Shown piece by piece: positions 1-37,377 of a stretch of 37,377 nt of DNA; positions within the stretch are counted from its first letter, which is position 1; each line of letters begins with the position of its first letter. Position numbers and translations under genes: made by a program. The DNA is from a virus. The notes beneath the pieces were generated by a model, which ran no database searches, was not told where the DNA came from, and worked only from the letters and a program-made list of their open reading frames with translations. Where the stretch lies: the IMG/VR virus record IMGVR_UViG_3300048908_000085, positions 1 to 37,377 of that record; one strand, 5' to 3'.

Positions 1-91
1 CAGAGGATGTGGGATAGCCAAGCGCCTTATCCCTGCGGATGTCCTGGCGCCGACCCCAGTCGGATAGGAGGATTTCAAGGTTTGTCCGCAT
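1..91 (-). CDS. Late antitermination protein Q-like, N-terminal part (gene crosses the window junction)
   Basis: The first 31 codons of a 135-residue protein whose remainder lies at 37061-37377; codon 31 spans the junction. The ATG at 91-89 is preceded by GGAG with a 7-nt spacer, and the stop codon of the upstream gene (95-97) lies inside that spacer, so translation is probably coupled. The start reads MRTNLEILLSDWGRR, then a GYP motif, which resembles the beginning of phage antiterminator Q-type proteins. It is the last gene of the right early operon, the position of Q in lambdoid phages. The family call rests on pattern and position and was not searched. Confidence 0.75.
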   Translation of the reverse strand, partial: MRTNLEILLSDWGRRQDIRRDKALGYPTSS

Positions 92-94
92 CAA

Positions 95-490
95 TTAACT
101 CCAAAATTTCCACCAGGGCGCCATTTCTACAGCTGGATGTTTTTGCACTTCGTAAAACTGTCGGCTCGACAACTCGGCATTCGCCCGATCTAAGGCTGCC
201 CATTGCTTCATCGAACGAATCTTGAGGGTCCCATCTGGCTTGCGATACGCAAGCCCCCTTTCAACTTGCTCCCGCTCTTCCCTCTTATGGCGAGCCATTG
301 CTATCCCATGCAATTTTTTCTGTCTCAATTTGAAGCGCCAGTTTCGATAGGCGGCAGCTGGGTCAAGGCCGAATGCCTCTATCTTTCGACCGCCGCAGAC
401 CCACTCGGTTAGACCAAAACACAAACCAGCTGGTCCAGATCGGAGAATGCGCTTACACCTCTGCACTTTGCGAATCCTTGGCTTTTCCAT
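95..490 (-). CDS. Hypothetical early phage protein, 131 aa
   Basis: A basic 131-residue protein with an ATG start and a purine-rich AAAGGG upstream. Residues about 23-52 carry W-x-C followed by G-L-D-P-A-A-A-Y-x-x-W. The gene product of 721-945 carries a similar pattern (W-x-C, then G-L-T-P-S-A-A-Y-x-x-W), so the two look like distant relatives. The rest is rich in Arg and Lys with no further motif seen. It is the penultimate gene of the right early operon, 3 nt before Q. Function unknown; a small nucleic-acid-associated protein would fit the charge, but that is only a guess. Confidence 0.65.
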   Translation of the reverse strand: MEKPRIRKVQRCKRILRSGPAGLCFGLTEWVCGGRKIEAFGLDPAAAYRNWRFKLRQKKLHGIAMARHKREEREQVERGLAYRKPDGTLKIRSMKQWAALDRANAELSSRQFYEVQKHPAVEMAPWWKFWS

Positions 491-499
491 CCCTTTCCC

Positions 500-721
500 C
501 TATACCCAATCTGGTTGGTCGTGGCCGGCTGGAACACGGGCACGACGCTCTGCTTTACGCAAATCCCACTTCATTTGGATAAATTTGCGGCGAACTTGCG
601 CCCGAATCATCCTATCCATTGCTTGCTTGTATTCTTGAAACTCAACAGTCTGTTCATCAGTCGCGTGGGCTGCTACAGGCCCCAATAGCCTGTGCACCAA
701 TGAAGAAATGGCGTCTTTCAT
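500..721 (-). CDS. Hypothetical small basic protein, 73 aa
   Basis: The ATG at 721-719 overlaps the TGA of the upstream gene (TGATG) and sits just after a run of G that can serve as ribosome binding site; a longer form from a TTG at 733 is possible. The product begins MKDAISSLVHRLLGP and continues as a charged, probably helical segment rich in Arg, Lys and Gln. No family recognised. Tight overlap with its neighbours places it in the right early operon, expressed with the RusA and Q genes. Confidence 0.55.
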   Translation of the reverse strand: MKDAISSLVHRLLGPVAAHATDEQTVEFQEYKQAMDRMIRAQVRRKFIQMKWDLRKAERRARVPAGHDQPDWV

Positions 722-945
722 CACTCCCCCCAATGGATAAAAGGCGCATATGGAAAAGGCTTTCTAATCTCAGGAATCCTGCTCCAAGCTAGCGCTGCTT
801 GGGCCGCCCGGTACCACTCTGCATATGCCGCACTCGGGGTAAGCCCGCTCCCCAAAAACTCAGGGGTGCTGCAATGCCAACCCTGAACAAGAACAGGCGG
901 GAATTGCTTTTGGAGGATCAGCCCCCTCTTGATACGCGGCTTCAT
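721..945 (-). CDS. Hypothetical protein, 74 aa, related in pattern to the 95-490 product
   Basis: ATG start at 945-943, overlapping the stop of the 53-aa gene upstream (ATGA). The protein has a basic N-terminus (MKPRIKRG), then a W-x-C motif followed by a G-L-T-P-S-A-A-Y-x-x-W segment shared in pattern with the 131-aa product at 95-490. Such short Cys/Trp proteins are common in phage early regions as uncharacterised open frames. It ends with an aromatic, proline-containing tail. Function unknown; the overlaps support co-translation in the right early operon. Confidence 0.6.
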   Translation of the reverse strand: MKPRIKRGLILQKQFPPVLVQGWHCSTPEFLGSGLTPSAAYAEWYRAAQAALAWSRIPEIRKPFPYAPFIHWGE

Positions 946-1103
946 GCTTCCCCCATTTGCCGGTAATTGCTGACCTTGCTGACCATCGAAACCGGCCGCG
1001 CTAGTCCTTGCAGCCTCTCTGCTGCCTGGCGCATTTGAGCGCTGGGGACGTAGGGCTTAGCCAAGATGGGCTTGATGTCGCTGGGCTTGACGGCTTGTTT
1101 CAT
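942..1103 (-). CDS. Small hypothetical protein, 53 aa
   Basis: A short frame from the ATG at 1103-1101 to the TGA at 944-942. Its start overlaps the rusA stop (ATGA) and its stop overlaps the next start, exactly like the other junctions in this operon, which is the main reason to accept it. A GAGCGAGGA ribosome binding site precedes the start. The product begins MKQAVKPSDIKPILAKPYVP and is basic and partly helical. No family recognised. Confidence 0.6.
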   Translation of the reverse strand: MKQAVKPSDIKPILAKPYVPSAQMRQAAERLQGLARPVSMVSKVSNYRQMGEA

Positions 1104-1471
1104 TCCTCGCTCCTGAACTCACTCACATAGACGCGGACCTTGCCGCCCTTGCACACCACGCCGCGCTGGATAGACAACCGATCAATCTGGCTGTCGTCCT
1201 CGATTACCTGGGCGTGGACCAAGCCGTCCAGCAGCCCCTTCATCATGTTGTCCAAGTCGCGCCGGCGGTTGTCCGGCGGGTGGGCCACTATGGCTACCGA
1301 TAGCCGGCCATCCATCTTGGGAAGTTGATACCGGCTGGCCTCGTCCATCACGGCTTGGCGGTATTCGCGCCCTTTCTCAGATATCAGGTGTCGACCGGCC
1401 AACTTGCCTTTGGTCGGATGGCGCCAGTAGGTGTTAACGCTAGGGGGGAATGGGAGTTCTAGGACGTTCAC
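1100..1471 (-). CDS. rusA: RusA-family Holliday junction resolvase
   Basis: A 123-residue protein matching the usual RusA length. RusA is a dimeric, metal-dependent endonuclease that resolves four-way junctions in replicating or recombining phage DNA. The N-terminus has the conserved PFPPSVNTYWRH segment; residues about 64-84 carry PPDNRRRDLDN with the paired aspartates (D72, D74), followed by E-D-D-S-Q-I-D (D92/D93), the third acidic position of the active site. The start is a GTG overlapping the phosphatase stop (GTGA). It lies with NinB and the replication genes, as in the lambda nin region. Confidence 0.93.
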   Translation of the reverse strand: MNVLELPFPPSVNTYWRHPTKGKLAGRHLISEKGREYRQAVMDEASRYQLPKMDGRLSVAIVAHPPDNRRRDLDNMMKGLLDGLVHAQVIEDDSQIDRLSIQRGVVCKGGKVRVYVSEFRSEE

Positions 1472-2154
1472 AGGGCCTCCAGCGTTTCGAGGTCAATAAG
1501 TGTGAATTTGCGCCCGAATACTGCGCCAGTGTCGATGTGGTGAACATTGCCCAGCACCACTGGAGACTGCACCGGGGTATGACCACATATCACCGCACGG
1601 CAGTCAGATACACCGCTGGCGTCTGCCTCCGAGATCCGACCCCTCGACCACATTGCAACGTCGGCGATGCGGCCCTTCATGTTGCCGGCGACGTTCTCAT
1701 CCAGAAGGGTGTCAGCGAAGTCTTTCCAGGAATCGAATGGGCAATCAGCATGAACGATTCCCACAAGACCGTTCCGCGTCTCCACCTCGATTGCGACCGG
1801 CAACTCACCCATAACCTCAGAAATGGCCAGCTGGTCAGCCCTTGGTTGATCCATATTCCAACCACCACCATTCCGACGGTAGATGTCAGGCTGCATGTTT
1901 CCGACTGGCCAGCGGTGCGCCATGTCGTCATGGTTTCCCATAACTGCGTGAAACCAAGGCTTCTCCAACCACGCAAGAACGGCCTCGTTCTCAGGCCCGC
2001 GATCCACGAGGTCACCAACCGAGAACAGCCGATCTTTAGCCGGATCAAAATCGATGCGGTCAAGTTCAGCCTGTAGACGGCTGAAACACCCGTGGATGTC
2101 GCCCACTGCGATATCCCGGCCTTCCTTGTTCAACTCAAAGTGCTTGAGCATCAT
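1468..2154 (-). CDS. Serine/threonine protein phosphatase (lambda NinI/PP1-like metallophosphatase)
   Basis: A 228-residue metallophosphoesterase. The signature blocks are in order: GDIHG (18-22), GDLVDRGPE (47-55), GNHDD (73-77), and GHTP (about 191-194) with a following HIDTG. These supply the two-metal site and catalytic His of the phage lambda phosphatase family, which dephosphorylates Ser/Thr and sometimes Tyr or His substrates. Two consecutive ATGs are possible starts; the first overlaps the upstream stop. The lambda homologue sits in the nin region next to other recombination genes, the same neighbourhood as here. The target in the host is not known. Confidence 0.92.
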   Translation of the reverse strand: MMLKHFELNKEGRDIAVGDIHGCFSRLQAELDRIDFDPAKDRLFSVGDLVDRGPENEAVLAWLEKPWFHAVMGNHDDMAHRWPVGNMQPDIYRRNGGGWNMDQPRADQLAISEVMGELPVAIEVETRNGLVGIVHADCPFDSWKDFADTLLDENVAGNMKGRIADVAMWSRGRISEADASGVSDCRAVICGHTPVQSPVVLGNVHHIDTGAVFGRKFTLIDLETLEAL

Positions 2155-2525
2155 GCCCCCACCTGCACCCGCAGCACGCGGAAAGGATCAACCGAATTTG
2201 GGTTCCAACCAGCCCGCAGCGAATTAACCAGCTCGTCAGCCATGGCTATCGCGCGCTTGCGCTCGTACACGTTCATCATCGGCCCCTGCTCTTCTGCCTC
2301 TTCCACATCCACCCAGCGGTAAATGGCGGCGCGCCCAGACCCAACGTCCTTACGCTCCCCTGTCGGTTCCACGTACCCCTTGCACATCAGGCGCCGCATG
2401 GTTGAATCGGCCCTATGCTGGTCAATTCCGATGAGTTCCGCCACCTCTCGTATCGTGTGCGGCCCATAGAGGCGTAAGCAGTTGACTATCGCCACGCCAT
2501 GTCTGTCATGCCCTGCGAATTTCAT
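2151..2525 (-). CDS. Winged-helix DNA-binding protein, hypothetical
   Basis: A 124-residue protein with a strong AAGGAGAGG ribosome binding site before its ATG. Residues about 10-70 read as a winged helix: VAIVNCLRLYGPHTIREVAE, then an IDQHRADSTMRRLMCKGYVE recognition helix and wing, much like helix-turn-helix modules in phage accessory regulators. The remainder is charged and may mediate oligomerisation. It lies between the helicase-loader gene and the phosphatase gene, overlapping both by ATGA-type junctions, so it is a delayed-early product. Whether it regulates transcription or assists replication cannot be told from sequence alone. Confidence 0.65.
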   Translation of the reverse strand: MKFAGHDRHGVAIVNCLRLYGPHTIREVAELIGIDQHRADSTMRRLMCKGYVEPTGERKDVGSGRAAIYRWVDVEEAEEQGPMMNVYERKRAIAMADELVNSLRAGWNPNSVDPFRVLRVQVGA

Positions 2526-3217
2526 GATTCCTCTCCTTTCGCCCTCTTGAGCATCGCCGCAATCAAGGGCGACGGTTCTTCACCCTTGGCAATGCGCTGT
2601 TCCCATTTCCCAATCCAGCGCCGGGGATCCTTCCCGGTCTGGTCCAAAGCCTTATCGGCTCCCATCTTCTTCAAAGCTGCTGCCGCCTCTGCCTTCGTAG
2701 CAACGGTTTGCCCCGGAGCCGGTAGAGCCGTTCTAGGCTCCGGAATTGGTGGCCATTTACCCTTCCCTAGCTCATCAGCAAAAGTCTTCTCCCAGCGGCC
2801 TTTAATCGAGCCGTAGGTGCTGTTCAACAGGTCTACTGAGCTAACCGCAATCGCTGCCCAGTAAATCGACGGGTGCGACCAACTCCCCATCTCTCCGCGG
2901 CGCCGGCAAGAAATCCCATGTACAGCCTCGTGGTACGCAATCTCCGGCGACATCCACGGGCGGCACAGCTTCAGGAATTCCGGCAACGTCGGTGGCCACT
3001 CGCGCTGTTTGCACGCTTGCAGGCCCACCGAGATTTCCTCCCCCGAGAAGCCGGCCAGGTCTTCGGCCCAGACCTCATGCATTTCTTCCTCGGGAACGCG
3101 TCCCCACATCTTCGGCAGCTTGTCGCCGTACATCGCTGCAAAGCGCTGGAACAGCTTCCTCACCCACGGCGCCGGCAACGCCTGAGGCACTTCAAACCGG
3201 TTGGCCAGTTGTTGCAT
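2522..3217 (-). CDS. Replication protein P-like helicase loader
   Basis: A 231-residue protein resembling the lambda replication P family, which loads the host DnaB helicase onto phage origin complexes. Visible family features are an N-terminal helical segment (LPAPWVRKLFQRFAAMYGDK), the central EWPPTLPEFLKLCRP block and a following A-Y-H-E-A. The C-terminal part is rich in Lys/Ala and ends with a basic helix. It follows the DUF1376/O-like gene, overlapping it by 26 nt, and this O-then-P order is the lambdoid one. The family call is from motif pattern and position; direct interaction with DnaB is inferred. Confidence 0.78.
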   Translation of the reverse strand: MQQLANRFEVPQALPAPWVRKLFQRFAAMYGDKLPKMWGRVPEEEMHEVWAEDLAGFSGEEISVGLQACKQREWPPTLPEFLKLCRPWMSPEIAYHEAVHGISCRRRGEMGSWSHPSIYWAAIAVSSVDLLNSTYGSIKGRWEKTFADELGKGKWPPIPEPRTALPAPGQTVATKAEAAAALKKMGADKALDQTGKDPRRWIGKWEQRIAKGEEPSPLIAAMLKRAKGEES

Positions 3218-4010
3218 CGAAAGTCCCCATGTCCCGCGTTGAAGGCTGCCTGTCGTCCCACAGCCTGCTCATCCAATCGTCATTCGCTTGCCGTGTCCCT
3301 GGCGATGCCCTTGCCTGGTTCCGCACCCAACCAGCGTCAAAGCCCTGCCAACCACGCTCCACGCACTTGCGCAGCGCTGCATCCAGGGTCAAGGCAGCTT
3401 TGTCGGCCTCCCTCTGGATTCCAGCCAAGGCCAGTTCGGTCAGCGGCGCACGCTTGCGGCTTCGGATGGCCAGGAACTCGGTAGCGACGTCTGGCGATAC
3501 GCCCTTGGCTTGCAGGTCAACCACGGTCAGTCCAGGGACGCCAGCAGACTTCCCCCGCTTGCGGGGGGTAGGGGGGTGTTCTTTATCTGTTTCTTGTTTA
3601 TTGGTTATTGGTTCTTGGTTAGCATTGCCTTCGGTATGCGTTGGCATTGCGTTGGCATTGCCTTCGCATTCCGGTTGCTTTGCAGTGGCATTGCTGCCCC
3701 AGCGCTTTGCTGCCGAAGTCGCAGCTTTGGCACTCTTAGACTGGTATGCGGCAATCTCTTCATCGGCACGCTTGTTGTGCCAGTAGCCGTCCGCTAGGCT
3801 AAAGAACTCACGCAGCACCAACGAGACGGCTTCACGCTCTTCTTCAGAACGCGCGCCCACCCAACGGCATACCTGCTGCACGTCGTCAACGATGGGAGCC
3901 TCTTCTGCGTAGTACCGACGCAAGAGACGGCTATAGATGGCGTCTTCCACCAGGCTAAGGTGCATCGTGGCCTGGGCGTAATCACCGATGTTGTGGCTGT
4001 AGTAATTCAC
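3192..4010 (-). CDS. DUF1376/YdaU-type replication initiator (O-like position)
   Basis: A 272-residue protein starting at a GTG (4010-4008) with GGAGG upstream and overlapping the previous stop. The N-terminus MNYYSHNIGDYAQATMHLS, followed by EDAIYSRLLRRYY, is the hallmark of the DUF1376 family found in prophage replication modules. A linker of low complexity (Asn, Thr, Lys, Pro; about 105-155) separates it from a helical C-terminal domain. The family sits where lambda O sits and is thought to act in origin recognition, with the P-like product encoded immediately downstream. An AT-richer repetitive stretch inside the linker (about 3595-3680) may be the origin; this is inference. Confidence 0.85.
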   Translation of the reverse strand: MNYYSHNIGDYAQATMHLSLVEDAIYSRLLRRYYAEEAPIVDDVQQVCRWVGARSEEEREAVSLVLREFFSLADGYWHNKRADEEIAAYQSKSAKAATSAAKRWGSNATAKQPECEGNANAMPTHTEGNANQEPITNKQETDKEHPPTPRKRGKSAGVPGLTVVDLQAKGVSPDVATEFLAIRSRKRAPLTELALAGIQREADKAALTLDAALRKCVERGWQGFDAGWVRNQARASPGTRQANDDWMSRLWDDRQPSTRDMGTFDATTGQPV

Positions 4011-4366
4011 GCTGCCTCCAACATTCCAGCAGCCGCCAGGGCAGCGTCGGGCACCACATGCCCGCTGGCTTGCAGCACTTCGATAGCAGCGATCAGCAGA
4101 TCGCGCTGGCGCCCGTATTCAGCTTCAAAGCGCCCTTTCCAGGGATGAACAGCGATCAGGCCAGGTGCGCCCGTACCGTCCTGGTGGTGACCGGCGCAAA
4201 GCGGCAAGACCAGCCAATGAGCGTCAGGCTTAGTGCGGCCGTCGATGTGATGAACCAAAACGTTGAAATTGCCCACGCCATCCATACGGCACGCAGAGCA
4301 ACCTACAGTCGTGCACAGGGCGTCGTGGAACCGCTTCTGAGCGGCTGAGGGAGATTTGCCTTTCAT
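4007..4366 (-). CDS. Ref/DUF968-like HNH-type nuclease
   Basis: A protein of 119 residues from the ATG at 4366-4364, which overlaps the NinB stop; an in-frame ATG at 4378 would add four residues. It carries C-x-x-C, then VHHIDGR, PLC and HH-x-D, the Cys/His array of the phage Ref and DUF968 zinc-bearing HNH proteins. In phage P1, Ref is a RecA-dependent nuclease. Such genes typically lie beside NinB in nin-like regions, as here. Whether this copy cuts DNA depends on the catalytic His (first H of VHHI), which is present. Role in recombination is inferred. Confidence 0.75.
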   Translation of the reverse strand: MKGKSPSAAQKRFHDALCTTVGCSACRMDGVGNFNVLVHHIDGRTKPDAHWLVLPLCAGHHQDGTGAPGLIAVHPWKGRFEAEYGRQRDLLIAAIEVLQASGHVVPDAALAAAGMLEAA

Positions 4367-4803
4367 GGCCGAACCCATCCGGGGATGTAGGCTTCTTCCG
4401 ACCAGACAACGCTGCGGTCAGAACCCCACGCATAGAGAAATTCGATGAACTGGGCTGCCTCAGCCACGCGGAATTGCCGCGACTGAACGCCAAGTTGAAT
4501 GATTCGGCCGCCATCCTCAGTCGGGATCATCTGGCCAGACTGGGCCAGAGGCGTGCCTGCCTTGCGCATTTCTTCCTCAAACTCGTTGAGCAAGATCCGC
4601 TTCATGCTTTCCAGATCCCAGCGACGGCCGATGTACTGCGTCTGTTCGGCAATGTCCTTGACCATGGCGTGGTACTTGGCTTCCTGGTCGCGGCTCTTGG
4701 TAGGAGGCTGAATCGTCGCGTACCAGCCGTCAGGCGCATCCATGACGGCATCCGCGAACATGCGGCGGGTCATAGGCGTCAGGCGGATGCGGCGCTTTTC
4801 CAT
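4363..4803 (-). CDS. ninB: NinB/Orf-type recombination protein
   Basis: A 146-residue protein with the family's typical KSRDQEAKYHAMVKDIAEQ block at about 36-54 and conserved aromatic and acidic C-terminal residues. NinB (lambda Orf) is a recombination mediator that binds single-stranded DNA and helps load annealing proteins. It overlaps both neighbours by one nucleotide of start and stop codons. Position directly after the CII-like gene and before Ref, DUF1376 and P-like genes marks this as a rearranged nin-like cluster. An ERF/SSB pair at 11649-12604 offers possible partners. Confidence 0.88.
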   Translation of the reverse strand: MEKRRIRLTPMTRRMFADAVMDAPDGWYATIQPPTKSRDQEAKYHAMVKDIAEQTQYIGRRWDLESMKRILLNEFEEEMRKAGTPLAQSGQMIPTEDGGRIIQLGVQSRQFRVAEAAQFIEFLYAWGSDRSVVWSEEAYIPGWVRP

Positions 4804-5117
4804 CAGTAGCTCCCGCCGTCCGATTCGATACGGGTTTGCAGGTACTTGTAGGCCATGCGCTCAAGCGCCTGCATGTCGTCACGGCTCACCACAACGGAAT
4901 CAACCGGGGCGATTTGCAAACCGATGGCGGCCAGGAGGTGGCATACCTGTTCCAGGTCACCCTTGGCACGGCTAACCGTGCTGGCAGACGTGCCCATGAA
5001 ATCGGCTGCAACTTCCTGCGTGACCTCTGCAAGGCGGCGCAAAACTTCGCCGTGAATCCTTGCACCGATCTTGCGGGTGTTCTCAAGCTTGGTTGGAGAT
5101 ACTGACTGGGTGCTCAT
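4803..5117 (-). CDS. CII-like transcriptional activator
   Basis: A 104-residue protein with a helix-turn-helix: EVLRRLAEVTQEVAADFMGT, then S-A-S-T-V-S-R-A-K as recognition helix, closely following the lambda CII layout (N-terminal basic segment, HTH at about 25-55, then an oligomerisation helix). CII activates promoters for repressor establishment and integrase. Position fits: it is the first gene of the O/P block, downstream of the Cro-like gene on the same strand. It starts 26 nt from the divergent small gene at 5144. No CII-type TTGC-N6-TTGC site was found nearby, so its targets remain open. Confidence 0.8.
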   Translation of the reverse strand: MSTQSVSPTKLENTRKIGARIHGEVLRRLAEVTQEVAADFMGTSASTVSRAKGDLEQVCHLLAAIGLQIAPVDSVVVSRDDMQALERMAYKYLQTRIESDGGSY

Positions 5118-5143
5118 TTCGATACATCCATGAGGCTAGAAAA

Positions 5144-5308
5144 ATGACTGAAACCGAAACCCTGCTGTCCCAAGCCCAAGACATCGCCCTGCGCGCTTTT
5201 GAAGACCCCAGCGAAAGCGCCGTCATGGACATCTTTCGTAGGCTCTGCTGCGAACAGGACGAGGCCCGTATGAGCCGGGATATGGAACACGCTGGGGTTT
5301 TGCACTGA
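5144..5308 (+). CDS. Small hypothetical protein, 54 aa, divergent to cII-like gene
   Basis: An ATG-initiated frame (MTETETLLSQAQDIALRAFE) with a weak purine-rich region upstream. The composition is that of a soluble acidic helical protein: LRAFEDPSESAVMDIFRRL, then two Cys and DMEHAGVLH. It points toward the repressor gene, opposite to the cII/cro operon, so it would be made from a rightward transcript that also runs antisense to cro. No function recognised. The alternative is that the minus strand is coding here, but no minus-strand frame looks better. Confidence 0.5.
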   Translation: MTETETLLSQAQDIALRAFEDPSESAVMDIFRRLCCEQDEARMSRDMEHAGVLH

Positions 5309-5378
5309 ATGGGCGCCCTGCTCACTCCGGCTATGATTTCCGCTCTCACACAGAAAACCGTCACCGAAGGAGCTGGGC

Positions 5379-5606
5379 ATGGACTTAGCAGCACGAGTGC
5401 ACGCGCTGGAAATATTGGTAGAGACGTTCATAGAGACACTTCCCGCAGAACGCCGGACGAAACTGGCGCAGCTTTTTGCGCGCCGTGCCGAGATTGCGAA
5501 AGAAGCATCGCAACGGCTGCCGATAGAAGAACGCCAGCGAGTAGCGATAGCGCAACAACTCGACCGGCTTTCAGAAAACTTGGCGCAGATCGCAAAGGAC
5601 ACGTAG
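5379..5606 (+). CDS. Predicted coiled-coil small protein, 75 aa
   Basis: Starts at an ATG with GAAGGAG seven bases upstream. The product begins MDLAARVHALEILVETFIET and is almost entirely charged, heptad-like helix (RRAEIAKEASQRL, IAQQLDRLSENLAQIA), so a coiled coil is likely. It is downstream of the 54-aa gene and converges on the Cro-like gene. Antisense frames also stay open across it, a usual effect of helical, GC-rich coding. Function unknown. Confidence 0.6.
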   Translation: MDLAARVHALEILVETFIETLPAERRTKLAQLFARRAEIAKEASQRLPIEERQRVAIAQQLDRLSENLAQIAKDT

Positions 5607-5662
5607 CGAGCATCCGGGCCAGTTCTTTGCGGCCCCACTTCGCGTCACGAACGCCAGCAACG

Positions 5663-5872
5663 TTAGACATTGGCCATTTCCCTGCGCCGGGAGACAGCAG
5701 CCATCTCGGCCTGCCGGAATTCGCGCGGCTTCATGGCGCGGAAAGCCGTCATCCACGAGATTGGGATGTGGTTTTCCTTGACCCATTGACTGAGTCGACC
5801 GGTTGTCAGGCCCGTAATGCGCCGGACTTCGGCTCGACCACCCATGATTTCGATGACAGTAGTAGCGTCCAT
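5663..5872 (-). CDS. Cro-like repressor (YdaS/Cro helix-turn-helix)
   Basis: A 69-residue protein from the ATG at 5872-5870 (an in-frame TTG lies at 5878). It is a compact helix-turn-helix: VIEIMGGRAEVRRITGLTTG, then RLSQWVKENHIPISWMTAF, similar to Cro/YdaS antitoxin-like phage proteins. It is divergent from the CI-like gene across a 75-bp operator region. The promoter hexamers at 5907-5879 place the predicted transcription start at about the A of this ATG, so the message may be leaderless. It should repress the operators described at 5882-5918 and 6736-6784. Confidence 0.8.
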   Translation of the reverse strand: MDATTVIEIMGGRAEVRRITGLTTGRLSQWVKENHIPISWMTAFRAMKPREFRQAEMAAVSRRREMANV

Positions 5873-5878
5873 GGGCAA

Positions 5879-5907
5879 AGCTTAGAATCCTCTAACGCTC
5901 ATGTCAA
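5879..5907 (-). promoter_or_regulatory. Rightward early promoter pR (leftward on this map)
   Basis: On the minus strand a perfect TTGACA (5907-5902) is followed after 17 nt by TAAGCT (5884-5879). The spacing and -35 box are ideal for sigma-70. The promoter drives the Cro-like gene and the early operon to Q. Both operator copies overlap it. Confidence 0.8.
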
Positions 5908-5918
5908 GAGATTTCTAC
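5882..5918. promoter_or_regulatory. Operator pair at pR
   Basis: Two inverted repeats: a perfect TTAGA-ATCC-TCTAA at 5882-5895, between -35 and -10, and CAAGA-GATT-TCTAC at 5905-5918, overlapping the -35 box. The same half sites recur in the same places at the other early promoter (6736-6784), which argues that they bind CI and Cro. Confidence 0.7.
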
Positions 5919-5953
5919 ACCACGGGCGCGCAGTAGGCGGCTCCAATCACTAG

Positions 5954-6439
5954 ATGGACAAATACGAACTTCGCCGCAAGCGCCTGCTTGAACTGGTTGA
6001 CGAACGAGCCGACGGCAACAAGGCGGCTTTCGGGCGCCTATATGACTACGACCGCGCCCAGATATCCCAATTCCTGTCACGCACCTATAACGGTGGTAAC
6101 AGCATGGGCGAAAAGGCAGTTACAGAAATGGAACGCCGTTTGGGTTTGCCGCCTGGATGGTTTGACAGGCCCGAGACAGATGCGACATGGCCTTTTAAAT
6201 CGGTGACGCTTGAGCAAATAGCAGCTCTAGACCAAAAGTCGCTATCAGAGCTGGATGCGGCTGTGGCTTTTTGGGTGCAGTCTAAGCTGCCAGCTTGCGA
6301 CACTAGGTCTAAGCCCTACATTGAAGAATCCGGAACCATACTGCATAGTAATAGCACCGTCACAACAACCTCGCGCAATCAGCAGGAGGGGACAAATGTC
6401 AGGGAAGGTGCTCGCGTTCCAAAAACTTCGCATCGCTGA
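5954..6439 (+). CDS. CI-like phage repressor lacking a visible S24 peptidase domain
   Basis: A 161-residue protein. Residues about 1-75 form a helix-turn-helix domain (RLYDYDRAQISQFLSRTYNG, then GEKAVTEMERRLGLPPGWFD), typical of prophage CI-like repressors. In most relatives an S24/LexA-type peptidase domain of about 100 residues follows; here the remaining stretch is Ser/Thr-rich and I see no Ser-Lys dyad pattern. It is divergent from cro and has no clear ribosome binding site, which would suit a leaderless pRM message. It maintains lysogeny by binding the TTAGA operators; how it is inactivated is unclear. Confidence 0.75.
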   Translation: MDKYELRRKRLLELVDERADGNKAAFGRLYDYDRAQISQFLSRTYNGGNSMGEKAVTEMERRLGLPPGWFDRPETDATWPFKSVTLEQIAALDQKSLSELDAAVAFWVQSKLPACDTRSKPYIEESGTILHSNSTVTTTSRNQQEGTNVREGARVPKTSHR

Positions 6440-6677
6440 ATGCGATGCCCCCCCGCTTTGCGGGTTGCCCGGCGCTACTTGTACTAAGCACGATTGTGAC
6501 CGCTATGAGCCGGTGAATCTTTCCCGCTCGCGCTCCTACGTCGACATAATGGAAGACGGCACTATCAGGTATAGCCTGCGGGTGCAGAACCGCAGCGAGA
6601 TACTCCGGCTGATATCAGCTTGCCAGACCCTGCAAGATCGCTTGCTGGGTCAGCTATCAGCATGCGACCCTGATTAG
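6396..6677 (+). CDS. Hypothetical protein co-transcribed with the repressor, 93 aa
   Basis: The ATG at 6396 lies inside the end of the repressor gene (44-nt overlap, different frame) and is preceded by a strong AGGAGGGG. The product MSGKVLAFQKLRIAECD has a Cys-rich segment (C-D-A-P-P-L-C, then C-T-K-H-D-C-D) that could bind a metal, followed by a helical C-terminus. It is followed directly by a terminator at 6700. Genes in this position (rexA/B in lambda) are expressed in lysogens and often serve exclusion; function here is unknown. Confidence 0.65.
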   Translation: MSGKVLAFQKLRIAECDAPPLCGLPGATCTKHDCDRYEPVNLSRSRSYVDIMEDGTIRYSLRVQNRSEILRLISACQTLQDRLLGQLSACDPD

Positions 6678-6699
6678 CAACCCCTAAACAAATGGATGA

Positions 6700-6726
6700 G
6701 CCTGGCTTAGCCGGGCCATTTTTTTG
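6700..6726 (+). terminator. Intrinsic terminator after the repressor operon
   Basis: A seven-pair stem, GCCTGGC with GCCGGGC (one G-U), loop TTA, followed by CATTTTTTT. It ends the repressor transcript 23 nt after the 93-aa gene and just before the leftward early promoter. Confidence 0.8.
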
Positions 6727-6735
6727 TCTCAGTGC

Positions 6736-6784
6736 TTAGAATTCTCTTGACATCACGTTTAGACTTCTCTAGACTTCTTTCTAA
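6736..6784. promoter_or_regulatory. Operator cluster at pL
   Basis: Three copies related to TTAGA-N4-TCTAA: TTAGA-ATTC-TCTTG (6736-6749, overlapping the -35), TTAGA-CTTC-TCTAG (6759-6772, between the boxes) and CTAGA-N6-TCTAA (6769-6784, over the -10 and start). The first two mirror the arrangement at pR. Confidence 0.65.
6747..6775 (+). promoter_or_regulatory. Leftward early promoter pL (rightward on this map)
   Basis: TTGACA at 6747-6752, a 17-nt spacer and TAGACT at 6770-6775. The predicted start is near 6782. It drives the plus-strand early operon. Confidence 0.75.
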
Positions 6785-6854
6785 CGCAGCACGATTCGCA
6801 CCGCTTAGAGGCCAAGCCCGGCACCGCGAAGCTGCAAGCAGTACCAGCAGTACC

Positions 6855-6867
6855 CGCTCTTTAACAA
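6855..6867 (+). promoter_or_regulatory. boxA antitermination element (nut-like site)
   Basis: CGCTCTTTAACAA, matching the ribosomal and lambda boxA core (CGCTCTT, and TGCTCTTTAACA of rrn leaders), about 75 nt into the pL transcript. NusB/S10 bind boxA in known systems. A short CGC-AA-GCG follows, but no convincing lambda-type boxB hairpin. It implies processive antitermination of this operon. Confidence 0.65.
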
Positions 6868-6890
6868 CCCGCAAGCGATAGAACAGGCCA

Positions 6891-7073
6891 ATGACCGCAA
6901 GGTGGCTAGGCCCAGGGCGCAACCCGTTACCCCTGAACAAAGATCGACGGCTATCCATTCCCTTGACCGGCGAGTTGTATTGCTGGGCCTGCGGTGGATT
7001 GAAGAAGCAACGCATGGACTGGAGCCGCTACGGCGGGAACAGCCAGGCCGTGCGTTGCTCCGGATTTATCTGA
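6891..7073 (+). CDS. Small Cys-containing protein in the N position, 60 aa
   Basis: First frame after boxA, starting at an ATG 9 nt after an in-frame TAG. The product begins MTARWLGPGRNPLPLNKDRR, has a C-W-A-C-G-G pair and ends with W-S-R-Y-G-G and R-C-S-G-F-I. The two Cys groups could form a small zinc ribbon. Its location directly behind pL and boxA is where lambda encodes N, but there is no clear arginine-rich boxB-binding helix, so an antiterminator role is only a possibility. Followed by a hairpin at 7074-7102. Confidence 0.45.
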   Translation: MTARWLGPGRNPLPLNKDRRLSIPLTGELYCWACGGLKKQRMDWSRYGGNSQAVRCSGFI

Positions 7074-7102
7074 ATGCCAGCCCTCCCGGCTCAGGCATTT
7101 TC
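7074..7102 (+). terminator. Possible early terminator or attenuator hairpin
   Basis: Nine pairs (ATGCCAGCC with GGCT-CA-GGCAT, two-base bulge), loop CTCCC, followed by a short TTTT. It lies between the first two genes of the pL operon, like tL1 of lambda; the weak U-run makes it uncertain. Confidence 0.35.
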
Positions 7103-7122
7103 ATGAACCTGGAGAGCGACAA

Positions 7123-7362
7123 ATGCATGACTGGCAGCCGATTGAGACGGCACCCCGGGATGGAACCGAGGTCCTGCTGACCTGGATGGATACCGACGGC
7201 CAGCCGCAAGACATTGCACGTTTGGCGTGGGACACCAGTAAAGAGAACGGCTTGTTCCCTGGCGTCGTGGGGATGTGGTCTGCCAAGAGCGGCAACTACA
7301 CGTGGTGCGATGCGCACGGCTACGGCCCGACCCATTGGGCACCGATACCGAAGCTGCACTAG
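7123..7362 (+). CDS. DUF551-family phage protein
   Basis: A 79-residue protein with GGAGAG before the ATG. It shows the DUF551 signature: W-Q-P-I-E-T-A-P-R-D-G at the start and GYGPTHWAPIP at the end, with conserved Trp and Cys between. Members of this family are frequent in the left early regions of lambdoid phages and have no assigned function. Position directly after the N-like gene fits. Confidence 0.75.
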   Translation: MHDWQPIETAPRDGTEVLLTWMDTDGQPQDIARLAWDTSKENGLFPGVVGMWSAKSGNYTWCDAHGYGPTHWAPIPKLH

Positions 7363-7447
7363 CCGCCAGCCCGTTCTATGAGCGATGGCTGACGAATGAA
7401 CAAGCATCCCTATAACGCCCCAGTGGGGCAGTACTGAGGTGGTGACC

Positions 7448-7648
7448 ATGACCTGGGCGGAAATGAACCAGTACGAACGATCAAATGCCGTGGACAAGGT
7501 AACCGGCTACATGGTGGGCCGCCATCCTACTGAAACGGCAGAGCAAGAATTCGAGAAAGCCAAGCGCGAATGCTTGCACCACTTATCACGACAGATTGAA
7601 CAGATCGAGGCTATGACGTTTGAGCAGGCGTTTCCAAAAGCTCGCTAG
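7448..7648 (+). CDS. Hypothetical small protein, 66 aa
   Basis: The ATG at 7448 is preceded by GAGGTGG at a good distance; a GTG at 7439 is possible but less likely. The product begins MTWAEMNQYERSNAVDKVTG and is acidic and helical, with C-L-H-H in the middle. No family recognised. Followed within 20 nt by the first copy of the 13-bp repeat that bounds the pentapeptide genes. Confidence 0.55.
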   Translation: MTWAEMNQYERSNAVDKVTGYMVGRHPTETAEQEFEKAKRECLHHLSRQIEQIEAMTFEQAFPKAR

Positions 7649-7725
7649 CCCGCTTCTTTCAGGACTAATACCGATTAACAGCCCGCTCTATGATCCCTAG
7701 CTGGCACACAAGAGAGGGAGCTGCT

Positions 7726-8367
7726 GTGAAATTTGAAATCAAGAACCGTCGTACAGGCGAGGTCATGTTCGCTGTTGACATGCCAGACGGCACCAAGGAC
7801 CCAGAGCGCTGGGCGCTGGTGATTGCTGGTCACAGGGGCGATAGGCAAAGCCCATACCTTATGGGGACTGACTTGCGCGAAGCTGATTTGCGCGGGGCGG
7901 ACTTGCGCAAAGCGAGGTTGATACGCGTAGACCTACGAGGCGCGGATTTGAGCGGGGCTGATCTTCGGCGAGCCAATTTAGCTTTAGCTGACCTTCGCGG
8001 CGCGTCTCTGTGTGATGCCGATTTGCGTGGGGCGCGCTTGCGGAAAGCTGACCTACGTGGTGCGCTTCTACGAGGTGCCAATCTGGGCGATTTGTCTTGC
8101 ATGCTCGACACGATTGGCAACATGAACGAAGTAAAGAGCATCCGGTGCGACAAGTGGGCGGTCACCTACACCGCGACTCACATGCAGATCGGTAGCCAGT
8201 ATCACAGCCTGGAACGGTGGTGGGCTTTCACTGACAAGCAAATCGATGCCATGGGATTTACGGTATTGGACTGGTGGCGTAGGTGGAAACCTGTGCTGCA
8301 AACAATCATTGCCATGGCACCGGGCGGCTATCCCTGGTGGGAAAAAGACGGACCTGATACCGATTAA
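7726..8367 (+). CDS. Pentapeptide-repeat protein, copy 1
   Basis: A 213-residue product from the GTG at 7726 with AGGGAG upstream; this start aligns with that of copy 2 ([10 protein letters not shown] versus K-R-E-I-K-N-R-W-T-G). About 15 A(D/N)LRG-type pentapeptides occupy the middle and should form a right-handed quadrilateral beta helix. A conserved C-terminal domain follows, with [18 protein letters not shown] and a WKPVL motif. Some pentapeptide proteins mimic DNA and protect or inhibit gyrase; that role is not shown here. The repeats are diverged at DNA level, unlike copy 2. Confidence 0.85.
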
Positions 8368-8383
8368 CAGAGAGAGGGAACCG

Positions 8384-9022
8384 ATGAAGCGCGAGATAAA
8401 AAACAGATGGACTGGCGCCGTGCTGTTCACGGCTGATGTGCCCGAAGGCACCGAGAGCGGCATGGTCGCCCGCGTGGCGCTGGAGCAGGCCGTGGAAGCT
8501 CGTGCCAACCTGGGCGGTGCCGACCTGCGCGGTGCCGACCTGCGCGATGCCTACCTGCGCGGTGCCGACCTGCGCGGTGCCGACCTGCGCGATGCCTACC
8601 TGGGCGGTGCCGACCTGCGCGGTGCCGACCTGCGCGGTGCCGACCTGCGCGATGCCTACCTGGGCGGTGCCGACCTGCGCGATGCCTACCTGCGCGGTGC
8701 CGACCTGCGCGGTGCCGACCTGCGCGATGCCTACCTGGGCGAACTGCGCAATATCTGGGGCGCCAGCGGCAACCTGCGCGAGATCAAGGCCATCCAGTGC
8801 GATACGTGGCCGGTCACTTACACCGCTACCCACATGCAGATCGGCTGCCAGTTCCACGGACTGGAGCGCTGGTGGGCGTTCACCGATGAGCAGATCGCCC
8901 GTATGGATTCGTTGGCGCTGGAATGGTGGCAGAAGTGGAAACCTGTGCTGCGCACGATCATCACCATGTCGCCGGCTGTTCCTGGTGGCGAGAAGCCTGC
9001 TGAGGATTCACATACCGATTAA
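8384..9022 (+). CDS. Pentapeptide-repeat protein, copy 2
   Basis: A 212-residue paralogue of the preceding gene, 16 nt downstream, with an AGAGGGA ribosome binding site. It has 16 pentapeptides drawn from only a few units ([20 protein letters not shown]), followed by the same C-terminal domain ([30 protein letters not shown]). Copy number of the DNA repeat can change in steps of 15 bp without loss of frame. A beta-helical protein interacting with a host enzyme is the usual expectation for this family; the target is unknown. Confidence 0.85.
   Translation: MKREIKNRWTGAVLFTADVPEGTESGMVARVALEQAVEARANLGGADLRGADLRDAYLRGADLRGADLRDAYLGGADLRGADLRGADLRDAYLGGADLRDAYLRGADLRGADLRDAYLGELRNIWGASGNLREIKAIQCDTWPVTYTATHMQIGCQFHGLERWWAFTDEQIARMDSLALEWWQKWKPVLRTIITMSPAVPGGEKPAEDSHTD
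8504..8743 (+). repeat. 15-bp tandem repeat with a 45-bp higher-order period
   Basis: Sixteen 15-bp units of the type GCCGACCTGCGCGGT, ordered mostly as triplets that form a 45-bp period. They encode the pentapeptides of copy 2. Near-identity of units contrasts with the diverged array in copy 1 and indicates recent expansion or conversion. Confidence 0.9.
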
Positions 9023-9035
9023 CAAGGAGAACAAG

Positions 9036-9377
9036 ATGCCGACTCTTCGATTCGAGGGCTACTCGGACGACACCTTTGGCGAAGTCCTCTATACGAAAGA
9101 CGACTTCGACAACTGCGCCAGCGGCGACCCAATTGAATATCTAGTCCTGAATCCGCGCAACGGGGATGGCGTTGTCGTCACTGGCCAGTACTGCCCCGGT
9201 ATGTCGGGCAGTTGGATGATCGGCGTGGCTAACTACGACCCCGATCTTGAAGACAAAGACTTCCCACGCTGGCCGATGAAGCTGGTTCCCCAGGACTACA
9301 GGAACGGCTTTCAGCCATCGCTCGAAATCGAAGCGCCGGAAGGTGTCGAGGTGAAATGCCTGACCCGCGGCGAATAG
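9036..9377 (+). CDS. Hypothetical protein, 113 aa
   Basis: ATG start with AAGGAG upstream and the third 13-bp repeat just before it. The product (MPTLRFEGYSDDTFGEVLYT at the start) is acidic with scattered aromatics, G-Q-Y-C-P-G-M-S-G-S-W in the middle and a proline-containing end. It looks like a small globular alpha/beta protein; no family recognised. It is the last gene before the structured non-coding stretch. Confidence 0.6.
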   Translation: MPTLRFEGYSDDTFGEVLYTKDDFDNCASGDPIEYLVLNPRNGDGVVVTGQYCPGMSGSWMIGVANYDPDLEDKDFPRWPMKLVPQDYRNGFQPSLEIEAPEGVEVKCLTRGE

Positions 9378-9497
9378 TAGTCCCTCCCCGCCTTCCAAGC
9401 CCAGCATCAATACCGCTCCGGATGCATACGGACGTGACGATGCTGGTGCCGTGAAGGTAGGAGTGCAGTACCTGACCCGGGCCAGGTTAAGCCCGGG

Positions 9498-9641
9498 ATC
9501 CTCATCAGACGGAACCCTGTAAGTAATGCAGCGCTTTGGCAACGCTGTATCTGACTTCATGTTTATACACGTGTGAAAACCTACGTCTAGGGTACGAAAA
9601 ACCGGGGCCTTACACCGGGCGGGGTTTCGTCTGATGAGGGT
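9498..9641 (+). ncRNA. Domain A of the structured RNA: 23-bp helix closing a multiway junction
   Basis: Bases 9498-9520 pair with 9619-9641 without interruption (23 pairs, four of them G-U). Inside are hairpins at 9526-9550 (eight pairs, loop of nine), 9556-9577 (seven pairs, three G-U), 9580-9591 (CCTA/TAGG) and 9602-9618 (CCGG/CCGG); the last abuts the closing helix. Confidence 0.6.
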
Positions 9642-9743
9642 AAAGCGCAGCCCAGCGCAAGCGCGGGAGCAGGTGCAGATGGCCCGTTCGATTCGGCCTA
9701 CCGCGTATGGGAATAGCCCTCATGACACCCCGGAAAGACGGGG

Positions 9744-9909
9744 ATCCTCAACCGAAGGGCAGACGGATGTGGCGTATCCGTGCGGCACGCTGAGTGCCGC
9801 GGCATGCCCCGAGGCTTGGCCGCTTGATCCGCCCCGCGACGGCGGGGATACACAGCGGTTTCAAGTTCATGCCTTTGCTGGTTCGACTCCAGCCCCTTCG
9901 GTTGAGGGT
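9744..9909 (+). ncRNA. Domain C of the structured RNA: tRNA-like five-way junction
   Basis: A 16-pair closing helix (9744-9759 with 9894-9909, one G-U) encloses ACGGAT/ATCCGT (9763-9781), GCGGCAC/GTGCCGC (9782-9800), a compound arm starting with GGCATG/CATGCC (9801-9806 with 9868-9873) and containing 9820-9824/9854-9858 and CCCCGC/GCGGGG (9832-9847), then GCTGG-TTCGACT-CCAGC (9877-9893). The last matches the T-arm consensus and directly abuts the closing helix, as T-arm and acceptor do in tRNA. It has no anticodon-like seven-base loop in the expected place. Confidence 0.6.
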
Positions 9910-10030
9910 AAGCAGTACCGCCCAGGCGATGGGCAGCGGGCTAGAAGTGGATCCACCCGTGCTAGGCAGTCTTACTACGCAAGCCGGATTCGTACCCGGC
10001 ACCCTCTTCATATACCTGATTGGAGATTAC

Positions 10031-10438
10031 ATGAACTCCCCTATCAAGCTGCCGCCGCTTCCCCAGGTGCCATGGCATCAGTTTGGCGGAGTGTGCGCCG
10101 ATTCGGTTGCCGCTGAGGCAATCAAGAACTATGCCACTGACTACGCCGAACAAGCTGCACGTGAAGCATTGGCGGTCTCGAATGGAGTGGATCTTCGGCC
10201 CATATTGGCGGACTTGCTGGCCTATGTTGACCTCAACACTTGCACACATGAAAACCGCCATAAGGCCGGCACGCTGTGGACTATCTGCGACGACTGCGGA
10301 CGCAAATGGGCCGCCGACCGAAATCCGTACAAGCGTCACCAAGATGCGCCGGCAGTTGCAGCCGCCCGCGCTGCCCTGGAGACTGCCCCTCCCAAGGAGA
10401 ACAACCATGCTGAAGGTGCTGATCAAGAACCTACTTAG
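10031..10438 (+). CDS. Hypothetical protein with a zinc-ribbon-like motif, 135 aa
   Basis: ATG at 10031 with TGGAGA upstream, immediately after the structured RNA. The N-terminus is proline-rich (MNSPIKLPPLPQVPWHQFGG), followed by an alanine-rich helix. A C-x-H and I-C-D-D-C-G-R-K-W-A pair at about 82-105 suggests a small metal-binding ribbon. Such proteins recur in early regions of betaproteobacterial phages without assigned function. Confidence 0.6.
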   Translation: MNSPIKLPPLPQVPWHQFGGVCADSVAAEAIKNYATDYAEQAAREALAVSNGVDLRPILADLLAYVDLNTCTHENRHKAGTLWTICDDCGRKWAADRNPYKRHQDAPAVAAARAALETAPPKENNHAEGADQEPT

Positions 10439-10499
10439 CTTCTGGTGGTTCTACGCAATTCTTTTGATCCCGCTCTGGTACGTGGTGGGGTGGAGGTAG
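10407..10499 (+). CDS. Small single-pass membrane protein, 30 aa
   Basis: A frame from the ATG at 10407 to the TAG at 10497, preceded by AAGGAG and overlapping the end of the previous gene. The product reads MLKVLIKNLLSFWWFYAILL and continues as one hydrophobic segment ending in W-R. Ribosome binding site, overlap and a clean transmembrane pattern support it despite its size. Function unknown. Confidence 0.55.
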   Translation: MLKVLIKNLLSFWWFYAILLIPLWYVVGWR

Positions 10500-10501
10500 A
10501 C

Positions 10502-10828
10502 ATGGGATCACGCTTCACCTTCGACCCACCCCAAGAAATCTACGCCATGCGGTATGCAGAGGTAGTCAGGGAGATTGGGGCGGATTTGTTCAAGTGGCGG
10601 CACCAGATCATCGAAGAGATCGGGCAAGAGCGGCACAACCCCGATGCCTGCGAGCTTCACCACTTTGCATCCGAAGCCGACAAGCCGGATGTGATCCTCA
10701 AGCAAGCCTACGACGGAATCATGGGGCAGGCAGCACAAGACATGGTGAAGCTTGCGATATGGAAGCTTGCCGACCACCACACCAAGAACTACGTACGCGG
10801 CTACTGGCCGGATTGGAGCAAGGAATGA
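10502..10828 (+). CDS. Hypothetical protein, 108 aa
   Basis: The ATG at 10502 follows GGAGG and starts three nt after the preceding stop. The product (MGSRFTFDPPQEIYAMRYAE) is mainly helical and charged, with a C-E-L-H-H-F motif and a W-rich C-terminus (VRGYWPDWSKE). No family recognised. Its stop overlaps the next ATG (ATGA-type junction), so it belongs to a translationally coupled run of early genes. Confidence 0.6.
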   Translation: MGSRFTFDPPQEIYAMRYAEVVREIGADLFKWRHQIIEEIGQERHNPDACELHHFASEADKPDVILKQAYDGIMGQAAQDMVKLAIWKLADHHTKNYVRGYWPDWSKE

Positions 10829-11178
10829 CTACGAAGTACTCGCGTGGGCCTTGGAGGACGGAGCGCGTTTACAGCGACTCGCTGGCGGTTGTGGATGCCG
10901 ACGGCTTCGAGATAGTTGAGACAACGCACACCGCCATCCTTCCGAGCTACCGGGAGCGGCTGGGTGTTAGCCACTGGGCCAGGTCCGATCAGGCGCACCG
11001 GAATCTGAGCGACGAGGAACAGGAGGCCAACTCCTATCTTGTAGCTGCTGCTCCTGAGCTTCTTCAAGCTCTTGAAGCGCTTCTTGACATGGACATTTCC
11101 TATCAGCGCGGGCCGAAAGTTCAAGAGGCAGAAATCGCCGCTCGACTAGCTGTCGCCAAAGCCCGAGGTGAGACATGA
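10825..11178 (+). CDS. Hypothetical early phage protein, 117 aa
   Basis: Starts at an ATG overlapping the previous stop, with AAGGA upstream. The N-terminal half (MTTKYSRGPWRTERVYSDSL) is a beta-type domain beginning with the R-G-P-W pattern, and the C-terminal half carries NSYLVAAAPELLQALEALL, a helix repeatedly seen in phage accessory proteins of unknown role. The gene overlaps the next start by four nucleotides. Confidence 0.65.
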   Translation: MTTKYSRGPWRTERVYSDSLAVVDADGFEIVETTHTAILPSYRERLGVSHWARSDQAHRNLSDEEQEANSYLVAAAPELLQALEALLDMDISYQRGPKVQEAEIAARLAVAKARGET

Positions 11179-11345
11179 AACGCCTCCTACGCTGGCTTAT
11201 CCAAATAGACGCCCACTCGCTAGTGGGCATTTTTTCGCTCATATGCGCCATCGTAGGCGTAATGGCAGCCCTACAACACTCGGACGATAAGTCTAACGAG
11301 CGCTGGGCTAAGGATCGCACGACGGCTGTGGCAGCTAAGGAATAG
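11175..11345 (+). CDS. Small membrane protein, 56 aa
   Basis: ATG at 11175 in an ATGA overlap. The product has a basic N-terminus (MKRLLRWLIQ), one hydrophobic segment (SLVGIFSLICAIVGVMAAL) and a charged tail, so it is a likely N-in inner membrane protein. A perfect terminator hairpin lies inside the gene at 11211-11236, which means full transcription would need antitermination. The hairpin may instead mark the true end of the previous unit. Confidence 0.5.
   Translation: MKRLLRWLIQIDAHSLVGIFSLICAIVGVMAALQHSDDKSNERWAKDRTTAVAAKE
11211..11236 (+). terminator. Intrinsic terminator inside a small membrane-protein gene
   Basis: GCCCACT-CGCT-AGTGGGC, seven perfect pairs with a four-base loop, followed by ATTTTTT. 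It lies 33 nt after the stop of the 117-aa gene and within the 56-aa frame. Confidence 0.65.
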
Positions 11346-11347
11346 AT

Positions 11348-11578
11348 ATGAACATAATCCTCGTCCTTACCCTATTCACAGGCTGGATTGACTCAAAAGC
11401 ACAATCTCAATCCACGATCACACAACGGTTTCAAACCATCGAAGCCTGTGAGGCATATGTCCAGGCTTATGCGGATCAGGTTGACAAGAAGCTTACGTAC
11501 CCTCGGGGCATCGCAGGGACAAATGTGCGGAAGGATTTCAAAATCATACATGTCTGCCAGACGGACGGCAGGACATAA
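11348..11578 (+). CDS. Small exported or membrane-anchored protein, 76 aa
   Basis: ATG at 11348, two nt after the preceding stop. The first 15 residues (MNIILVLTLFTGWID) are hydrophobic and could be a signal anchor or signal peptide; the rest is polar with two Cys (C-E-A-Y and H-V-C-Q), which could form a disulfide outside the cytoplasm. No family recognised. Confidence 0.5.
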   Translation: MNIILVLTLFTGWIDSKAQSQSTITQRFQTIEACEAYVQAYADQVDKKLTYPRGIAGTNVRKDFKIIHVCQTDGRT

Positions 11579-11648
11579 AAAATGAGCCAAGACGACGAGG
11601 ACGCCGCTCTGGCGCATCAACAGGAATTGGAACATCAGGAGCAAGACC

Positions 11649-12263
11649 ATGGAAGTCTACAAGGCAATCAATGCCGTGCAGGCGGAACTCGCCAAGATCG
11701 GCATCAGCAAGGACCGCAGGAATACGCAAGGAGCCGGGTACAACTTCCGGGGCATTGACGACATCTACAACGCCCTGGCTCCGCTGCTGGCCGAAAAGGG
11801 GCTGTGCATCCTACCTCGCGTCCTCTCCCGCGAGTCGGTAGAACGCGTTAGCAAACAAGGCGGCGCGCTGTTCTACATCACGGTCGAAGCCGAATTCGAC
11901 TTCGTGTCCACGGCGGATGGCAGCAAGCACACCGTCAAGACGTTTGGCGAGGCGATGGACAGCGGTGACAAGGCCACCAACAAGGCAATGTCTGCCGCCT
12001 ACAAGTACGCCGCGTTCCAGGCGTTCTGCATCCCCACCGAGGGCGACAACGACGCGGACGGCCATACCCACCAAGTCGCGTCCGCGAACGACGACAGCCC
12101 AGCCGAGGCCGCCGAGATGGACGCCGAAGTCACCGCCCAGATGAATGCAGCGGCGTCTGTGCCGGACCTTGTAAAGATCATGAATAGCCTGACTGCCGAC
12201 CAAAAGCGCGCGGCCACGGCCCACTTCAACAAGCGCATGAGCGAACTCAAGAAGGCAGCGTAA
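11649..12263 (+). CDS. erf: ERF-family single-strand annealing recombinase
   Basis: A 204-residue ERF superfamily protein. Residues about 1-145 carry the family pattern: [40 protein letters not shown], and later [26 protein letters not shown] (from P22) anneals complementary single strands during phage recombination and circularisation. Its stop overlaps the SSB start (TAATG), and the Gp157-type gene follows, so the three form one recombination unit. The C-terminal 60 residues are acidic and variable, as usual for this family. Confidence 0.92.
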
Positions 12264-12604
12264 TGGCATCCGTCAACAAAGTCATCCTGATCGGCCACCT
12301 GGGCCGTGACCCCGAAACGCGCTATAGCCAGGACGGGAAAGCTGTTACCAACATGTCTTTGGCCACCACTTCGTCCTGGAAGGACAAAGGCACCGGGGAG
12401 AAGCGTGAAGAGACTGAGTGGCATCGCATTGTGGCGTATGACCGTCTCGCTGAGGTTATGGGCGAATTCTGTAAAAAGGGAAAGCAGGTCTACATCGAAG
12501 GCCGTCTGAAGACCCGCAAGTGGCAAGACAAGGACACCGGCGCTGACCGCTACAGCACCGAAATTGTCGCGGATCAGATGCAACTACTTGGAACCAAGGA
12601 GTGA
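12263..12604 (+). CDS. ssb: Single-stranded DNA-binding protein
   Basis: A 113-residue SSB with the full OB-fold pattern: [20 protein letters not shown], later [20 protein letters not shown] and the [11 protein letters not shown] block. It should coat single-stranded DNA for the ERF recombinase encoded just upstream. Unlike cellular SSBs it ends soon after the OB fold (QLLGTKE) and lacks both the Gly/Gln-rich linker and the acidic D-D-I-P-F tip that recruits host repair proteins. It overlaps the erf stop by TAATG. Confidence 0.95.
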
Positions 12605-12608
12605 TTCC

Positions 12609-13112
12609 ATGACCGGCGTATCCCTGTATACGATGGCCGCAGAACACCGCGACCAGCTTAAGGCCCTGGAAGACCTGGACCTTCCGGAAAACGTCCTTGC
12701 CGATACCCTGGAAAGCCTGGGTGGCGAACTGGAAGTGAAGGCGCAGAACGTGGTTTGTTTCCTGCGCAATCTGGAAGCGACGGCGGCGGCGATCAAGGAA
12801 GCCGAAGCCGGCATGGCAGCGCGCCGCAAGGCCTACGAGAACCGCGTGGAAAGCCTCAAGCGCTACGTGCTGGATTCCATGCAGAACAACGGCATCCAGA
12901 AGATCGAATGCCCGCTGTTCTCCATCAGCATTGCCAAGAACCCGCCTGCTGTCGAAGTGCTGGACGAACGCCAGATTCCGGCCGACTACTTCGTCACGCC
13001 TCCCGCGCCGCCGCCTCAGCTGGACAAGAAGCTGGTGATGCAGGCCATCAAGGACGGCTACGAAGTCCCGGGCGCCAAGCTGCGCCAGGGCGTGCGCCTC
13101 GCCATCAAGTAG
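12609..13112 (+). CDS. Siphovirus Gp157-family protein
   Basis: A 167-residue protein from the ATG at 12609 with AAGGAG upstream. The pattern fits the Gp157 family: an N-terminal helix (VSLYTMAAEHRDQLKALEDL), a long coiled-coil-like region with GGELEVKAQNVVCFLRNLEA, then FSISIAKNPPAVEVLDE and a PPAPPPQLDKKLVMQAIKDG block. The family lies next to SSB and recombinase genes in many phages and is thought to assist recombination, though its biochemical activity is not settled. Position here agrees. Confidence 0.85.
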   Translation: MTGVSLYTMAAEHRDQLKALEDLDLPENVLADTLESLGGELEVKAQNVVCFLRNLEATAAAIKEAEAGMAARRKAYENRVESLKRYVLDSMQNNGIQKIECPLFSISIAKNPPAVEVLDERQIPADYFVTPPAPPPQLDKKLVMQAIKDGYEVPGAKLRQGVRLAIK

Positions 13113-13197
13113 TTCCCCGGCAGTCCGCCAGCTATCAACCTATGGAGAACCCCGCCTTTGCTGGTGGGGCTGCCCCTCTATTCCTTGGAGATACGCC

Positions 13198-13344
13198 ATG
13201 CGTAATGAAGACAAATGGCACCCGAACGAAGATGCGGATTTTGACCGTGACGACGATGCGTCAGAACGAGCCATGGGATGGGGACTTGTTGGCGCGTACA
13301 CCGGCTTGATGTTCCTTTGCTTCCTATTCTGCATCAATTACTGA
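13198..13344 (+). CDS. Small membrane protein, 48 aa
   Basis: A frame from the ATG at 13198 preceded by TTGGAG. The first half is very acidic (NEDADFDRDDDASERAMGWG) and the second is one hydrophobic segment (LVGAYTGLMFLCFLFCIN). A single-pass membrane protein of unknown role. The 85 bases before it contain only a GC-rich hairpin (CCCCGCC/GGTGGGG, 13150-13169). Confidence 0.5.
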   Translation: MRNEDKWHPNEDADFDRDDDASERAMGWGLVGAYTGLMFLCFLFCINY

Positions 13345-13353
13345 GGTACTGAC

Positions 13354-14694
13354 ATGACCACCACCATTCCCGCCGGCTGGAAGCTGGTGCCCATTGAGCC
13401 GACTGAGGCCATGTTAGATGCTGGCATCGAGCAACACCGATGCGAACAGGGCGACCCGTGGTACTCGTCGCCCGATCTTGGCCAAGGTGATTGCCGGGAC
13501 ATCTACGCCGCCATGCTTGCCGCCGCCCCTGCTGCCCCCGTATCCATGGTAGAGGATGCCGACGCGCAGAAAGAGGCCGTGATGGATGCCATCGCGGACG
13601 CGCTGGGCCACGCCTACGATTGCACGCGCGTCTGGTCAGCGTGGGGTGTCGGGACGATGAGCCAGGACGATTTCCACCTGGTCACTGACGACGCGGGCCG
13701 CTTGGGAGAAATTGCGGACGCAGCTATCGCGGCCATGCGTCCCGCTCCCGTGGCAAGCGCCCCTGCCGATGAGCGGGCGCTGACGGCGCAGCAGCGGAAA
13801 GAATTCATTCGCCGCACGAGCTACATCAGCGAGGCCGACCGCGACACCAGGGCGGCATTCGTTGACGAGATCGCCCGCGCCGCTCTGGCAAGCGCCCCTG
13901 TAGCCGGGGAGGCGCAAACCGCTTTGAATGAATGGTTCGACAAGACCGACTTCATTCAGAAGCGCATCGCGTCCGGCGATCTGCCCGTGATGTACCTGGG
14001 CTGGCACCGGGCGGACGTGATGCGGGACCTGATCGACGCAGCAGCGCGAAATCAAGTGCTTCCATCCGGATGCATCTTAGTTCAGGAAGCTGACACGATT
14101 CCCCACACTCACCCCGAATACGGCCCCGGCATCTTCTTCACGGAAGACGCCAGGATTGAATTTGATGCCGCGCCCCAGGCCAGCGAGGCGGCGGATACGC
14201 TGACCATAGATCTGGACTACGCCGACGGCGCGTCCGTTCAGATCGAAGTTCATGGCACAGAAAGGATGCTACGCCGCCTTGAGGCATGGCTTGGCGGGGA
14301 GCGGTCCCGCATCCGGGAACAATCGCGCAATGCGGCGTTGGAGGAAGCGGCCACCTTCCTGGAAAACAACCGGACTGCATGGCAATCCGTTAGAGCCGCC
14401 TACGAGATCCGCGCCCTCAAGCAGCCCCAGGCGGCCACGGGTGGAGGGGCGAATACGGTAAACGGCAAAGAGTTTTCGGAATTCGCGAATAGCGAAAACG
14501 CCGGCTCCGGGGATTGCGCGATGGGTGCGGGGGATGAGGCGATGCGCGATGCACTCGAAATGTTGATCCGCGAGGCTCAAGCCGTCGCAGATGACCACCA
14601 CCGGCCACGCTATACAAGGCTGGATGAAGCAATCCAGTCGGCCCGCGCCGCCCTTTCTGCCACCCAGACCGAACAAGGAGAGCGGGATGAATGA
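13354..14694 (+). CDS. Large composite early protein, 446 aa
   Basis: ATG at 13354 near a GAGGTACTGAC leader. The start, MTTTIPAGWKLVPIEPTEAM, and the following IYAAMLAAAPAAP belong to a segment found widely in phage accessory proteins of beta- and gammaproteobacteria, in which similar modules are joined by Ala/Pro linkers. Linkers of that kind recur near residues 55-65, 130-140 and 185-190, so the protein looks modular. The C-terminus (DEAMRDALEMLIREAQAVAD) is helical. Function unknown; it resembles the mosaic Ea/Ead-type proteins of lambdoid left arms. Confidence 0.7.
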   Translation: MTTTIPAGWKLVPIEPTEAMLDAGIEQHRCEQGDPWYSSPDLGQGDCRDIYAAMLAAAPAAPVSMVEDADAQKEAVMDAIADALGHAYDCTRVWSAWGVGTMSQDDFHLVTDDAGRLGEIADAAIAAMRPAPVASAPADERALTAQQRKEFIRRTSYISEADRDTRAAFVDEIARAALASAPVAGEAQTALNEWFDKTDFIQKRIASGDLPVMYLGWHRADVMRDLIDAAARNQVLPSGCILVQEADTIPHTHPEYGPGIFFTEDARIEFDAAPQASEAADTLTIDLDYADGASVQIEVHGTERMLRRLEAWLGGERSRIREQSRNAALEEAATFLENNRTAWQSVRAAYEIRALKQPQAATGGGANTVNGKEFSEFANSENAGSGDCAMGAGDEAMRDALEMLIREAQAVADDHHRPRYTRLDEAIQSARAALSATQTEQGERDE

Positions 14695-14881
14695 GCAGCG
14701 CCAGCCGTGCCCATTCTGCGGGTCGCTGTCCATCTTCTACAACGAGTGGTACGCCATGCACTGCTATTCCTGCGGAGTTCGAGGCCCTGACGCTGACCAA
14801 GCATCGAGCGAGGAGGCTCTCGCCAAGTGGAACATGCGCGCCAGCACCGACAAGAAGGACGGAGGAAATGATGGACGATAG
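14687..14881 (+). CDS. Lar-like restriction alleviation protein (zinc ribbon)
   Basis: A 64-residue protein from the ATG at 14687, overlapping the previous gene by 8 nt. It has the Lar-family zinc-ribbon layout: P-C-P-F-C-G, then C-Y-S-C-G-V-R-G-P, followed by a helix ending A-L-A-K-W-N-M-R. In Rac prophage, Lar modulates host type I restriction so that phage DNA is modified rather than cut. Many short Lar-like ribbons in phages are untested, so the activity is inferred from family only. Confidence 0.78.
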   Translation: MNEQRQPCPFCGSLSIFYNEWYAMHCYSCGVRGPDADQASSEEALAKWNMRASTDKKDGGNDGR

Positions 14882-15170
14882 GACACTGCTGGAACTCGCG
14901 GCGAAGGCGGCTGGCAAGCGCATCCACGTGTGGGGAACGCTAGGCTCTGAAAATGTCGCGGATATGGACGGCCCAACGGGGAACCGCTGGAACCCGCTCA
15001 CCGACGACGGGGATGCGCTCCGGCTGGCGGTGATTCTGGGGCTGGATAAAAAACTCCCATTTCTACTAGAAGGCGAGTCATACCGCGCCGACCGTTTTGC
15101 GCTGGGAGTATTTGCCGCCACCCGCCGCGCCATCGTGCGCGCCGCCGCCGCTATCGGAAAGGAGATGTGA
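14868..15170 (+). CDS. Hypothetical protein, DUF2591-like, 100 aa
   Basis: ATG at 14868 after GGAGGAA, overlapping the Lar-like gene by 14 nt. The product (LLELAAKAAGKRIHVWG, then W-N-P-L-T-D-D-G-D-A-L-R-L-A-V) has the pattern of small phage proteins grouped with DUF2591. It ends in an Ala/Arg-rich helix. No biochemical role is known for the group. Overlaps on both sides indicate co-translation. Confidence 0.65.
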   Translation: MMDDRTLLELAAKAAGKRIHVWGTLGSENVADMDGPTGNRWNPLTDDGDALRLAVILGLDKKLPFLLEGESYRADRFALGVFAATRRAIVRAAAAIGKEM

Positions 15171-15415
15171 TGGACCTAAAGCAATTGGAAGCCATCGCCA
15201 AGCGCGAGGCGCACTGTAAGACATTCGGCGCTGCTGTAACGCTTAGCGTTGGCGAGAGGGATGAACTGGTGGCGTTGGCGAGGGATGGGCTGCGGTATAG
15301 ATATATTCGAGATGTTCCGTGGCTGGAATCATCGCTGGGCGATGTGATCTCATTTCAAAAGAACGCGGTCTGGGACCGGGCTATCGACGCCGCCATGGCA
15401 AAGGAGCAAGCGTGA
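15170..15415 (+). CDS. Hypothetical protein, 81 aa
   Basis: The ATG at 15170 overlaps the previous TGA (TGATG) with AAAGGAGA upstream. The protein (MDLKQLEAIAKREAHCKTFG) is helical at the start; its middle holds DGLRYRYIRDVPWLES and its end WDRAIDAAMAKEQA, a pattern seen in phage proteins encoded near the exonuclease/recombinase region. Function unknown. Its stop overlaps the next GTG. Confidence 0.6.
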   Translation: MDLKQLEAIAKREAHCKTFGAAVTLSVGERDELVALARDGLRYRYIRDVPWLESSLGDVISFQKNAVWDRAIDAAMAKEQA

Positions 15416-15624
15416 GACTATTCCTAGAAATGACCCCCGACGACATTGCTGAGGGGTTGGAGTTCGAGAACCATGAACAAGCATTTCAGATGATCAAGGC
15501 AATCGACCGCCAGATGGCTGACTACGACTTCACCTTGTCAGTCATCCGCGCTCTGGTGGCCGAACTGAAGCTCTGTATCGCCGTCGATGATGAGCCACTT
15601 ACCGCGAAGGATGTTGGCTTGTGA
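15412..15624 (+). CDS. Hypothetical protein, 70 aa
   Basis: GTG start overlapping the previous stop (GTGA), with AAGGAG about 10 nt upstream. The product begins RLFLEMTPDDIAEGLEFEN and is acidic and helical. No family recognised. It is the last clear gene before the terminator at 15673. Confidence 0.55.
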   Translation: MRLFLEMTPDDIAEGLEFENHEQAFQMIKAIDRQMADYDFTLSVIRALVAELKLCIAVDDEPLTAKDVGL

Positions 15625-15683
15625 CTGATGCGATTGAGCAGATTCTCAAAACCACAAAGAAGCACTGGATACAGCCCGCCTAG
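15621..15683 (+). CDS. Possible 20-aa peptide
   Basis: A GTG overlapping the previous stop opens a frame (TDAIEQILKTTKKHWIQPA) that ends inside the terminator stem. The overlap pattern is like its neighbours, but the length makes it doubtful. Confidence 0.25.
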   Translation: MTDAIEQILKTTKKHWIQPA

Positions 15684-15698
15684 CGCGGGCTTTGTTTT
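15673..15698 (+). terminator. Intrinsic terminator ending the left early operon
   Basis: AGCCCGC-CTAGC-GCGGGCT, seven perfect pairs with a five-base loop, followed by TTGTTTT. Confidence 0.8.
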
Positions 15699-15709
15699 GG
15701 AGAAACTAG

Positions 15710-16036
15710 ATGGGATACCGAACCGTTGTGATGCTCTACAACGATCAGGCCGGCCAATGGACAAATGACCCAGACCTCGGGCTGAAAATCTCCAGGAAGA
15801 TGAACTTCGCCATGGGAACCGCCATCAAGCCACAGGAAGTCGACCTTTCCTATGGGCGAATCATCCATTGCCACCACGCAGACTGTCTAGATTTGGGTGT
15901 CTTCGATAGCTACCGCTTTACGCCTCTGGCCGCCGGAGCGTGGCAGCCAGGAGAGGAAACCGATGTCATGGCTCTCCGAATGCTCAAGGAAGCGGCGGAG
16001 AACCTTGGATACCGACTAGTAAAGCGCCCTGCGTAA
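15710..16036 (+). CDS. Hypothetical protein, 108 aa (moron-like unit)
   Basis: ATG at 15710 with TTGGAG upstream, directly after a terminator. The product (MGYRTVVMLYNDQAGQWTND) has an I-H-C-H-H-A-D-C cluster that could bind metal and a helical C-terminus. It is bracketed by two copies of GGGCTTTGTTTTGGAG (15687-15702 and 16041-16056), which suggests that it was added as a cassette. Function unknown; similar proteins occur in phages of Alcaligenaceae as far as I can judge from pattern. Confidence 0.6.
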   Translation: MGYRTVVMLYNDQAGQWTNDPDLGLKISRKMNFAMGTAIKPQEVDLSYGRIIHCHHADCLDLGVFDSYRFTPLAAGAWQPGEETDVMALRMLKEAAENLGYRLVKRPA

Positions 16037-16061
16037 TGCTGGGCTTTGTTTTGGAGGCGAT

Positions 16062-16268
16062 ATGAAACGTCTTTTGCTATGCGCGCTACTTGTCACTCTT
16101 GGGGCCTGCTCACAGGCGGATGCCCAGAATCCCAGAATTGGTCAGTTTCTGGGCAAACTGACTGCATTCGGCAATGGCGTATACGAGTTTAGGACGCCGT
16201 CAGGCGCGCACTGTGTAGCGCTCATAGCTTATGGACGCCCCTCACTCTCATGCGATTTCAGTAAGTAG
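16062..16268 (+). CDS. Small phage lipoprotein, 68 aa
   Basis: ATG with a strong GGAGG. The N-terminus MKRLLLCALLVTLGAC is a lipoprotein signal with lipobox L-G-A-C, so lipidation at Cys16 is expected. The mature part is about 53 residues with two further Cys. Small prophage lipoproteins can block receptors or DNA entry by superinfecting phages (for example T5 Llp); that function is possible here but not shown. The gene lies between a terminator and the integration genes, a common place for lysogenic conversion genes. Confidence 0.7.
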   Translation: MKRLLLCALLVTLGACSQADAQNPRIGQFLGKLTAFGNGVYEFRTPSGAHCVALIAYGRPSLSCDFSK

Positions 16269-16276
16269 GAGGCGAT

Positions 16277-16618
16277 ATGCTCAACGTCGCTGAAACTGCC
16301 GCCGCCCTGGGGGTGGCGCAGCGAACCGTCTATGATCTGGCCGCCCCAGGTGGCCCAATCCCGTGCCACCGCATCGGGCGCCGAATCCTTTTCTCTCAGT
16401 CAGACCTGGCGGAGTACCTAGCATCATGCCGATATACCGAGATAAAACGCGCGGTTGCCTCGTCTTTGAATTCGACCGTCTCATTGAAGGAAACCGGGTC
16501 CGCGCTCGAAAAGCTCTTCCAAAGTCGTGGAGTAAAGCCCAAGCTGACGCCTACGACCGCCAAGAGTCGGCGCGACTCTACGCGCTTGCAACTCGTGTCG
16601 AACGCCCGCAATTCCTGA
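16277..16618 (+). CDS. xis: Excisionase-type helix-turn-helix protein
   Basis: A 113-residue frame with GGAGG before the ATG. The first 50 residues (NVAETAAALGVAQRTVYDLA, then CHRIGRRILFSQSDLAEYL) form a MerR/AlpA-like winged helix of the kind used by phage excisionases to bend attL/attR DNA. The last 60 residues lie in the 193-nt overlap with the integrase gene and are Ser/Thr/Lys-rich without recognisable fold. Position directly upstream of int supports the call; a role as AlpA-like activator is an alternative. Confidence 0.75.
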   Translation: MLNVAETAAALGVAQRTVYDLAAPGGPIPCHRIGRRILFSQSDLAEYLASCRYTEIKRAVASSLNSTVSLKETGSALEKLFQSRGVKPKLTPTTAKSRRDSTRLQLVSNARNS

Positions 16619-17421
16619 TTGAGGATGCCGTAGCCATCTACGTCAAGGAGCGGGTTGGCAAGCTGAAATCCGGGGACAACATAGTCCGAGAGCTGGCCCA
16701 GATGATGTGGGCCTACAAGGACAAGCCCATGGGCGCCCTACCGGATGTCTGCCGAGAGTATGCCGAAAAGGCCCTACATGAGCAGACTGGGGAACCTCTG
16801 TCGCCAGCTACCAAGCGAAATCGCATCCGGTATCTGACCAGTGCCTGCCGCTGGGGGTGGAAACGCCATGGGATGCACGACCGGGACCCGGCTGAACGGG
16901 TAATCGCTCCAGAGGTAAGGAACGAACGCCGGCACTACGTTGACCGCGCTGGCATGCTGGCCATCGCCCGGGCCTGCAAGTGCAGGAAGTCACGAGCAGC
17001 TATCCGTATCGCCTTCTATAGTGGGATGCGCCTGAGCGAGGTTTTGGAGGCCCAGCGGGTAGACGGGATGTTCCTGCTGGAAGACACCAAGAACGGCGAG
17101 CCTCGCCATGTCCCGATGCACCCGAAGATACGAGCCGCGGCCAAAGTATCGGCGCGCAACAAGTGGAACGTGTCCAAGGAATTCAAGAAGGCCGCCATCG
17201 CAGTAGGGATGGGCCATCTGCGCTTTCACGACCTGCGGCATAGTGCCGCCAGCGCCATGATCAACGCCAACGTGAACCTGTACACAGTAGGTGCGGTCCT
17301 GGGGCACAAGTCTGCGGCCAGCACCAAGCGCTACAGTCATCTAGCGACTGAGTCGATCAAACAAGCACTCGGGGAGATTGGCAAAAAATCCCCCACGCAA
17401 AAGAAAGCGCGGGTTGCGTAA
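16426..17421 (+). CDS. int: Tyrosine-type site-specific integrase
   Basis: A 331-residue protein from the ATG at 16426 (a longer form from 16363 is less likely). The arm-binding N-terminus is MPIYRDKTRGCLVFEFDRL; the catalytic domain shows SGMRLSEV (first Arg), HDLRHSAAS (His-x-x-Arg), LGHKS (second His) and TKRYSHL (Tyr nucleophile). It recombines attP, located just downstream, with a host tRNA gene. The xis frame overlaps its start extensively, so the two are probably translationally linked. Confidence 0.93.
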   Translation: MPIYRDKTRGCLVFEFDRLIEGNRVRARKALPKSWSKAQADAYDRQESARLYALATRVERPQFLIEDAVAIYVKERVGKLKSGDNIVRELAQMMWAYKDKPMGALPDVCREYAEKALHEQTGEPLSPATKRNRIRYLTSACRWGWKRHGMHDRDPAERVIAPEVRNERRHYVDRAGMLAIARACKCRKSRAAIRIAFYSGMRLSEVLEAQRVDGMFLLEDTKNGEPRHVPMHPKIRAAAKVSARNKWNVSKEFKKAAIAVGMGHLRFHDLRHSAASAMINANVNLYTVGAVLGHKSAASTKRYSHLATESIKQALGEIGKKSPTQKKARVA

Positions 17422-17612
17422 TCTGCCCGCAAACCCGCGCCATTACTTGGTAGGCCCCCCGAGAGTCGAACTCGGCACCAACGGATTATGAGTTAGGGGA
17501 CGCAACAGGCGCGAGGCAGGAGAGCGTTGATTTGAAAGGGCTTTCTCTTCGCGCCCAGTGTGGCAAAACCGCTGTTTCGCGGCCAGTGTGCCAAAAAATC
17601 CCCCACACAAAT
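17378..17612. other. attP region with candidate integrase arm sites
   Basis: A 20-base direct repeat with one mismatch (CAAAAAATCCCCCAC-x-CAAA) lies at 17382-17401 and 17592-17611, flanking the tRNA-derived core. A second pair, CCAGTGTG-x-CAAAA, lies at 17555-17568 and 17583-17596. Repeats on both sides of the core are what arm-type binding sites look like. The bases between 17494 and 17554 show nothing else. Confidence 0.6.
17448..17493 (-). other. attP core: 3' half of a CAU-anticodon tRNA
   Basis: On the minus strand the 46 bases read as a tRNA from the anticodon loop (CTCATAA) through a perfect T-arm (CCGAG-TTCGACT-CTCGG) and acceptor strand to an encoded CCA at 17450-17448. The 5' half is absent. 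Integration into a tRNA-Met or tRNA-Ile2 gene would restore the full gene. The anticodon CAU fits either. Confidence 0.85.
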
Positions 17613-17643
17613 ATGGCTTTCTCTGCTGTATATTCGTACAGCT

Positions 17644-17898
17644 ATGCCACACTTTGCTCCTGGACCACCACGCCCTGGCGGATGCTGGACCTGTACCCAC
17701 TGGCACGGTGAGACTACCGACGAAGGGCGCAGGCCGTATTGCCGCAAAGACCTAGACTTCCTTATCGCACCAACCTTCCCCGACGAGGGTTGTGGTGGAT
17801 GGGTGCGTGAGCCTGGCGCAGACGATGAAATAAAGCTCTCGGCCGACCGCGGGCTGTCAGTCGTCAGCCCCGGGCCAGTCACAAAGCCGCGCGCCTAG
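17644..17898 (+). CDS. Cys-rich hypothetical protein, 84 aa
   Basis: ATG at 17644, three bases after the likely start point of a TATATT -10-like box at 17629-17634. The product (MPHFAPGPPRPGGCWTCTHW at the start) contains C-W-T-C, a later Y-C-R-K and a D-E-G-C-G-G-W with R-E-P-G-x-D-D-E, typical of small metal-binding proteins found in proteobacterial genomes and prophages. It sits between attP and the lysis genes, convergent with them and overlapping the Rz1-like gene end. It may be expressed in the lysogen. Confidence 0.55.
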   Translation: MPHFAPGPPRPGGCWTCTHWHGETTDEGRRPYCRKDLDFLIAPTFPDEGCGGWVREPGADDEIKLSADRGLSVVSPGPVTKPRA

Positions 17899-18081
17899 CT
17901 CATTGTGGGCCAGCACCCTATCGGCGGTACGCTGGGTTAGAAAGTCGCCCTCAGCAATGTAGATCGGGCTGGATACCACGCAAAAGTCATTGCCCACCGG
18001 CTCCCGGCTTGCGCATCCACTTGCGACGAAGCTCAGCCATAGAACCACCATCGGGCATACGATCGATCTTAGCTTGAACAT
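17857..18081 (-). CDS. Rz1-like outer spanin lipoprotein
   Basis: A 74-residue lipoprotein with signal MFKLRSIVCPMVVLWLSFVA and lipobox A-S-G-C (Cys23). The mature part contains SPIYI and ends V-L-A-H-N-E, then L-C-D-W, a pattern common to phage Rz1-type proteins of this group. Its start lies inside the i-spanin gene in another frame, the classical embedded Rz/Rz1 arrangement. With the inner spanin it would fuse the inner and outer membranes at the last step of lysis. It is the last gene of the late operon. Confidence 0.78.
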   Translation of the reverse strand: MFKLRSIVCPMVVLWLSFVASGCASREPVGNDFCVVSSPIYIAEGDFLTQRTADRVLAHNELGARLCDWPGADD

Positions 18082-18244
18082 CTCGGGCTTCCTTGGCGGC
18101 CTCTACCGCCTGCTTGTTGATCTGGGCTTGCACTTCCTGGCGACCGTCGGACTTGCCTTTGAGGCGAATCCCGAGGGCGCCTAGGACAAAGGCCACCCCA
18201 AGGGCGAGCCAGGGCCAGAACTCGCCCAATAGCATCTGAATCAT
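17987..18244 (-). CDS. Rz-like inner spanin
   Basis: An 85-residue protein with an N-terminal membrane segment (WPWLALGVAFVLGALGI) and a charged coiled-coil periplasmic part (VQAQINKQAVEAAKEARDVQ), then a R-R-K-W-M-R-K end. Topology and size fit an i-spanin. Its ATG overlaps the endolysin stop and the Rz1-like gene starts within it. Partner of the lipoprotein encoded at 17857-18081. Confidence 0.78.
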   Translation of the reverse strand: MIQMLLGEFWPWLALGVAFVLGALGIRLKGKSDGRQEVQAQINKQAVEAAKEARDVQAKIDRMPDGGSMAELRRKWMRKPGAGGQ

Positions 18245-18747
18245 GGTGTCTTGTCTCCAATAGCAATTGCCTTATCGACCGACTGGCCAAGGTACAAGGC
18301 CCGCTCTGCGGCCCGGCGCCTGCGAAGCCCCTTGACCGACTTCCCGCCGGCTTTGTCCCATCTGGGGAACTGATCCGCAGCCAGTTGGATGTCGCCAGCA
18401 TTGAACAGACGCACCAACGTCGAGTTGGCAAAAGCCGTGGCGCCGATGTTGTACGCCAGGCACACCATGGCATCGAACTGGTATTGCGCAGCTGGCTGGG
18501 TCAACGCCTGCCGGACAGACGGCTCAAAGTCTCTGGCCAACCTGTTGCGCAATCGTTGCTCCGCCTCAGCCTGGTTAATGACCATCCCTGGCTGGACGTT
18601 CTCCGTATCGCCGTAGCCAATTGTCCAAACGCCCACAATGTCCTGGTAGGCCTCTAGCTGACACCCCTCATAGTGCTTAATCAGGCTTATCCCCGCTGCC
18701 CCCGTTCTCTGCCTGTCGTCTTGCGTCGGTAAGCTTGCGCTGGACAT
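18241..18747 (-). CDS. Endolysin, GH24 lysozyme (P22 gp19/T4 lysozyme type)
   Basis: The GH24 active-site pattern is clear: H-Y-E-G (catalytic Glu), then Y-Q-D-I-V-G-V-W-T-I-G-Y-G-D-T supplying Asp and Thr, and a conserved CLAYNIGATAFANSTLV helix. It cleaves the MurNAc-GlcNAc bond of peptidoglycan. The start is uncertain. The ATG at 18747 gives 168 residues; the frame extends further to 18864 with a Ser-rich, improbable N-terminus, and both overlap the holin gene. No signal-anchor segment is seen, so export should depend on the holin. Confidence 0.87.
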   Translation of the reverse strand: MSSASLPTQDDRQRTGAAGISLIKHYEGCQLEAYQDIVGVWTIGYGDTENVQPGMVINQAEAEQRLRNRLARDFEPSVRQALTQPAAQYQFDAMVCLAYNIGATAFANSTLVRLFNAGDIQLAADQFPRWDKAGGKSVKGLRRRRAAERALYLGQSVDKAIAIGDKTP

Positions 18748-18964
18748 AGAACTTGCTGAGGATGCCCCCGACGATGAGCGCGACTCCGAACCCGTAGACG
18801 AACCAGGGCGGGAAAACAGCCCGAATATCGTCCGGCAAATTTCGCCAAACTTCGATAGCAACATCTGTCATGCTCCCAAGGGCAATAAAAAAGGCCGCCG
18901 CGGCAGCCTGGAATTGAACGGAGTGTGAGCGCCACAACGAGCGCCATTCAGGGACTAATTTCAT
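18677..18964 (-). CDS. Phage holin
   Basis: A 95-residue membrane protein with two clear hydrophobic segments (FQAAAAAFFIALGSM and WFVYGFGVALIVGGILS), an amphipathic N-terminus (LVPEWRSLWRSH) and a charged C-terminal tail. The start overlaps the upstream stop and its end overlaps the endolysin start. Position and topology identify it as the holin that times lysis. The family resembles holins of other podoviruses of proteobacteria. Confidence 0.8.
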   Translation of the reverse strand: MKLVPEWRSLWRSHSVQFQAAAAAFFIALGSMTDVAIEVWRNLPDDIRAVFPPWFVYGFGVALIVGGILSKFYVQRKLTDARRQAENGGSGDKPD

Positions 18965-19320
18965 GGCCGCTCCTTCTTTTCAAGTGCACGAATGCGCAGT
19001 TCATGGTCGTCCAGCTTTCGGTCTACAATGGCGAAATCACGCCGGGCCTCCCCGACTGTGTATCGGGTCTGGTTATCTACATCGATACGGCCTTCCAGCC
19101 TCTTAACTGAGTTGTTCAGCGTCTTCATCTGGGACTCCGTCACCGCGCTGGAAGCTTTCATCTCCCCCTTGAAGTCACTGAACTCTTTGCCCATTCCTTG
19201 TATCCCTTGATTCAGCGACCACCAGAGACCAGCTAGGCTGGAGAAGATGGCCAGGGCGAGTGTTATCGCCCAAGGGCGCAGCTTGAGTCCTTGGAACTCA
19301 TGGGATTCTTTGTCTATCAT
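18961..19320 (-). CDS. Membrane-anchored coiled-coil protein of the lysis cassette, 119 aa
   Basis: The ATG at 19320 has GAAGGAA upstream; a 14-residue extension is possible but unlikely. One membrane segment (ITLALAIFSSLAGLWWSL) is followed by a charged helical region with heptad-like spacing (MKTLNNSVKRLEGRIDVDNQ) and a Lys/Arg-rich end. First gene of the lysis cassette, overlapping the holin gene (ATGA). It could be an antiholin or a second spanin-like factor; sequence alone does not decide. Confidence 0.65.
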   Translation of the reverse strand: MIDKESHEFQGLKLRPWAITLALAIFSSLAGLWWSLNQGIQGMGKEFSDFKGEMKASSAVTESQMKTLNNSVKRLEGRIDVDNQTRYTVGEARRDFAIVDRKLDDHELRIRALEKKERP

Positions 19321-19338
19321 GTACGTTCCTTCGGACGC

Positions 19339-19359
19339 AAAAAATCCCGCATGAGCGGG
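19339..19359 (-). terminator. Intrinsic terminator before the lysis cassette
   Basis: Minus-strand CCCGC-TCAT-GCGGG followed by ATTTTTT. It lies between the tail genes and the lysis genes, so the latter would need Q-dependent read-through. Confidence 0.6.
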
Positions 19360-19371
19360 CAAGGAAAAAGC

Positions 19372-19485
19372 ATGTCAAAACGTGAACGATGGGAAAGGAT
19401 CGTCCTGATCCTATGCTGCATCGGCTTCGGGGCTATGTGGGTCGGCGGCTTCTGGGCGGCCGCAATCTCTTCTGCCGGGCCTTGA
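19372..19485 (+). CDS. Small membrane protein on the opposite strand, 37 aa
   Basis: A plus-strand frame from the ATG at 19372 with AAGGAA upstream: MSKRERWERIVLILCCIGFG continuing into W-V-G-G-F-W. A basic start followed by one transmembrane segment looks like a real small membrane protein. It lies in the gap between tail and lysis genes, just past the terminator, in antisense direction. No promoter was recognised. Confidence 0.4.
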   Translation: MSKRERWERIVLILCCIGFGAMWVGGFWAAAISSAGP

Positions 19486-19487
19486 AT

Positions 19488-19667
19488 TTACTGGGGCTCT
19501 GGGTGCGGCTTTCCATTTGCGGGTAGCGGCATGTCGTTGTCCAAAGGTACGTTACCCTCGGCCAGCCATGCCAAATATGCGACCCAATCCCTGTTCTCCG
19601 GATCTTGCGGGATAAACGAAAATTCCGGCAAGCGGTAAACGCCGCCAATCCCTTTCATGTAGTTCAT
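19488..19667 (-). CDS. Small tail-fibre-associated protein, 59 aa
   Basis: Frame from the ATG at 19667, overlapping the tail fibre stop (ATGA), to the TAA at 19488. The product contains RLPEFSFIPQDPENRDWVAY followed by L-A-W-L-A-E-G-N and N-D-M-P, a pattern of short proteins encoded after tail fibres, some of which act as fibre chaperones. Coupling with the fibre gene supports such a role; not proven. Confidence 0.6.
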   Translation of the reverse strand: MNYMKGIGGVYRLPEFSFIPQDPENRDWVAYLAWLAEGNVPLDNDMPLPANGKPHPEPQ

Positions 19668-21139
19668 AGTCTTGCGTCCGAATAGATAACGCCAAAGCCA
19701 TCCATGAAGCCATACGCTGCCGAGGCCGGCGAACTAGAACAAGAAATGTTGAACCCAGTTGTCGTAACAGCAAAATACTGGGGGTTGTTCCCTGAGAACA
19801 CGCCAGCCGTAGAGACGTAGCGAATGTTCCCAGGTGCATTCGGTGCCGATATCGTGGGATTGACTCGCTTGAGAGTTTTGAATGGAACGTAAGCTGTCGG
19901 CGCAAGCGAACCGGTGTAATTGCTACAAGCGAAGCCACGTCCCGTCGGGTACGTGCCAGATGAAATATCGACAATCTCGAAGTACCTCTGACAAAGCTCA
20001 ACCTCTAAAACAACAGGCTTGAACTCATATGGGGTGGCCACAGTACCCATTTCAAGCTGGACGTTGCCGAGTGACCACGTAGCGCCAGACGTTGCGGTGA
20101 TTCGCACGGAACCCGCCGCCCTGGTTGACTCGGTAGATTGCCAGATCCCCGTGGCGCCTTCTGAGGAACTACCGCTGCCGATATCGAACACCAACCGCAA
20201 ACCCATCCCATTGGATTGGTTCCAATTGGTATCAGAAGATTGATCGATTGGGACGGTGATTGTCTTTTTTTCCCAGGCGTTTGCTACGTTCACCGTGTAT
20301 GTCGACACATAGGAACGGAAACTTGGGGAGCCGCTGTTCAACAGCGCAATGCTGTACACGCCAGCGATAGACGATTTCACCCAAAAGCTGATGGTGAAGT
20401 AGCCAGGCCACAAGTTCCCCATTCCGAGGCGCACAATATTGACGCCCTCAATCGGCTGGCTGAACCGGTTCTTGTCCCCAGCTGCGGCAACCGATGCGGC
20501 ATTGGACGTGAGGCGAGCGGTACTTGCCGCTACCCGTCCGTACCCAAAATCAGTACCGGAATAGATTTGCGCCGCGGTAATCGATGCGGTACCACCAACA
20601 TGGATTTGCCAGCAATCAGCCGCATATGTGCCTGAGCCAGCCGCTACGACTGGCCCAATAACGGTACCAGACTGCCAAACAGAAAAGGCCCCGTTAATGA
20701 TCATGTTCCGATAGCTGTAAGCTTCCCCACCGAAACCAGTGCCATAGTCGGGGACGTAGGACGAACCGTTCCAGTTCGCCCAACCCAGGCCGATGATATA
20801 GACGGGGCTGCCGACGTCTATCAAGGGCGGCGTTGGATACACAGGCAGCGTCGTCCCAGAGCCGCCGCCACCAGATATGTCAGACTGGGACCAGATCAGA
20901 GCATCATTCGAATCCCTCAACACCCAGGTATATGTAACGCCCGTAGTAAGAAAAACGACCGCTTCCCCCCTGGAGTCCAAGATGATGGGATTCGTGTTGG
21001 CAATTGTGCCGGCAGCATCTTTGTATGTCGTCTGAGGCGTCGTAGTATTGTTGGCATACGTGTACAGCTTTCCGCCGACTAAGGGCTTGCCATAGCTGTC
21101 TACTGCTGCGAACCGCGGGGAGATATACGGAATGGGCAT
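19664..21139 (-). CDS. Tail fibre or tailspike protein
   Basis: A 491-residue late protein. The N-terminus (YISPRFAAVDSYGKPLVGGK) with following ANNTTTPQTTYKDAAG and LDSRGEAVVFL matches the particle-binding head domain seen on many podovirus fibres. A Gly-rich linker near residue 90-96 leads to a beta-rich domain (SYRNMIINGAFSVWQSGT; later GNVQLEMGTVATPYEF), a receptor-binding type arrangement also seen in other phage fibres. No glycan hydrolase motif was recognised. It determines host range. Terminators flank the gene unit upstream (21152) and downstream (19339). Confidence 0.82.
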   Translation of the reverse strand: MPIPYISPRFAAVDSYGKPLVGGKLYTYANNTTTPQTTYKDAAGTIANTNPIILDSRGEAVVFLTTGVTYTWVLRDSNDALIWSQSDISGGGGSGTTLPVYPTPPLIDVGSPVYIIGLGWANWNGSSYVPDYGTGFGGEAYSYRNMIINGAFSVWQSGTVIGPVVAAGSGTYAADCWQIHVGGTASITAAQIYSGTDFGYGRVAASTARLTSNAASVAAAGDKNRFSQPIEGVNIVRLGMGNLWPGYFTISFWVKSSIAGVYSIALLNSGSPSFRSYVSTYTVNVANAWEKKTITVPIDQSSDTNWNQSNGMGLRLVFDIGSGSSSEGATGIWQSTESTRAAGSVRITATSGATWSLGNVQLEMGTVATPYEFKPVVLEVELCQRYFEIVDISSGTYPTGRGFACSNYTGSLAPTAYVPFKTLKRVNPTISAPNAPGNIRYVSTAGVFSGNNPQYFAVTTTGFNISCSSSPASAAYGFMDGFGVIYSDARL

Positions 21140-21151
21140 TTTTTTCCCTGC

Positions 21152-21176
21152 AAAAAAAGCCCCGCATGAGCGGGGC
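21152..21176 (-). terminator. Intrinsic terminator between ejection and fibre genes
   Basis: Minus-strand GCCCCGC-TCAT-GCGGGGC, seven perfect pairs, followed by TTTTTTT. The loop and core equal those of the hairpin at 19339. Confidence 0.8.
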
Positions 21177-21189
21177 GCTGGAGATCTAA

Positions 21190-21363
21190 TTGAGACTTTT
21201 ACTTAGCTTGTGGAAAGCAACTGAAGTTGAGCGCGATTGGCTGATGCGCTGGCGCAAGTCAGGCGGCGGCGAACTTGGTTTCGTTCTGTGGGGAATCGGA
21301 ATCCTCGTTTTGCCAGTCGTGCTAATAGTGTCAGTAGGAGTCGTGATTTGGTCATGGCTATAG
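21190..21363 (+). CDS. Small membrane protein on the opposite strand, 57 aa
   Basis: A plus-strand frame opening at a TTG (21190) with GGAG seven nt upstream and ending at 21363. After a polar N-terminus (LWKATEVERDWLMRWRKSGG) it continues into one long transmembrane segment (LWGIGILVLPVVLIVSVGVV). It fills the only gap between the ejection protein and the fibre genes. The start codon and orientation are unusual for the late region, so it could be an added gene expressed in lysogens. Confidence 0.4.
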   Translation: MRLLLSLWKATEVERDWLMRWRKSGGGELGFVLWGIGILVLPVVLIVSVGVVIWSWL

Positions 21364-21368
21364 TCGCG

Positions 21369-23885
21369 TCACTGCCTGGGAACCAAGCCTTGTAGCCCCC
21401 CCGTAATTCCAGGGGCACTTAGTTGAGTTCGATGCGCAAGCCGCGCTACGTTTTCTGGATTGGTCAGCAATCTGGCTAACAAATTAGCCGTCGCAGCTGT
21501 TCCAGCTATGCCGGCTAACGCAGGTACATTCCCAGTAAATGCGCTTCCGGCAAGCCCGCTACCCATCAATAGCCGGCCAATCGCCGCTCCTGAACCTGAT
21601 GGGTTGGCTAGGTAACGGGAGCCTTCCTTGATGTTGGAGGAAACAGCGGCAAGATTGGCAAGCTCTGATAACAAGTTCTTGTCGCCTGTGCGCCCAAACA
21701 GAGTTTGCTGGGCCTTCGGCGAAAGCTTGTTCCAGTTCGTCAGAAAGCTGCTCGTGCTGAACGCATCACCGGCCTCATTCTGAACACCAGGTGCTGGCCG
21801 GCCCATCTTCTGAATCACCGCCGCGGCCAGATCCTTGCGATTGTCTTTAGGGATCGAATTGACCACCCGGCTTAGGATGGTGTCGCCATCGCGCGAACCC
21901 ATCATCGCTGCATTGAACACCTGCTCAGGCGTGTCTTTGCCGCCAACAACCGACAGGTCATCAATTCGCGTCATCATTTGACGGCTGAACGAGTTCGCAG
22001 CCCGCCATGCATCAGCAGCCTCAGGCCCCGCCTTTTTGGCGGCCTCTCCCAGATCGTTTGATAGCGCAGCGTAAAGCGCCTTCCACTTGTCGCGCGGAAC
22101 ATCGCTAACGAACGTTGTATTGTCTATTTCATTACCAACTAGCGTGCGAAGCTTCTTGATTGCTTCATATGGCAGCGTATTTGTTTTCCGCGCAGCCTGG
22201 ACGCCGTACGGGGTCATCGTCGCATCAAGATCTGCGAGAAGCGCCCGCCCAACACCCTCGATCTTCCCATTTTTGAACATGTTGCCCAGGGCCGGGGCGC
22301 CGTCAAGATCGGCGTTGAGAGTAGCCAGAGCTTCTTTTGTTCGATCCACACGAATCTGGGAATTCTGTGGGATGTACTCATCAAGCTTGCCGTACAAGTT
22401 CGCTTGCTGTTCTCTGACTCCTGCCTTGAATCCTTGCAGCCCTTTGGCCACAGACTCACCGGCCTCAACAGCGCCAGCATTGGGCGAAAGGCGCTGCACG
22501 ATGCCGCCCACCGTCTCGCCGATATCATCAGCTTGATTCCGTGCAGTACTCAGCATGCGGCCCGTTGCGCCAGGCGTTTGAGACAGGCCAGTTTCCAGAC
22601 CTTGAAGTACTGGCCGCTCAGTGACCTGCCCAACGGTAGGCGAAGTGCCCGCGCGTTGGAAGGCCTCCAAATTATTGGCCACAGTTTGGCGCCCTTCCTC
22701 ACCGCCGCGCAGCAGCCCACGTGTAGCAGCTGCGCCACCGTACATAGCCAAGGAAGGAGCCATGCCCCCAACCAGGCCTGCTGCCAATTGGCCAAGAGGA
22801 CCCGCGCCACTCTCTCTAGCGATGCCTGAGGACGCTCCCCCAGTAGCAGCGCTTGCCACTTGCATTGCCGGCTGAGAACTGAGAAGGCTGGCGAATCTCT
22901 GACCTAGCGTAGTAGCGAGTGGATTCACAGCCGATTGCGCCAAGCCAGCTACACCGCCTGCCCCGGCCATCGCACCTGCGGCATCTTGCGCCACACGTTC
23001 GACAGTGTTTTCTGGTTCGGGAAGCCCGATAGCTGACAAGGTGGCGTTGACATCCGCCTTGGGGATATTGGTGCCGAAAAGAGAATTCAAACCTCCGATA
23101 ACGGCGTTTGTGCCCATCTGCGGCAGGCCAGTCAGGCCCGTTACACCGGCGCGCGCCGTCAATCCTACTTGCCGGCCAATGCGATCAATTAGGCTTCGTT
23201 CCTGAGGGGCAGCTGCCGCCTGCATCCGCTGGGCGTCCTGCTGGTTCATGTCGACGCGCAGGCCACGCGGATCGGCAGCAGGCGCGTCATCCCATTGCAC
23301 TTGGGAAATGTCTATCGACGGTGCGGTGCCCTTGACAGACGAGCTAGGCTCGTCCCATTTCACCTGACTCGGGTCAATTTGTGCCACCGGGGCTGCCTCC
23401 GCTGCGGGGATAACGGCATTCAATGCTTGTTCGATAAAGCCCTGGGAGCGCTTAGGCTGCGCATACGGCGATGACGGCAGACTGGCCCATGTTCCGCCAA
23501 GCTTCCCAAATGCGGCGCTTGTGTCGCCTTTCAGAACGTCCTGTAGGGCGCCCGCTCGATTGATCAACTCCAGGGCGGCGATATCCTGGCTGCGCGGGCT
23601 GAAATCCTTCAGGCCCAGCTTGCCAGATACATCATCCCAGGTAGATTTCAGAAACTGATAGGCCCCAGCGGCGCTAGTCTTGTTCGGCTTCCCATCCGTC
23701 TGCGTGAAGGATGCCATCGTGTTCGGATGCGCATCCAAGGAGTCGAATGTGCCGCCACCAAACGCAATGCGGTATGGGTCTGCAATCCTGTCGCCTACCG
23801 TACCCTCTGCCTGCCCGATTACACGCAGGACTTTCTGCACGTTGGGATTTGACAGGTAGCCCGCGAGTTCTTCAGCAGTGGCCAT
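21369..23885 (-). CDS. gp16-like DNA ejection protein with N-terminal lytic transglycosylase
   Basis: An 838-residue virion protein. Residues about 15-150 form a GH104-type peptidoglycan lytic transglycosylase: G-Q-A-E-G-T (catalytic Glu near 27), RIAFGGGTFDSL, AAGAYQFLKSTWDD and TWASLPSSPY. The rest is long, Ala/Gly-rich and helical, with hydrophobic stretches (for example AAGLVGGMAPSLAMYGG) consistent with insertion into the envelope on ejection, as in P22 gp16. It would open the cell wall locally during infection. Third of three consecutive ejection-protein genes. Confidence 0.82.
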   Translation of the reverse strand: MATAEELAGYLSNPNVQKVLRVIGQAEGTVGDRIADPYRIAFGGGTFDSLDAHPNTMASFTQTDGKPNKTSAAGAYQFLKSTWDDVSGKLGLKDFSPRSQDIAALELINRAGALQDVLKGDTSAAFGKLGGTWASLPSSPYAQPKRSQGFIEQALNAVIPAAEAAPVAQIDPSQVKWDEPSSSVKGTAPSIDISQVQWDDAPAADPRGLRVDMNQQDAQRMQAAAAPQERSLIDRIGRQVGLTARAGVTGLTGLPQMGTNAVIGGLNSLFGTNIPKADVNATLSAIGLPEPENTVERVAQDAAGAMAGAGGVAGLAQSAVNPLATTLGQRFASLLSSQPAMQVASAATGGASSGIARESGAGPLGQLAAGLVGGMAPSLAMYGGAAATRGLLRGGEEGRQTVANNLEAFQRAGTSPTVGQVTERPVLQGLETGLSQTPGATGRMLSTARNQADDIGETVGGIVQRLSPNAGAVEAGESVAKGLQGFKAGVREQQANLYGKLDEYIPQNSQIRVDRTKEALATLNADLDGAPALGNMFKNGKIEGVGRALLADLDATMTPYGVQAARKTNTLPYEAIKKLRTLVGNEIDNTTFVSDVPRDKWKALYAALSNDLGEAAKKAGPEAADAWRAANSFSRQMMTRIDDLSVVGGKDTPEQVFNAAMMGSRDGDTILSRVVNSIPKDNRKDLAAAVIQKMGRPAPGVQNEAGDAFSTSSFLTNWNKLSPKAQQTLFGRTGDKNLLSELANLAAVSSNIKEGSRYLANPSGSGAAIGRLLMGSGLAGSAFTGNVPALAGIAGTAATANLLARLLTNPENVARLAHRTQLSAPGITGGLQGLVPRQ

Positions 23886-23887
23886 GA

Positions 23888-25174
23888 TCAGTCCGCGTAT
23901 TCAGTCGTGCCATCGGAGTACTGCACCACTTTTCGGCCGTTCAACGTGCCGGTCCGGGTGACGGTTCGCCCTGCGTTGGGTGACAAAACGCCCGCGGGTC
24001 CAGCGCCAGGCTGCTGGGCCTGGGGCGATACGTTTCCATATTGCTGCTGGTAGGTCGAGTTCAAGCGGCCCTTAGCCCCGTCCACATAGTCGATGATGGA
24101 TTGCAAGCTTTGGCGCATTTGCTCAGTAGACTGCGACTTTCCAAGTGGGGCCAGGTTGTTCTGAAGCAGCTCGTTTTCCTTGTCGGAAATGGCGCCCAAG
24201 GCCCCGCCAGTCTTGGATGCATCTCGCATCGCTTGGAGAACCGTAAAGCCGATCTGTGACTTCAAGTTGCCAAGCTTGTTCTCAACGTCGGCAGCCCCAC
24301 CGCCAGGCATGTTCGGCAGCATCCCCATAACACCGGTAACCCGCGCAAGATTGGGGTCGTTCAGGGCATCAGCCGCGGCAGAGCGCAACCGGTCCATCGA
24401 ACTGAGCGTGCTATCCAATGCCGCCTTCGCTTCAATCGCCTGCCCAGGCTTGGCAACGTCCTTCTTAGCCTGCTCAGATGCGGTTGTCTTCGCGCCGGCC
24501 ACCGCTCCTTGCGTAGTCGGGTCAAACGAAGCCGGACGCAGCGGCTTGCCATCAGGGCCTGTAGCCAGCTTGTAGTTGCCTTTCTTGTCGAACTGGGCAA
24601 TACCCTGATCAGTGAAGACCGCAGCGCCATATCCACCATTGGACTCAAGCTCTGCGCGCTGAGCAGCAGTCATCATCGACTGGTTGATCTGGTCGCGCCA
24701 TTGCTTGTACGCAGCCGGGTCTTGCGGGATCTGCGACAAGCCGCGCTGGCCTTCCTCCGGCGTCAGGATGCCACTTTGTACGCCATTCTGGATGTAGTTG
24801 GCGGCTTCTTGAGGCGTATTGGACACTGCAAATCCCTGCTGCGCCCATTGCTGCTTCTTCATCGCCACAGACGTATCCGTCATCTTGTCCTGACGATCCA
24901 GGCGCTGCTGGGTGCTGGCAAGCTGAGCGTACTGCGGCACGAAATCAGGCGCCACCTGGCCAATTCGGCCCAATGCGCCAGCCTGCAAGCGGCCTTGATC
25001 ATCGAACGCAGTGCCAAGAACGCCGGCAAGCTGATTGCGCTGCTGCATCTGGCGCTCCTGGTCTTGCACTCGGCCCTGGAGCGCGCGCACCTGCAAAGCC
25101 TGCGCCAGCATGTTCTGCGGGCTTTCGATCTGCGGCCCTTGGACCATCAGAGGGATTCGGGTGTCTAGTTGCAT
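23888..25174 (-). CDS. Ejection/internal virion protein, gp20-like position, 428 aa
   Basis: Gln- and Ala-rich helical protein (MQLDTRIPLMVQGPQIESPQ at the start; QGRVQDQERQMQQRNQ next) with long coiled-coil-like stretches and a Pro/Gly/Gln-rich C-terminus ending in a small beta segment (TLNGRKVVQYSDGTTEYAD). Gene order, between a gp7-like and a gp16-like gene, matches P22 gp7-gp20-gp16, whose products leave the virion to form a trans-envelope channel. The assignment rests on position and composition, not on a motif. Confidence 0.65.
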   Translation of the reverse strand: MQLDTRIPLMVQGPQIESPQNMLAQALQVRALQGRVQDQERQMQQRNQLAGVLGTAFDDQGRLQAGALGRIGQVAPDFVPQYAQLASTQQRLDRQDKMTDTSVAMKKQQWAQQGFAVSNTPQEAANYIQNGVQSGILTPEEGQRGLSQIPQDPAAYKQWRDQINQSMMTAAQRAELESNGGYGAAVFTDQGIAQFDKKGNYKLATGPDGKPLRPASFDPTTQGAVAGAKTTASEQAKKDVAKPGQAIEAKAALDSTLSSMDRLRSAAADALNDPNLARVTGVMGMLPNMPGGGAADVENKLGNLKSQIGFTVLQAMRDASKTGGALGAISDKENELLQNNLAPLGKSQSTEQMRQSLQSIIDYVDGAKGRLNSTYQQQYGNVSPQAQQPGAGPAGVLSPNAGRTVTRTGTLNGRKVVQYSDGTTEYAD

Positions 25175-25177
25175 CGC

Positions 25178-26329
25178 TTACCACCATCCGTTAATGCCTT
25201 GACCGCTGCTCAATCCGCCAACCCCTGGGGTTGACTGGAAGCCGCTTCCGTAGCCGCTCTGGCGCATGGCATAGTTGCCCAGCGCATTCGCGGCCGATCC
25301 GATACCCTGATTCCATGCATTGGATTGGCCAACAGTGCCCGCGGCGTTCGCGTTCGCACCTTGTGCCAAGTTGTTGCCTACCTGAGCGCCATAGTTCTGG
25401 CTGACACCAGCAAGCGACGACGCCGCGGATTGACCCATACCTGCCAGCGCGGCCAGCTTGTTGTACTGGTTCGTCTGGTTCGTGTTGAACGTATTGAAAC
25501 CGGTCAAGTAGTCGTTGTTGTATCGGTTATAGGCGTTGCCGTATTCCTGAGACGCAAGTCCAGAACTGAAATTCATGGCGTCTTTCAGCGCGCGCCCGGA
25601 ATTCAGGTTGCCAGTAGCCGCGGCCATGTTCTGCAAGGCCTGATTGCCCTGGTCAAGCCGGAACTGATAGCCCGGATCGACCTGGAAATCCTCCTTGCTG
25701 AATGGCTTGTATTCCTTGAACTTGGCCAGCAAACTGCCAAATAGCGGGTCGTTCTGTTGCTGGGAACGTAGCTTGTCCTGCTCAGCCATGCGGGCATTGA
25801 TGGCCGCCTGCAATCCCGCCTCGTCGATCGACTCAGGCTTAGCCCCTTGAGGATCGGCATACACCCAGTTGGTGTAATTGTTCCCCGCCTCACCGCCACC
25901 GGGGTAGGTAACCTGATAGCCCCATTGTTTGGCTTGCGGGTCATAGCCCCATTGCGCGCTCGAATAGGCACGCGTGGCGGCACTCCCAAGCAGGCTGTTC
26001 AGGTCAGGGGGATTGCCGCTCGTGGCGCCCGTCGTGTACTGGGGCAGCAATTCCTGTCGGATTTGATCCGCGGTCTTGAACGCGCCTGAACCAGACGATC
26101 CGCCACCCAAACCCATGCGATACAGCAACGCCTGCAACCCAGTGTTGCCTGCATCCAGATAGGGCTGGAAATTAGCCGTGTTCTTTTCGTATAGCTCGCG
26201 CTGGAGTTCATTGGCCTCCTGCGCCGCCCGTTCTTGCGAATTGGCGGCCTTCCCGGCGGCGCTGGATGACATGGCACTACCGGCCACCCCAGCAACTGCG
26301 GAACCAACCCCTACTGCTGCTGCGACCAT
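25178..26329 (-). CDS. Ejection/DNA transfer protein, gp7-like position, 383 aa
   Basis: An N-terminal Ala/Gly hydrophobic segment (VAAAVGVGSAVAGVAGSAMS) is followed by a polar helix and a QVDPGYQFRLDQGNQALQNM block with A-T-G-N-L-N-S-G, then an Asn/Tyr/Gly-rich low-complexity C-terminus. This block is typical of podoviral DNA transfer proteins encoded between neck and ejection genes. It probably is a minor virion protein delivered to the cell envelope. First of the three ejection genes. Confidence 0.72.
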   Translation of the reverse strand: MVAAAVGVGSAVAGVAGSAMSSSAAGKAANSQERAAQEANELQRELYEKNTANFQPYLDAGNTGLQALLYRMGLGGGSSGSGAFKTADQIRQELLPQYTTGATSGNPPDLNSLLGSAATRAYSSAQWGYDPQAKQWGYQVTYPGGGEAGNNYTNWVYADPQGAKPESIDEAGLQAAINARMAEQDKLRSQQQNDPLFGSLLAKFKEYKPFSKEDFQVDPGYQFRLDQGNQALQNMAAATGNLNSGRALKDAMNFSSGLASQEYGNAYNRYNNDYLTGFNTFNTNQTNQYNKLAALAGMGQSAASSLAGVSQNYGAQVGNNLAQGANANAAGTVGQSNAWNQGIGSAANALGNYAMRQSGYGSGFQSTPGVGGLSSGQGINGWW

Positions 26330-26330
26330 A

Positions 26331-26786
26331 TCAATCTCCCATCCACATGCTGTAGGTGGTTTCCACGTGAGTAAAGCCCATGGCCTCGAACAGACGCCCG
26401 ATATCCATGTGCGCCTTGGTACCGACGAACCAGCGCTGCACGCCGCGGCGCTTCAGTTCAGCCTGAACGGCTTTGAGAAGAATCACGCCACCACGGCCGC
26501 CGCGTTTGTCCTTGCGCAGGTACAGAATGTCCATGTGACAGGTCAGGCAGGTCTGGTAATGCAGCCCCGGCGCTACAAAGCCGACGAAGTAGCCCACCAG
26601 TTCACCCTTGTCCCTCAGCGTCACGAAAATCACCCCGCCACGAGCGTCCCGCTCCAAATACACGTGGTACTGCGGGTCAAGCGGAACCTTGTCCTTGTTC
26701 AGGGCCAGCTCTTCCCAGTGCAGCGGGAATAGCGGCTTGAGTTCTTCAAGGCGCTCGGTCAAGTTTTCAACGTGTGCGGTCAGCAT
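26331..26786 (-). CDS. GNAT-family acetyltransferase
   Basis: A 151-residue GNAT protein. The acetyl-CoA-binding pattern is visible as LRKDKRGGRGGVILLKAVQA (R/Q-x-x-G-x-G/A type loop), preceded by a beta strand (HMDILYL) and followed by MDIGRLFEAMGFTHVET. It lies 2 nt before the gp7-like gene and 2 nt after the hydroxylase gene in the late operon. Such enzymes occur in several podovirus structural clusters; the substrate may be a virion or host protein. Nothing in the sequence tells which. Confidence 0.82.
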   Translation of the reverse strand: MLTAHVENLTERLEELKPLFPLHWEELALNKDKVPLDPQYHVYLERDARGGVIFVTLRDKGELVGYFVGFVAPGLHYQTCLTCHMDILYLRKDKRGGRGGVILLKAVQAELKRRGVQRWFVGTKAHMDIGRLFEAMGFTHVETTYSMWMGD

Positions 26787-26788
26787 GA

Positions 26789-27370
26789 TTACCTCGGCAG
26801 CCGAATATCGACGACCATGGAGACACGGTCATCCGCGCTGTTGTTCACCACTTCATGCTCCTTGTCGTTGGCGAACCAAAAGCAATCACCGGTATTCATG
26901 TTGACCTGCTCATCATCGCAGCGCAGAGTGGCGCCGGGCAGACCGTGCAGAACAATATGGAACCGCGTGTAGTAGCGTGTCTGTTCCGGCGTATCAGCAT
27001 GCGGGAAGATGCGACCGCCAGGGCACACCTTATTGATCATCACTCGTCCAAGCCGCTCCCCGTTCACGCGGGCCATCAGGTCGAAGATCAATTTGCGGGC
27101 CTCTGGAAGCTTCTCCAGGGCCGGATAATTCACCGCCTCGTACTGGTCATACCCTGCAAGCTGGTTCTGCTTGTAAGCATCGATTTGCTCTTCCGTCAGC
27201 CCTTCCACCTTTTCGGGGAAACGGATCATGATGGTTTCCGTCTGCCCGAAAGGACCTTGCGGGTAGTGCCGCAGGAACGTGTCTTCCTGCCACAAACCAG
27301 GCTGCCGGCGGATTGCGAGCATCAACGGGTTGACGTCCAGGCCATGCGCCAGGAAGTGGAAGTGTCGCAA
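26789..27370 (-). CDS. Aspartyl/asparaginyl beta-hydroxylase-like 2-oxoglutarate/Fe(II) dioxygenase
   Basis: The likely start is the TTG at 27370, six nt after AGAGGAG and just behind the HNH stop (193 residues); a GTG at 27394 would overlap the HNH gene. The fold shows as RVMINKVCPGGRIFPHADTP (iron-binding His-x-Asp), RFHIVLHGLPGATLRCDDE, then K-E-H-E-V-V-N-N-S (distal His) and R-V-S-M-V-V-D-I (2-oxoglutarate Arg). Enzymes of this fold hydroxylate Asp/Asn side chains or related substrates. In the structural operon it may act on a phage particle protein. Confidence 0.82.
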   Translation of the reverse strand: MRHFHFLAHGLDVNPLMLAIRRQPGLWQEDTFLRHYPQGPFGQTETIMIRFPEKVEGLTEEQIDAYKQNQLAGYDQYEAVNYPALEKLPEARKLIFDLMARVNGERLGRVMINKVCPGGRIFPHADTPEQTRYYTRFHIVLHGLPGATLRCDDEQVNMNTGDCFWFANDKEHEVVNNSADDRVSMVVDIRLPR

Positions 27371-27371
27371 A

Positions 27372-27824
27372 TTAAGCTCCTCTGGCGAATTCACCGAAAA
27401 TCAATTCTGCTGCCAGGCAGTACACCTCATGGGCTTCCTCGGCAGTTTTGTAACCACCGAGATTCCTGGTCCTTTTCCCGTTGCGGATGTACGCAACGAA
27501 TTTCCCACGCGCCTTGCTAAAAGAAACCCCCTTAAACCCACTTGAGCTGTCTCGATGACGACGCTGATTCTGTGAGTTTTGGCGGTATGTGGCTGCTCGC
27601 AAGTTTGCAATGCGGTTGTCGGATCTAATGCCGTTGATGTGGTCTAGAACATCAGGTGCCGGAACGCCATAGTGCAATTCCCACGCAGCCCTATGAGCCA
27701 GGACCTGCCGCCCTTTATGGCTCACTAGCACATAGCCGTCTTGGCGATGTGTGCCGGTTGGAATCCCATCCTTAGTAAACGAACCGGTATAGGGGTCGTA
27801 TTCGACTTTTTTCAGGGTACTCAT
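27372..27824 (-). CDS. HNH homing endonuclease with AP2 DNA-binding domain
   Basis: A 150-residue free-standing HNH endonuclease. The HNH core reads LDHINGIRSDNRIANLRAAT, and the following S-S-G-F-K-G-V-S-F-S-K-A-R-G-K-F-V-A-Y-I with L-G-G-Y-K-T-A-E-E-A-H is an AP2-type DNA-binding domain, the usual partner. Such genes are mobile and insert between phage genes without splicing. It lies between the 125-aa virion gene and the hydroxylase, which reuses its last codons as ribosome binding site. Confidence 0.92.
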   Translation of the reverse strand: MSTLKKVEYDPYTGSFTKDGIPTGTHRQDGYVLVSHKGRQVLAHRAAWELHYGVPAPDVLDHINGIRSDNRIANLRAATYRQNSQNQRRHRDSSSGFKGVSFSKARGKFVAYIRNGKRTRNLGGYKTAEEAHEVYCLAAELIFGEFARGA

Positions 27825-27832
27825 AAAGCCTC

Positions 27833-28210
27833 TTAACGGGGAACGAGCGTCAGCGTAGGCGCTACGGTGTAAGCAATCACGGCGCTATCACCGGGATTCA
27901 AATTCAAGAATTGCCCTGCGGATGTCACGGCTAGAGCGAGCGAAGTCGAACCGCGTTGAAACGTCAAAGCGGTCACAGTCCCACCGAACACATGCAGCGA
28001 CACACGGTCAGTTGCTGTGTAGGTCATGGGTGAAGCCGTAATGGCCACCGATGACGTAGCTGTGTCGACCGAATAGGCCTGGCGGATGATCTGCTTGATG
28101 GCCCGGAAAAAGGCCAGCGTCTGGCGAGACTGGAATACCTGGGATTCAGATGCGCCGCTGCGGTCTTCTGCAAATGCAGCGGTATTCGGTAGAAGTTGGA
28201 GTTCATCCAT
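27833..28210 (-). CDS. Hypothetical virion-associated protein, 125 aa
   Basis: The ATG at 28210 overlaps the gp10-like stop (TGATG). The N-terminal half is helical (RQTLAFFRAIKQIIRQAYSV) and the C-terminal half is beta-rich with Thr/Val/Ala repeats (TDRVSLHVFGGTVTALTFQR), like small head or tail decoration proteins. In P22 the next gene would be gp26, the tail needle, but no needle-like coiled coil is seen here. Structural role inferred from position. Confidence 0.55.
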   Translation of the reverse strand: MDELQLLPNTAAFAEDRSGASESQVFQSRQTLAFFRAIKQIIRQAYSVDTATSSVAITASPMTYTATDRVSLHVFGGTVTALTFQRGSTSLALAVTSAGQFLNLNPGDSAVIAYTVAPTLTLVPR

Positions 28211-29643
28211 CACCAAGCTCCCACATTGCCATCTACATAGGCTCCGAGTATTACGACTGGGACAGGATCTGATACGCTGAATTCGAATACACGGTTACGC
28301 CCTGCGCCAAGACGATGGAATCGGCACCGCGCCCAATACTCACCAATGCGCCCCAGCGTTGCAGTGCTCCGATTGCTCCAGGTATGCCCGGAATCGTCGG
28401 AATACCTCAGCATGCCGACCGGATTTGAACCCTGGCCGGTAGCGCTCGATACGCCAGCCTGAACATCTACCTGGAGCGAACTGAAGACCATGCGCTTTTG
28501 ATTCTGGCTCATTACCTGACTAGCCCGCAGACGCAAAATCGAGTCTCCGTCGTCCGTATATGCATCCAGGCTCATTTCATAGAGCTTGCCGTTCTGCCAG
28601 TCTCCAACGATATGGCGACCGTTGAACATCGCATGGCAATTGGACCGATGGCGCATCAATTCGCCAGTAGCAGGCACCATATAGGCCCGCTCGTGCCACG
28701 CCTGGGCTGCCACGTCATATACCCACGTCGCGTTCCCAGTGGGGAACGTCAGCACGTAGAAAAGGTGTCCTTCCTGTTGGTACACATACGCAATCGCGTC
28801 ATCGATACGGCTGTACTGGGCGATGGCATATTCCACACCGTGGTTCGACACTCGGATAGGCGTTGCGCCGCCACGGGTCTGCCACACAATGCCCTGGCCA
28901 AGCTCATCACGCCCAAGCCACATAACGCTGTTGTCGATGCTTGCAGGGCTGAACGCCGCGGCACATCCCTGCTGCATGGAACTGTTCGGGCTGTTTGCGA
29001 ACCCATTCGCATCAGCCACCAGAATTTGGGTCGTTGTCTCACCGAAAACGTACAATTCCTGGTGGTCCGCAAGGTGCGAAACGATGTTGTCGGGTGCCCC
29101 GTCAGCGCTCGTGAAATCCAGCCCGTCCCAGAGCCGGACATCGCCAATCTTGGACCAACTGATCGACTGGGACTGAGGCGCCTCCACGAGAAAGCGGCTC
29201 ATCAGGTACGAAATCCGTTTCGCACCAGACGGAAATTCCGGATCCGTGATGATGCCGAAAGTCAATGAAGGAAAATCATAGTAGTAGCCGTTAACACCGT
29301 CTACCAAAGCCAATTGCGTTTCGTTCTGCGCAAAAGAAACCGGCCCCGATGATGTAGCAAGCGTACCTATGATAGTGGCCACGAAACTGCTATTAACCGA
29401 GAAGATCGAATTACCCGCCGCAACAAAAAGCTGCCCCTTGAATGGGGCCAAGCCTCGAATCGGAACAGAGCCATTCGGCATGACAAGGCGCCGAATCAAT
29501 CCCGGGGTCGAAAACAATGCCGCGGGCGACTTTGCCCCGGACAACCCAACTTCCAAATACAGATTTACACAGCGCTGGGCACTGAAATTCAGGCTTCTGG
29601 CCTCATACGCCTGCCCGACGAATGGAATTTGAAGAGTAGGCAT
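28210..29643 (-). CDS. P22 gp10-like packaged DNA stabilisation/tail hub protein
   Basis: A 477-residue protein with the family start MPTLQIPFVGQAYEARSLNF, then S-A-Q-R-C-V-N-L-Y-L-E and FSTPGLIRR. It is beta-rich throughout (propeller-like GLAPFKGQLFVAAGNSIFSV; RISYLMSRFLVEAP) as expected for P22 gp10, which caps the portal/gp4 channel and holds packaged DNA. It starts at an ATG sharing one base pair with the gp4-like stop. Order gp4 then gp10 is conserved. Confidence 0.88.
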   Translation of the reverse strand: MPTLQIPFVGQAYEARSLNFSAQRCVNLYLEVGLSGAKSPAALFSTPGLIRRLVMPNGSVPIRGLAPFKGQLFVAAGNSIFSVNSSFVATIIGTLATSSGPVSFAQNETQLALVDGVNGYYYDFPSLTFGIITDPEFPSGAKRISYLMSRFLVEAPQSQSISWSKIGDVRLWDGLDFTSADGAPDNIVSHLADHQELYVFGETTTQILVADANGFANSPNSSMQQGCAAAFSPASIDNSVMWLGRDELGQGIVWQTRGGATPIRVSNHGVEYAIAQYSRIDDAIAYVYQQEGHLFYVLTFPTGNATWVYDVAAQAWHERAYMVPATGELMRHRSNCHAMFNGRHIVGDWQNGKLYEMSLDAYTDDGDSILRLRASQVMSQNQKRMVFSSLQVDVQAGVSSATGQGSNPVGMLRYSDDSGHTWSNRSTATLGRIGEYWARCRFHRLGAGRNRVFEFSVSDPVPVVILGAYVDGNVGAW

Positions 29644-30338
29644 CAGCGACCCGCGAAGATGTTGAATCGCCGACCAACTTGCAGATCAAGCGGCACGTCC
29701 AGAACAGGAGTCTCCCGGTTAACGCGCTTTACGTTGGCTCGTGCACGAATCGCGGTGCGGCTTACTGCTGCTGGGATGTCTGCCAATCCAGGAGAAAGTT
29801 CTTCAGCCAGCGAATACTCAAGCGCCCGGCGATACCCTGGCACCAGCTGAATGTCGGTTTGGACATCGGAAAACTCACTCAGGCGCGACCACAACGGCAG
29901 ATGAAGCTCATACGACCCGGCTGGAAGTGGCCAGAAATACAGCGTCCCGTACGGGTAAGCCCGGTTGTAATAGACTGCGCTCGGGAAGCTGGAGCCAGTC
30001 GATTTCATCATGATTTGCGAGTACTGCACCCGGTCGATGGGTTCAACTTGATAGTCAATACCACCGGAACGAACGAAAATCCCCCTCTCGATCTTCAGCG
30101 GCACCGGGACATCAATCTGTTGGCCAGGCCCAATCGTCACCGTCTGCTGGTTCGGCGACATTTGATAGACCTTGGTATCCACCTGATAGACGAAGAATTC
30201 TTCGGTGAGCCACGAATCGATCATCGTGTTCAGGACCTCAAGCGCGTCTACTTCCATCGTCCCAGGCAATGATTGGCCCGGGTCTTTGACGCCTAGAAGC
30301 GTGTAGGCCCGATTGATGATCTCAAGCGCGGTCGTCAT
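29643..30338 (-). CDS. P22 gp4-like tail accessory/head completion factor
   Basis: The ATG at 30338 overlaps the preceding gene; TTG codons further up are less likely. The 231-residue product begins MTTALEIINRAYTLLGVKDP and contains ALEVLNTMIDSWLTEEFFVY and PVPLKIERGIFVRSGG, the pattern of P22 gp4-type proteins, which bind the portal ring and start tail assembly. Immediate neighbour of the gp10-like gene and downstream of the coat gene. Confidence 0.85.
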   Translation of the reverse strand: MTTALEIINRAYTLLGVKDPGQSLPGTMEVDALEVLNTMIDSWLTEEFFVYQVDTKVYQMSPNQQTVTIGPGQQIDVPVPLKIERGIFVRSGGIDYQVEPIDRVQYSQIMMKSTGSSFPSAVYYNRAYPYGTLYFWPLPAGSYELHLPLWSRLSEFSDVQTDIQLVPGYRRALEYSLAEELSPGLADIPAAVSRTAIRARANVKRVNRETPVLDVPLDLQVGRRFNIFAGR

Positions 30339-30579
30339 GTTCTTCAATAGCCTGTTGAATTCGCTTGACGCCCCACCGCTTGTCTACCTGAATTCCCAGG
30401 CCCTCAGCCCGAGCTACCAGGGAATCACGGTCGGATACGTTTTCTGCCACCGCTCCCAAATCGGCAGGAGAATCCTTCCATCCAGCTTTGCGGGCAGCCA
30501 CCGAGGCCTCCACGTCAGTAAACAGGCGTGCGCCCTCTTCGGCGTGGTAGAGCCATACCGGAATACTCTTGGTATCCAT
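30322..30579 (-). CDS. Hypothetical protein with HeH/LEM-like C-terminal motif, 85 aa
   Basis: ATG at 30579 (an in-frame TTG lies at 30585). The N-terminal half (PVWLYHAEEGARLFTDVEAS) is a small beta-type segment with G-W-K-D-S-P; the end (RDSLVARAEGLGIQVDKRWG, then V-K-R-I-Q-Q-A-I-E-E) looks like a HeH/LEM helix-extended-helix motif seen in phage head-region proteins. It is encoded between coat and gp4-like genes, after a terminator. Possible head-tail joining role is inferred. Confidence 0.6.
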   Translation of the reverse strand: MDTKSIPVWLYHAEEGARLFTDVEASVAARKAGWKDSPADLGAVAENVSDRDSLVARAEGLGIQVDKRWGVKRIQQAIEEHDDRA

Positions 30580-30589
30580 ATCCAAACTC

Positions 30590-30620
30590 CAAAAAGCCCC
30601 CTGGCCGAAGCCAAGGGGCT
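30590..30620 (-). terminator. Intrinsic terminator after the coat gene
   Basis: Minus-strand AGCCCCTTGGC-TTCG-GCCAGGGGGCT with ten pairs and one mismatch, UUCG tetraloop, then TTTTT. It lies eight nt after the coat stop and may hold back the genes downstream, giving coat protein in excess. Confidence 0.8.
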
Positions 30621-30627
30621 ATCCCGC

Positions 30628-31869
30628 TTAGTTGGGGATACGAACCGCCCACTCCGGACGCAGAGCAGCGAAGCCGGCCAGAATGTCGAAGCGGCACAGG
30701 CGCTTGTTGTTCGTGATATCGAAACCACGAACGAAGCGCATGGAAACGCCATCGACAGCCATACGGGAAGCCATGTCCATGCCACGGGGCAGCGGCATGT
30801 CCACCGTCACCAGCGTGAACGCATCCTTGTGATGCAGGATGTTCTGCGCGTTGGACGAACTGGCAGTGCCGACCACAGTGATAGCCGCGTTGTCAGCGGG
30901 TGAACCCGATACCGTGGCGTATGCGCCGCCGACGATGATGGCCGGGGAGATCACCACCGTGGCATTGCCAGAAGCGTCCGAACTGGTGTCTTGACGCACA
31001 ACAAACTGTTGCAGCGCGCCAGTGGAAACCTTGTTCTCGGGGTTCAGGGCGAACACGCCAGCGATGGTGAAAACGTCACCTTCGCGCAGACGCAGCGCAG
31101 CCGAAGCGCTCCAGCCGTCAGTAATGAGCGACGTCGTGGATGCGTACGGGTTGTCCGTGGCACCGGATGCGATAGTTCCTTGCCCGGCGCCGTTCACCAG
31201 CGGAGTACCACCCAGCGGGCCAACCGTATGCGTCGGAAGGTTCTGCGACATCTGGAAATCCATACCGAGGTTGGTTTCCATCAGGCCGCGGCGCATTTGC
31301 TTGCCCTGGGTTGCCTGATCATTGAACAGGCCAGCCATGCCGCCTACCAGCTTGGAGTTGGCGAGGGGAGTCAGCGCCAACTGTCGATCACCGTCACGCG
31401 GGGCAGCGTTGTTGTCCAAGTAGACGGCGGCGTCCAACGCAGCCTGAGCAGTAGCCGGAGGCGTGCCGGGCGTGCCCGAGAAGTTGAACACCTGCTTGTA
31501 CAGGGCACCAATGCGGACATCCAGCTCGGTGGCCAGACGCTTGCCGGCAGGTTGCAGGTAGCGCTCGCTGAACTTGTCGATCTTCAGCGTCAAGTCAAAA
31601 TCGCTGAAGTCGAAGTCGATACCGAATTCCGGCTGGATAGTGATCGGCACCTTCGTTTCGTTGATGTCCTGAAACGAAGCGGTAGCACCGTTACGCACCG
31701 TGTACTGCACCGGGCGACGAACGTTCACGGTAGTGCCGGCCTTGGCGCCTTCGCGGGCGAATTGGTCGTCGTACTCGCGATTGATGGAGCCGAGAAACGC
31801 GCTCTCGTTGTGGATGATCCGCAGAGTTTCCGCGGTGATGATGTCCGAGGTGATGAAATTGTCAGCCAT
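30628..31869 (-). CDS. Major capsid (coat) protein, P22 gp5-like
   Basis: A 413-residue coat protein with the start MADNFITSDIITAETLRIIH, followed by N-E-S-A-F-L-G-S-I-N-R-E-Y-D-D-Q-F, and V-N-V-R-R-P-V-Q-Y, all typical of the P22-like HK97-fold coat. Length close to P22 gp5 (430). The central I-domain region (LPTHTVGPLGGTPLVNGAGQ and following) is present. It assembles the T=7 type shell with the scaffold encoded just upstream. Strong ribosome binding site (AAGGATCAG) and a following terminator indicate high expression. Confidence 0.9.
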   Translation of the reverse strand: MADNFITSDIITAETLRIIHNESAFLGSINREYDDQFAREGAKAGTTVNVRRPVQYTVRNGATASFQDINETKVPITIQPEFGIDFDFSDFDLTLKIDKFSERYLQPAGKRLATELDVRIGALYKQVFNFSGTPGTPPATAQAALDAAVYLDNNAAPRDGDRQLALTPLANSKLVGGMAGLFNDQATQGKQMRRGLMETNLGMDFQMSQNLPTHTVGPLGGTPLVNGAGQGTIASGATDNPYASTTSLITDGWSASAALRLREGDVFTIAGVFALNPENKVSTGALQQFVVRQDTSSDASGNATVVISPAIIVGGAYATVSGSPADNAAITVVGTASSSNAQNILHHKDAFTLVTVDMPLPRGMDMASRMAVDGVSMRFVRGFDITNNKRLCRFDILAGFAALRPEWAVRIPN

Positions 31870-31878
31870 GACTGATCC

Positions 31879-32604
31879 TTATTTGGTACGCACTTGAGCG
31901 TTTCGCCAGGCGATCCAGGCTTCCGGGTCCTTGCCCGGGTCCGGCCCGCTCGCCGCCGCAGACGGTTTCACCGGCTGGATAGGCTTTGGCGCATTGCTCG
32001 GTTTAGGGGGGGCTTCTTTGGCGCCCATATCGCGTTCGATAAGGGCAAGACGTCGCACTTGCTGGCGGGGAGAAAGCTCGGCGAGTTCTTCAACCAGATC
32101 CGGGTTGCTGGCAATGTGATGCAGCAACGCCGCAGGGCTGTCGGAGTCGAGAATTGCCTCCAGAAACGGAGTAGGACGGTTGTCCTTGAAGGTCGGGATA
32201 TCGGCCGACAGTTCTACAAATCGATCCGCAAAATCGGGGTATTCCTTGTTCCCGATCCTGGCAATCTCATTGCACTTGTCGTTGATGGCCTTCGCTTCGG
32301 CAATCTGCGCAGCTCGTCGGTTAACTTCGTCTTCCGTCAAATTCGCGCCGTCTGCCTGAGGTTCTTGCGACCGCTGGCTAAGCTGGCTCAACTGGCCGTG
32401 GAGTTCGTACTTCTCCCGGGTCAATCGGTCCACTCGCCGCTTCAAAGCCTTCGCTTCTCGCTCCGCCGGAGTGAGTTCGGGCTTCTGAGGCTGCTCAGTA
32501 CCTTCAGGTGCTACCGGTTCCGCCTGCGCCGGCACTACTTGGGCGGGATCAGTCGAAGAGATTTGAGCCGCTTCGACAGGCGCGGCTTGGCTTTCAATGT
32601 TCAT
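31879..32604 (-). CDS. Scaffolding protein
   Basis: A 241-residue protein, Ala/Glu/Gln/Pro-rich with almost no Cys or Trp, and a predicted coiled coil (REAKALKRRVDRLTREKYEL) followed by helical segments (DKCNEIARIGNKEYPDFADR) and a Pro/Lys-rich C-terminus, W-I-A-W-R-N-A-Q-V-R-T-K. Portal, scaffold, coat is the P22 gene order, and the basic C-terminal end is where P22 scaffold binds coat. It directs procapsid assembly and leaves before DNA packaging. Confidence 0.8.
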   Translation of the reverse strand: MNIESQAAPVEAAQISSTDPAQVVPAQAEPVAPEGTEQPQKPELTPAEREAKALKRRVDRLTREKYELHGQLSQLSQRSQEPQADGANLTEDEVNRRAAQIAEAKAINDKCNEIARIGNKEYPDFADRFVELSADIPTFKDNRPTPFLEAILDSDSPAALLHHIASNPDLVEELAELSPRQQVRRLALIERDMGAKEAPPKPSNAPKPIQPVKPSAAASGPDPGKDPEAWIAWRNAQVRTK

Positions 32605-32654
32605 AGCTCTCGGCTAAGTGATTCATCGCGCATCCCCGCGAAGTGGGTAAAAGC

Positions 32655-34790
32655 TCAGGACGTAAAAAAACCGCCCGGAGGCGGTTCTGCTTGCATTTGT
32701 TGTGGCATCACGCCAGGCGGTGCGCCTTGCATGCCAGGATCTATAGGAGCGGATACAGGCCCACTTTCTGGAGGAATAGGAGGCGCCATCAAAACTTGCT
32801 GAAGCGTTTGCAGGACTAGGGCCTGTATCTCTACAGGCCCCATCGCAACGGAAGTAACCTTTAGGCGATCCGTCTGGGCCTTGTATGCGTCGATGGCGCG
32901 GTCCTTATCGGCTTCCTCCATCTTCGCAATTGAGGCCACCACATCGCTTTCAAGCTTCTGCTGGGCCTCTTGGAGCATCTGTTGAAGCTGCTCGTTTTGC
33001 TGCTTCATTTGCTGCATCTGTGCTTGGATGGCCGGAGGAATCTCCTTATCACCCTGGGCCAACGCCTGCACAGGCGGGGGGGCCATGGCCAGAAGCATCT
33101 GACTGATCTTCTCGGCGTTAGGCCAGTCCTGCATGCGCGCCCATTCCGGGCCGAGAACAGCAAATGCCTGCGGGTTGCCTTGCAGGATTTGCCCAATCGC
33201 TTCGGCAGATTCCTGACGCAGTGTGGTGTAAGAGGGGCCAGCCTTCACCCGAACGTCATAGACACCGACGCCAGGGTTGATCACCATCGCGTCAGCACCC
33301 TTTTGCTTGGCTTGGGGCTGATCCGGGTTGATCTTTACTGCGTCGATACTGCCGTCGTCCCCAGTGATGCGGGCAACTCGCTGCGTGTCATAGATCCGCG
33401 GAATCATGTCAACAATGATGCGGCCCAGCTGCTCAATAGACCGAGACAAGTTGTCGATGTAGTGATAATTCGCGGTATCGCCTTCACGCTGACGGGCATT
33501 GATCGCCCTGCCGCTCGTCTCGTTGCTAGGCGCGCCCAGGTTGGCACGGTACATGCCGATACTCGCCTGGATATCAGACAACGCTAGGGCGCCACCTTGG
33601 ATGAACGAAGCACCAACAGGCGGCGGACCTTGACGCTGCGGCGGAGGCAGAGGCCGGCCATCGCCATCCAATGCGTTGTAAGGCAGATAGGCACGATTCG
33701 AAGTGTTCGCGGTCGCCCATTCATCCTGGAAGTTCTCAACAGACTCCCACGGAATGGCAAAAGGCGCCTTAGGCTGCAACGCCACTTGCTCAATGTACGA
33801 GGTGCGCTCGTAGTTGTAGGCGCGCTGAGAATCCATCATGCGGCGTGTCATTCCGCACAGGTAGCGCTTCCCCTCCACATACAACTCGTAGCCCAAGACC
33901 GGGATCAACGGCACGAATCGGCTGGGGAAATCCGTTTCCTCCAGCACTTCCATACCAGTCATCTTGACCCACTTCACCTCTGTCTTGGTAGACTCATACG
34001 TAGCTATAACCTGAGGTCGAATCCCGGTTTGCTCCGCGAGACGCCAATATTCGTCCTCTGTCACCGTAAGCCGCTCTCCCTCAGGGCTGGTGATGACCAG
34101 ATTGTTTACCTTCGTCTCTACTTTGTAGAAGTACTCGCACACTCGCACCGAGTCTTCAGCCAGCCAACCATCAGCGCGATCGCTCGGGTCCCAGGAGATC
34201 GCAGACGCCTTCGGATAAATCTCACGGAAAGCGCGCTTGGTTAGCACGGTCTCGACGAATCCGCGGCTCGCATCACTCCCGTCTGGCTCTTGCGAATTGG
34301 CGTCCAGGATGACCGACAGTGGATCATGCACACGCTTGATTCGGATTTCCTGCTCGTTTCGTTCAGCCTCTACGACCTCTGGCACCACGCGCAGCCAGCC
34401 CAATCCAATGCGAGCCGCATATTCCTGCGCGGTGTCGTAAGCGATCCCGGCCCGGCTTGAGTACTCGATATGCCGGATCATCCCCTCCAGCTTCTCTGCG
34501 ACCTCGATATCGGCGCCGGAATCCACTGGGATGACCTTGATACCTGGCTTGTTCTGCCGGCTGTCGTTAACCACCTGAGCGATGTATTGATTGGTCTGGT
34601 CGAACGTCAGGCAAGGACGCGCGCCACCTTCAGACTGCTCACGCGAACGGCGAACAGCGTCATCCCATTGTTCTGGGCATGCCGGGTTGGAGAACTTCAG
34701 GTCCTCCAGCATACGTTCGCGGTTCTCGCGGAACGCTTCCTGGTCTTCCTTGAAGCACTCCTTCGCCTTCTGAAGGATGTCTTGCGCCAT
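32655..34790 (-). CDS. Portal protein, P22 gp1-like
   Basis: A 711-residue portal close to the P22 length (725). Typical stretches are LKFSNPACPEQWDDAVRRSR, RPCLTFDQTNQYIAQVVNDS and NKPGIKVIPVD near the start, and a helical barrel-like C-terminus (MQQMKQQNEQLQQMLQEAQQ) with a Pro/Gly-rich tail. Twelve copies form the DNA channel at one vertex and bind the terminase and the gp4-like factor. A terminator is written into its last codons (32664-32686). Confidence 0.92.
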   Translation of the reverse strand: MAQDILQKAKECFKEDQEAFRENRERMLEDLKFSNPACPEQWDDAVRRSREQSEGGARPCLTFDQTNQYIAQVVNDSRQNKPGIKVIPVDSGADIEVAEKLEGMIRHIEYSSRAGIAYDTAQEYAARIGLGWLRVVPEVVEAERNEQEIRIKRVHDPLSVILDANSQEPDGSDASRGFVETVLTKRAFREIYPKASAISWDPSDRADGWLAEDSVRVCEYFYKVETKVNNLVITSPEGERLTVTEDEYWRLAEQTGIRPQVIATYESTKTEVKWVKMTGMEVLEETDFPSRFVPLIPVLGYELYVEGKRYLCGMTRRMMDSQRAYNYERTSYIEQVALQPKAPFAIPWESVENFQDEWATANTSNRAYLPYNALDGDGRPLPPPQRQGPPPVGASFIQGGALALSDIQASIGMYRANLGAPSNETSGRAINARQREGDTANYHYIDNLSRSIEQLGRIIVDMIPRIYDTQRVARITGDDGSIDAVKINPDQPQAKQKGADAMVINPGVGVYDVRVKAGPSYTTLRQESAEAIGQILQGNPQAFAVLGPEWARMQDWPNAEKISQMLLAMAPPPVQALAQGDKEIPPAIQAQMQQMKQQNEQLQQMLQEAQQKLESDVVASIAKMEEADKDRAIDAYKAQTDRLKVTSVAMGPVEIQALVLQTLQQVLMAPPIPPESGPVSAPIDPGMQGAPPGVMPQQMQAEPPPGGFFTS
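32664..32686 (-). terminator. Intrinsic terminator within the 3' end of the portal gene
   Basis: Minus-strand AACCGCC-TCCG-GGCGGTT, seven perfect pairs, then TTTTT. The T-run lies only seven bases before the stop codon, so the stem is coding sequence. Confidence 0.75.
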
Positions 34791-34798
34791 TTCCTACC

Positions 34799-36028
34799 TT
34801 ATGCGGCCATCCAGCCGACGTTTCTCACAGGTTTACGTTCAATCGGCCGGGTAGGCTTCTTACCAGCGCGCCGGGCACCTTCGCAGGCATACCGCAGCGC
34901 GTCGATAACGTGGTTGTCTTTGTCGTTCAGGATCGGAAGCACCGCGCCTGTAAGCGGGTCTTCCTTGTAGCTGTACAGAGTCAATTCATCGATCAGGTGC
35001 TTGCAGCGCGGATGAACGATGATGTCAAAGCTCTTCAAAAACTCGACACCCTCTTCCAGCGACTTTGCGCCCTTGATTGCCGGCCGGATCTGCGGGAAGC
35101 CGTTCTTCTTCATGTGGCTGATCGTTTCGGGCCTGGCAGAGTCAGCGGTTATCGGCCACTTCTCAGCCTCAGGGACCTGCATGAATAGCTCGGGCAGGTT
35201 TACGATCTCGCAGCCCACCATGTAGGCCTCGTAATCCACGTAGAGCCGGTGGCCATCGATATCGCAGCGGATAAGAACCGAAGGATCTACGCTGAAACCC
35301 CAGTCTGCACCAAGCCTGAACACTGTCCCCGAAGGACGTTCGAACTCTTCGACCGTCCAGTTCTTGAAAACTCTGGCTTCGCTGTTCTGCTGGTACTTAC
35401 CGAGCCAGATATGCGCATACTTATCGGGGTCTCGCCGCTTGTCGTACTCCATTTCATCGACAAGCTCTTGCGGCAACCAGGGGTTGTCCGAGTAGTTCGC
35501 CTCTACGACAACTGAGTTCGGAGGCGGGTTCTCTCCTCGGAGCAGAACATCAATCGGATCCGTCGCAAAGCGCGGGTTCCAGCTGAACCAGAGTTCTGAG
35601 CCTGGCGCCCGCAGTGTTGGCCGGAGCAGGTCTAAGCTTCGCTGACTAGCCGACTGCGCCTCTTCGAACCATGCGATCTTGAAGCCTTCCAGCGACTTGA
35701 TCGAATCCGACGTATGGTCCTGCATGCCCTGAAAGATGATCACGCCACCATTGCGGGATTTGATCTGTCCTTCCTGGACCTCGAAGTACGAGCCGGCGTT
35801 AAGCGCGGCAATCTTGCTTTCGATCAGCTTCTTGACCGAGAACTTCAGCGACTTCTGAATCTCACGCAAGCAGACAGCATCTACCTTGTCGTAGATACTT
35901 GCCTCTACAAGCGTCTCGGCGAAGAAGTGCGACTTACCAGACCCACGCCCACCGAACGCGCCCTTGTACCGAGCCGGCGTCAGCAGTGGGGCGTATACCC
36001 TGGGAGTCGCAATCTCCAGCGTCGTCAT
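34799..36028 (-). CDS. terL: Terminase large subunit
   Basis: A 409-residue packaging motor. Walker A is GGRGSGKS (26-33), Walker B IAWFEE (118-123), and the RNase H-type nuclease domain shows GADWGFSVDPS, later T-A-D-S-A-R-P-E and D-N-H-V-I-D-A-L-R-Y. The layout resembles PBSX/XtmB-type phage terminases. It cuts concatemeric DNA and pumps it through the portal encoded just downstream. Its start overlaps the stop of the small-subunit candidate (ATGA). Confidence 0.95.
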   Translation of the reverse strand: MTTLEIATPRVYAPLLTPARYKGAFGGRGSGKSHFFAETLVEASIYDKVDAVCLREIQKSLKFSVKKLIESKIAALNAGSYFEVQEGQIKSRNGGVIIFQGMQDHTSDSIKSLEGFKIAWFEEAQSASQRSLDLLRPTLRAPGSELWFSWNPRFATDPIDVLLRGENPPPNSVVVEANYSDNPWLPQELVDEMEYDKRRDPDKYAHIWLGKYQQNSEARVFKNWTVEEFERPSGTVFRLGADWGFSVDPSVLIRCDIDGHRLYVDYEAYMVGCEIVNLPELFMQVPEAEKWPITADSARPETISHMKKNGFPQIRPAIKGAKSLEEGVEFLKSFDIIVHPRCKHLIDELTLYSYKEDPLTGAVLPILNDKDNHVIDALRYACEGARRAGKKPTRPIERKPVRNVGWMAA

Positions 36029-36312
36029 TTAGGATCGACGATCACGCGCTTGATCAGGCTGAACTGCACCGGGCCGCCCTCTTCGTCACCATTGACGATG
36101 ACAGCCTGCGCTGCCTTACCATACCCTCGGTCAAACAGTTCTTTGATCGCTGCTATCCGAGCGTTGTCGTTCTCCGACTTGCGCAGGATCCGAACCAACT
36201 CTTCTATCGCCTCCGGCCCATACGACTGAGCAAGAGCTTTGATGTCCGCAGTTACCCGATTCGGAATGCCGGGTTTGCGACCGGCCCCAGGGCGCTTTCC
36301 GCCTTGTGCCAT
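36025..36312 (-). CDS. Terminase small subunit candidate
   Basis: A 95-residue protein from the ATG at 36312, with GGAG upstream. The Gly/Arg/Lys-rich start, MAQGGKRPGAGRKPGIPNRV, followed by a helical domain (NARIAAIKELFDRGYGKAAQ), is the pattern of small proteins encoded directly before terL in many podoviruses and siphoviruses. The basic start may contact DNA. Position and overlap with terL are the main evidence; the length is short for a classical TerS. Confidence 0.65.
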   Translation of the reverse strand: MAQGGKRPGAGRKPGIPNRVTADIKALAQSYGPEAIEELVRILRKSENDNARIAAIKELFDRGYGKAAQAVIVNGDEEGGPVQFSLIKRVIVDPK

Positions 36313-36337
36313 TTTGATACTCCGTGATAGTTTTTCA

Positions 36338-36460
36338 CTAACGCTTACTGAACACTCCCTTGCGCCACATGACGAACAGGGCGACAAAGGGAGCGGCGAT
36401 GACCGACAGGCAGAACGCGGCTGCTGCCAGGTCTACAAGGATCGGTAGAAGTGTGTTCAT
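36338..36460 (-). CDS. Small membrane protein, 40 aa
   Basis: A frame from the ATG at 36460 to the TAG at 36338, just upstream of the terminase genes. MNTLLPILVDLAAAAFCLSV continues to one long transmembrane segment and a short basic end (W-R-K-G-V-F-S-K-R), giving an N-out/C-in prediction. No ribosome binding site of note, but the hydrophobic pattern is clean. Function unknown. Confidence 0.45.
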   Translation of the reverse strand: MNTLLPILVDLAAAAFCLSVIAAPFVALFVMWRKGVFSKR

Positions 36461-36468
36461 GTGCCTTA

Positions 36469-36562
36469 GCGAGTATTAGGCTGCCGCCTGCAAGGTAAGC
36501 GCCTTGGGACAGTGGAGGAGCGGGCTTGAAGCGCGTTCCCGAGGCGGCAGTCTGATACTCGC
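36469..36562. other. 94-nt structured element with a 21-pair stem, candidate packaging site or small RNA
   Basis: Bases 36469-36489 pair with 36542-36562: 21 contiguous positions with two G-U (or two mismatches in DNA). The arms share GCGAGTAT and CTGCCGCCT with their complements. The 52-nt interior holds a further hairpin (CAAGG/CCTTG, 36491-36506). It lies in the 113-bp gap between two small genes, immediately upstream of the terminase genes, where pac or cos sites are usually found. Confidence 0.6.
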
Positions 36563-36573
36563 GTTTGGTTGAA

Positions 36574-36816
36574 TTACAGTGGGCTGGGGATACAGGGGAC
36601 TGGCCCGGGGCATTCAGTGATGTACTTCGCGCCCGCTTCCTTCTCTACCAGAGCTTGCGCGATCAACTCAGCCTTCACTTGGTTATCAAACTCACCAAGC
36701 ATCTCGCTCCCGACTTGACCACCGCCCGTGGGCGTTGTCTCGCCATGGAAGCGCGTGATGATGTAGCGCGTCACCGGGCGCACCCGGTACTCAACGATCT
36801 TGTTCGGTTTGAACAT
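36574..36816 (-). CDS. Hypothetical protein, 80 aa
   Basis: ATG at 36816 with CCGGAGA upstream, first gene after the late leader terminator. The product begins MFKPNKIVEYRVRPVTRYII and contains T-T-P-T-G-G-G-Q-V-G-S-E, F-D-N-Q-V-K-A-E-L-I-A-Q-A-L-V and a Pro/Cys-containing end. The pattern is common among small proteins near phage terminase genes; function unknown. Confidence 0.6.
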   Translation of the reverse strand: MFKPNKIVEYRVRPVTRYIITRFHGETTPTGGGQVGSEMLGEFDNQVKAELIAQALVEKEAGAKYITECPGPVPCIPSPL

Positions 36817-36848
36817 TTCTATCTCCGGCCTCCGCAGAGGCTAAGCAT

Positions 36849-36885
36849 GAAAAAGCCCCCGGCGATTTCTCGTCAGGGGCCGGGG
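36849..36885 (-). terminator. Late leader terminator (tR'-like)
   Basis: Minus-strand CCCCGGC (36885-36879) pairs with GCCGGGG (36863-36857), seven pairs and a 15-nt loop, followed by G-C-TTTTT. It lies about 195 nt after the candidate late promoter start, as in the lambda pR'/tR' unit. Confidence 0.75.
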
Positions 36886-36980
36886 ATGAATTGAGGTGGG
36901 ATTCGAACCCGTACCGGACTCCTCTCAGCTAACTATGGCGCCTGTCCGTTTGCCTTTCGACTTTCAGCGAGCCACCTAGG
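36886..36980 (-). other. tRNA-like remnant in the late leader
   Basis: On the minus strand GGG-TTCGAAT-CCC resembles a T-arm core, followed by ACCTC, which can pair with AGGTGG near the 5' end. Stem lengths do not fit a canonical tRNA: the T-stem has only three direct pairs and no anticodon arm is clear. No CCA is encoded. Confidence 0.35.
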
Positions 36981-37051
36981 CCGTAGCTGCGGCCCCTCGC
37001 CTCTCAATTCTGCTGACTGCGCAAGTGACACTTACACAGCCTGCACTTATC

Positions 37052-37080
37052 ACTCTACTTTTATGTACACGCTTGCTCAA
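37052..37080 (-). promoter_or_regulatory. Candidate late promoter pR'
   Basis: On the minus strand TTGAGC (37080-37075), a 17-nt spacer, and TAGAGT (37057-37052), each matching the sigma-70 consensus at four of six. It lies at the 3' end of the Q-like gene, as pR' does in lambda. Predicted start near 37045. Confidence 0.55.
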
Positions 37081-37377
37081 GGTGTGTACACAACTTAGGC
37101 TCATATCCCGTTGTGTACACACCCCCCATGTGTTGCGAAAGCTGCTTATGGGCATGCTCAAGCGTGAAGTAATACACACGCTTCTCCACATGCAGGCGAT
37201 CTGCTTTCGTCTTCACAGGCCCAGCCCAGACATAGTGCGCAGTGATGACCACCCGCATATCCGGATGCAGGTGATTGATGGCGTCATCGATCCTGGCCAT
37301 GTCACCGTCCGCGGCGCATGCCTCTGGGCCGGTATAGCCCCACCCATAGTCATTATGGTCTACGCGCTCTTTGGTGA
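37061..37377 (-). CDS. Late antitermination protein Q-like, C-terminal part
   Basis: The frame is open from 37377 to the stop at 37061 and continues across the junction to the ATG at 91. The visible part contains MARIDDAINHLHPDMRVVIT, H-Y-V-W-A-G-P and YYFTLEHAHKQLSQHM, similar to the I-D-x-A-I...L-P-x-x-x-x-x-V-I-x-x-H-Y-V pattern of phage Q-type antiterminators. Q proteins join RNA polymerase at the late promoter and let it read through the leader terminator. Its own 3' end contains that candidate promoter. Confidence 0.75.
   Translation of the reverse strand, partial: TKERVDHNDYGWGYTGPEACAADGDMARIDDAINHLHPDMRVVITAHYVWAGPVKTKADRLHVEKRVYYFTLEHAHKQLSQHMGGVYTTGYEPKLCTHLEQACT
37063..37120. repeat. 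Three GTGTACAC-type motifs around the late promoter
   Basis: GTGTACAC (8-bp palindrome) at 37084-37091 and 37113-37120, and the variant ATGTACAC at 37063-37070, between the promoter boxes. The two nearest the promoter are about 21 bp apart. They lie where a Q utilisation site would be. Confidence 0.6.

Follow-up and report, generated by a model that had tools for sequence, protein, structure and literature searches.

The question raised by this locus is what a phage keeps in some 600 nucleotides between two of its genes, if not a protein-coding sequence. The window that we analysed is the whole of a virus record, IMGVR_UViG_3300048908_000085, with a length of 37,377 bases. Its terminase, portal and tail genes lie on the - strand. 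An Erf-like annealing protein is encoded on the + strand (11649-12263), and so are two products that, judged from their sequences, read as an SSB (12263-12604) and as an integrase (16363-17421). The element under study, 9386-10008, is also on the + strand and fills the space from the stop of the gene at 9036-9377 to the start codon at 10031. The original prediction held that 9401-10005 contains no credible gene, and we agree: the longer open reading frames that cross the region (9141-9560 and 9748-10011 on the - strand, 9634-10116 and 9794-10438 on the + strand) are without visible support. The element is non-coding. Upstream of it, at 7690-9022, two adjacent genes with pentapeptide-like repeats (ADLRG) and related flanks are apparently the result of a duplication.

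The region is also structured. The minimum free energy of 9378-10030 is -302.8 kcal/mol, as against -248.5 +/- 6.6 for dinucleotide shuffles (z -8.2), and for 9386-10008, re-tested with 60 shuffles, z is -6.5 (+ strand) and -4.8 (- strand). When the whole window is scanned for folding in sliding stretches of 300 nt, 9451-9750 takes the second rank. The lowest fold z of the whole record, -5.6, belongs to the 300 bases from 36301, and at 36465-36570 an inverted repeat of about 20 bp surrounds a 60-base loop. Within the element, the three sub-domains with the z-scores of -5.3, -6.3 and -6.9 in Table 1 fold far below their shuffles, whereas the stretches that come after the long helices are ordinary (9637-9722, z +0.5; 9903-10008, z -0.8). 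The earlier description of the region as densely folded is thus right for the element overall, but it does not extend to all of it, because these two stretches are no more stable than shuffled sequence.

How is this RNA built? It consists of two tandem units, a and b, each made of a hairpin, a long closing helix (20 bp in the first, 16 bp in the second) and tRNA-like domains. Direct repeats D1, D2 and D5 indicate that unit a follows the plan of unit b; its hairpin occupies the position of the GAAAGA hairpin and has a different loop. Both long-range helices that had been proposed are present: the first, thought to have 23 pairs, has 20 by eye (9498-9517 with 9622-9641; the repeat search gave 18 nt at 94%), and the second has the expected 16 (9744-9759 with 9894-9909). 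The T-arm-like hairpins are there as well, one of them being a canonical T-arm. A tandem design resembling that of the window is seen in L030.

Table 1. Features of the element at 9386-10008 and the basis on which each was placed
Feature	Positions	Strand	Basis
5' element, compound hairpin ahead of unit a	9386-9457	+	z -5.3, 60 shuffles
Unit a hairpin, CCCGGGC-CAGGTTAA-GCCCGGG behind TGAC	9473-9497	+	fold; position by direct repeats D1 and D2
Unit a closing helix, ATCCTCATCAGACGGAACCC / GGGTTTCGTCTGATGAGGGT, with inner domain	9498-9641	+	inverted repeat I1; z -6.3 for 9471-9645
Possible second domain of unit a (weak), GAGGGT to CCCTCA	9636-9722	+	strands by eye; z +0.5; model R1 without match
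Unit b hairpin, TGACA-CCCCG-GAAAGA-CGGGG, conserved signature	9723-9743	+	exact matches elsewhere; covariation; sole copy in window
Unit b 16-bp closing helix, ATCCTCAACCGAAGGG / CCCTTCGGTTGAGGGT, with tRNA-like domain	9744-9909	+	helix tests; z -6.9 for 9723-9911
Canonical T-arm, GCTGG-TTCGACT-CCAGC	9877-9893	+	abuts 3' strand of unit b helix (9894), no linker
Second tRNA-like domain of unit b (K type), acceptor GAGGGT/ACCCTC	9903-10007	+	top match of model R1; z -0.8
K-domain arm of unit b, GCCC-AGGCGAT-GGGC	9920-9934	+	
K-domain arm of unit b, GCCGG-ATTCGTAC-CCGGC	9983-10000	+	

The suspicion that the element fits no known class agrees with the catalogues, since a scan of the window with the whole Rfam library at the gathering score gave no match. 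Scanning the region at E up to 10 brought weak matches only, the best of them Tymo_tRNA-like (RF00233) at 9825-9920 with E 0.61; int-alpA (E 8) was rejected as a match of the region, and the GOLLD and ROOL models matched in neither scan. No tRNA is found in the window by ARAGORN or by the Rfam tRNA model. At ordinary thresholds, blastn of the element gives no match in phages or E. coli (plasmids match the upstream gene only), the relatives reached through the neighbouring protein (L002-L025) have no nucleotide similarity to the RNA, and these searches found no nucleotide-level relative of the element as a whole. Two comparisons were dropped, namely the likeness of GGAAAGAC to a segment of 23S rRNA, which is too short, and that to a boxB-like antitermination hairpin, in which loop and flank differ.

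What does recur elsewhere is the hairpin of unit b, with its exact GACA, 5-bp stem and GAAAGA loop (9724-9743). The hairpin family was first seen from a 24-nt blastn match with E 0.05. With E values up to 10 admitted, exact 21-24-nt matches to the sequence around 9722-9745 appear in unrelated phages (Xanthomonas FoX2 and FoX5, zth2-2 and two spring-water phages), and tRNA genes are close to the matched site in FoX2 and ct7L0027. The pattern TGACANCCNGGAAAGACNGG is present in many unrelated viral contigs among the matches listed, and the exact 21-mer TGACACCCCGGAAAGACGGGG in 15 genomes spread over many phyla (Roseateles, Chromobacterium, Kamptonema, Flavobacteriaceae, Clostridiales and a Pacearchaeota bin are among them); we estimate that about 0.1 matches would be expected by chance. 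Two position pairs that the pattern leaves unconstrained are paired in 132 and 129 of 132 distinct copies, with all four Watson-Crick types represented. Among the control loops, GAGAGA alone also accompanies the GACA flank to any degree.

The surroundings of the hairpin tell on which molecule it is likely to act. Hairpins avoid open reading frames (29 of 183 lie inside one, where 103 are expected), and the gene that follows is mostly on the same strand (133:40), a test that uses crude ORF calls and is supporting only. Among 300 hairpins, canonical T-arms at a distance of up to 250 nt were found 60 times on the hairpin strand and once on the other, and the start of a tRNA gene lies 4-16 nt behind the hairpin in 16 cases, compared with 2 of 900 random windows. 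The elements of this family are strand-specific, and they are co-located with true tRNA genes; a CCA end was not seen as a rule. It could be argued that the conserved object is DNA, for instance a hairpin acting in its single-stranded form, given that the motif is short, has a fixed flank, and that the - strand of our element folds too. However, the strand bias of the T-arms, the orientation of the next gene and the fixed distance to tRNA genes are properties of an RNA strand, and for this reason we regard a DNA-level role as extremely improbable. Directly behind a GAAAGA hairpin, L085 (2795-2860) and L078 (4460-4500) have short tRNA-like genes that lack an anticodon arm; the one in L085 scores 48.6 bits with the Rfam tRNA model, so annotation pipelines may call such genes tRNAs.

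The closing helix is the next part of the unit. For 56 of 282 hairpins there is a strong helix whose 5' strand starts close behind; shuffles gave 41 of 2820, a count of the cases in which the best of 10 shuffles came up to the threshold. Its sequence varies widely (ACCATCATCGGGTCGG, ACCTTCATAGAAGCGG, GCCATCACAGATAGGG and, in the window, ATCCTCAACCGAAGGG), each time together with its complement. When 32 phage sequences are aligned, that of the window included, 13 of 14 pairs of the helix have changes on both sides, 99.3% of the cells pair, and none of 500 shuffles reaches this level of covariation; a shift of the alignment by one column brings pairing down to about 40%. These members were chosen for having the helix, hence the 132-copy hairpin test and the count of 56 in 282 are the fairer ones. 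The original prediction named compensatory changes in the two long helices as the support to look for. For 9744-9909 the outcome is strongly positive, at the level of the family; by analogy such support may extend to 9498-9641, the outer pairs of which are the same.

The domain that the helix encloses is tRNA-like in geometry. Of 38 members, 13 (including the window) have a 5-bp arm directly against the 3' strand of the helix, compared with 13% at random interior positions; in the window, L038, L305 and L381 this arm carries a canonical T-loop. L381 has what looks from its sequence like a tRNA body set on an acceptor of 16 bp, and in L324 and L431 the closing helix contains a body of the K type, which we describe below. 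The second arm of the inner domain of unit b folds with a 5-nt loop, GCTGA, and not with a 7-nt anticodon loop. At the other end of the window, on the - strand at 36890-37010, there is another tRNA-like domain, with T-loop GGGTTCGAATCCC and outer helix GAATTGAG/CTCAATTC, which ARAGORN does not call; it is followed by a strong terminator-like hairpin and lies ahead of the late genes of that strand. It is possibly another member of the family, in a late leader.

Is the element, then, a decayed cluster of tRNA genes, formerly functional and now drifting? T-arms without a callable tRNA, and the genuine tRNA genes that other phages have behind this hairpin, could be read in this way. But unrelated phages maintain the helices and loops through covarying changes, some loops being invariant, which means selection on structure, and the window folds far below shuffles. 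We therefore believe that decay is the wrong explanation, and a highly unlikely one, while the kinship with tRNA that it implied is real, as seen from the tRNA-like domains and from the tRNA genes in the same slot. A different use of tRNA geometry would be a decoy to divert host enzymes or defence nucleases that act on tRNA; a decoding anticodon loop is missing from the units, and their wide spread among phages is in keeping with such a role. Anticodon nucleases, however, require just the part that is absent, and we consider decoys decidedly unlikely. If the units were decoys after all, they would represent a new RNA-based counter-defence.

The second module of the unit, the K domain, is marked by the conserved pieces GAATGCGCAGGCTGATGCGC and GCCGGAGATCAGCACCGGC, which are present in many viral contigs among the matches listed and occur in the same loci in a fixed order. 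Among 78 units, for which pairing was not a criterion of choice, the acceptor is of 7 bp: positions 1-7 pair in 94-100%, and the next three in 64, 42 and 23%. Next come the linker AA and a 4-bp arm and, after a variable stretch, a 5-bp T-like arm that abuts the acceptor. This is the plan of a tRNA minus the anticodon arm, and the shortest units have about 66 nt. The stems covary, and 6 nt of the loop AG-GCUGAU are complementary to the loop AG-AUCAGC-A (102 units), with compensating variants GGUGAU/AUCACC (L163), UGUGAU/AUCACA (L398) and ACUGAU/AUCAGU (L377, L408); the variants were read by eye from the sequences, and the automatic loop picker cut some loops short. A query with the K core matched 193 phage records and 941 of 5426 E. 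coli genomes, and most of its sites among the matches listed have no annotated feature.

In the window itself this module scores weakly. Model R1, which was built without the window, has its top match on both strands of the 37 kb at the expected place in unit b, with 13 bits and E 0.091, compared to 39.8 bits for L163 and 79.3 bits for the E. coli HS prophage; on the second domain of unit a it gave no match. The K loops of the window offer 4 contiguous kissing pairs, GCGA with UCGU (4-5 are possible), and a run of 4 is not unlikely by chance. At 2264-2579 of Pseudomonas phage PS-1 (L369), a K unit has Rfam Proteo-phage-1 (63.7 bits) immediately upstream, and the two may be parts of one RNA.

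Loop-loop contacts might also serve to assemble tandem domains into a scaffold or cage, in which case the element would be a large trans-acting RNA like GOLLD or ROOL and its likeness to tRNA merely architectural. Its size, the phage setting and the nearness to tRNA genes are as in those RNAs (PMC12286853), and the conserved hairpin loops could contact other molecules. We nevertheless find this improbable: many members consist of one small unit, their kissing loops are complementary within that single unit, and there is no Rfam match.

The two domains of a unit are connected in a particular way. Many units have a strand, S2, with a complement on either side, S1 ahead of it and S3 behind it, an example being TGATGGTG with ACCATCA and CACCATCA; in the window, S2 TGAGGGT is complementary to ATCCTCA and ACCCTC. 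Since S1 and S3 share sequence, S2 can pair with either but not fully with both. The helices S1:S2 and S2:S3 are thus partly exclusive, and either the RNA switches or the helices form at different times. The pooled test of the shared strand is moderate, with 14 of 54 units beating all of their own shuffles. A triad of this kind is present at 44787-44941 in the Q-S leader of phage lambda (L370, NC_001416), with CACAAC at 44787, GTTGTGCTG at 44857 and CAGCACAAC at 44933. The E. coli HS prophage has its K unit at this same location; the K model gives no match on the lambda leader. STnc100, which is reported to lie near Pas prophage sRNAs (PMC13192938), was rejected for the HS and lambda leaders, as neither of them matches it.

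From the shared strand in so many units and in lambda, and from several units that end just before a Shine-Dalgarno site, one may suppose that the element is a switch acting in cis, in which the choice between S1/S2 and S2/S3 pairing in a leader controls translation or transcription of the downstream gene. Yet the downstream genes are of no single kind, and a switch leaves the tRNA genes in the same slot unexplained. In our opinion, this is rather unlikely to be the role of the element.

The explanation that we prefer makes the element one member, with two units in tandem, of an uncatalogued and widespread family of tRNA-like phage RNAs that is processed by the tRNA machinery of the host. As a whole statement we think it is probably correct. 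That an uncatalogued phage RNA family with tRNA-like domains exists, with the structure described above, we put forward with high confidence; the mechanism of processing is a tentative proposal. It would work as follows. The element presumably belongs to the + strand transcript of the early genes. Each unit has, in this order, a hairpin at its 5' end (often UGACA-stem-GAAAGA), a tRNA-like domain that S1/S2 closes and a second one closed by S2/S3, and the choice between the two pairings would select which domain forms. Host tRNA enzymes, RNase P above all, would recognise the stacked acceptor and T-arm. Their cleavage would free the RNA from the operon transcript and create new mRNA ends, and the 5' hairpin, a few nucleotides ahead of the acceptor, may cap the 3' end of the upstream mRNA. 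We propose cutting by tRNA enzymes because of the tRNA geometry, because true tRNAs occupy the same slot at a near-fixed distance, and because the flanking genes are mostly co-oriented. Certain observations speak against our explanation: the K match in the window is weak (in both E value and fold z), no K domain was recovered in unit a, T-arms lie near only 60 of 300 hairpins, and a CCA end is not the rule. The moderate outcome of the shared-strand test, the choice of the 32 aligned members for their helix and the lack of nucleotide-level relatives of the whole element among the matches also count against it. A broader version is doubtful in our view; it would posit a pan-phage superfamily in which tandem tRNA mimics share S2 and so form bistable switches, host tRNA machinery cuts and caps operon transcripts, and a relative resides in the lambda Q-S leader.

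The hairpin is widespread among the matches listed and the K module is present in 193 phage records and in about one sixth of complete E. coli genomes, so a common part of phage transcripts seems to have been overlooked. If RNase P or other host tRNA enzymes do read the units, phages use tRNA mimicry for mRNA processing. The role is directly testable because the units are short, covary, and are present in coliphages and E. coli prophages. Exact core sequences and targeted searches returned no description in the open-access literature, subscription papers and preprints being mostly outside that scope; the RNA family of hairpin, closing helix and K domain appears to be undescribed, though a description may exist.

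As a kind, tRNA-like structures are known, and the element of the window belongs there, while its family is absent from Rfam. The tRNA-like structures of plant viruses (RF00233), the best sub-threshold Rfam match, are likewise viral RNAs that mimic tRNA; the match is far under the gathering score, and they stand at genome 3' ends, whereas our element is inside an operon of a DNA phage. Proteo-phage-1 (RF03044) is also an intergenic RNA of phages and adjoins a K unit in PS-1, but it is a distinct element whose consensus differs, and the window has no match to it. The lambda leader from Q to the holin gene S shares the S1/S2/S3 triad and differs in having no match to the K model. GOLLD and ROOL, which phages and prophages carry close to tRNA genes, are large folded RNAs of unknown function (PMC12286853). 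The original prediction compared the element to them, which holds for setting and size; it does not hold for architecture, since the family is modular, made of short units with a GAAAGA hairpin, and the element has no match to their Rfam models. With phage tRNAs (RF00005) the element shares the T-arm stacked on the acceptor, and its family shares the 7-bp acceptor, 2-nt linker and 5-bp T-like arm of the K domain and the slot behind the hairpin, which tRNA genes occupy as well. Unlike these tRNAs, the element is not called as one, has closing helices of 16-20 bp and has no 7-nt anticodon loop; its family has kissing loops instead of the D/T contact and shares a strand between tandem domains.

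Follow-up and report, generated by a model that had tools for sequence, protein, structure and literature searches.

The element at 9744–9909 of the window (the whole stretch of DNA analysed, a 37,377-base IMG/VR virus record) is a Type I RNA module coupled to a Type II module, and the non-coding gap in which it lies (9378–10030, approximately 650 nt) is a mosaic of two alternating, swappable module types of which 9744–9909 is one Type I piece. We consider it probable that this locus is transcribed from the + strand as a modular RNA in which neighbouring modules exchange a shared strand, a T-arm serves as a structural elbow and the variable inserts act in trans.

Organisation of the mosaic RNA locus

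The record represents a temperate, podovirus-like phage of the P22-like kind, encoding a P22-type portal, terminase, integrase, an Erf-type annealing protein and a single-strand-binding-protein-like ORF. The gap is preceded by a small ORF (9036–9377) and followed by an ATG at 10031. Neither a sigma-70-like promoter nor a terminator was found in a scan of 9000–10100. Two ORFs (9634–10116 and 9794–10438) cross the structured region; a protein-coding reading was rejected, the likely gene start being the conserved leader with the ATG at 10031. Further upstream (7690–9377), a pentapeptide-repeat ORF (7690–8367) is followed by an ORF in another frame (8436–9377) with an artefactual keratin-like match.

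A Type I module consists of hairpin H0, a long closing helix of some 14–22 bp, whose strands are called a and b, and inner arms. A Type II module consists of P1, a two-base linker, H1 (D-arm-like), a variable insert, H2 (T-arm-like) and P1' flush on H2. In the window the order is Type I-b, Type II-like, Type I-a and Type II, with the following features:

9385–9462, + strand: module A, a conserved leader hairpin opening the locus on its 5' side; 92–97% identity in contigs L025, L032, L033 and L034
9476–9497, + strand: hairpin H0, CCCGGG...CCCGGG, directly adjoining the 5' strand of Type I-b; seen in the fold, with analogues before Type I modules in L025, L033 and L188
9498–9641, + strand: Type I-b; 22-bp closing helix 9498–9519/9620–9641, H1 loop CTTTGGCAA, H2 CCGG-GGCCTTACA-CCGG
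9634–9723, + strand: Type II-like module no. 1, which is divergent and has an indistinct H2; T-arm-like hairpin in the insert
9681–9698, + strand: this T-arm-like hairpin, GGCCCG-TTCGATT-CGGCC with one bulged C, read from the sequence
9728–9743, + strand: hairpin H0, CCCCG-GAAAGA-CGGGG, abutting the 9744–9909 module; identical or nearly so in L100, L154, L117, L137 and L073
9744–9909, + strand: Type I-a, a five-way junction with a 16-bp closing helix and four arms; seen in the fold and in the homologue L025
9763–9769/9775–9781, + strand: H1 arm in the D-arm position, 7 bp, loop TGGCG (containing GG and kept in L025)
9782–9788/9794–9800, + strand: second arm in the anticodon-arm position, 7 bp, 5-nt loop GCTGA, hence no anticodon loop
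9801–9873, + strand: long interrupted arm in the variable-arm position
9877–9881/9889–9893, + strand: T-arm GCTGG-TTCGACT-CCAGC, its 3' strand flush with 9894 of the closing helix
9904–9909, + strand: shared strand GAGGGT, part of both the outer I-a closing helix and the 5' strand of the next P1
9904–10006, + strand: Type II module no. 2; P1 9904–9909/10001–10006, H1 9920–9934 (GCCC-AGGCGAT-GGGC), insert 9935–9982
9983–10000, + strand: H2 of Type II no. 2, GCCGG-ATTCGTAC-CCGGC, flush on P1'
10007–10033, + strand: conserved leader TTCATATACCTGATTGGAGATTAC with the ATG of the next ORF at 10031; common to L025 and L031–L034

The mosaic nature of the locus is evident from its relatives. L025 matches the window at 9385–9462 and at 9733–10054 with unrelated sequence between the two, and the six contigs compared (window, L025, L031/L026, L032, L033 and L034) have the 5' hairpin and/or the 3' leader in common, with differing modules between them. 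The H2 motif of Type I-b is present in 12 viral contigs, and the 3' strand of that module is overlapped by the P1 5' strand of the Type II-like module that follows. A search for the leader motif in 85,000 bacterial genomes returned only five unrelated chance matches. In an even sample of 299 genomes of one phylum, only two weak chance matches were obtained. The hairpin TGACACCCCGGAAAGACGGGGA (9724–9743) appears as a constant joint between units and recurs in unrelated phages, partly just after Type II modules. Two further features were noted at L025:5653–5842 and upstream of module A in L025 and L033: just upstream of the RNA locus, both relatives carry a gene 3' end resembling a diversity-generating-retroelement variable protein, and L025 has an RT-15 RNA (163 bits; Rfam RF03018). 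The gene upstream of the RNA locus is a different one in the window phage.

A five-way junction with a genuine T-arm

The minimum free energy (MFE) fold of 9734–9919 is the five-way junction, at -96.3 kcal/mol, and is identical to the centroid; dinucleotide shuffles of the same segment reached -73.4 +/- 4.6 kcal/mol (z -4.99), none of 200 being equally good. The initial annotation had described a T-arm abutting the closing helix as in tRNA, with a loop that fits TTCRANY, and the MFE fold bears out both points at 9877–9893, where the loop TTCGACT is carried by a 5-bp stem with the G53–C61 pair. Across the whole window and both strands, 0.11 T-arms of this strictness (5 bp, TTCRANY loop, G-C closing pair) would be expected. 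The 16 pairs ascribed to the closing helix do form, but its Watson-Crick part comprises only 14 (9746–9759/9894–9907), the others being U·G (the wobble 9745 T·9908 G) and A-U (9744 A–9909 T). Similarly, the three further arms are present, although their sizes, given as 6, 7 and 6+5+6 pairs, required correction: the first arm has 7 bp, and the long arm comprises four segments of six pairs each (9801–9806/9868–9873, 9813–9818/9862–9867, 9819–9824/9854–9859 and 9832–9837/9842–9847). The statement that the element is not a tRNA and lacks an anticodon loop agrees with the searches, as ARAGORN made no tRNA or tmRNA call in the window, Rfam returned nothing above cut-off and the loop of the second arm has 5 nt; the closing helix, moreover, continues into TAAG and has no CCA-ready 3' end. 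The candidate identity of an ordinary tRNA or tmRNA was rejected on the negative ARAGORN and Rfam results.

Two pattern scans retrieved a single I-a homologue, in L025 (about 965–1126), and a search of phage records retrieved none. Over 162 aligned bases the two elements differ by five substitutions, all of which lie inside helices and preserve pairing (four C-G to U-G and one G-U to A-U), while on the - strand each of the five breaks one pair in one of the two phages. That all five preserve pairing on the + strand only supports a functional + strand RNA at 9744–9909; as two sequences cannot yield compensatory changes, this comparison amounts to moderate evidence of selection on I-a.

These substitutions also bear on the idea that the element is a relic, i.e. 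a captured tRNA, or the 3' part of one such as an attachment-site copy, decaying in non-functional spacer. Degenerate tRNA-like units do occur in related phages, which often carry tRNAs: L033:11429–11505 retains a canonical D-arm and T-arm with bases missing between acceptor and D-arm (15.8 bits as tRNA-Sec, sub-threshold), and a unit in L031 scores 24.5 bits as tRNA-Sec, again sub-threshold. However, the five substitutions leave intact the T-arm, the 14-bp helix and every inner helix, and the scaffold is constant over more than 100 phage loci. The integrase gene (16363–17421) lies 6.5 kb away, giving no sign of a link to attP, and an attachment-site copy was rejected for this reason. We regard decay of a captured tRNA as quite improbable.

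A strand shared by adjacent modules

The closing helix of 9744–9909 is not a private acceptor. The hexamer GAGGGT (9904–9909) pairs either with 9744–9749, within the I-a closing helix, or with 10001–10006, as P1 of Type II; the outer six closing-helix pairs thus use the 5' strand of the next P1, and the two helices are mutually exclusive there. The arrangement recurs elsewhere: an upstream complement overlapping P1 was found at a score of at least 12 in 35 of 101 Type II elements as against 2 of 300 mismatched controls, and at a score of at least 14 in 27 elements as against none of the controls. In a third of Type II RNAs, therefore, the preceding Type I helix uses a P1 strand and the helices compete. 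As the sequences involved differ widely among phages, the overlap is kept either by selection or by the way in which the units are built; recombination between similar ends could have produced the contested strand b as a side effect, and it concerns 35 of the 101 elements, not all.

Mutually exclusive a:b and b:c helices are attenuator-like, and the modules stop 24 nt before the ATG with the conserved leader between, as would suit a cis-acting leader, namely a tRNA-like or attenuator-type 5'UTR governing antitermination or translation of the operon from 10031. Many Type II elements indeed lie in leaders of early or late operons. Against this, no U-tract terminator is near in the window, elements are also located downstream of tRNAs and opposite to adjacent genes, and hypervariable inserts are unexpected for a cis switch, which makes a cis-acting role unlikely.

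A widespread phage RNA: the constant frame and variable middle of Type II

Type II RNAs are widespread among phages but not listed in Rfam; their frame is fixed, and their middle differs from one phage to the next. Its H2 motif GCCGGAGATCAGCNCCGGC matches at least 120 IMG/VR stretches; a 55-nt scaffold query matched 226 of 50,697 phage records (including P1, P7, HK629, PY54, PAJU2 and Bas79), and among 5,426 complete E. coli genomes a 59-nt scaffold query matched 1,022, some of the matches lying on phage-plasmids of roughly 96 kb. The element of HK620 is situated between Q and the holin gene, inside the annotated pR'-tQ leader. Canonical Type II RNAs matched no Rfam family, and Rfam searches of the window, its relatives and HK620-type loci retrieved only real tRNAs, the RT-15 RNA of L025 and a sub-threshold STnc100 in a P1-like plasmid. 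A literature search with the motif sequences found no relevant paper.

In an alignment of 30 diverse members, 95.8% of the cells were paired and 85 cells were double-changed, as against 26 in shuffles (0/500); when the alignment was slid by one base the covariation signal collapsed. Most of the variation sits in P1, and the invariance of the H2 stem in this alignment is uninformative because H2 was the search motif. A test without selection on P1 gave 6.7 of 7 P1 pairs, compared to 4.5 (maximum 4.9) for swapped partners. The loops of H1 and H2 are complementary (GCTGAT:ATCAGC), forming a kissing contact of which both sides change together in L093 and L106; a C-G to G-C exchange in this contact occurs in two rows of the alignment. 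In the module syntenic between the window and L025, GCTGAT:ATCAGC is replaced by GCGA:TCGY (AGGCGAT with ATTCGTAC or ATTCGCAC), and the kissing contact of the window has only 4 bp. The insert is hypervariable, with 103 distinct sequences of 12–165 nt among 106 elements. For these short elements a six-frame openness check, in which 30 of the 106 were closed in all six frames, was uninformative.

A Type II covariance model scored HK620, HK633, ZC03, CSP3, PAJU2, Bas79 and others at 46–80 bits. Run unfiltered on the window, it gave weak matches, the best at 9909–10008 (14.7 bits, E 0.027) and the second-best at 9634–9723 (13.1 bits, E 0.083); both are sites that had been picked by eye beforehand, and Type II no. 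2 is syntenic with the Type II module of L034, which scores 51.6 bits.

Likeness to tRNA and possible processing

The order and spacing of Type II parts match a tRNA in which the anticodon and variable arms have been replaced: a stem, 2 nt, a 4–5-bp arm with GG in its loop, an insert, a 5-bp arm flush on the stem and a loop-loop contact. The likeness is one of plan and does not make Type II a tRNA. The tRNA-like reading of 9744–9909, already supported by its T-arm geometry, is strengthened by the neighbouring Type II modules because these have the tRNA order of parts. True T-arms were found in 5 of 102 Type II inserts, with 0.03 expected per shuffle; within the 260 nt preceding Type II they were found in 3 of 91 cases as against 1.2% of random stretches, which is too weak for enrichment. 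In phage P1, three Type I/II units come after tRNA-Asn and tRNA-Thr, in front of ban and downstream of the C1-controlled ban promoters. The first of the Type I units holds a T-loop hairpin (AGGG-TTCGAAT-CCCT) within a helix of approximately 17 bp, so that 9744–9909 is not unique in kind. In the P1 record (NC_005856.1, 69472–70041), the genes plp and upl have been placed on the - strand over the + strand units, and these ORFs may be spurious. L163 has a Type II element (H1 near oriented position 533) in whose hypervariable insert ARAGORN calls a tRNA-Pro.

The true T-arm geometry and the enrichment of T-arms in Type II inserts would also suit a processing element, where T-arm and helix would be recognised like a tRNA by RNase P, RNase Z or a tRNA-modifying enzyme and the array cut by tRNA punctuation. 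Type II elements lie in or beside tRNA genes in P1, ZC03 and ST16-OXA48phi5.2, ARAGORN calls a tRNA within about 400 nt of 10 of 101 elements, and a precedent exists in the phage C4 antisense RNA, an RNase P substrate. RNase P, however, normally measures 12 bp, and the 16-bp helix and 5-bp T-arm make a stack of 21 bp, far beyond this ruler. A canonical T-arm is missing from most modules of this class, and neither a CCA nor a conserved cleavage site is present. Processing is accordingly given only a minor share of our confidence.

Comparison with known RNAs

The closest known plan is that of STnc100 (RF02076), whose 7-bp P1, AAU linker, H1, variable middle and H2 (CCGGG/CCCGG) flush on P1' follow the order of parts in Type II. 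Its H1 loop UGUGC can pair with GCAC of H2, a loop complementarity as in Type II, and in Klebsiella phages it too combines constant ends with a variable middle. It occurs in late regions of phages, and the Type II model gave 19 bits on the STnc100-like unit of P1. The plan, seen via the sub-threshold match in the P1-like plasmid, is also that of the relatives' Type II modules and of window 9904–10006. In contrast, the constant letters of H1, H2 and the kissing loops are different, and the STnc100 model had no match at E 10 in the window and five relatives and none in HK620, CSP3 or KO-TP1. This likeness of plan, together with the absence of a model match in the window, places Type II as a new form of STnc100's kind. 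At two STnc100 loci no Type I partner with a shared b strand (long complement) was found. STnc100 has been detected as RNA in vesicles (PMC12370729), and the PasD sRNAs are related to it (PMC13192938). A paper on the anti-phage sRNA svsR yielded no link to STnc100 or tRNA.

The I-a module has the same order as a class II tRNA (acceptor, D-like arm, second arm, long third arm and flush T-arm with TTCRANY), yet differs in its 16-bp acceptor, its 73-nt third arm and the lack of a 7-nt anticodon loop and CCA. The best Rfam match was the tymovirus-type tRNA-like 3' structure (RF00233), a non-significant 16.8 bits (E 0.69; cut-off 40 bits), from which 9744–9909 differs in being internal, lacking a tRNA-like 3' end and belonging to a DNA phage. 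GOLLD and ROOL are large structured phage non-coding RNAs, sometimes found near tRNAs; each is one large conserved fold, whereas the present locus is a mosaic of units of ~100–170 nt, and Rfam gave no match to either in the window at gathering score or in HK620-type loci.

Proposed mechanism

In the reading we favour, each unit would combine a Type I module (closing helix a:b and inner arms) with a Type II module (P1 b:c, kissing H1 and H2, and insert). Assuming that the locus is transcribed in the window phage, Type I would fold first, after which strand c would contest b and Type II would form by strand exchange. At 9744–9909 the true T-arm takes the slot held by H2 in other modules and most likely acts as a structural elbow, in which its T-loop would contact the H1 loop, with its GG, much as the T- and D-loops of a tRNA meet; the two loops are no Watson-Crick match, and the contact is proposed by analogy with tRNA. 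The constant frames would hold the RNA together and the variable inserts would carry what it acts on, a view of the insert as effector that is suggested by the similar-looking prophage sRNA STnc100. The RNA is most likely trans-acting or defence-facing.

Implications for phage biology

More tentatively, and with rather less confidence than in the mechanism for this locus, phages of the Pseudomonadota may possess a large unrecognised class of modular RNAs, in which a tRNA-shaped frame (covarying P1 and kissing analogues of the D- and T-arms) holds hypervariable inserts, some with true T-arms, that would serve as diversified effectors or decoys against the RNA machinery of the host or of rival phages, with a strand shared with the preceding module that switches helices; 9744–9909 would be the variant with a genuine T-arm elbow. 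Type II, absent from Rfam, occurs in roughly one in five complete E. coli genomes as well as in long-studied phages (P1, P7, HK620 and HK629). An insert that is replaced almost wholly from phage to phage, within a fixed and strongly covarying frame, is what an arms race would be expected to produce, and this pattern is directly testable in laboratory phages. The findings also suggest that STnc100 and PasD, so far treated as distinct sRNAs, could be members of one much larger superfamily, and that the 'empty' space around phage tRNA arrays is partly filled by tRNA-like RNA.
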